A DNA stretch of 27,502 nt from a virus, in IMG/VR virus record IMGVR_UViG_3300031673_000383, positions 1 to 27,502 of that record; one strand, 5' to 3'. Under the pieces are notes generated by a model. That model did no database searches. It was not told the origin of the DNA and saw only the letters and a program-made list of their open reading frames with translations. Position numbers and translations under genes: made by a program. Shown here in pieces: positions 1 to 27,502 of this stretch. Positions within the stretch are counted from its first letter, which is position 1; each line of letters opens with the position of its first letter.

Positions 1-48
1 AAGATGTCTGGCAGGGATCGTCAAAGGTTATGCAGGGCACGTAAGAAA

Positions 49-64
49 GCGCAAGTAATTACGC
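49..64 (-). terminator. weak terminator-like hairpin after the metallophosphoesterase gene
   Basis: Read on the minus strand, a 6-bp stem (GCGUAA with UUGCGC, one G-U pair) closes a UUAC loop and is followed by TTTCTT. It lies 15 bases past the stop codon of the last gene. The stem is short and the U-tract is interrupted, so this is only a candidate. Nothing else was recognised between position 1 and the stop codon at 80. Confidence 0.25.
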
Positions 65-79
65 ACCCTGTCAGCCTAA

Positions 80-1036
80 TTACACCTTTATCAGCTGGCC
101 TCTAAATACTACGTGGTCATCATCCCAGACCTGACATAACTCTGGAGGCAACATCTTCCCATCAACAAAGGTCAGAACTGCAAAGCCTGACCGATGGTTC
201 TTTGGGTTGTCTTCAGAGTATTCAAACTGGTCACCATTAACATCAGCCAATGAGCCTGTGTCTACACCATATCGGTCGCCTGTATAATCACTCCACGGGG
301 TTACTTTTAAGCTATGAAGGTGACCTGTTACAACGGTTAGACCTGCTTTCATAGTGTTATTGTAAACAGCATGAATACCATTATGATAACGATGCTTAAT
401 CATCACTTTATCGTTGACCATAATCGAGGTAGAGAACTTCCATAGCGGGAAATGGTCAGTCAGATTCATGCCCTCAACGCCTCGCCAAGTATCCCCCACC
501 TGAGCCGCTAAACGGGCGTTAAATCTTTGGTCATGATTTCCCCAACACCAATGCAGGGCAGCACCTTTTGCGGCCTCCTCAACCTCATCTAGGCGCTCCT
601 GACAGGCTTCTAGCTCTTGTTTTACGGTAGGCGTATATCCCCAGCCTGAAACCGGATGTCTAGAGATACTGGCCCCGTCAAACACGTCCCCATTCATAAC
701 GACCATCCGAGGCTTTAAATCCTGAATGATCTTTACGAATGCACGATGTGCTGTGCTGATAATGCCAGGCCAGTAGTGGCAGTCTGACCCTATAACAATA
801 ATTCCGTTTTCTAACTTTACGTTTGTTCTAACATTGTTTTGAGCGTAGGTTACTTGAAAGTCTGGACTACTTTTGGCAATGCCAGCTAGAACAATGCCTT
901 GTCTTTTTTCAATGCTTCGCCTTCTCATATTAATGTTTCTTTCAGCAACACCGAGAATCTTTGCCATTACTGATGCTGACCCGTGTTTATTCCACAAAGC
1001 AATAAATTCTTGCTCTGTACAAGCTGGCTTAGACAT
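80..1036 (-). CDS. HTH-metallophosphoesterase fusion
   Basis: Calcineurin-like metallophosphoesterase of 318 residues. The whole two-metal motif set is visible: DCH at 85-87, GD at 116-117, GNHD at 166-169, His 215 and His 218, and GHLH at 238-241. It should therefore be an active phosphatase or nuclease-type phosphodiesterase, but the substrate cannot be read from the sequence. Residues 8-45 look like a helix-turn-helix (an ALWNKHGSASVMAKILGV stretch), suggesting nucleic-acid binding. I chose the ATG at 1036 because AGAGGA lies a few bases upstream. A GTG at 1078 would add 14 residues but overlaps the upstream gene. It is the last gene of the late operon in this window and follows the lysis genes, where phages often carry accessory genes. 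Confidence 0.85.
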   Translation of the reverse strand: MSKPACTEQEFIALWNKHGSASVMAKILGVAERNINMRRRSIEKRQGIVLAGIAKSSPDFQVTYAQNNVRTNVKLENGIIVIGSDCHYWPGIISTAHRAFVKIIQDLKPRMVVMNGDVFDGASISRHPVSGWGYTPTVKQELEACQERLDEVEEAAKGAALHWCWGNHDQRFNARLAAQVGDTWRGVEGMNLTDHFPLWKFSTSIMVNDKVMIKHRYHNGIHAVYNNTMKAGLTVVTGHLHSLKVTPWSDYTGDRYGVDTGSLADVNGDQFEYSEDNPKNHRSGFAVLTFVDGKMLPPELCQVWDDDHVVFRGQLIKV

Positions 1037-1044
1037 GATTTCCT

Positions 1045-1245
1045 CTAATTTGAGAAACGATGAAATTCCCCGCACCACTCATCCCGAGCTACTACCGGAA
1101 ACAGGGAGTCAAAGTCACCTTCACCTAAGTGCATTACTTTAGGCGGGTAGCGATAGCAAAACCCAAGTTCTTCTTTGGGATCAGCCTTAAAGAACGAACA
1201 AGATTGACAAGCTGGCATACAGTCTGCCGGAAGTTTTTTAACCAT
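1045..1245 (-). CDS. small cysteine-rich phage protein
   Basis: 66-residue protein with Cys at 9, 13, 16, 30 and 58. The pattern C-x3-C-x2-C, then GFCYRYPPKV, then EWCGEF resembles a small metal-binding or iron-sulphur knuckle seen in many phage hypothetical proteins. Metal binding is inferred from Cys spacing only. The frame is open further upstream to 1320, but that would overlap the preceding gene by 83 bases. The ATG at 1245 overlaps it by 8 bases, in keeping with the neighbours. A weak AAGAG lies about 12 bases upstream. Its stop is 8 bases before the metallophosphoesterase start, so the two are probably co-translated. Confidence 0.7.
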   Translation of the reverse strand: MVKKLPADCMPACQSCSFFKADPKEELGFCYRYPPKVMHLGEGDFDSLFPVVARDEWCGEFHRFSN

Positions 1246-1546
1246 TCGTTTTGTTACTCTTGTACTCAGGTTCAGTAGGTAACAAATGAAAAGACTCAGC
1301 GGGCCAAGTTCTATTCTCACCAGACTCGAAGACTACTAGGATTGCGTTACCTCTTCGTGTCCAGCAAAACCTGACGTAAGACTCTGTTCCAAAGGCATAA
1401 CCGTCGTGCATACCCATGACACCACAGTAATGATCCCTCGTCGTTATAACAGTCCAACCACCTGCATTATTCTGAAACCCTGCTGCTTCTTCCGCAAAAC
1501 TATAACAAGTTATTAACGATAATATAATAGCAGCAAGTTGTTTCAT
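1238..1546 (-). CDS. secreted protein of unknown function, next to endolysin
   Basis: 102-residue protein with a clear export signal: Lys at position 2, hydrophobic residues 4-16 and a likely signal-peptidase I site after SFA at 17-19. LITC at 12-15 is a poor lipobox because Thr stands at -1, so a lipoprotein is less likely. The mature part of about 83 residues has two Cys (in DHYCGV and VRFCWT) that could form a disulphide in the periplasm. I do not recognise the family. It starts 5 bases after the endolysin stop codon, so it is expressed with the lysis genes. It is not a recognisable Rz or Rz1 spanin, as it has neither an N-anchored coiled coil nor a Pro-rich lipoprotein sequence. Confidence 0.65.
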   Translation of the reverse strand: MKQLAAIILSLITCYSFAEEAAGFQNNAGGWTVITTRDHYCGVMGMHDGYAFGTESYVRFCWTRRGNAILVVFESGENRTWPAESFHLLPTEPEYKSNKTNG

Positions 1547-1551
1547 GATAA

Positions 1552-1971
1552 TTACCCTATGCTTTCACCTGCTTGAAGTTGTGCTAATGTCTTGCCGCCG
1601 GTATGCTGGAAGTGTGCCATTTCTTTAAATTTTTTCCATTCCCACGCCCACTCAAGACCCGCTTCCTTACCCAATGCGCCTACCTTCTGCCAGACAGGGT
1701 TTTTAGTATCCCAGCAAGGCTTACCGTTAATCAGCGGAACCACATCAATAGCGCACCGCCAGTTATGCCAACTCTGACCGCCCTTGGCATTGGTAACTCT
1801 CTTGCCGGGTGCAGTGCGACCCTTAGCATACAAAGCGTTCTGGCTCTCACTATCTCGATAGGTAGAAGTAATCAGCAGGTCAATATCGTTTTCTTCGCAC
1901 AAGGCTTTGAACTTGCGAACCTTCTCCTGAACTACCGGCAATAAGTCTTCAATCTTTCGGGAATTAATCAT
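1552..1971 (-). CDS. endolysin, L-alanyl-D-glutamate peptidase (M15C, VanY-like)
   Basis: 139-residue zinc peptidase that would cleave the peptide stems of peptidoglycan. Visible M15 motifs are TSTYRDSESQNALYAKGRT (35-53), SWHNWRCAID with the zinc ligands His 69 and Asp 76, and AHFQ at 119-122 with the third ligand His 120. Glu 118 stands in the place of the usual catalytic acid. It has no signal peptide, so release depends on the holin. The length is usual for single-domain phage enzymes, and there is no cell-wall binding domain. Its ATG overlaps the holin stop (ATGA), a tight translational coupling of holin and endolysin. Confidence 0.92.
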   Translation of the reverse strand: MINSRKIEDLLPVVQEKVRKFKALCEENDIDLLITSTYRDSESQNALYAKGRTAPGKRVTNAKGGQSWHNWRCAIDVVPLINGKPCWDTKNPVWQKVGALGKEAGLEWAWEWKKFKEMAHFQHTGGKTLAQLQAGESIG

Positions 1972-2378
1972 TTCTTGGCCTTCATATCAATAATCTTCTC
2001 AAGCGTTCTGCCACCAAAGTAGAAAGACATAACCAACATGCCCCACTGCCCAAGCAGGACAACAAACGACTCAGCAATATCAACAACAGCCGCGTCAAGG
2101 ATCGCCAAAGCCAAATAAGCCACCAAAATGTAAATCAGGGTCAACGGACGGATATTCTTGGACAGCCAGCTATCACTAGCCATGTCAGCTTGCTGGCGCT
2201 GGGTCAGGTTGTTCTGCTCTGTCTTGTACAAGTCTGTGTCGTTAGCCATCTTAGCTAGCTCACCGTCCTGCGCCATCTTCGCCAACTCCAATTGTGCCTT
2301 AGCCTTTTGCTCTGGATCAGGTATCAGCTTGTCAATTAGTTTGCCGCCAATGCCAAGTAACGCTTCTAGTCCAAACAT
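1968..2378 (-). CDS. holin, 3TM / GTA-holin-like family
   Basis: 136-residue membrane protein. An amphipathic, charged N-terminal half (residues 14-65) precedes SDSWLSKNIRPLTLIYIL (68-85), a signature I associate with the 3TM holin family of phages and gene transfer agents. Two strong membrane segments lie at about 79-97 and 103-122, followed by FGGRTLEKII and a basic tail. The N-terminal GLEALLGIGG segment may be the third. It would open the inner membrane for the endolysin encoded immediately downstream. GGAAAC ten bases upstream serves as the ribosome site and lies over the end of the previous gene. Confidence 0.85.
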   Translation of the reverse strand: MFGLEALLGIGGKLIDKLIPDPEQKAKAQLELAKMAQDGELAKMANDTDLYKTEQNNLTQRQQADMASDSWLSKNIRPLTLIYILVAYLALAILDAAVVDIAESFVVLLGQWGMLVMSFYFGGRTLEKIIDMKAKK

Positions 2379-2379
2379 A

Positions 2380-2931
2380 TCAGTTTCCTAATGTAAACAT
2401 CCAAATGATGCCAATGATTATTGAAATGGAAACTATAACACCCAGTGTCATAGCAATGCAGTCCTGTACAAACTGAACCTTCTTAGCTTTAGCTCGTCTA
2501 GCAGCCATCTCCAATGCCTTTAGATGCAGCCTGTGATCTGTCTCTCTCTGCCTGCGGTCAGTCCTTAGTTTCTCTAGTCTGCCCATAAACTCATCGTATA
2601 AGCCTGGCTCCTGAAACTGGTAGATAAACATCTCTTTCAGGTCTTTGTAGAACTGCTTTAACTGACGTTCAGCGACCATCATCTCAATGACGATCTCATA
2701 GTCATTACTGCTGTCTTCTACGGGAGGATTGTCTTGTAATGCTTTAGCTTGAGCTATGCCCTCCTCTGCCTTACCAGCAGACGAAAAAAAGCTAGTAAGC
2801 GCACCTAGTGATTCGTTGGCAGACTTACCAGCCTCAGCACATTCCCTGATCTCGTCAAACGCTTCTTTGGCTATATCAAAGGCAGCTTTAGCCCCTTTGA
2901 TTACCATCAGGGCTGTAGCTACTTCAATCAT
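2380..2931 (-). CDS. C-terminally anchored membrane protein of the lysis region
   Basis: 183-residue protein. Residues 1-60 are Ala-rich and helical, residues 80-150 form a long charged, likely coiled-coil segment (many Glu, Lys and Arg), and residues 157-180 are one strong membrane helix (TLGVIVSISIIIGIIWMF). The bulk would therefore lie in the cytoplasm, held at the membrane by its tail, or it may be part of the particle. Similar proteins occur in environmental podoviruses near the lysis genes, but I know of no assigned function. It overlaps the previous gene by ATGA and is followed by the holin after one base. A holin regulator is possible but unproven. Confidence 0.75.
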   Translation of the reverse strand: MIEVATALMVIKGAKAAFDIAKEAFDEIRECAEAGKSANESLGALTSFFSSAGKAEEGIAQAKALQDNPPVEDSSNDYEIVIEMMVAERQLKQFYKDLKEMFIYQFQEPGLYDEFMGRLEKLRTDRRQRETDHRLHLKALEMAARRAKAKKVQFVQDCIAMTLGVIVSISIIIGIIWMFTLGN

Positions 2932-3119
2932 TTAGGCAAAGTCCCGTTGCCAGCCATCCAGAACATTAGGCCCAATGCACCAGCGCCTACGATCCAGAGT
3001 ATTCTTTTAACGACAGAACGACCCACTTCCTCGTAGATCTTCTTAAATGCGACCTCAGCGGCTTTCTCAGCAATAGCCTCAATTTGATCGTCCGTAAGTG
3101 GGATTTCTTTGTCTGGCAT
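2928..3119 (-). CDS. small tail-anchored membrane protein
   Basis: 63-residue protein. An acidic and helical N-terminal part (residues 5-35, with QIEAIAEKAAEVAFKKIYEE) is followed by a basic KR and one membrane helix at 39-56, then a short tail. The architecture resembles small holin-associated proteins of the XhlA type, but homology is not evident. I start at the ATG at 3119, two bases after the fibre stop codon. An upstream ATG at 3140 would add seven residues and overlap the fibre gene. It overlaps the next gene by ATGA, so it is expressed with the lysis cassette. Confidence 0.7.
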   Translation of the reverse strand: MPDKEIPLTDDQIEAIAEKAAEVAFKKIYEEVGRSVVKRILWIVGAGALGLMFWMAGNGTLPK

Positions 3120-3121
3120 GT

Positions 3122-3847
3122 TTAGGCAGTCCTTTTCCACATACGAACCACGATATAGGGTTGCAGGTTAGCATTAGTACCAGAGGAACCCTCTGTGCTA
3201 TTAGATACGGTTATGCTTGTGGTAACGGTAGTCGTGTTTGAATTGTTTGGGTTTCCAAGACCGTTATAGGGTGACTGAAATCCACTACCGCCACCAGTAA
3301 AGTCAGAGCGCGTTGGGAATGTATGGAAGTGACCCGGATCAGTAACTGAAGCGGTATGCGTATGGCTAACCAAAACCGCATCTGCGCTGCCGCCTGTCTC
3401 TTCAGCCGTGTCGAATAGCGCATTGCCGGCGTCCAAACCCACCATTACTCGACCAGCACCGAATGCCACCCATGTACCAAAGCCAAGCAATGTTGCAGGG
3501 TTCGTTGCACTTGTTGCGTTTATATAAACCGAGCCTACAGGGTAAGCAGCAGCTAGTGCGGCTTGCACAAAGGCAGTCGTGGCAATCTTAGTTGAACTAT
3601 CGGCAAACGTAGGAGTGGGAGCCGTAGCAGCACCTATCAGCGTTGTAGTGCCAGTAACAGATAAGTTACCGCCTACCGTAAAGTTATCCCCGTCTGTACC
3701 GGCTTGCTGGTCTTTAAGCTGCGCCATAAGCTCACGTATAGCGTTATTTATCCCGCTTGGGGCACACCCTTCCGAAATATTGATCCCGGCTATATCGGTG
3801 TTGTTTGCAGGAGTAGAGCTAAACTCGCTAATCTTGTTCTTTGCCAT
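3122..3847 (-). CDS. short tail fibre / collar-type protein with His-motif tip
   Basis: 241-residue fibre. The N-terminal part (1-50) ends in INNAIRELMAQLKDQQAG, a common attachment module. Residues 53-72 form a NFTVGGNLSVTGTTTL beta-repeat, and residues 84-100 (SSTKIATTAFVQAALA) are a fibre linker. The C-terminal collar-like domain runs from YPVGSVYIN (102-110), GFGTWVAFGAGRVMVG and SHTHTASVTDPGHFHT (161-176) to LQPYIVVRMWKR (228-239). The HxH and GHxH pairs are the type used for metal binding in T4-like fibre tips. It probably contacts the host surface. It lies between the ejection proteins and the lysis genes. Confidence 0.85.
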   Translation of the reverse strand: MAKNKISEFSSTPANNTDIAGINISEGCAPSGINNAIRELMAQLKDQQAGTDGDNFTVGGNLSVTGTTTLIGAATAPTPTFADSSTKIATTAFVQAALAAAYPVGSVYINATSATNPATLLGFGTWVAFGAGRVMVGLDAGNALFDTAEETGGSADAVLVSHTHTASVTDPGHFHTFPTRSDFTGGGSGFQSPYNGLGNPNNSNTTTVTTSITVSNSTEGSSGTNANLQPYIVVRMWKRTA

Positions 3848-3856
3848 AGTTAATCC

Positions 3857-5569
3857 TTACTGACCCAATAACCCATAAGTTGGGCTTAAACTTTGCTGTA
3901 ATTGCTGCTGTTCTGCTGACATTAAAGCACGACCTAATGTTGATCTAACTGGCTCAGGCACAAAACCACCAACCTTAGAAACACCACCGTAAACATTACC
4001 GATTAATCCTTGTGGCTTGGCTCCTAAATACCGTTGAGCCATCACATTGCGAACTGGGCCAGATGTACCTAGATAAGCAGGAATAGCCAATGGAGCTTGA
4101 AGCAACAATGAAAATGGATCGCTGTAAGCCTGTCTTTCAGCCGTACCACTAGAAGGAAATGCTCTAGGAAAACTACCACTAAGCATTGCAGCAGTTTCTA
4201 TCGGCTCTTTAGTTGTCCCATAAGTGGGACGCTTAGACAGTTCTTTAGAAAGTTTCGCAGCACTAACATTACCTGTATTAGCATCAAATGCTTTGTCAAT
4301 CAGGAACCAGTTAGACAAGTCTTTACGACCTTGGCGGAACTGATTTAATACTTGCTGACCATTAGTACGCATCAGATTGGCTGGGCTACTAAGATAACGC
4401 TCAATAGAATCTTCAAGAGAGTTACGTAGATTGGTTAAAGTCTCAATAGATGTACTAGAACCAGCCTTCTTAGCCTCAAATAACTTATCGCCAATAGCCT
4501 TAAGTGATCTAAATGCTTGATCTCCAGTCATGCCTTGAGAACCAAAAGACTCAAAATCTCTCAATATTCTTAAGGCTGCTTTATCAGTCGGAGTAACAAG
4601 AGAAGGCTTTAAAGATTTAATCTTTGCAATCTCAGCATTTACTGAACTTACAAAGTTGGCATCGCCAATGACAGATGGGTAGCTACTCAAAACTTTATAG
4701 TTGTTAAGGGCTTGGTTATATGCTGACCGCATATTCTCATTGGTTAACGGGGCGGCAGCAGGTATCTTAATTAAAGTTTTTGCAATCTCATTAGTCTTTG
4801 ATTGATTGCTTGCCTCAAAGCGTGTAAATGCCTCTCCAGCGATAGGAAAGCGAGATTTAAAGCCTTCTTTAAGACCGCCAAGCTGACCAGTAATCTGAGT
4901 TGGGTCAAGCTCAAATCCCTGCTCTATAGCTCTGCGACCAACTTGTTTTTGTTGTTCTGTTAAATTTGCCTCAAGTTTTGGAGCTAGGCCAACTTGACGC
5001 AAGCCAAATTGAGTTGCACCGCCAGTCACACCACCCAAACCAGCCTTAGAAATCATTTCACGCGTAGATTGACTTGGGGTTGTCAAAGAATATAATGCGC
5101 CACCAGCAGCCGCTTGAGGAATTGTTGTAGGAAGTAATGCGCCACCAATGGCTTCAGAAGTACCACCAATTACAGGAGCTTTACTAGCAGCCTTTAAACC
5201 AGCTCCACCAAACAAAGACCCAAGCATATCAACAATAGTTGACCCAGTAATTTCAGCGCCACCAGTAGGGGCTGTGGCTCTATAAGTTGGAGACATTACA
5301 GAACGAGATTGCTGAACGCCAGCCTCATATTGGCTTAATGTTTCAGGACTAACAACCCCAATAGCTTTACCAGCACGAAGGCCAGCGCCATACAAACCCT
5401 CACCAATTTGAGATACACGTTTACCAGCACCAGAAAACACGCCACCAGTTTCAGGTTCCCTTGATTTCTGTATCTTCTTTATCTCGGCAGCAAAAAGACG
5501 AGCAGACGTAATATCGCCAGCTTTATCAGCTTCCAATAACGCTCTCTCCAAATCTGGGATAGTTGCCAT
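3857..5569 (-). CDS. large internal virion / DNA ejection protein
   Basis: 570-residue protein. The N-terminus has a short helical repeat (DLERALLEADKAGD ... ARLFAAEI) common in phage internal proteins. Residues 40-190 contain several Gly/Ala-rich stretches that could insert into a membrane, and residues 200-420 are long charged helices. The C-terminus ends in YGLLGQ. No enzyme motif (for example a lytic transglycosylase Glu motif) was found. The composition and its place after two other ejection-like genes suggest it leaves the capsid with DNA to build the trans-envelope channel. This is inference from family resemblance and order. Confidence 0.7.
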   Translation of the reverse strand: MATIPDLERALLEADKAGDITSARLFAAEIKKIQKSREPETGGVFSGAGKRVSQIGEGLYGAGLRAGKAIGVVSPETLSQYEAGVQQSRSVMSPTYRATAPTGGAEITGSTIVDMLGSLFGGAGLKAASKAPVIGGTSEAIGGALLPTTIPQAAAGGALYSLTTPSQSTREMISKAGLGGVTGGATQFGLRQVGLAPKLEANLTEQQKQVGRRAIEQGFELDPTQITGQLGGLKEGFKSRFPIAGEAFTRFEASNQSKTNEIAKTLIKIPAAAPLTNENMRSAYNQALNNYKVLSSYPSVIGDANFVSSVNAEIAKIKSLKPSLVTPTDKAALRILRDFESFGSQGMTGDQAFRSLKAIGDKLFEAKKAGSSTSIETLTNLRNSLEDSIERYLSSPANLMRTNGQQVLNQFRQGRKDLSNWFLIDKAFDANTGNVSAAKLSKELSKRPTYGTTKEPIETAAMLSGSFPRAFPSSGTAERQAYSDPFSLLLQAPLAIPAYLGTSGPVRNVMAQRYLGAKPQGLIGNVYGGVSKVGGFVPEPVRSTLGRALMSAEQQQLQQSLSPTYGLLGQ

Positions 5570-5580
5570 GATTTTTCCTA

Positions 5581-7494
5581 TTAATCTTTTATGCCGTATT
5601 TTCTTTTAACATCTGCTGGTAGTGTGCTTCCACCAGAAGGGGCTTTACCGCCTCTTAACTGAGCTATTTCAGCATCAGTAAATACTCGATCAAGACCTTG
5701 ATCTTTCATTGATTGCTGGAAATTCTTAACTGAATATGTGCCATCTTCAATCATTTTAGAACGCAAGTCAGCAGCGGCAACGGCACGATCAGCAAGTTTT
5801 TGAGTATATACGGCAATTAATTCACGACCATTTGAGTATTGCATCAAAGAAGGCAATGCCGCTAAGAATTGCTTTGTTTCAAAGTCTGATGTAGCACCAG
5901 ATCCCGGAACACGCAAAGTCGGTGCAATCCTAGCTCTAATAGCAACAGCAAGATCATTAGCTGTGGCAATTTGAGCCATAGAAGTATCAGGCAAATAAGA
6001 ACCAAAAGCAGCTTTAAACTCATCTAGCTTACCGCCCTGATATGGTTTAAGAACATCAACGATTGCCCTGACATCGTTTGCCACATTGATTGCGCCCATT
6101 GCTTGTTCCTCAGCATTGACAGCGCCTTCAATACGTCTCTTTAAAAACTCTTTATCGCCATATACATTTTGAGTTACTAGAGTTCTTCCTAGTATTTTGA
6201 GTTCTTTATCTTTGCCAAACATAAGTTTGTCAAGTTGACCCGCTTCTTCATCAGTAAGGTCTTCAAGATTTTTCTTAAATTTATTCTTAGCAATTCGACG
6301 AGCCTCAACAGAGTAATCGGCTTGCTTTCTTTTAAAGTCAATTTCTTTTTGATTGAAATCAGTTATTTGTTTATTAATTTCACGCATTTCCGTTACAAGT
6401 TTATCAGGCGTAATTTGCCCATTCATTTGCAACTGCATCAAGTTATCAATTGCACCTTGAAACATTGGTGGTGCAGTCTTTCTAAATGTTTCCAAATCAA
6501 CTTCTGCAACAGAAGCCTCAGCAATTTGTTTTCTTACTTGCTCAAGTCGTTTTTCCTGAGTAGCAAAGGCATCCTTAACCAAAGGATTATTAGCCAATCT
6601 AGGATCACTTAGTCGATCCATTTCTGCACGAATATTGTCAGCTTTTGCATTTAATGCTGGGAGCTTGCTTGATGGCCTTTGACCAGTAGCAGTAACAACA
6701 GGCAATACTTTTTCACCTGTTTGAGCGTCAACTTGAACTGGAGCTTCTGGATACTTATATTTTTCTCCGGCGGCAACATTAGGAACGCCAAAAGTTGTTT
6801 CACCTGCTTGAGTAACAACAATTCCGGGCTTAGGTTCTTGAGTAGCCTGAGCTGGCTGCTCTTGAGTTGCTTGTGCTTGTTGCTGCTGAACTACAGGTTG
6901 AGAAACAGGTTGAGAAACAAGACTTGGAGAAATTTCAAGACGATCTGCTTTTGCAAAAAGCGCATCAGCAAGAGGCTTAAATTGCGTTCCACCCAACAAA
7001 TAACTTTGAGCTTCAGCGCGTAAAGATTCAGGCGTTTCTGGGCCTTGTTGACCTTGTTGCTTACCAAAACCAGCAATTCTCTGACGCAAAGCAACTTCTT
7101 CAGCAAACTTACCCGGATCAATGTCAGCCAATGGAGCCAGATCAGGATACTGAACCTTAGCTTGTGCAATGCTTTTCAACTTATTAGCGGCTTGAGCTTG
7201 TGCCAATTGAGTCTGTGCAATCTGTTGCTGCGTTACATAGTTCTTAATCCCTTGATCGTAAGCACCACCAGCAGCACCAAAGCCGCCAGCCAATGCACCT
7301 AAGACATTCTCAGCAGCAGAGCGTCTAGGGCCAGTACGGCTCATACCCTGAGCCAGCGCAAGACCTGCACCTAGCAAGCCCTGAACATTAGCCCGGTTCT
7401 GCAAGTTCTGAGTTTCTTCAGCGCCAAGCAAGCCCTGAATGTAACTAGGAGCCGCTTGACCGAAGATGTTAGGAATGTAATCTGTAATTGCCAT
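5581..7494 (-). CDS. large internal virion / DNA ejection protein, Gln-rich linker
   Basis: 637-residue protein. The N-terminus carries two GLLG motifs (21-24 and 39-42) and a Gly/Ala-rich, membrane-compatible stretch at 38-85. Helices follow with many Gln and Ala (QQQIAQTQLAQAQAANKLK), then a low-complexity linker around 195-230 with short repeats of the AQATQEQP type. Long charged helices (residues 280-620) fill the rest. No catalytic motif is visible. Together with the 570-residue neighbour it is the best candidate for the main ejection proteins (roles like T7 gp15/gp16 or P22 gp16/gp20), although I see no direct similarity to them. Confidence 0.7.
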   Translation of the reverse strand: MAITDYIPNIFGQAAPSYIQGLLGAEETQNLQNRANVQGLLGAGLALAQGMSRTGPRRSAAENVLGALAGGFGAAGGAYDQGIKNYVTQQQIAQTQLAQAQAANKLKSIAQAKVQYPDLAPLADIDPGKFAEEVALRQRIAGFGKQQGQQGPETPESLRAEAQSYLLGGTQFKPLADALFAKADRLEISPSLVSQPVSQPVVQQQQAQATQEQPAQATQEPKPGIVVTQAGETTFGVPNVAAGEKYKYPEAPVQVDAQTGEKVLPVVTATGQRPSSKLPALNAKADNIRAEMDRLSDPRLANNPLVKDAFATQEKRLEQVRKQIAEASVAEVDLETFRKTAPPMFQGAIDNLMQLQMNGQITPDKLVTEMREINKQITDFNQKEIDFKRKQADYSVEARRIAKNKFKKNLEDLTDEEAGQLDKLMFGKDKELKILGRTLVTQNVYGDKEFLKRRIEGAVNAEEQAMGAINVANDVRAIVDVLKPYQGGKLDEFKAAFGSYLPDTSMAQIATANDLAVAIRARIAPTLRVPGSGATSDFETKQFLAALPSLMQYSNGRELIAVYTQKLADRAVAAADLRSKMIEDGTYSVKNFQQSMKDQGLDRVFTDAEIAQLRGGKAPSGGSTLPADVKRKYGIKD

Positions 7495-7497
7495 ATA

Positions 7498-8106
7498 TCA
7501 CCCTAAGAGGGAAATCCGTTGCGGCCTAAGAACCGTATCTTGCTGTGGATTGAGAAGGCTAGAGTAATCATTACTTTTAATCTCACCACTTCTAACTTGT
7601 CCAGCGGGAGCAAATTGCGGCTGTTCTTGCTGCATCATTTGCTGGGCAGACTGCATACCCATTTGAGTAAGAACTGGATTCTGCTGTGCGTATTGACCAA
7701 CACTAGCAAATCTGTCCATCATAGTAGGCTCATACAAAGACGATGGAATCATTCCCGTACTTGTGCCAGAGGATACAAATGGAGCAGTTGTAGGTGCGCC
7801 AGCAAACAAACCTCCACCAGCAGTTTTCATAGCCTCAACATTTAACGGGGTTGCCATTGGCGCACCAGTTGTAAATGCCTGAACAGCGTTAGTAGGAAGG
7901 GCAGCAGCATTAATTGTCGTTGACCCAGACAATGCGCTAGGCAAGACACCACTAGAACCAGCCCCAGCCAAGCCACCAGCGCCCATCAAAGCGCCACCAC
8001 CATAACCACCAGCCGCACCAAGCAACGCGCCTTTAAGTGGATCTTTCTTGTTCATCATAGCGCCGACAGAGCCGCCGACAACCGCCATAGTTACTGGATC
8101 AGCCAT
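7498..8106 (-). CDS. small Gly/Ala-rich ejection or internal virion protein
   Basis: 202-residue protein. Residues 4-60 are rich in Gly and Ala (KGALLGAAGGYGGGALMGAG), a glycine-zipper type sequence often found in proteins that insert into membranes. Residues 130-170 are rich in Met and Gln (QSAQQMMQQEQPQF). The C-terminus reads RISLLG, similar to the ends of two other virion-type proteins here. No enzymatic motif is seen. It overlaps the preceding gene by one base (TAATG) and sits between two other ejection-type genes, so an internal virion role is the best guess. Confidence 0.65.
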   Translation of the reverse strand: MADPVTMAVVGGSVGAMMNKKDPLKGALLGAAGGYGGGALMGAGGLAGAGSSGVLPSALSGSTTINAAALPTNAVQAFTTGAPMATPLNVEAMKTAGGGLFAGAPTTAPFVSSGTSTGMIPSSLYEPTMMDRFASVGQYAQQNPVLTQMGMQSAQQMMQQEQPQFAPAGQVRSGEIKSNDYSSLLNPQQDTVLRPQRISLLG

Positions 8107-8840
8107 TATTTACCCCCTTGTGGCGTAGCTTGTTGAACAGTAGTCTGACCTTGCGGGACACTGCTGAACAAGTTAGCGAATTGACTAAGTTTTGCCTGTG
8201 GCAAGTTCTGCTCAAAGTTAAAGCGATTGATAGCATCTTGCAATTCAGCAGACGAGTATTGTTCCTGAGCCTGGCCCGTTGTCAGTAGCTTCTGAATATC
8301 AGCGTAGTCAGTAGCAGCCATCTGAGGAGCCATCTGAGCAGCTTGCATCTGTCGGGCACGTTCAGCCTCAGCAGATCCGTAAGCCAGTTGACCGCCTTGC
8401 TCTGCCAATGCCCTAGCGAATACATCTTGCGCCCTAGCCTCTTGCTCACCCAAAGCAGCAGAGCCATAACGACCCATCGACGAAGCCTTGGACTGAAGAC
8501 CTTGAACACCCTCAGTGAACTGCTCACGGGCCTGACGATTAACACCCGCCAAAGCACCCTCTAGGAATGGATTAACGCCCCGTCCTTGAATCGTAGCTAG
8601 TTGCTCTGCCTGTGCTGACCGAACCAGCGGAGAACCCGCCATAGCCCGTTCCTGAGCCATTTGGAGAGCTGATTGCGTAGCCTGAGAAGGATCGACGTAG
8701 GTCTGACCGGGGAAGAATGTCGGAGTGCCAGACTCGTAAAGACGCTTGCCTTCTTCAAGTCCGTAGGTAACATACGGCTGGATCGAAGGATCTATACTCG
8801 TTGTTGTTGTACTCTCTTGAGTACCGCCGCCACCACCCAT
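8106..8840 (-). CDS. internal virion / ejection-type protein, Gly tract at N-terminus
   Basis: 244-residue protein that starts with a run of Gly (MGGGGGTQ) and a Ser/Thr-rich piece, then PYVTYGLEEGKRLYES, FFPGQTYV and long Ala/Gln-rich helices (95-210). This Gly-tract start, FxGQTYV motif and helical body is a pattern I know from internal or tail-associated proteins of environmental podoviruses, without an assigned function. It has no membrane segment. It begins one base after the GNAT-like gene and overlaps the next by one base. I infer it leaves the capsid with the DNA or lines the portal channel. Confidence 0.65.
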   Translation of the reverse strand: MGGGGGTQESTTTTSIDPSIQPYVTYGLEEGKRLYESGTPTFFPGQTYVDPSQATQSALQMAQERAMAGSPLVRSAQAEQLATIQGRGVNPFLEGALAGVNRQAREQFTEGVQGLQSKASSMGRYGSAALGEQEARAQDVFARALAEQGGQLAYGSAEAERARQMQAAQMAPQMAATDYADIQKLLTTGQAQEQYSSAELQDAINRFNFEQNLPQAKLSQFANLFSSVPQGQTTVQQATPQGGK

Positions 8841-8841
8841 A

Positions 8842-9240
8842 TTACACCTCGCAAATCCATTGTTTAGGACGGAAACCGAGTTGTTTCGCCCTACGCTGCC
8901 ACCCTCGACGATGGCTTGAGAAAGTTAAGTATTTGACATTTCCTTGACTACAGATGTCTTTTATGTATTTTAATCCAGATTCCACAATTTGATAATTATT
9001 TTCTAACGTCCAAGCCGCCCATAGGTGCATCGTGTCACCCATAGGTTGCAGGATAAAGAAGCACTTAAAGTGGTTATTCTCTAGTCCTACCCACAGCATT
9101 GCCTTCTGGTTAAAGCAGTCTGTGTACACATCCTCAACTATCCAATTTTCTGGGCTATACCCTTTGATTTCTTCTAATCCGGGGCGTACTGTAGGCCACC
9201 AGTTCCTTAGTTGTTCTACAGGTATGTACCTAAATTCCAT
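8842..9240 (-). CDS. GNAT-like protein, possible virion assembly protein
   Basis: 132-residue protein. Two conserved segments fit an acetyltransferase (GNAT) fold: a central beta-strand pair around CFFILQPMGDTMHLWAAW and a C-terminal RGWQRRAKQLGFRP, the usual last helix of such proteins. No clear acetyl-CoA pyrophosphate loop (Q/RxxGxG/A) is present, so enzymatic activity is doubtful. Podoviruses such as T7 encode a small GNAT-like protein among the internal virion genes, and the position here just before the ejection genes is the same. It shares one base with the preceding gene. Confidence 0.6.
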   Translation of the reverse strand: MEFRYIPVEQLRNWWPTVRPGLEEIKGYSPENWIVEDVYTDCFNQKAMLWVGLENNHFKCFFILQPMGDTMHLWAAWTLENNYQIVESGLKYIKDICSQGNVKYLTFSSHRRGWQRRAKQLGFRPKQWICEV

Positions 9241-10028
9241 TAGCCCACCACAATGTAGCCATAAGTTTTATCTGCCGTGTCATTTGCCCAGTGCGTAAGG
9301 GTAGCACTACCCTGCTGTTTAGCGGAAACATATACATTGGTTGTTGCACTAGGAGCAACATAAGACGCAGTTACGATAGCCGATGGAACTTCCGGTCTGG
9401 TAGGGCTTGTGCTAGTGTCAAAATGCTCAATAGAAACCCCGGTATCAGTAGTGCGCCACATAATCTCAATATAATCGTTAGCATTTAATTCTAAGAAGAA
9501 ATTAAGTGCAGCACTCAGGTGAGAAGGATCGCCAGATCCTTTCCTAGCTGGCAAATGAAACCTGCTATTTGAAGCATCTACATTCGTTCCATTCTTCATA
9601 AACCAAATATCTACATCCTGACCATCGTTAGTAGTGTTCTTGAATTGAATAGAGAACTGGATGTTATAAACACCGTAGTTTCTGACATTTATTCTCGAAG
9701 AACTAGAAACGTATACGCCACTACTGTAATCTGTTGTGTTTAATGTAACAGCATAAGCCGTTGTCGTATTAGCAGCAGTCTGGTCTGTAGAGTCTTGGAA
9801 AGCCCCATAGGGAGCCGCATCAGCCTCAGCAGCATCAGATACCGGGACAAAGAATATCAAGCTGTCATAGCCTATACGCTCGTCATAGAGGGTAGTTGTA
9901 GTCGCATTACCAGTGGCTAGGGTAATCAGACCAGTATTATTGGTCTTTCCGTCCATAATCCCACGGACAACCTCAGAAACCTGCCGTGAATCGCCTCCAA
10001 ATGGGGGAAGGGTACGAAACTGAGTCAT
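9240..10028 (-). CDS. tail structural protein with jelly-roll-like domain
   Basis: 262-residue protein. The N-terminal piece (15-65) with QVSEVVRGIMDGKTNNTG resembles short connector modules of podovirus tails. Residues 85-205 look like a C1q/TNF-type beta sandwich: NVRNYGVYNIQFSIQFKNT, DIWFMKNGTNV and ELNANDYIEIMWR are spaced like its strands. This type of trimeric head is common in phage adhesion proteins. The C-terminus (215-262) is a further beta-rich piece. The role, trimeric appendage or tail knob, is inferred. Its ATG overlaps the nozzle-like gene by four bases. Confidence 0.65.
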   Translation of the reverse strand: MTQFRTLPPFGGDSRQVSEVVRGIMDGKTNNTGLITLATGNATTTTLYDERIGYDSLIFFVPVSDAAEADAAPYGAFQDSTDQTAANTTTAYAVTLNTTDYSSGVYVSSSSRINVRNYGVYNIQFSIQFKNTTNDGQDVDIWFMKNGTNVDASNSRFHLPARKGSGDPSHLSAALNFFLELNANDYIEIMWRTTDTGVSIEHFDTSTSPTRPEVPSAIVTASYVAPSATTNVYVSAKQQGSATLTHWANDTADKTYGYIVVG

Positions 10029-11443
10029 CGGTTACCCTGTTTAACAACGTCAAACTCTAATCCCACGGCTGTCTGCCAGTTAGAACCAGTCGGAGTCAGT
10101 CTCAGTCGATGATAATCACCGCCAGACCGCAAGCTCACACGGTTTTCTGAGTCAGCAGGTACATCTGAGCCAAATTCCACTTGTTCAGACAGCAAATCAC
10201 GGCTGGCAACAGCAATAGAGCCGCTACCACCATCAACAATAGGTCTTGCTAAAGTTATAACAGACCTGCCTATATCAATATCACCCGTTGATATGTTGGC
10301 AGTCTTAGGCTGACCAGAGAAAGAGATAATCTTCTCGCCCCTGACACCAGCAAAGAGTAGTTGACCACCAGCAAACACCCGCGAATCCAGCGGAATCTCA
10401 AGCGCATCAATACTCGTATTGTAGTTATCCACCTGTTCTAGTGTTGCAGAAGGTGTTAACACATAAGAAATAGATGTAGCTGTGGTCTCAGCGTAAGACC
10501 ATTTGTTCAGGTCAATTGAATAGATAAGAATGTACTTATTGCCAAATGAACCATTGAACTTCCAGATCACCAACTTATCCACAGGGTCAACCGTAGCACT
10601 CATGCCGGTAGGAATCTCGCTAGGAATAGCGTTATCAAAGAACCAGCGGTTTACCTTTTCAGTGCCGATATTCTTAGTCGATTGACCATCGCAAACATAG
10701 AAGCCATCGTCTGCAAGAAAGTAGGTCAGGTTACCGTACTGAGTAATCGAGCCATTGGAAATACAGCCTAAAGACCGACTAATAGCGTCAAACTGAAAGA
10801 AGAACGGGGAGCCAGCATAGCTCATCCGGTAGATAGCACGTTCCAAGAAGATCAGACCGTACTCACCACCCGCAATCCCAGTAATGTCACCACCGTCAGG
10901 GAGAATCTGGCTATCAGCCTGAGAAGCAGCACCGGGAGTCCAGTCTGTCTCGTCATTTAAGTCTGACCAGTAAACCTTGCTTGTATCCGTCCCGTCATTA
11001 GCTGCCACAACAAAGTCACGGACAACCGTTACATACTTGGCAATAGGCGCATCAGCAGACAGGTCAGCAAAGACAGTAGATGAATTCAAAGTCCATGCTT
11101 GCAGCTTATCCTGACCATTAGCCAGAATCATCTGAGGGCCAAACTGGGTTATATCCCAACCCTCTACCGCTGAGTAACCCGTAGTCGTAGCTGCATCCAA
11201 ACTTGCATCAGTGCTGTCAAACTTGTAAATCTGTGTCGCACTAGCCGCAAACAGCGTACTAGCACCGCCAAACTTGCCAGCAAACGCAACCAGTAGAGCC
11301 GTACCAGCATCGTCCGAATAATCAGCCTCGCTCCTAAATGGCGCATAACCATTAGAAACCGGGTAACAGTTCTTAGCATCCGTTACCGCCCCAGTAACAC
11401 CAGGCTGATCTGGCAACCACTCCCCGAATATGATCTTTTGCAT
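10025..11443 (-). CDS. tail nozzle / DNA-stabilisation-like beta-propeller protein
   Basis: 472-residue beta-rich protein with recurring aromatic and Gly blades: LVAFAGKFGGASTLFAAS, ATQIYKF, KVYWSDLNDETDWTPG, GGEYGLIFLERAIYRM, TYFLADDGFYV, ILIYSIDLNKWSYAE. Blades of this kind are found in the tail nozzle of short-tailed phages and in P22 gp10-like packaged-DNA stabilisation proteins. It would sit under the portal, close the DNA channel and open on ejection. The length fits. Which of the two families is right cannot be decided by eye. It overlaps the 20-residue-repeat protein gene by one base (TAATG). Confidence 0.75.
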   Translation of the reverse strand: MQKIIFGEWLPDQPGVTGAVTDAKNCYPVSNGYAPFRSEADYSDDAGTALLVAFAGKFGGASTLFAASATQIYKFDSTDASLDAATTTGYSAVEGWDITQFGPQMILANGQDKLQAWTLNSSTVFADLSADAPIAKYVTVVRDFVVAANDGTDTSKVYWSDLNDETDWTPGAASQADSQILPDGGDITGIAGGEYGLIFLERAIYRMSYAGSPFFFQFDAISRSLGCISNGSITQYGNLTYFLADDGFYVCDGQSTKNIGTEKVNRWFFDNAIPSEIPTGMSATVDPVDKLVIWKFNGSFGNKYILIYSIDLNKWSYAETTATSISYVLTPSATLEQVDNYNTSIDALEIPLDSRVFAGGQLLFAGVRGEKIISFSGQPKTANISTGDIDIGRSVITLARPIVDGGSGSIAVASRDLLSEQVEFGSDVPADSENRVSLRSGGDYHRLRLTPTGSNWQTAVGLEFDVVKQGNR

Positions 11444-12093
11444 TACTGCCTCGTCCAGTTATCTTGCGTAGAAGATGTTTTAATCCAGTAATCGTAACGA
11501 TCATCTGTATAACCATCATCCCAATAATCAATCTCTACATACGGGTCAAACAAGCTATTACTGAACCAAGTATTAGGGCCAGCAACCACCGGAGTCCAGA
11601 CATTTGCAACTTCTGCAACCTGCGTCCAAGTGTCCGTACTAGGTACAGTATCTGCCCACTCATCCCCGATAATATTGCCTCTAGCTACAAAGGCCACAGA
11701 ACCGTTTATAGCGGCGTTTCCAGCCCATATCGCATTAGGTGAGGCAGACACACTAGCCACGCCATTAATCGCCCCAGAAACGCTGTAAACCACGCCACCA
11801 AGGGCTGTAACCGTAGCTGTTCCTGTAATGCCAGCAACGCCGGTTCTAACCCTAATACCGTCTGCCGTTACTATTGCTGAAGAACTAACACTAGCATCAC
11901 CAAATTGAATTCTAGTTCCCTGAGCAGATACCGCAGCATTTCCAGTAACGCTTCCGCTGCTTGTTCTTATTCTTATCCCGTCTGACGTTACTGTTGCCTG
12001 AGCAGTTACAGATGCACTGCCAAATTCAAGGATTGCATCGCCTTCAGCGTAGCCGTATTCCCAATAGTCATAGACTACGTATTGAAGGCTCAT
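11443..12093 (-). CDS. tail-associated protein with six 20-residue beta repeats
   Basis: 216-residue protein with striking internal order. Residues 26-145 are six units of exactly 20 residues on the pattern x-x-S-V-T-G-x-A-x-V-x-A-x-G-I-R-I-R-x-G. Residues 146-176 then have Trp exactly every 10 residues (146, 156, 166, 176). Both ends carry an aromatic block with a YW-x2-GY core (10-15 and 190-195). The repeat should form a stack of short beta strands (solenoid or fibre). No known domain is recognised. It starts directly at the stop of the DUF7936-like gene and lies among tail genes, so I infer a tail or fibre component. Confidence 0.75.
   Translation of the reverse strand: MSLQYVVYDYWEYGYAEGDAILEFGSASVTAQATVTSDGIRIRTSSGSVTGNAAVSAQGTRIQFGDASVSSSAIVTADGIRVRTGVAGITGTATVTALGGVVYSVSGAINGVASVSASPNAIWAGNAAINGSVAFVARGNIIGDEWADTVPSTDTWTQVAEVANVWTPVVAGPNTWFSNSLFDPYVEIDYWDDGYTDDRYDYWIKTSSTQDNWTRQ
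11659..12018 (-). repeat. six tandem 60-bp units coding 20-residue repeats
   Basis: Six back-to-back 60-base units inside the preceding gene, residues 26-45, 46-65, 66-85, 86-105, 106-125 and 126-145. Conservation is strongest in units 1-3 (VTSDGIRIRT and VTADGIRVRT) and decays towards unit 6. Units 1 and 3 also share similar DNA around 11990 and 11870. No unit has gained or lost a residue. Confidence 0.85.
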
Positions 12094-12381
12094 TTACCAA
12101 GGAGTTCCAGAAATTTTAGATGGCTGCTTCTGCTCGGCAATGATTTGAGCCAGCGCAGCCTCAATCTGCTCAACATCCAGTTGCTCTTTGACCCAAGCAA
12201 TGACCTGCGCCTCGGTCAGCGCCTCAAACGGCGTGAAGTCCTCGCCACGGGTAAAGCCGACAGAGCCGTAAGCACCGGCAGAGTGTTCGCCATCTACGGC
12301 AGATACGCGCCAGTGGGCAGTGGTGACTAGGCCATCGGCGGTTTGACGGTCGAGGTTGTCGATTGTGTAGGTGATGTTCAT
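12094..12381 (-). CDS. DUF7936-like small tail protein
   Basis: 95-residue protein. I recognise the family by AHWRVSAVDGEHSAGAYGSV (22-41), the central LTEAQVIAWVKEQLD (about 55-69) and the closing GTPW. Members lie next to tail-fibre genes in many phages and are annotated as DUF7936; the role is not known to me. It follows the S74 fibre without any intergenic base and is itself followed directly by the repeat protein, so the three are one translational block. A fibre-assembly or capping role is possible from position only. Confidence 0.75.
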   Translation of the reverse strand: MNITYTIDNLDRQTADGLVTTAHWRVSAVDGEHSAGAYGSVGFTRGEDFTPFEALTEAQVIAWVKEQLDVEQIEAALAQIIAEQKQPSKISGTPW

Positions 12382-14148
12382 TTAAGCTCCTTTAAGTGCC
12401 GCTACTTCGGCCTGTAGTGTTTCGATCATTTGCTGTTGCTCTTGGATTGCCGCTGTCAACGTTGCAACCAAGAACGATGTGTCGATTCCTTGGAATCGCG
12501 GATTACCTTTGTCATCCACCGCGTCCTTTTCTCCGGTTACTGCGTCAGGAACTATTGCTTGTACTTCATGAGCAATAAAACCTTCGCCAGCAATCCCGTC
12601 TTCTCTCCAAGTCCATGTGACTGGTCGAAGCGCAGCAACTTTTGCAAGCGCACCAGTCATCGGCTTCACATTGTCTTTCAAGCGATAATCGGAACTTGTG
12701 TTGTATGCGACGGTATTTGACGCGCCATTTGAGATAGTTCCCATGAGGCCGCCGGTATCGGTTCTATAAAAACCAATTTGACTTTGGTTTACCGGAGTAG
12801 CAAAACTTGCTACAACAGAACCGCTGTTGCCAGACCATGCAAATTGATTTGTAGAGTTGCTAAGAGAAACGCCTGAAGTTGTATATCCCGGAGAAGTTTT
12901 TCCGATTAAGAAATTATTGCTGGAGTCGATACGGGCTGCTTCGGTTCCACTCGTAAAAAATGCTATCGGGTTATAGGCATTGTTGTCATTGTTAATGCCG
13001 GTAATGCTTGCGTACCCAGATACTCTTTGAATGCGGATGCCCTCTTGCGAAGTTGTACCGCCGCTTAACTGAACTGGGCCGCCAACAGTAGCAAGCCTCG
13101 CTCCAGAAACCGGCGAACTCGTCCCAATCGCCACGTTGCCTGCGGAGGTGATGCGCATGCGTTCGGTGTTGTTGGTGACGAACGTATAGGGGTGGTTTGT
13201 GTACGTTCCAGAGATGCCAACATTTGATGTCGTATTCCACTGGTTATACATTGACCCTGTGGTCAGCGCAGAATCAACAGAAGTCCACGCGGTAGGGTTG
13301 GTTGCATTTACCAAGAAGGTTGATGATCCGCGAACATCCAGCTTTGCACCCGGCGAAGCAGTACCAATCCCCACGTTGCCGGAGGAGTCGATACGGGCGC
13401 GTTCGGTGCTGGCATTGCCAAAAATAAGCACGTTTGCGTTTGCTGATGACGCGCCCCAAAGCTGTACATATGCCCCATTTAATGTTGAGTGCCCACCCCA
13501 AATAGTGTACGCACCGGTATCTGCTTGACCACCAATGTTACCAACGCCAGTAAGTACGCCATTTGCGAGATCAAGTCTGGCTCTTGGCGCACTCGTCCCA
13601 ATCCCCACATTCCCCGACGTATCAACCCGCATACGCTCGGAGCCGTTGGTTTCAAATGTCATAGGAACGTATGCGCCAGTTCCACCAATCGCTGATGCAA
13701 ACGAAGATGCAGTTGTGTTATGACGAATAGTAAAAAGACTAAAATTAGTGGTTACGTCAGAACCGTTATATAAAGCTAAGTTTGTCTGTGTTGCAGCACC
13801 GTTTGGGATAAATGGAACAATCGTATTTCCATTTGTCGTACTGCTTTGAAACGAAACACGGTTAGCTGCCGTCGCATTGCTGAAGTCACCAGTGATGCGG
13901 TTGCCTGTGCCGGTGAAGGTCAGGTTGCCTGAGTCGGTGAGGCTGCTAAATGAGCCAGAGGCGGGAGTCGTTGCACCCACCGTTGTGCTATTAATTGCGC
14001 CACCGTTAATCGTTGCGCTAGTAATCGTTAAGGCAGCAGCAGTGTTCCCTGATTGCAGCTTGTCTGTGTTTAGGTTCGTAAAGTTTGCGTCTACCTCTGT
14101 ATGGGTTAACGCACTACCTTTACCAGCCCGTGTGACGATAGTGGACAT
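12382..14148 (-). CDS. tail fibre with C-terminal intramolecular chaperone (peptidase S74)
   Basis: 588-residue fibre. The N-terminus (1-35: GSALTHTEVDANFTNLNTDK) is a common tail-attachment module. Residues 40-480 are beta-rich, with four GNVGIGTSSP-type motifs at about 179, 257, 337 and 411. The C-terminal S74 domain begins near residue 485 with SSDYRLKDN: Ser 485/486 and Lys 491 are the expected self-cleavage residues. GFIAHEVQAIVPD follows at 523-535, and a trimerising coiled coil at 562-586. By family knowledge the chaperone drives trimer folding and is then cut off. This is the likely receptor-binding fibre. Confidence 0.92.
   Translation of the reverse strand: MSTIVTRAGKGSALTHTEVDANFTNLNTDKLQSGNTAAALTITSATINGGAINSTTVGATTPASGSFSSLTDSGNLTFTGTGNRITGDFSNATAANRVSFQSSTTNGNTIVPFIPNGAATQTNLALYNGSDVTTNFSLFTIRHNTTASSFASAIGGTGAYVPMTFETNGSERMRVDTSGNVGIGTSAPRARLDLANGVLTGVGNIGGQADTGAYTIWGGHSTLNGAYVQLWGASSANANVLIFGNASTERARIDSSGNVGIGTASPGAKLDVRGSSTFLVNATNPTAWTSVDSALTTGSMYNQWNTTSNVGISGTYTNHPYTFVTNNTERMRITSAGNVAIGTSSPVSGARLATVGGPVQLSGGTTSQEGIRIQRVSGYASITGINNDNNAYNPIAFFTSGTEAARIDSSNNFLIGKTSPGYTTSGVSLSNSTNQFAWSGNSGSVVASFATPVNQSQIGFYRTDTGGLMGTISNGASNTVAYNTSSDYRLKDNVKPMTGALAKVAALRPVTWTWREDGIAGEGFIAHEVQAIVPDAVTGEKDAVDDKGNPRFQGIDTSFLVATLTAAIQEQQQMIETLQAEVAALKGA
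12889..13647 (-). repeat. four periodic GNVGIG fibre repeats
   Basis: In the S74 fibre, motifs ERMRVDTSGNVGIGTSAP, ERARIDSSGNVGIGTASP, ERMRITSAGNVAIGTSSP and EAARIDSSNNFLIGKTSP start near residues 171, 249, 329 and 403, spaced 78, 80 and 74 residues. The same parts are visible in DNA, e.g. near-identical stretches at about 13360-13412 and 13120-13172. Such repeats are a known building block of phage fibres and a place where recombination can change fibre length. Confidence 0.85.
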
Positions 14149-14158
14149 TATTTACCCC

Positions 14159-14545
14159 TTACGACAGCGTTACAGACAAGGAACCAATAGCAATCTTAAA
14201 GATGTCACCCGTATCAATCGTCTTGGACGTATCCAGAGCAGTGTGATACATCAGATTACCAGCAGTTGAAGCATCCAGAATACCGATAAACGCTACCGTT
14301 CCCCATGAAGCCGTACACTGTGGGAACTCAACCGCAGCATCATTCAGGGAAGCACCATCACTAGGCGCACCAAATGTCACCGCAGTACGGGCATAAGAGC
14401 CACCAGAGACCTCAGTGCCGGTATTGGCATCAGTAGGGTCAGTTAGATACAGACCGACATAAACCGTTGCAGGGCTTGTGTAGCTCGTATTACGCAAGGT
14501 AGCGTTAATCAGAGCATTTTCCAGATAATTCGACATTTCTGCCAT
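14159..14545 (-). CDS. Gp80-like tail/fibre-associated protein
   Basis: 128-residue protein. NYLENALINATLRNTSYTSP (6-25) followed by ATVYVGLYLTDPTD and GTEVSGGSYARTAVTFGAP is a widespread phage pattern, annotated in other genomes as a Gp80-like or tail-fibre-associated protein. It should be a compact beta structure. The exact role is unknown. It lies three bases after the adaptor gene and ten before the S74 fibre, which supports a function at the junction of tail and fibre. Confidence 0.75.
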   Translation of the reverse strand: MAEMSNYLENALINATLRNTSYTSPATVYVGLYLTDPTDANTGTEVSGGSYARTAVTFGAPSDGASLNDAAVEFPQCTASWGTVAFIGILDASTAGNLMYHTALDTSKTIDTGDIFKIAIGSLSVTLS

Positions 14546-14548
14546 GAT

Positions 14549-15169
14549 TTACCTCACGTTATAAGACATTGCCATTGGCTGACCGCTGTATTCACTAGAC
14601 TGGTCAGCATTAGATATAGAAGCGATAGAACGGTCATAGAGCGCGGCCCAGACCTGCAACCTAGCATCGTTCATCAGGTACGGTTCAGCCTCTCCTAAAG
14701 CACCGTACAGCAGCGCATCAGGGCAGTTAGCCAAGAACACATTGCTTGAATTGGTATCACTCAAGAGAGGAGGCTTTGCGTAGTACAGCATCTGAGCCTG
14801 ATAAGCCGCATCAGGGATAGGCGCAAACTGAATCTCTGAAGCCAGGACAGTGTAAGTACGTGGGATACCTGACTCAGTAGCCCGTGTGCTTTGATAGAAA
14901 GTATTAGGGGATTCATACGATACCGAGCTAATCGGATTCGTATTAAAGTGGATGTCCCGCATCTCAAGGAAGTCGGCAGGTAGTCCCACCGTGGAATCCC
15001 CACCCGTAGTTGAAGCCGTAGCCACCACCAGCATCTGACGGATTCTCAGGTCTCTACGCAACCGTTCCTCAGACAGCCGGATAAAGTCAGGGATTACTGA
15101 GTCAAGGTCACTACGAGCTAGGTAGCTGGCTATCGTAGTCTTTAGTTCACTATAGCTCGTCAATGCCAT
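14549..15169 (-). CDS. head-tail adaptor protein (SU10-like)
   Basis: 206-residue protein, mainly helical with SYSELKTTIASYLARSD (5-21) at the N-terminus, then IPDFIRLSEERLRRDLRIRQM (25-45), a beta piece with VGLPADFLEMRDIHF (61-75), and CPDALLYGALGEAEPYLMND (about 149-168). This helical bundle with the inserted LPADF segment is the typical phage adaptor (gp6/SU10-type) that joins the portal to the tail. It is in the expected place, downstream of portal and capsid. It starts two bases after the glycosyltransferase stop. Confidence 0.85.
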   Translation of the reverse strand: MALTSYSELKTTIASYLARSDLDSVIPDFIRLSEERLRRDLRIRQMLVVATASTTGGDSTVGLPADFLEMRDIHFNTNPISSVSYESPNTFYQSTRATESGIPRTYTVLASEIQFAPIPDAAYQAQMLYYAKPPLLSDTNSSNVFLANCPDALLYGALGEAEPYLMNDARLQVWAALYDRSIASISNADQSSEYSGQPMAMSYNVR

Positions 15170-15171
15170 GA

Positions 15172-15852
15172 CTATTTCCCGTTGTTATGCGCCTCAATAG
15201 CGCCTTCTTCTACATCTTCCCACCGATACTCATACGTACCAATGTGACCGATATGTTTGGAAAGGCTGTGGTCTACATGAGTCTGGAACCCGGCATCTAA
15301 GGCTTTGATGCAGAAATGCACATCCTCGCCAATAATGCCCTTTGATCCCCAACCCACATCAAACCAAGGCTTAGGCACTTTCTCAAACACTTCCTTGCGA
15401 ATCATCACCACACCAAAACCAACCGCTGTGACAGGCTCTATTCCTTCCTTGCCCATCGAATCAACCTTGTGCCAAGCGTGACGGATAATCTTGCCCTCGT
15501 CATCCTTCTCAATCTCAAGGTTTAAAGCAGTCGGTAGCGTAGGCTTACGTCTCGTTACCGCATTGACCCCAACAATCGGAACCTCACGACTTAACAAAAT
15601 GTCAATCGTGTCACTAGGAAACCGCATATCTGAGTCAATAAACAGAACCGCATCACATCCCTCTTTGAGAGCAGCATCTACTAGCTTCTCCCTCTGATCG
15701 AATATCAGCGTCCCTGCCATCGTGTACAGCTTTAGGCCGTTACCATCTTGAGAACACCTATGCTTAGAATCTCTGCCGACCATCTTGGCAAAGTCAAATG
15801 CAAAAGAGGTGTGAACCTCGTCCCTTGCTGGTACGCATACGCCTACAATCAT
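15172..15852 (-). CDS. glycosyltransferase, family 2-like (GT-A fold)
   Basis: 226-residue GT-A enzyme. Visible parts are IVGVCVPARDEV (2-13) as the first strand, FIDSDMRFP (71-79) with the metal-binding DSD at 73-75, VPIVGVNAVTRR (91-102), GFGVVMIRKEVFEKV (145-159), GEDVHFCIKALDAGF (175-189) with the GED acid, and HIGHIG (200-205). It should transfer a sugar from a nucleotide sugar; donor and acceptor are unknown. It is fitted between two particle genes, with one base of overlap to the upstream gene and two bases before the adaptor. It may modify a virion protein, but modification of the host envelope or DNA cannot be excluded. Confidence 0.85.
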   Translation of the reverse strand: MIVGVCVPARDEVHTSFAFDFAKMVGRDSKHRCSQDGNGLKLYTMAGTLIFDQREKLVDAALKEGCDAVLFIDSDMRFPSDTIDILLSREVPIVGVNAVTRRKPTLPTALNLEIEKDDEGKIIRHAWHKVDSMGKEGIEPVTAVGFGVVMIRKEVFEKVPKPWFDVGWGSKGIIGEDVHFCIKALDAGFQTHVDHSLSKHIGHIGTYEYRWEDVEEGAIEAHNNGK

Positions 15853-16160
15853 TAGTTCCCCTTAGAGATAGTTCCGCGATAAGTCTTCCAAACAGCATTA
15901 TCAGGATTATTAAGCCAACTGGCAAACGCTGCGTCATCCACAATGCTAAAGCCCTTCATGATGCCTATCTTGTTCAAGTCATCAATGACCGTGAACGGAA
16001 TCCTGGCTACATGGTGCAGGTCTTTAAGATGCCCAGTCCTTTGCTTGTCGAACTCTAATTGAGCCTTGTTAGCCTCAATGATCTCCGATACATCCTGTTT
16101 AGTCTCGATGACGATACCGCCATCACCGTCCGCGTGTACTGCTGTATCTCTAAAGTCCAT
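15852..16160 (-). CDS. conserved phage protein after the capsid gene
   Basis: 102-residue protein. Residues 8-60 form a charged helix pair (GGIVIETKQDVSEIIEANKA). A segment LHHVARIPFTVIDDL (48-62) and then DDAAFASWLNNPDNAVWKT (75-93) follow. Proteins of this type recur next to the major capsid gene in short-tailed phages; I know no assigned function. Start: the frame is open to 16184, but that lies inside the terminator stem, whereas the ATG at 16160 has AGGA five bases upstream. It overlaps the glycosyltransferase start by one base. Confidence 0.75.
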   Translation of the reverse strand: MDFRDTAVHADGDGGIVIETKQDVSEIIEANKAQLEFDKQRTGHLKDLHHVARIPFTVIDDLNKIGIMKGFSIVDDAAFASWLNNPDNAVWKTYRGTISKGN

Positions 16161-16175
16161 AAATCCTCGTAGAAA

Positions 16176-16201
16176 AGCCCCCAATCCGAAGATCAGGGGC
16201 T
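16176..16201 (-). terminator. intrinsic terminator with UUCG loop after the capsid gene
   Basis: Minus-strand RNA folds into an 11-bp stem (AGCCCCUGAUC with GAUUGGGGGCU) with a UUCG tetraloop, followed by UUUUCU. Two pairs are G-U and form only in minus-strand RNA, which fixes the direction. It starts 7 bases past the major capsid stop and ends before the ATG at 16160. Confidence 0.85.
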
Positions 16202-16207
16202 AGTTCT

Positions 16208-17152
16208 TTACAGCGACATATTCAGGTCAGCAACGATACCGTGGGCGGCTTCGTTCTTAACCTCAAGGGTGCATTCGACCAAGATTTGAGTCTTGTCAGC
16301 ATCGCCAGCCTTAGCCAGTTCGTTAGTCTGGAACGGACGCAGGTAAGCGATAGCTGCGTACTCAGGATCAAGGATCAGAGCATCGCGGGTACGCATGAAT
16401 CTATTAGGTACGACCGCCAGGTTTCCGAAGTCGCTCACATAAAAATCTGCCGCGCCAATTATTGTAGAAGGAGCATTGCCGGTCACGTTGAAACGGGTTT
16501 CAGCGATACCAGTGAAAGAGCTAACCTTCTGCTTGCCAGTTGCGCCAACCATCAGCACCTTAGGCGAACCACCGGAAACAAACACCTCAGCCACGACTTC
16601 TTTCAGCAGGGCTTCAGTAAAGGTACGGGTGTTACCGTCAGTACGAGTAGACACGCCGATAGTCGTTGGGTCACCACCGTTGGTCTGAGCCGACGAGTTG
16701 GTCTTGATCCACGACAGCAGAGAAGCCATCTTACGAGCAGTAGAGCCATCACCAGCAGAACGACCCTGGTTCGACAGCAGAACAGTCTCCAGATCGCGCT
16801 TGATCTCTTGCGAAGCCTTAGCCAGCTGATATGCCTTCTCAGACTTACGACCAGCCTTGTTCACTGTGTCCAGAGTGCCGGAGACCTTGATAGTCTTCTG
16901 CATGATCTGTGTATAGTTGCCAAGACGAACAGTCGGAGACAGGGTAGCGTCCGAAGCGTCAGCACCTTCAACAGCAGCGTTAGCAGTAGTAGCGGCTGCC
17001 AGCGTGTCAGTCTGCCACTCGTGGAAAACAGCCGTAGCTTTAGTCTTGCCAATCGAGGACATGAAAGGAGTCTCGGTAGGCGAAATGTCATAGATGACAT
17101 CAGTCAAATCTTCGCGCTGACCAACTGCGCTGTGTGCGGTATAAGTTGCCAT
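16208..17152 (-). CDS. major capsid protein, SU10-like
   Basis: 314-residue shell protein of HK97 fold. The start, with AVGQREDLTDVIYDISPTET (9-28) then PFMSS and HEWQTDTLAA (45-54), is the signature of the SU10-type major head protein family. Conserved downstream parts are YTQIMQKTIKVSGT (101-114), AGRKSEKAYQLAKASQEIKRDLE and a PNRFMR piece near residue 240. It is preceded by the scaffold gene (11-base gap) and has AGGA nine bases upstream. A strong intrinsic terminator follows, which should make its transcript the most abundant. Family assignment is sound by eye. Confidence 0.92.
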   Translation of the reverse strand: MATYTAHSAVGQREDLTDVIYDISPTETPFMSSIGKTKATAVFHEWQTDTLAAATTANAAVEGADASDATLSPTVRLGNYTQIMQKTIKVSGTLDTVNKAGRKSEKAYQLAKASQEIKRDLETVLLSNQGRSAGDGSTARKMASLLSWIKTNSSAQTNGGDPTTIGVSTRTDGNTRTFTEALLKEVVAEVFVSGGSPKVLMVGATGKQKVSSFTGIAETRFNVTGNAPSTIIGAADFYVSDFGNLAVVPNRFMRTRDALILDPEYAAIAYLRPFQTNELAKAGDADKTQILVECTLEVKNEAAHGIVADLNMSL

Positions 17153-17163
17153 GATCTAATTTC

Positions 17164-18144
17164 CTATAAGAATCGTTCAAATACACTTGCGGCATCTGCC
17201 ACCCGACCGGATGACTTCGCTCGCGCTTTAAGTTTCTTCAGTTCCTCGCTATTACTGTCTCGTGGCTTAGATACACCGGGCCTAATCGCCTTGGGAGCCT
17301 CTTGCACACGCTTGTTAACAGCAGGCTTGCTCGACTGTAGCTTGTCGTACTGCATAGCCTTAAACAGCGTCAGAACTGCTCTGGAATCGAACACATTAGC
17401 CAATTCCTCATCAGAGAATCCCATCTGCTTACCGTAAGTCCGAATATCCTTTCGGATTGATTCGCCCTTAGACGGGTCAGCAAACTCAGGTATCGCAGCG
17501 ACTAGCTTCTCAGACTCCGCAGCAACCATCTGCCGCATCTGCTGTTGCTTGTCATATTCCTGCTGTTGCGAGATACGATCCCGTTCAGCACGAACCTGCG
17601 CTAACTGTTTCTCCTTCTGAGACATCTCAGCGACTCTCACGGCATAACCGATAGGGTCAGTCTCTTTCAGATAATCCAAATCCTCTGCTTGTTGCGGCTG
17701 GTTAAGCATCTGCTCGATGACTTCCAACCTCTGCGCATACTGATCGCGCAATTGCTTTGCCTCTTGAACTGCATGACGCTCAGATTCAACCGCCTTACGT
17801 TCTTCAGCTACAGCTTGCGATTTCTTTGTATAGTCAGTGCCAAGTTGATAAGACTTGATAAGCTCATCTAAGGTTACCTCCCGGTCTTCGCCAGCGGCTT
17901 TGACACGGTATCTCTGAGGTTCTTCTGACTCATCCTCGCCATCTTCTTGTTCTACCTCCGACTCGTCTGAATATTCCTCAGACTCATCAGATTCGGCATC
18001 GCTATCGTTGGCCTCTAGTTGGGATTCCGGTTGTTCCTGTTCGGAGCCTTCTTCACCACCCATTAGACCCAAGATAGCGTCTGCTGCACCACCTACCGTT
18101 AACTCGCCACTTCCCTCGGGAGTCGTGTTTGGAGTATCGCTCAT
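17164..18144 (-). CDS. capsid scaffolding protein
   Basis: 326-residue protein, strongly acidic in residues 31-76 (Glu, Asp and Ser runs) and then helical: DELIKSYQLGTDYTKKSQAV (93-112), a long coiled coil at 113-215 (Glu, Lys, Gln and Arg) and a mixed helical part to 285. The C-terminus is basic with SSGRVADAASVFERFL, the type of tail that holds scaffold to the coat. Position between portal and major capsid protein, acidity and coiled coil are all typical. It would guide procapsid assembly and leave before DNA packaging. AGGA lies eight bases before the ATG. Confidence 0.85.
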   Translation of the reverse strand: MSDTPNTTPEGSGELTVGGAADAILGLMGGEEGSEQEQPESQLEANDSDAESDESEEYSDESEVEQEDGEDESEEPQRYRVKAAGEDREVTLDELIKSYQLGTDYTKKSQAVAEERKAVESERHAVQEAKQLRDQYAQRLEVIEQMLNQPQQAEDLDYLKETDPIGYAVRVAEMSQKEKQLAQVRAERDRISQQQEYDKQQQMRQMVAAESEKLVAAIPEFADPSKGESIRKDIRTYGKQMGFSDEELANVFDSRAVLTLFKAMQYDKLQSSKPAVNKRVQEAPKAIRPGVSKPRDSNSEELKKLKARAKSSGRVADAASVFERFL

Positions 18145-18184
18145 TTATGTTTCCTAAATTATATCGGGAACCGCCCGAAACGGG

Positions 18185-18415
18185 TTACAAAATCTTAATC
18201 CTTTTCTCGTCAATAGCCTTCTGAGCAGCCATGCTTTCAATGTGAGATTCTATTGATTCCAATACACGTAAGCGCATATAAGCTTCCTCACGCAAATCAA
18301 CCTCACCATAGTTACTCATCAGTATCTTGTTCATCTCAGTGCCACGGATGCTTTCAAGAACCTCTTGGAATATCTCGTCTCTGAGCAGGTTAATAGCCCA
18401 TTGTGCTTTATCCAC
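18185..18415 (-). CDS. small helical protein between portal and scaffold
   Basis: 76-residue protein, almost fully helical: AQWAINLLRDEIFQEVLESI (4-23), then EEAYMRLRVLESIESHIESM and a charged end. It starts with GTG inside the portal gene end (8-base overlap), with GGGAG eight bases upstream. Small genes of this kind recur between portal and scaffold in similar phages, sometimes called small structural or head proteins. The function is unknown. Confidence 0.75.
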   Translation of the reverse strand: MDKAQWAINLLRDEIFQEVLESIRGTEMNKILMSNYGEVDLREEAYMRLRVLESIESHIESMAAQKAIDEKRIKIL

Positions 18416-20510
18416 CAGTCAGGCTCCCTAGTTCCTTAATCGTCTTTAATACAATCTCAGCCTGTTTGTTACGGCTGTCCTCGTCTGCCAAGTCCATAGC
18501 CAGAATAGCTTGCAGTTGCTGGACTGCTAACTGAGCCTCCTTGATACGGATGTCAGCCTGATCCTTCTGGTTCTTCATCTGCATCTCAATGCCCTTGCGG
18601 GTGAACTCAGCCTCTAGCGTCTGACGTTCCAGATCCAACTTGGCAGCATCAATCTGCGACTTAGCCTGTGTCTTCTCACGCTCAACCTCCATCAGCATCT
18701 TAGCTACCTCTGCTTGCTGGTCAGGGGCAGGTGGCTTGGGCTGCGACAACTGAGCATCCATCTCAGGGCTAATCTCGTTCATGAAGGCTGTAGCGTCCTT
18801 AAACCCTGCGGCCTCAATGAACCTAGCCAATGTGTTGCGGTACTGACCAACAGACACCAGAGGATTAGACGGGCCATACTGCTGAATGATCTGTTCCTGC
18901 TTGGCAAGAATCATCTGGAGCATCGTCAACTTCTGATCCCGGTCACCTGAACCCAGACCGACATTGACCGACACATCGTATTCATTGTTCCATGTGCGAG
19001 GGTCAAACTGCACGTACTTACCACGCATACGGACGATCTTCGGCTTGTCCTGATACTTGCCCAACAGATGCAGAATCCCACGGAACAGGCTCTTAACGCC
19101 AGTCTCAGCAAAGATACGAGCAATCAACTCCAGCTTGCCAGAGTTAGACTTCATCATCGCAGCAACAGCAGCAGCCGTAACGTTCGACAGCACATCAGGG
19201 TCAAGACCTTGTTGCGAATCGCTAACACCTGTTCGCTTGGTCTGGACGTTATCCATGTACTCTAGCATTGGCATAGCCTGACCGAACGTAGACTGAACCT
19301 GTAGCGGAACCAGAGCATTAGGGTTCTTCATACGGACAATACCGCCAGGCGTAGCGTTCAGCAGGTCATCGAGGTTTACCTGACCATCAACAGCGCCAAC
19401 ACGGTTATTGTTCGTCAGATACAGGTTATCCAAAGACTGACGAGTAATAGTGGACTTGATAAGCTGGATGTCCATAGTCCGATCTGCCAGAGACTGACCG
19501 AAAAATTTATGGGGAATAGGGATAGGACAAATGCTGTGGAACGGGACATATTCACATTCCTCATCTTCAAGTATCTCTGAACCGCAGTAGACAATACGAT
19601 GCAGTTCGGCAATACCGTCCTCATCCTCGTCAATCCGTATATAGCACTCATATACCTCAACCGTCTGCATCGCAGGGTCAAGGCTCTGTGCTTCGTCTGG
19701 CTGTTCACCTTGGTCAAAGCGAGCAATGCGCTCAGGGCTGAACGTCAGGTCATCATAAGAAGGTAGCTCATCTACGACATCTTTATCGTAGCCAAGCGCA
19801 ATCAATTCTGACCGCTGCATTAGCTTTCGATGGGCTACAAAGGGAGCATCCTCAATGGTTCTAGCAGCCTTGGAGATCAGGAACTCCTCTGGTGGAACGT
19901 TCTCAATCTTCACACAGCCGTACTTATTCACCCGCTTGACAGTCACAGAGATAGACGGAGCCTGGATAGGCATACCCATCATATCTAGGCCAGCGTCAAT
20001 CATCTCAATGTCTTGCTTGACAACCTCTAGCGACTCGTCCGACAGTAATAGAGCCAGCTCATCCTCTGTCAAGTTCTTGTATTTCTCTTTGCTAACATCT
20101 TCCTTAGCATCCCAGTAGGACTTAACCACGCCCACCTTCTGAAGCAAGGCATCCTTGAACCAGTTATGCAGGATTAGCAGACCATCGTTCTCACGGTAGA
20201 ACACCCAGTTGCAATAGTCTGTGGCTTGCTTTGCGGATTCCTCGTCGTTCTCAGACTGAGGCTCAAAGTAGACAATATCCTCTGTTGTCGTAAAGACACG
20301 GATAAGTTGTGGCAGCGCACCATCAATTGCTTCGGCTACTTCCCCCGTCACAATCTGGCTACGGCCTTCTACCTCGTTCCCATAGGGATTGCGGAGATAG
20401 TAATCTAACGCCCGGCGGCGCTCCTCAGTAGTCTCGGTCTCAATAAAGCCGATTGAGTTATCAATCTCAGCTTCAAGGATACCCTTGATTGTGCCTTCAT
20501 CCATCTTCAT
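18408..20510 (-). CDS. portal protein (P22-like, podovirus type)
   Basis: 700-residue portal. The N-terminal region has ERRRALDYYLRNPYGNEVEG (30-49) and RSQIVTGEVAEAIDGALPQL (50-69), typical of large podovirus portals. The central part contains KFFGQSLADRTMDIQLIKST (about 333-352), the conserved wing/stem segment where such proteins contact each other. Residues 590-690 are a long coiled coil (Lys, Glu, Gln and Ala), likely the barrel inside the capsid. Twelve copies would form the DNA gate and bind the terminase. AAGGG stands six bases before the ATG. It lies between terminase and scaffold genes. Confidence 0.9.
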   Translation of the reverse strand: MKMDEGTIKGILEAEIDNSIGFIETETTEERRRALDYYLRNPYGNEVEGRSQIVTGEVAEAIDGALPQLIRVFTTTEDIVYFEPQSENDEESAKQATDYCNWVFYRENDGLLILHNWFKDALLQKVGVVKSYWDAKEDVSKEKYKNLTEDELALLLSDESLEVVKQDIEMIDAGLDMMGMPIQAPSISVTVKRVNKYGCVKIENVPPEEFLISKAARTIEDAPFVAHRKLMQRSELIALGYDKDVVDELPSYDDLTFSPERIARFDQGEQPDEAQSLDPAMQTVEVYECYIRIDEDEDGIAELHRIVYCGSEILEDEECEYVPFHSICPIPIPHKFFGQSLADRTMDIQLIKSTITRQSLDNLYLTNNNRVGAVDGQVNLDDLLNATPGGIVRMKNPNALVPLQVQSTFGQAMPMLEYMDNVQTKRTGVSDSQQGLDPDVLSNVTAAAVAAMMKSNSGKLELIARIFAETGVKSLFRGILHLLGKYQDKPKIVRMRGKYVQFDPRTWNNEYDVSVNVGLGSGDRDQKLTMLQMILAKQEQIIQQYGPSNPLVSVGQYRNTLARFIEAAGFKDATAFMNEISPEMDAQLSQPKPPAPDQQAEVAKMLMEVEREKTQAKSQIDAAKLDLERQTLEAEFTRKGIEMQMKNQKDQADIRIKEAQLAVQQLQAILAMDLADEDSRNKQAEIVLKTIKELGSLTGG

Positions 20511-20537
20511 AGCAAACCCTTACAGGAATTTTGCCTA

Positions 20538-21812
20538 TTATACAACCCATTTGGTATTGATAGGCAAGTCTGATGACCATGAATCGTCGCTCTCGTCAAG
20601 CCCAATAGCAAGGTATCTGAAAGCGTCTGAGTAATGGCTAGACCAGTCGTGCAGTGGCTTATCGTAGAACACCTGCTGCTTCTCGTTGTATTCCCTACGG
20701 TAGTTGCGTATAGCGTCAAGTCCTGGCTTAGTCTTGTGGTCAAACCAGCATCTAGGCAAGATACGCCTGACAGCCTGTATGCCATCAGCAATAGACAACC
20801 TCGGAGCCACGGTAATCTCTAGCCCAGCCTCTTGCAGTACTTCCTTACGGCTGCGGCCTGTGCCTAGTTCTCTTACTTCAACGTCGTGCGGGAGGATCTG
20901 CCCGAAGCCTTCGTACTTGTTGTCTCGCAGCCATGATACATACCAGTCCAGACCGACCCCGTGGTTTTCGACGCAGTCAATAAGCCTAATCTCTTTACCA
21001 GCCAACTGAGCCACCCATAGGCAAGTAGAATCGCCCATGCCCAAATCCCAAGCAACAAAAGACCGGCAAAGGTCATCCCGGTCAATAGTCGTGATCCTAG
21101 ACTTGGCTTCGAGATCGTTAATAATCTGCCCATAATAACTACCCTCAACCGCTGCGTTAAAGGAACACTCAAACTCCTGCTGGTACTTGTCCTCGCCCAT
21201 CTCCTTGCGAGCACCCCAAAGTTCTTTGTCGCTGAGGATACCTGTCTGGCTGGCCTTGAACTCAAGGAGCTTCCATCCCTCCGCTGTCTGCGCCCTATCC
21301 CTAAAGTCAGCAAAGTGGTTCTTACCTTTAGGCGTACCAATGAACAGACACCACGTAGGAGCCTCGTCTGAGTTCCTATCTGCTAACGCTGGCCTGATGA
21401 CCTCGTTCCAGATTTTTGGGTTTTGGTCTCCAATCTCGTCCAGCACCACTCCGTCAAAGTACTGGCCCCTGAGCGAATCGGCATTGTCAGAACCGTAAAG
21501 ACTAATTCTACGCCCCCAAAAGTCCACGCGAAGCTCAGAAATATTAGCCGTAGCACCCAGTGGACGAGTAAATTCAAGCAGGTAATCCCAAGCCACACGC
21601 TTAGACTGAGCATAAGTAGGAGCAATATAGGCAAATCTCGGATTAGGTTTCTTGCACTCAATGGCAGCCTTTATTAGATGATTGATGGCGCTTACAGTCT
21701 TCCCCATACGACGATGGGCAACTACTACCGTAAACCTGTGGTTATCTACTGCCTCATGGATAGCTAACTGCTGATCCCTTGGCTTGTAAGCTATCTCGAT
21801 TACTTCTGCCAT
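20538..21812 (-). CDS. terL: terminase large subunit
   Basis: 424-residue DNA-packaging ATPase and nuclease. Walker A-like AHRRMGKT at 32-39, Walker B VVLDE at 122-126 and motif III FIGTP at 157-161 make up the ATPase. The RNase H-like nuclease follows with AWDLGMGDST (Asp 256), LPHD (Asp 310) and HDWSSHYSDAFRY (Asp 389, Asp 396). All key acids are present, so it should be active. The ATG overlaps the small-subunit gene by 13 bases. Whether packaging is headful or cos-type cannot be read from this window. Confidence 0.95.
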   Translation of the reverse strand: MAEVIEIAYKPRDQQLAIHEAVDNHRFTVVVAHRRMGKTVSAINHLIKAAIECKKPNPRFAYIAPTYAQSKRVAWDYLLEFTRPLGATANISELRVDFWGRRISLYGSDNADSLRGQYFDGVVLDEIGDQNPKIWNEVIRPALADRNSDEAPTWCLFIGTPKGKNHFADFRDRAQTAEGWKLLEFKASQTGILSDKELWGARKEMGEDKYQQEFECSFNAAVEGSYYGQIINDLEAKSRITTIDRDDLCRSFVAWDLGMGDSTCLWVAQLAGKEIRLIDCVENHGVGLDWYVSWLRDNKYEGFGQILPHDVEVRELGTGRSRKEVLQEAGLEITVAPRLSIADGIQAVRRILPRCWFDHKTKPGLDAIRNYRREYNEKQQVFYDKPLHDWSSHYSDAFRYLAIGLDESDDSWSSDLPINTKWVV

Positions 21813-22099
21813 GTGACCACATGCTCTTGCGGCCCACCATCTGCGCCAGTAACCTCAGTTCTTGCCAACTTAGGTATATGGTACTCAGAGAGCTTCTGGA
21901 TAATGTCCAATGCCTTATGAGGATCCTTGTCAGCCACCTCATTAAGCCATCTATCCATGTTAGGAGCATTGCGCTCTAGTAGGTTAGCAATGGCCTCTCT
22001 TACGATGCCTGTAGCCTTATTAGGCATACCCTTAGGTCTACCCGGCCCTGCTAGTCCTTTGCCGATTTCTGGCGTTTTAAAATCGCTATTTGTTTCCAT
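21800..22099 (-). CDS. terS: terminase small subunit-like (DUF5681-type)
   Basis: 99-residue protein. GLAGPGRPKGMPNKATGIVR (15-34) is a basic loop known from small-terminase-like DUF5681 proteins; then REAIANLLERNAPNMDRWLN, DPHKALDIIQKLSEYHIPKL (58-77) and ARTEVTGADGG. It is shorter than usual small terminases and lacks an evident full helix-turn-helix, so the DNA-recognition role is inferred from its 13-base overlap with the large-subunit gene and its motifs. AAAGGA lies 10 bases upstream. Confidence 0.75.
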   Translation of the reverse strand: METNSDFKTPEIGKGLAGPGRPKGMPNKATGIVREAIANLLERNAPNMDRWLNEVADKDPHKALDIIQKLSEYHIPKLARTEVTGADGGPQEHVVTWQK

Positions 22100-22126
22100 A
22101 ATTGCATTATCCTTTGGATGTCATGC

Positions 22127-22711
22127 TTACCGACCAAGTAGCCCCGGTATTTGAATCTGTACCTGTCTACCCTTACCTTCTGGCATCATTGCCTCACCGT
22201 ACATTCTTGCTAATGCATAAAGACTAGGAGCATTAGGAATATAGTCTCCTGTAGACATTTTTTGCTGAACCTTGTTCTTTAAAGGATTAAAGTCGTATGT
22301 GTCTTTAATGGAAACATTTCCTGTCTTTGGATCTACTGCGTAATTAAACTGGCCTAGTGTAGTCCTAATGTTTTCGTAAGGATTCGCTGCCCCTGCTCCT
22401 ACTCCAGCAGCCATAGAGTTTTGCGAAGGAGGAACAAAGTTCAAGTAGTCCTTGTATTGGATATATCCTGTCGGTGCATTAGGGTTAGCTAACTGCTTTG
22501 CCTTAATTAACTCGCCAATAGTATTTAGTTCTGCTTGCGTGAAATTCTTTTCCGTAATCGGCATCTGGTTTTTGTCTGCAAATGTTTCCAAATACAAACG
22601 TTTATTTGATGGCATCTGGCTACGATCAGCAACAGCACCATAAGCCTGAACACCACCGCCAACGATGGTATTTGCTATTGCCTTAAAGAAATCATCTATT
22701 GGGTTAGCCAT
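22127..22711 (-). CDS. virion-type protein upstream of the terminase genes
   Basis: 194-residue protein. The N-terminus has a small Gly-rich hydrophobic stretch (AIANTIVGGGVQAYGAVADR, 11-30). NPYENIRTTLGQFNYAVDP (110-128) and VSIKDTYDFNP (133-143) form a segment I know from virion proteins of environmental phages. The C-terminus ends in PGLLGR, like the ends of two ejection proteins in this window. No catalytic residues are evident. It overlaps the glycosyltransferase start region by 8 bases. I think it is a minor particle protein, although it lies outside the tail block. Confidence 0.6.
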   Translation of the reverse strand: MANPIDDFFKAIANTIVGGGVQAYGAVADRSQMPSNKRLYLETFADKNQMPITEKNFTQAELNTIGELIKAKQLANPNAPTGYIQYKDYLNFVPPSQNSMAAGVGAGAANPYENIRTTLGQFNYAVDPKTGNVSIKDTYDFNPLKNKVQQKMSTGDYIPNAPSLYALARMYGEAMMPEGKGRQVQIQIPGLLGR

Positions 22712-23411
22712 AAAATACCTCGTACATATCCGGCCTGTTAGCCTTTATCCACTCTCGTGGTTCCTCATGGCATTTCTTGAAGTCTGTGCCTACTGTCTGG
22801 CTTCCTGCGTGATGCACATAAGCCCTGCTGACGAAATGCCTGTAACCCGCTTCTAGCAGGTCATGACATATTATATTATCGGAATACCAATTAGTGCTAG
22901 GAAACTTAGCCGTGTCCCATGCCTTCCTGCTTATGCTGGCAAAGATAGGTGCGATTACTCCCGTCTCCTTGATCTGTGCCTCACTAGCCCATCTTAGTCC
23001 CTCTTGTTTATCATCGTAAACAGGGAACCTAATGTTCTGGTCTGGCAACACGTAGTCCGATCTTGCACCCAAGAATCCGACATTTATGCCCGTTGATTCC
23101 AGAATCTCCGCATCTGCCGCCAGTAGCCTCATGGTATCTGGGTTCAGCACCACATCGTCATTACTAAGGATTACTGACTCGTACTTGCCATGCTCAAAAG
23201 CGTAGTTTGTAGCTACATTGTAGGCATCGCCGAAATTCGTAGCCTGATTCGGCCTCCAGACCAAATTCGGCAGGATTGACTTAGCCCTGTGCCAAAGCTC
23301 CAGGCTATTCCCAAATAGGTATACGGGCATCGAGGGCGCATATACTTTGATTGACTCCAGCAATACCGTAATGCCGGGGTTCTTGACCGTACAGATGACT
23401 ATTGCTTGCAC
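22704..23411 (-). CDS. glycosyltransferase, GT-A fold
   Basis: 235-residue enzyme. AIVICTVKNPGI (3-14) is the first strand, VILSNDDVVLNPDTM (80-94) carries the metal-binding NDD motif at 84-86, and IFASISRKAWDTAKF and CHDLLEAGYRHFVS follow as the acceptor and acid regions; YVHHAGSQT is near the end. This fits GT2-like enzymes using a nucleotide sugar. It starts with GTG (GAGGG upstream) and overlaps the methyltransferase end by 13 bases, so expression is coupled. Donor and acceptor are unknown. It could act on host surface sugars or on phage components. Confidence 0.8.
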   Translation of the reverse strand: MQAIVICTVKNPGITVLLESIKVYAPSMPVYLFGNSLELWHRAKSILPNLVWRPNQATNFGDAYNVATNYAFEHGKYESVILSNDDVVLNPDTMRLLAADAEILESTGINVGFLGARSDYVLPDQNIRFPVYDDKQEGLRWASEAQIKETGVIAPIFASISRKAWDTAKFPSTNWYSDNIICHDLLEAGYRHFVSRAYVHHAGSQTVGTDFKKCHEEPREWIKANRPDMYEVFYG

Positions 23412-23929
23412 AATGTTACCCTCATGGAATCTACTGCCCTCGGTGTTCTCAGAATTTCCTGATCGGGAAGTCCGGCCTCAGACATCTCTGTGCCTAACTC
23501 TGTCAATTTAAACTGAATCTCTGTCAGCTTAAAACCCTTGTCCCAGCCCAAATACCAGCACCAATCAGTGTAATACAGCCAACTGTTCTCATTAAAAGCA
23601 CGAACATGAGTCGGATCTTGCCATGCGCCAAGGCTTAATTCATACGGAACAGAAATAGTAAATTTCCCGTTCGGGATTAGCAGGTCTCGGCAGTTCCTCA
23701 TTGCGCTAATTAAGTCCGGTATATGCTCTAAAACGTCATTTGCGACGATTTCTTCAAACATATCAGGCTTAATCTTAATCTGTCCGAACCGGGTCTCTAT
23801 TACCTCACCCCATTGAACCTTTGAAATGTCACACACCCAGTCAGGATTTACCCTAGCCTGAATGTCTGAGTTTAGACAGTCTTCTCTCCAGTCCTTGCCG
23901 GAGCCTAAATTAAGGATTAAGGGCTGCAA
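23399..23929 (-). CDS. SAM-dependent methyltransferase (type 11-like)
   Basis: 176-residue Rossmann methyltransferase. LILNLGSGKDWRED (4-17) is the SAM-binding motif I, IVANDVLEHIPDLI (60-73) the motif-III/IV region, and LLIPNGKFTISVPY (83-96) motif V/VI with the usual Gly turn. It starts with TTG, with GAGG seven bases upstream and an in-frame stop just before, so there is no other start. It overlaps the acetyltransferase gene by 20 bases and the glycosyltransferase by 13. Small-molecule or sugar methylation fits these neighbours better than DNA methylation, as no DPPY/NPPY motif is present. Confidence 0.85.
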   Translation of the reverse strand: MQPLILNLGSGKDWREDCLNSDIQARVNPDWVCDISKVQWGEVIETRFGQIKIKPDMFEEIVANDVLEHIPDLISAMRNCRDLLIPNGKFTISVPYELSLGAWQDPTHVRAFNENSWLYYTDWCWYLGWDKGFKLTEIQFKLTELGTEMSEAGLPDQEILRTPRAVDSMRVTLCKQ

Positions 23930-24419
23930 TTAGATCCTCTACGTTATCAGAACACAATAATGGGATTAGTTCTTTGATTCGGCTATCAGGTAGATTCCAC
24001 CACGGATTTTGCAGTAGCCTCTGTATCTGGTCTTCAGTAAACCGTAGCTTTAATACCTTGGCAGGATTACCGCCAACAATAGCATAGGGAGGCACATCCT
24101 TAACCACCACGGACTTAGCCGATATGACAGCGCCATCACCGATATTAACACCGGACAATATGGTAGCGCCTGATCCTATCCAGACATCGTTGCCAATGAC
24201 AACATCACCCTTAGTCGCTGGATGCCCTTTGCCATGCCAAGGGAATTTGTCCTGATGAATATGCCCAAACGGATAAGTCGTTACCCAATCGGTTCTGTGA
24301 TTGCCACCAAGGAATATCTCAACATTGTCAGCAATAGAGCAAAAAGCGCCGATTAATACATCAGCGCCTTCACCCCATTCCCTAACTCGAATGTTTTCAA
24401 TCCCATAGGAATATCGCAT
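23910..24419 (-). CDS. hexapeptide-repeat acetyltransferase (XAT/CatB-like)
   Basis: 169-residue left-handed beta-helix protein. Hexapeptide repeats run through VLIGAFCSIADNVEIFLGG (21-39) and VVIGNDVWIGSGATILSGV (93-111) to AYAIVGGNPAKVLK-like PPYAIVGGNPAKVLKLRF. GGNHRTDWVTTYPF (38-51) holds His 41, the expected catalytic residue. A WW pair and helices near residue 140 close the fold. These enzymes acetylate hydroxyl groups of sugars or antibiotics. Here the neighbours suggest a sugar substrate. It is somewhat shorter than CatB. The start is coupled to the upstream gene by TAATG. Confidence 0.87.
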   Translation of the reverse strand: MRYSYGIENIRVREWGEGADVLIGAFCSIADNVEIFLGGNHRTDWVTTYPFGHIHQDKFPWHGKGHPATKGDVVIGNDVWIGSGATILSGVNIGDGAVISAKSVVVKDVPPYAIVGGNPAKVLKLRFTEDQIQRLLQNPWWNLPDSRIKELIPLLCSDNVEDLIAALNP

Positions 24420-24718
24420 TACTTTTTCTTGTTCCGAGCAGAGATAGAAGCAGCTTTCTTCTTGGCATCGGCCTTACTGCTGGCTCCCCATGCTCGTAAA
24501 GACAGTAACAAACGAGTAGGCTCACCATTTGGTTTCTTCTCCGGGCCGGGCATATTCCCCATTCTTGCCAAAAAGCTCGCTCGACGGGGGTTGTCACCTG
24601 CTTTGACTGGGGCCTTCAGGTTAGAACCAGGGTTCTCAGCCTCATAAGACTTACGGCCTTTCTCGTTCAGACCGCCCTTAGCGTTCTTACCGGCCTTCTT
24701 AGTCCAAGCGGCTGTCAT
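24419..24718 (-). CDS. small basic protein, DUF6321-like
   Basis: 99-residue protein, very rich in Lys, Arg, Ala and Gly. AWTKKAGKNAKGGLNEKGRK (4-23), SYEAENPGSNLKAPVKAGDN and RRASFLARMGNMPGPEKKPN form a set I associate with DUF6321 proteins found in phages and some giant viruses. SISARNKKK ends the chain. It has no transmembrane or enzymatic motif; the charge suggests nucleic-acid binding. It overlaps the upstream gene by ATGA and the acetyltransferase by one base. The family call is by eye and should be treated as probable. Confidence 0.7.
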   Translation of the reverse strand: MTAAWTKKAGKNAKGGLNEKGRKSYEAENPGSNLKAPVKAGDNPRRASFLARMGNMPGPEKKPNGEPTRLLLSLRAWGASSKADAKKKAASISARNKKK

Positions 24719-25221
24719 TTCTTACCCTTTGGAACTGGGAATGTTTCACCGGGCCTTGCAAACGTAGGCAATCCATCTTTTAATCTTTGCATGGCAAACT
24801 CCTCTGCCTTTTGATAAATAGAATCAGTCGGCTTTTTACCAGAAAGCAATATATTAAGCTCTTGCTTGCTTAATGTAGGAACAACCAACGGATACAAGAC
24901 ACGCTGCCCATTAATATCAGAATCTGCACTAAGCTCTGTTACATCCATGCCTTTAACATCGCCAGCAATACCTTTAAGAACGCCAAAGTATCCAGCGCCT
25001 TTTGGAGTTTTATCAATACGCAACATTGACCCAGCACCGGGGCTTAACAGACCCATACTAGATAGTTTTTGTGCAGCAACTTCTGGAGACTCACCAAGAT
25101 TAACCATTGCAACGATTTTATTCAGCGTATCGTTGTCCGTTGGTAATCCAAACTTTCTAGCGGCTTCAACAAAAATTGAGCCATCCATTGACGCAGCAGG
25201 GGGAGATAGTAGGCCAGCCAT
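24715..25221 (-). CDS. virion-type protein with KGxGYFG/VPTL domain
   Basis: 168-residue protein. The N-terminal part (1-66) contains GLLSP twice (3-7 and 57-61) and a helix EVAAQKLSSM. The C-terminal domain has KGAGYFGVLKG (74-84), VTELSA (94-99), NGQRVLYPLVVPTLSKQEL (104-122) and KAEEFAMQRLKDGLPTFA (138-155). This domain is common in phage internal or tail proteins, where it is often at the end of a larger chain. I infer a particle component. It shares one base with the basic 49-residue gene (TAATG) and four with the next. Confidence 0.6.
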   Translation of the reverse strand: MAGLLSPPAASMDGSIFVEAARKFGLPTDNDTLNKIVAMVNLGESPEVAAQKLSSMGLLSPGAGSMLRIDKTPKGAGYFGVLKGIAGDVKGMDVTELSADSDINGQRVLYPLVVPTLSKQELNILLSGKKPTDSIYQKAEEFAMQRLKDGLPTFARPGETFPVPKGKK

Positions 25222-25370
25222 TATTTCTTCTTCTTTGCAGTCTTAGCTGCTTGCTTGAAGTCAGCCTTAGTCGGTGCGCCCTTAGTGCCAGGCTTCTTCA
25301 TCTTCTCGCCTGAACCCTCGGCTATACGCTTGCGTTTAGAATGAATATTACTGTAAAGACCCGTCTTCAT
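25221..25370 (-). CDS. 49-residue basic protein
   Basis: Short protein with about one third Lys and Arg: YSNIHSKRKRIAEGSGEKMK (6-25), then KPGTKGAPTKADFKQAAK (26-43) and a KKKK end. The KxGSGEKMxKPGxKGAPT pattern recurs in phages, without a known role. The frame is open to 25430, but the ATG at 25370 has AAGGA nine bases upstream and overlaps the HNH gene by just 23 bases. Charge suggests binding to DNA or another acidic partner. Confidence 0.7.
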   Translation of the reverse strand: MKTGLYSNIHSKRKRIAEGSGEKMKKPGTKGAPTKADFKQAAKTAKKKK

Positions 25371-25647
25371 TGAGCAATTCCTTAACTTGTAATTGAAGTT
25401 CCTGTTCAGTAACGCCGTACTTGCGCTCAAAAGCCTTGCGACCTAAACCGTGATACCCAGTGTTACCCCTGTGATGCTCAGGACAAAGTGGTAATGCGTT
25501 GTAATGCGAATTCCTTACTCCCATCCCTAAACCCAGACCTCGGATATGGTGAATCTCTGCCAAAGTACCAGCATTACCTGCCCTATAGCAGATTATACAG
25601 CCAATGTCAGCCACTTTTGACAAGTATTCTGCTTCACGTTTACGCAC
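25348..25647 (-). CDS. HNH endonuclease, Ref-like (RecA-dependent nuclease family)
   Basis: 99-residue nuclease. Zinc and active-site residues are in order: CIIC (17-20), EIHHIRGLGLGMGVRNSHYN (31-50) with the His 33-34 pair, LCPEHHRGNTGYHG (54-67) with Cys 55, His 58, His 59 and His 66. This layout is that of phage P1 Ref, which cuts DNA in RecA-coated loops. Here it would serve recombination or genome processing. Start: a GTG with AGAGG upstream, overlapping the previous gene by 8 bases. Lies a few genes upstream of terminase, a common place for phage HNH genes. Confidence 0.85.
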   Translation of the reverse strand: MRKREAEYLSKVADIGCIICYRAGNAGTLAEIHHIRGLGLGMGVRNSHYNALPLCPEHHRGNTGYHGLGRKAFERKYGVTEQELQLQVKELLNEDGSLQ

Positions 25648-25783
25648 GATTTTTACCCTCTAGCCGCTTCTGAACCAGCTCTATCAAGTCTTTGATCTGG
25701 TCTGGATAGTAGTAGTACAAGTTCCCAAATGCCTGAATACCCAGCTCCTCAATCTCTGCCTCAGATAGCTTTCGCAACTTCAT
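25640..25783 (-). CDS. 47-residue acidic/aromatic small protein
   Basis: Short reading frame from ATG 25783 to TAA 25640. It begins MKLRKLSEAEIEELGIQ and contains GNLYYYYPDQIKDLIELVQK. It is likely helical, with a run of four Tyr at 23-26. It overlaps the Zn-ribbon gene by 23 bases and the HNH gene by 8, filling what would else be a 113-base gap in a gapless operon. That supports it as real. No good Shine-Dalgarno site is visible, so it may depend on translation of the upstream gene. Function unknown. Confidence 0.55.
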   Translation of the reverse strand: MKLRKLSEAEIEELGIQAFGNLYYYYPDQIKDLIELVQKRLEGKNRA

Positions 25784-25979
25784 GGGCAAGGTTTCGAATA
25801 ATGGCCTTTGCTGGGTCATAGTCGGAAAATCCGTCTACGTCACCGCAACCTGGACACTCAGTAAGCGAATCGCCAGAAGCCCAGCAGTGTCCTTTAGGTA
25901 TCTCATCCCAATCGTCCACAAATCCACATTTGTAACATTGTGCCAAATTGCTATCGTCTACTACATTGTCGTTAATCAT
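25761..25979 (-). CDS. small zinc-ribbon protein
   Basis: 72-residue acidic protein with CYKC (15-18), HC at 31-32 and CPGC (42-45), a likely zinc-ribbon with two CxxC knuckles. The rest is charged with a C-terminal helix. A strong AAGAGGA is five bases upstream of the ATG. Many phages carry such small zinc proteins in the early region, often as regulators. The precise job is unknown. It overlaps the next gene by 23 bases. Confidence 0.75.
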   Translation of the reverse strand: MINDNVVDDSNLAQCYKCGFVDDWDEIPKGHCWASGDSLTECPGCGDVDGFSDYDPAKAIIRNLAHEVAKAI

Positions 25980-25988
25980 ATTATCCTC

Positions 25989-26318
25989 TTATTGGGCTGC
26001 GCGATCTATACGTCTGTTACTGGCTTCTTGAGTCCTAAATACGTCGATCCTAGCCTGTGCTGCTACCAACATCCACCTAAGCGTTTCTGCCTTCTCTACG
26101 GCCTCTTTAAGCCCGTCCAGTACCGCTAGATACTCTGGATGGCTGTAGGCGTAGTTATCTTTATCGGCAATAGTGTTTCCCATTGCTACAGAGAACAACA
26201 TTGCTTTCTTGCTTTTACGGAATTCTTCAAGGTAGGTAACCTGAGCCTTGGCCTGTGCGTATTCAGCAGAGTGCCGGATCATGTAGTTAATTGCTTCGTG
26301 GGGATCTATTGAGTTCAT
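25989..26318 (-). CDS. conserved helical phage protein
   Basis: 109-residue, mostly helical protein. AEYAQAKAQVTYLEEFRKSK (18-37) followed by KAMLFSVAMG and DNYAYSHPEYLAVLDGLKEA (54-73) is a pattern I know from other environmental podoviruses, without a known function. The rest is a coiled-coil-like stretch (AVEKAETLRWMLVAAQARID). Its ATG has no Shine-Dalgarno sequence. Instead a strong hairpin ends six bases upstream (see 26324-26346). Confidence 0.7.
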   Translation of the reverse strand: MNSIDPHEAINYMIRHSAEYAQAKAQVTYLEEFRKSKKAMLFSVAMGNTIADKDNYAYSHPEYLAVLDGLKEAVEKAETLRWMLVAAQARIDVFRTQEASNRRIDRAAQ

Positions 26319-26323
26319 ATTGG

Positions 26324-26346
26324 TAACCCGGCTTTCGCCGGGGTTA
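26324..26346 (-). promoter_or_regulatory. stable hairpin directly before a start codon
   Basis: Minus-strand RNA forms UAACCCCGGC with GCCGGGUUA around a GAAA tetraloop: nine pairs with one bulged C. It lies five bases after the stop of one gene and five before the ATG at 26318. No U-tract follows in either direction, so it is not an intrinsic terminator. It may be a processing or translational-control element. Confidence 0.6.
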
Positions 26347-26351
26347 GTTAA

Positions 26352-26822
26352 TTAAGCTGCTATTTTTTGTTTGCGAGTCTTGCCGGTTTTGGTCAACGTT
26401 TCCTGATAAGCCAATGCTTGGTCAACTTGCTTTTGTTTTTCCTCAGCGGTGAATCCTTTAGTATATTTACTCCCAACAAAACCTATCATTCCACTGCCAT
26501 TTGTTTTAATGCGGACACATTGCAAATCTGGTCTATTTACATAACCGGCCTGTTCGCCGTTCAGAAACTCAATAGATACAATTTTTTCCCACCGAGAAGA
26601 TGCTCCATCAAATCTAATCAAATCTCCAATTTGGAAATTTTCCATTGGTAATGCTCGCATTTCATTCAAAAATTGTTGAGCCGCTTGTCCTCGTTTTGTC
26701 AACTTATAGCCAGTACCTGCACAGCCGTAGCAACGGCTTCCATGCATAAGATTAAAACTATATTCTCCACCACCGCAGCAACGTGAGCAGGTTTCGTGTT
26801 CAAAAGTTGGCTTTGCCTTCAT
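26352..26822 (-). CDS. zinc-motif protein (DnaJ-type CxxCxGxG)
   Basis: 156-residue protein. Two CxxCxG-type motifs, CSRCCGGG at 12-19 and CYGCAGTG at 31-38, make one zinc centre like that in the DnaJ Cys-rich domain. Residues 60-125 form a small beta-rich domain (FQIGDLIRFDG, WEKIVSIEFLNGEQAGYV), and the end is charged (KQKQVDQALAYQETLTKTGK). It is not a co-chaperone as there is no J domain. A nucleic-acid or regulatory role is possible. It has an excellent ribosome site, AGGAG six bases upstream, and its own promoter. Confidence 0.75.
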   Translation of the reverse strand: MKAKPTFEHETCSRCCGGGEYSFNLMHGSRCYGCAGTGYKLTKRGQAAQQFLNEMRALPMENFQIGDLIRFDGASSRWEKIVSIEFLNGEQAGYVNRPDLQCVRIKTNGSGMIGFVGSKYTKGFTAEEKQKQVDQALAYQETLTKTGKTRKQKIAA

Positions 26823-26863
26823 AGTCAGCTCCTAGTTAATTGATATTGTGCTGCTGTGAGTGA

Positions 26864-26891
26864 ACTATAGCATAGTATTCCGACGATGCAA
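26864..26891 (-). promoter_or_regulatory. sigma70-like promoter with extended -10
   Basis: On the minus strand the -10 hexamer is TATAGT (26864-26869), one mismatch from consensus, preceded by TGC, an extended -10. A weak -35 TTGCAT lies at 26886-26891, 16 bases away. AT-rich DNA (26892-26905) stands upstream. Transcription would start near 26857, about 35 bases before the gene at 26822. It is the best promoter I can see, and it is in the largest gene-free gap (107 bases). Confidence 0.6.
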
Positions 26892-26929
26892 CATATATAT
26901 TTTTATCGGCTAACAATTATTGATAGGTT

Positions 26930-27355
26930 TTATTTAGCAGCGTGTTGCCATACATAATCGATAGCTTGTGCAAATTGCTTTCTAGTTAACGATAGCTGTA
27001 AGTTATCAGTAAGCACTAGCCCGTCACCCACTTCCCTCAAGTCGCTGCCAGATAATCCCCACTTGCCCGTTTTATCGTACCTAGTCTGTACCTTTAGCAT
27101 GGCATCTAGCCCTATCCGTATATCCTTGGCCTGATCTTCCTTGCCAGCAGCGTTAGCAGCCACTAACCCGATATTGAGCCTAGCAACAATTGTGTGCCAG
27201 CTCTCAATGCCACCGTAGCCTTCCCGTAGCTTCATCAGCTCCGCATGGGGAGCTAGTTGCAAAGCTGTCTCTGATTCTGCGTTATGCCTGATTGTGATTG
27301 GTAGTGTCTTAGGTACGAATTTCTTAGGTTTTCTTGGTTTCTTATTTGATGGCAT
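26930..27355 (-). CDS. conserved phage protein of unknown function
   Basis: 141-residue protein with a very basic N-terminus (NKKPRKPKKFVPK, 4-16) and a mostly helical body: ELMKLREGYGGIESWHTIVA (39-58), ARLNIGLVAANAAGKEDQAK (58-77). Family members occur in phages of Burkholderiales, where a similar set of genes is found; I know no function. The start overlaps the nuclease gene by 14 bases. After the stop codon the 107-base gap carries the promoter. Confidence 0.7.
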   Translation of the reverse strand: MPSNKKPRKPKKFVPKTLPITIRHNAESETALQLAPHAELMKLREGYGGIESWHTIVARLNIGLVAANAAGKEDQAKDIRIGLDAMLKVQTRYDKTGKWGLSGSDLREVGDGLVLTDNLQLSLTRKQFAQAIDYVWQHAAK

Positions 27356-27502
27356 TTTTAATTACGCTTAACGCTTCCTCTATATTCCGAACGATAGCCG
27401 CTTGACCTTGCCAGTCTGCATGCCAGATTATTTGCTGAGGTGTCAGTTTCCCGTCACCTTCTTTAATTTCCATTAAGAAATTGTACTTAATGCCTTTGTT
27501 TG
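27342..27502 (-). CDS. VRR-NUC-like nuclease, C-terminal part (cut by window edge)
   Basis: Only the last 52 residues are in the window. FLMEIKEGDGKLTPQQIIWH (8-27), then ADWQGQAAIVRNIEEALSVI (28-47) is the known end of small phage nucleases of the VRR-NUC / PD-(D/E)xK class: the E-x-K of the active site, then LTPxQ and the W-x-G of the last helix. It is likely to be involved in DNA processing or recombination. The N-terminus, with the other catalytic residues, is outside the window. Confidence 0.75.
   Translation of the reverse strand, partial: NKGIKYNFLMEIKEGDGKLTPQQIIWHADWQGQAAIVRNIEEALSVIKNAIK

Follow-up and report, generated by a model that had tools for sequence, protein, structure and literature searches.

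A candidate glycosylation module with exchangeable tailoring enzymes in the packaging block of an uncultured phage group

Introduction

Why would a tailed phage carry, next to the genes that package its DNA, three overlapping genes for enzymes of the kind that build and decorate glycans, and what would those enzymes modify? The locus that raises this question lies in a 27.5-kb IMG/VR virus record, the whole of which is referred to here as the window. The window has the podovirus-type portal, TerL and head genes of a tailed phage, nearly all of its genes are on the minus strand, and its host is only suggested to be a member of the Methylophilales or another betaproteobacterium, from the TerL of Methylophilales phage Venkman (65%). 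An earlier sequence-only reading proposed that an acetyltransferase (ACT), a methyltransferase (MT) and a glycosyltransferase (GT) act together on one glycan carried by host lipopolysaccharide, the virion or modified DNA bases. Only a small number of phages in culture are known to glycosylate their virions, and the three-enzyme set is compact, with a substrate that is directly testable.

Results

The three ORFs lie on the minus strand, and the TTG and GTG starts and the overlaps of 20 and 13 bases described earlier are confirmed in the sequence (Table 1). GAGG-type Shine-Dalgarno sequences stand 6-7 bases 5' of the TTG of MT (GAGG-ATCTAA-TTG) and of the GTG of GT (GAGGG-TAACATT-GTG). The coupled chain is longer than the trio and runs from the DUF6321 gene through orf194, as TAATG is common to the DUF6321 stop and the ACT start and GT overlaps orf194. 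The block had been described as lying between particle-type genes and terminase; more exactly, DUF6321 is on one side of it and orf194 on the other, and beyond orf194 come a terS-like gene and TerL. PHROG 15261, which the terS-like gene matches, has no assigned function, and the profile match together with the position before TerL suggests the small-terminase role. DUF6321 (PF19846) itself is a conserved basic protein of 99 aa, and the same domain ends much longer PHROG phage proteins.

Table 1. Features of the window that define or accompany the module
Feature	Position	Strand	Length and start	Remarks
Acetyltransferase (ACT)	23910..24419	-	169 aa, ATG	first of three cassette ORFs
Methyltransferase (MT)	23399..23929	-	176 aa, TTG	second of three
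Glycosyltransferase (GT)	22704..23411	-	235 aa, GTG	third of three
Overlap of ACT 3' end and MT 5' end	23910..23929	-	20 bases	Shine-Dalgarno present
Overlap of MT 3' end and GT 5' end	23399..23411	-	13 bases	Shine-Dalgarno present
DUF6321 gene	24419..24718	-		left border of module; PF19846 3.2e-24; gene order in relatives
orf194	22127..22711	-		variable slot after GT; gene order; terminal GLL motif
Small-terminase-like (terS-like) gene	21800..22099	-		right border; PHROG 15261 1.1e-6; adjoins TerL, directly before it
Second GT-A-like glycosyltransferase	15172..15852	-		PHROG 1574 6.7e-23

ACT is a hexapeptide acetyltransferase of the xenobiotic, CatB/Vat type, with both the left-handed beta-helix fold (Pfam Hexapep PF00132, 2.3e-11, above the cut-off; PHROG 16087, 6e-54) and the histidine loop of that family. 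CatB and Vat structures were the best solved relatives when its profile was compared with the PDB (E 2e-45), and its NHRTDW motif and C-terminal WW segment align with theirs (CatB 3eev). H41 is invariant across relatives, and the histidine of the N-H-R-(S/T)-D-W loop is what we take to be the catalytic residue of the CatB/Vat-type family. These likenesses would fit an antibiotic-resistance enzyme carried by the phage, yet such a role is hardly credible: ACT is shorter than CatB and Vat at its N-terminus, is coupled to a methyltransferase that it always adjoins in the phage group, and has a homologue fused to a homologue of MT in a bacterium. ACT would instead be an accessory tailoring enzyme for O- or N-acetylation, presumably of a sugar.

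A PDB sequence search found no relative of either GT or MT, and structure comparison was therefore used for both. The AlphaFold2 model of GT (pLDDT 91) clearly predicts a GT-A fold, matching POMGnT1 with Z 18.4 (185 residues superposed at 2.6 A) and many other GT-A enzymes with Z of about 16-18; against Pfam it reaches E=0.076 only, short of the score for glycosyltransferase family 2 (PF13641, 13.5 bits against a cut-off of 27), to which it is related at the level of the fold only. The DXD-like NDD (N84-D85-D86), a predicted metal/nucleotide-sugar motif, is invariant in 38 sequences, and NWYSDN and YVHHxGSQTxG are further conserved motifs. GT matches no PHROG, none of 50,697 phage records and no prokaryote genome of the GTDB collection, and at the sensitivity used it looks virus-specific. 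MT is a class I SAM-dependent methyltransferase (Methyltransf_23, PF13489, 4.4e-7, 30.2 bits against a cut-off of 27) whose LNxGxGKD, a nearly invariant, glycine-rich SAM motif, and ANDVLEH are conserved in relatives. Its structure model is of moderate quality (pLDDT 74.5) and matches methyltransferase folds with Z of about 8-10, neighbours that name no substrate.

Phage GT-A enzymes are known, TET-associated ones included, and such enzymes are among the structural neighbours of GT, which would suit a cassette that glycosylates and decorates modified bases of phage DNA. Evidence from the relatives makes this acceptor, one of those first proposed, very improbable. No thymidylate-synthase-type base-making enzyme (hydroxymethylase) was found in 20 relatives, with controls detected in 9/14, the 47 other proteins examined in two near-complete relatives include no base-modification family, and GT lacks a Pfam match to a TET-associated glycosyltransferase family. 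A TET/JBP dioxygenase search gave 0/17, with no control detected.

Hundreds of IMG/VR contigs carry GT together with MT. A first comparison covered 118 distinct loci that had been fetched with the cassette genes themselves and was thus biased, and a bait-independent set was obtained by fetching relatives with TerL alone, giving 75 distinct TerL loci, 34 of which have an upstream anchor gene on the contig. GT is at the site in 34/34 of these anchored loci, MT stands directly before GT in 26/34, and ACT is found in 5/34, always directly before MT (5/5). The slot before GT reads MT-GT in 20 loci and ACT-MT-GT in 5, a GT2-type enzyme accompanies MT and GT in 1 and GT alone in 2, an unrelated methyltransferase (family c8, Methyltransf_11/PHROG 32762) precedes GT in 2, and GT has no recognised partner in 4. 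In two of these four (L240, L248) the slot is filled by a different glycosyltransferase-like ORF; in L017 GT stands alone directly after DUF6321. The GT2-type enzyme (family c16) is a Glycos_transf_2 protein and, like c8, an alternative in the tailoring slot. Because an unrelated methyltransferase or another glycosyltransferase can fill the same slot, what appears to be conserved is the role of the partner rather than the particular enzyme.

Relatives, including those without ACT, retain the starts and overlaps, and the overlap between ACT and MT is similar in the relatives that have ACT. Where ACT is missing, MT overlaps DUF6321 directly, and where no gene intervenes, GT abuts DUF6321. The N-terminus of MT without ACT differs by few codons, those within the ACT overlap, and the presence or absence of ACT is a clean gene gain or loss preserving the coupling. 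As the starts and overlaps are kept and GT is at the site in all anchored loci, the arrangement is not due to chance. Taken as a fixed three-gene system, the locus does not stand up, given how often ACT or MT is missing from the unbiased loci; it is one module made of a constant GT as its core, MT as the usual tailoring enzyme, an optional ACT and exchangeable tailoring enzymes, and the trio is its fullest common form. The scattered, partial occurrence at random sites that was expected of an accidental cluster is seen in part, as many relatives have only one or two of the genes; site and order are the same except in two distant outliers, L167, where GT is separated from ACT-MT, and L270, where GT-MT lies directly before the portal gene.

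The rarity of ACT and the few relatives with GT alone count against a single glycosylation module, and they would fit an accessory locus in which the genes are neighbours of convenience, GT (with MT) serving one function and ACT an independent acetylation, all the more since genes of other roles adjoin the module. We regard this as quite unlikely. ACT is not found without an adjoining MT in the phage group, in either the 118-locus or the TerL-selected comparison, the two genes retain their overlap, and in one bacterial genome the enzymes are fused. That fusion, in a Sulfuricurvum MAG (L271), is a single ORF with an ACT homologue (43%) followed by an MT homologue (57%), in the phage order, and adjoins a GT41/GT-B fusion; it lies at a contig edge and was found once, and no more ACT-MT fusions were found in 796 genomes of the class of that MAG and of the family of another MT-bearing genome. 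The fusion suggests that ACT and MT share one substrate. Virus records with ACT only yielded no MT in a profile search that had no positive control. The earlier view that three glycan-type enzymes form one coupled block holds, the block being physically conserved, and a single pathway for the three enzymes is very likely.

Cellular relatives of MT give an indication of what that substrate might be. The GTDB genome collection contains 36 strong relatives, with identities of 45-60%; one of them, L270, is in fact a fragment of a phage. In 29/36 loci the MT homologue and a GT-B-like domain are encoded in one ORF (Glyco_trans_1_2 in L284), and GT41-type enzymes occur in the 8-kb flanks of 11/36. 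Flagellin, FliD or FliS lies within 8 kb in 5/36, two of which (L284, L285) are related, and Flagellin_N was confirmed by Pfam in L264. In genomes that are millions of bases long, flagellin genes are found at only one or two positions, and the figure of five is by this reasoning far above chance. We infer from the fusion partners and neighbours of these relatives that the substrate of MT is a sugar, and the chromosomal surroundings, with their glycosyltransferase fusions, GT41 enzymes and flagellins, point to the tailoring of protein glycans. That bacterial MT might be the tail end of a Mu-like head protein was also considered and was rejected, since the domains fused to it are glycosyltransferase domains.

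The second glycosyltransferase of the window is encoded two genes beyond the one for the major capsid protein, has a Pfam group-2 glycosyltransferase match below the cut-off, and accompanies the module in 7/7 near-complete relatives checked. The two nearest annotated genomes, those of Venkman and of phage ctXG6705, share the TerL, portal and tail-tube genes with the window phage and have neither the module nor the second glycosyltransferase. Distant relatives of the latter (PHROG 1574) occur in cyanophages, at 27-32%.

Discussion

In our proposal, the block represents the tailoring end of a glycosylation module of the phage. Translational coupling would lead to its expression with the late virion and packaging genes, and the soluble, virus-specific GT-A enzyme would take a sugar from a nucleotide-sugar of the host and attach it to an acceptor produced while particles are assembled, one or more virion proteins being the likeliest. 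The sugar would then be methylated by MT and acetylated by ACT, as in bacterial flagellin glycans, and with the tailoring slot swapped, the exposed glycan would vary from phage to phage, the benefit probably being altered recognition, stability or adsorption of the particle. The identity of the sugar, the order of the reactions, the virion acceptor and the benefit all belong to the proposal, to which, taken as a whole with a virion protein as the likeliest acceptor, we give a probability of roughly 0.45.

Protein glycans are favoured because of the surroundings of the cellular MT relatives. Among proteins, three observations favour those of the virion: the coupling of the genes into the packaging and head block, the second glycosyltransferase, encoded shortly after the capsid protein and accompanying the module, and the lack of both in Venkman and ctXG6705, whose TerL, portal and tail-tube genes are shared with the window phage. 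Given a single pathway, a virion protein is a reasonably probable acceptor. Gene position is weak evidence in this respect, as the neighbouring slot holds polyvalent genes (ART, nuclease-like) and accessory roles also collect there. A Ser/Thr/Ala/Gly-rich repetitive protein of the virion block (11443-12093) would be a plausible glycan acceptor; other virion-protein genes of the window include those for the capsid protein (16208-17152) and for tail-tube proteins (14549-15169 and 14159-14545).

The main rival is that the cassette acts late on a glycan of the host surface, such as that of flagellin, LPS or capsule, and so spares the progeny from being lost on debris and infected cells. The flagellin evidence could equally fit a phage that modifies the flagellin of its host or some other glycan on the host surface, as homologues of MT sit in loci of the flagellin glycosylation type, and the variability of the slot resembles a match to variable host glycans. 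We nevertheless consider it unlikely. Expression with the virion block would leave little time for surface remodelling, and none of the three enzymes appears to be membrane-bound, with no membrane-like segments and a highest 19-residue hydropathy of 1.5. Neither the GtrA flippase (controls detected in 7/14) nor a tyrosine integrase (controls detected) was found in 17 records; a CI-like repressor domain is present in one relative. The absence of GtrA, of an integrase and of membrane-like segments also makes lysogenic conversion of LPS of the Gtr type unlikely. No flagellin-type gene was seen in the window itself or among the cassette genes of its relatives.

The glycosylation module proposed here has parts in common with several known systems, and the earlier suggestion of a previously undescribed system goes too far, as virion glycosylation and the methyl and acetyl tailoring of flagellin glycans are both known. 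Flagellin glycosylation islands of Enterobacteriaceae are reported to contain GT41 enzymes with methyltransferase domains and O-acetyltransferases, with swapping of these functions between strains (PMC4875605). The phage module resembles them in combining a glycosyltransferase, a SAM methyltransferase and a presumed sugar O-acetyltransferase with swapping of the tailoring enzymes, and cellular relatives of its MT sit in such surroundings. It differs from them in having a short, virus-only GT-A enzyme rather than GT41/GT-B, in lacking sugar-biosynthesis genes and flagellin, and in being packed into the packaging block. In mycobacteriophages Che8 and Rita, capsid and tail-tube glycans are made by phage enzymes (Freeman et al. 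2023, cited in PMC11256854, PMC10877033, PMC12619734), and these systems likewise depend on phage-encoded glycosyltransferases. Those are other phages and hosts; methyl and acetyl tailoring or slot swapping is not mentioned in these accounts, as far as the excerpts of them extend. Gtr-type seroconversion (O-antigen glucosylation) also uses phage-encoded glycosyltransferase genes, with a GtrA flippase, a membrane-bound glycosyltransferase and an integrase that the phage module lacks. An unaimed literature search on the three-gene set returned nothing specific. Phage-encoded glycosylation and flagellin-type tailoring are known already, and here they would be combined in a packaging-block module.

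A GT family absent from the genomes and phage records searched is the core gene of a large uncultured environmental phage group. If the acceptor is on the virion, variety in the glycans of the particle would be under selection even away from animal hosts. It is a tentative and somewhat doubtful extension that the phage group diversifies its particle surface with a methylated and acetylated sugar, by means of a virus-specific GT and interchangeable tailoring enzymes of the flagellin type; if true, the module would be a phage counterpart of flagellin glycosylation islands.

Additional observations

The slot after GT is hypervariable and holds an ART-PolyVal ADP-ribosyltransferase, a PBECR5 nuclease-like protein, orf194, or a ParB/DNA-methylase fusion that is accompanied by another terS-like gene (examples are L132:5678-6541, L072:3281-4669 and L058:8704-10488). 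Otherwise unrelated proteins encoded after GT have a GLL motif (often GLLG), either at the extreme C-terminus or close to the N-terminus. It is C-terminal in 8/9 members of the orf194 family, 5/5 of c13, 4/4 of c15 and 2/2 of c22, and at either end in 28/40 of c3, and it also occurs in a virion-block protein of 530-620 aa. In the window the motif is found in the genes at 22127-22711, 3857-5569 and 7498-8106, and in relatives in the gene after GT (e.g. L189:8929-10713, L197:5079-7160); over all proteins of seven relatives there is no enrichment. The motif might serve as a tag in packaging or ejection. Finally, in a close relative of the window phage (G002) one of the early genes (L186:224-1072) is phosphoadenosine phosphosulfate reductase-like.
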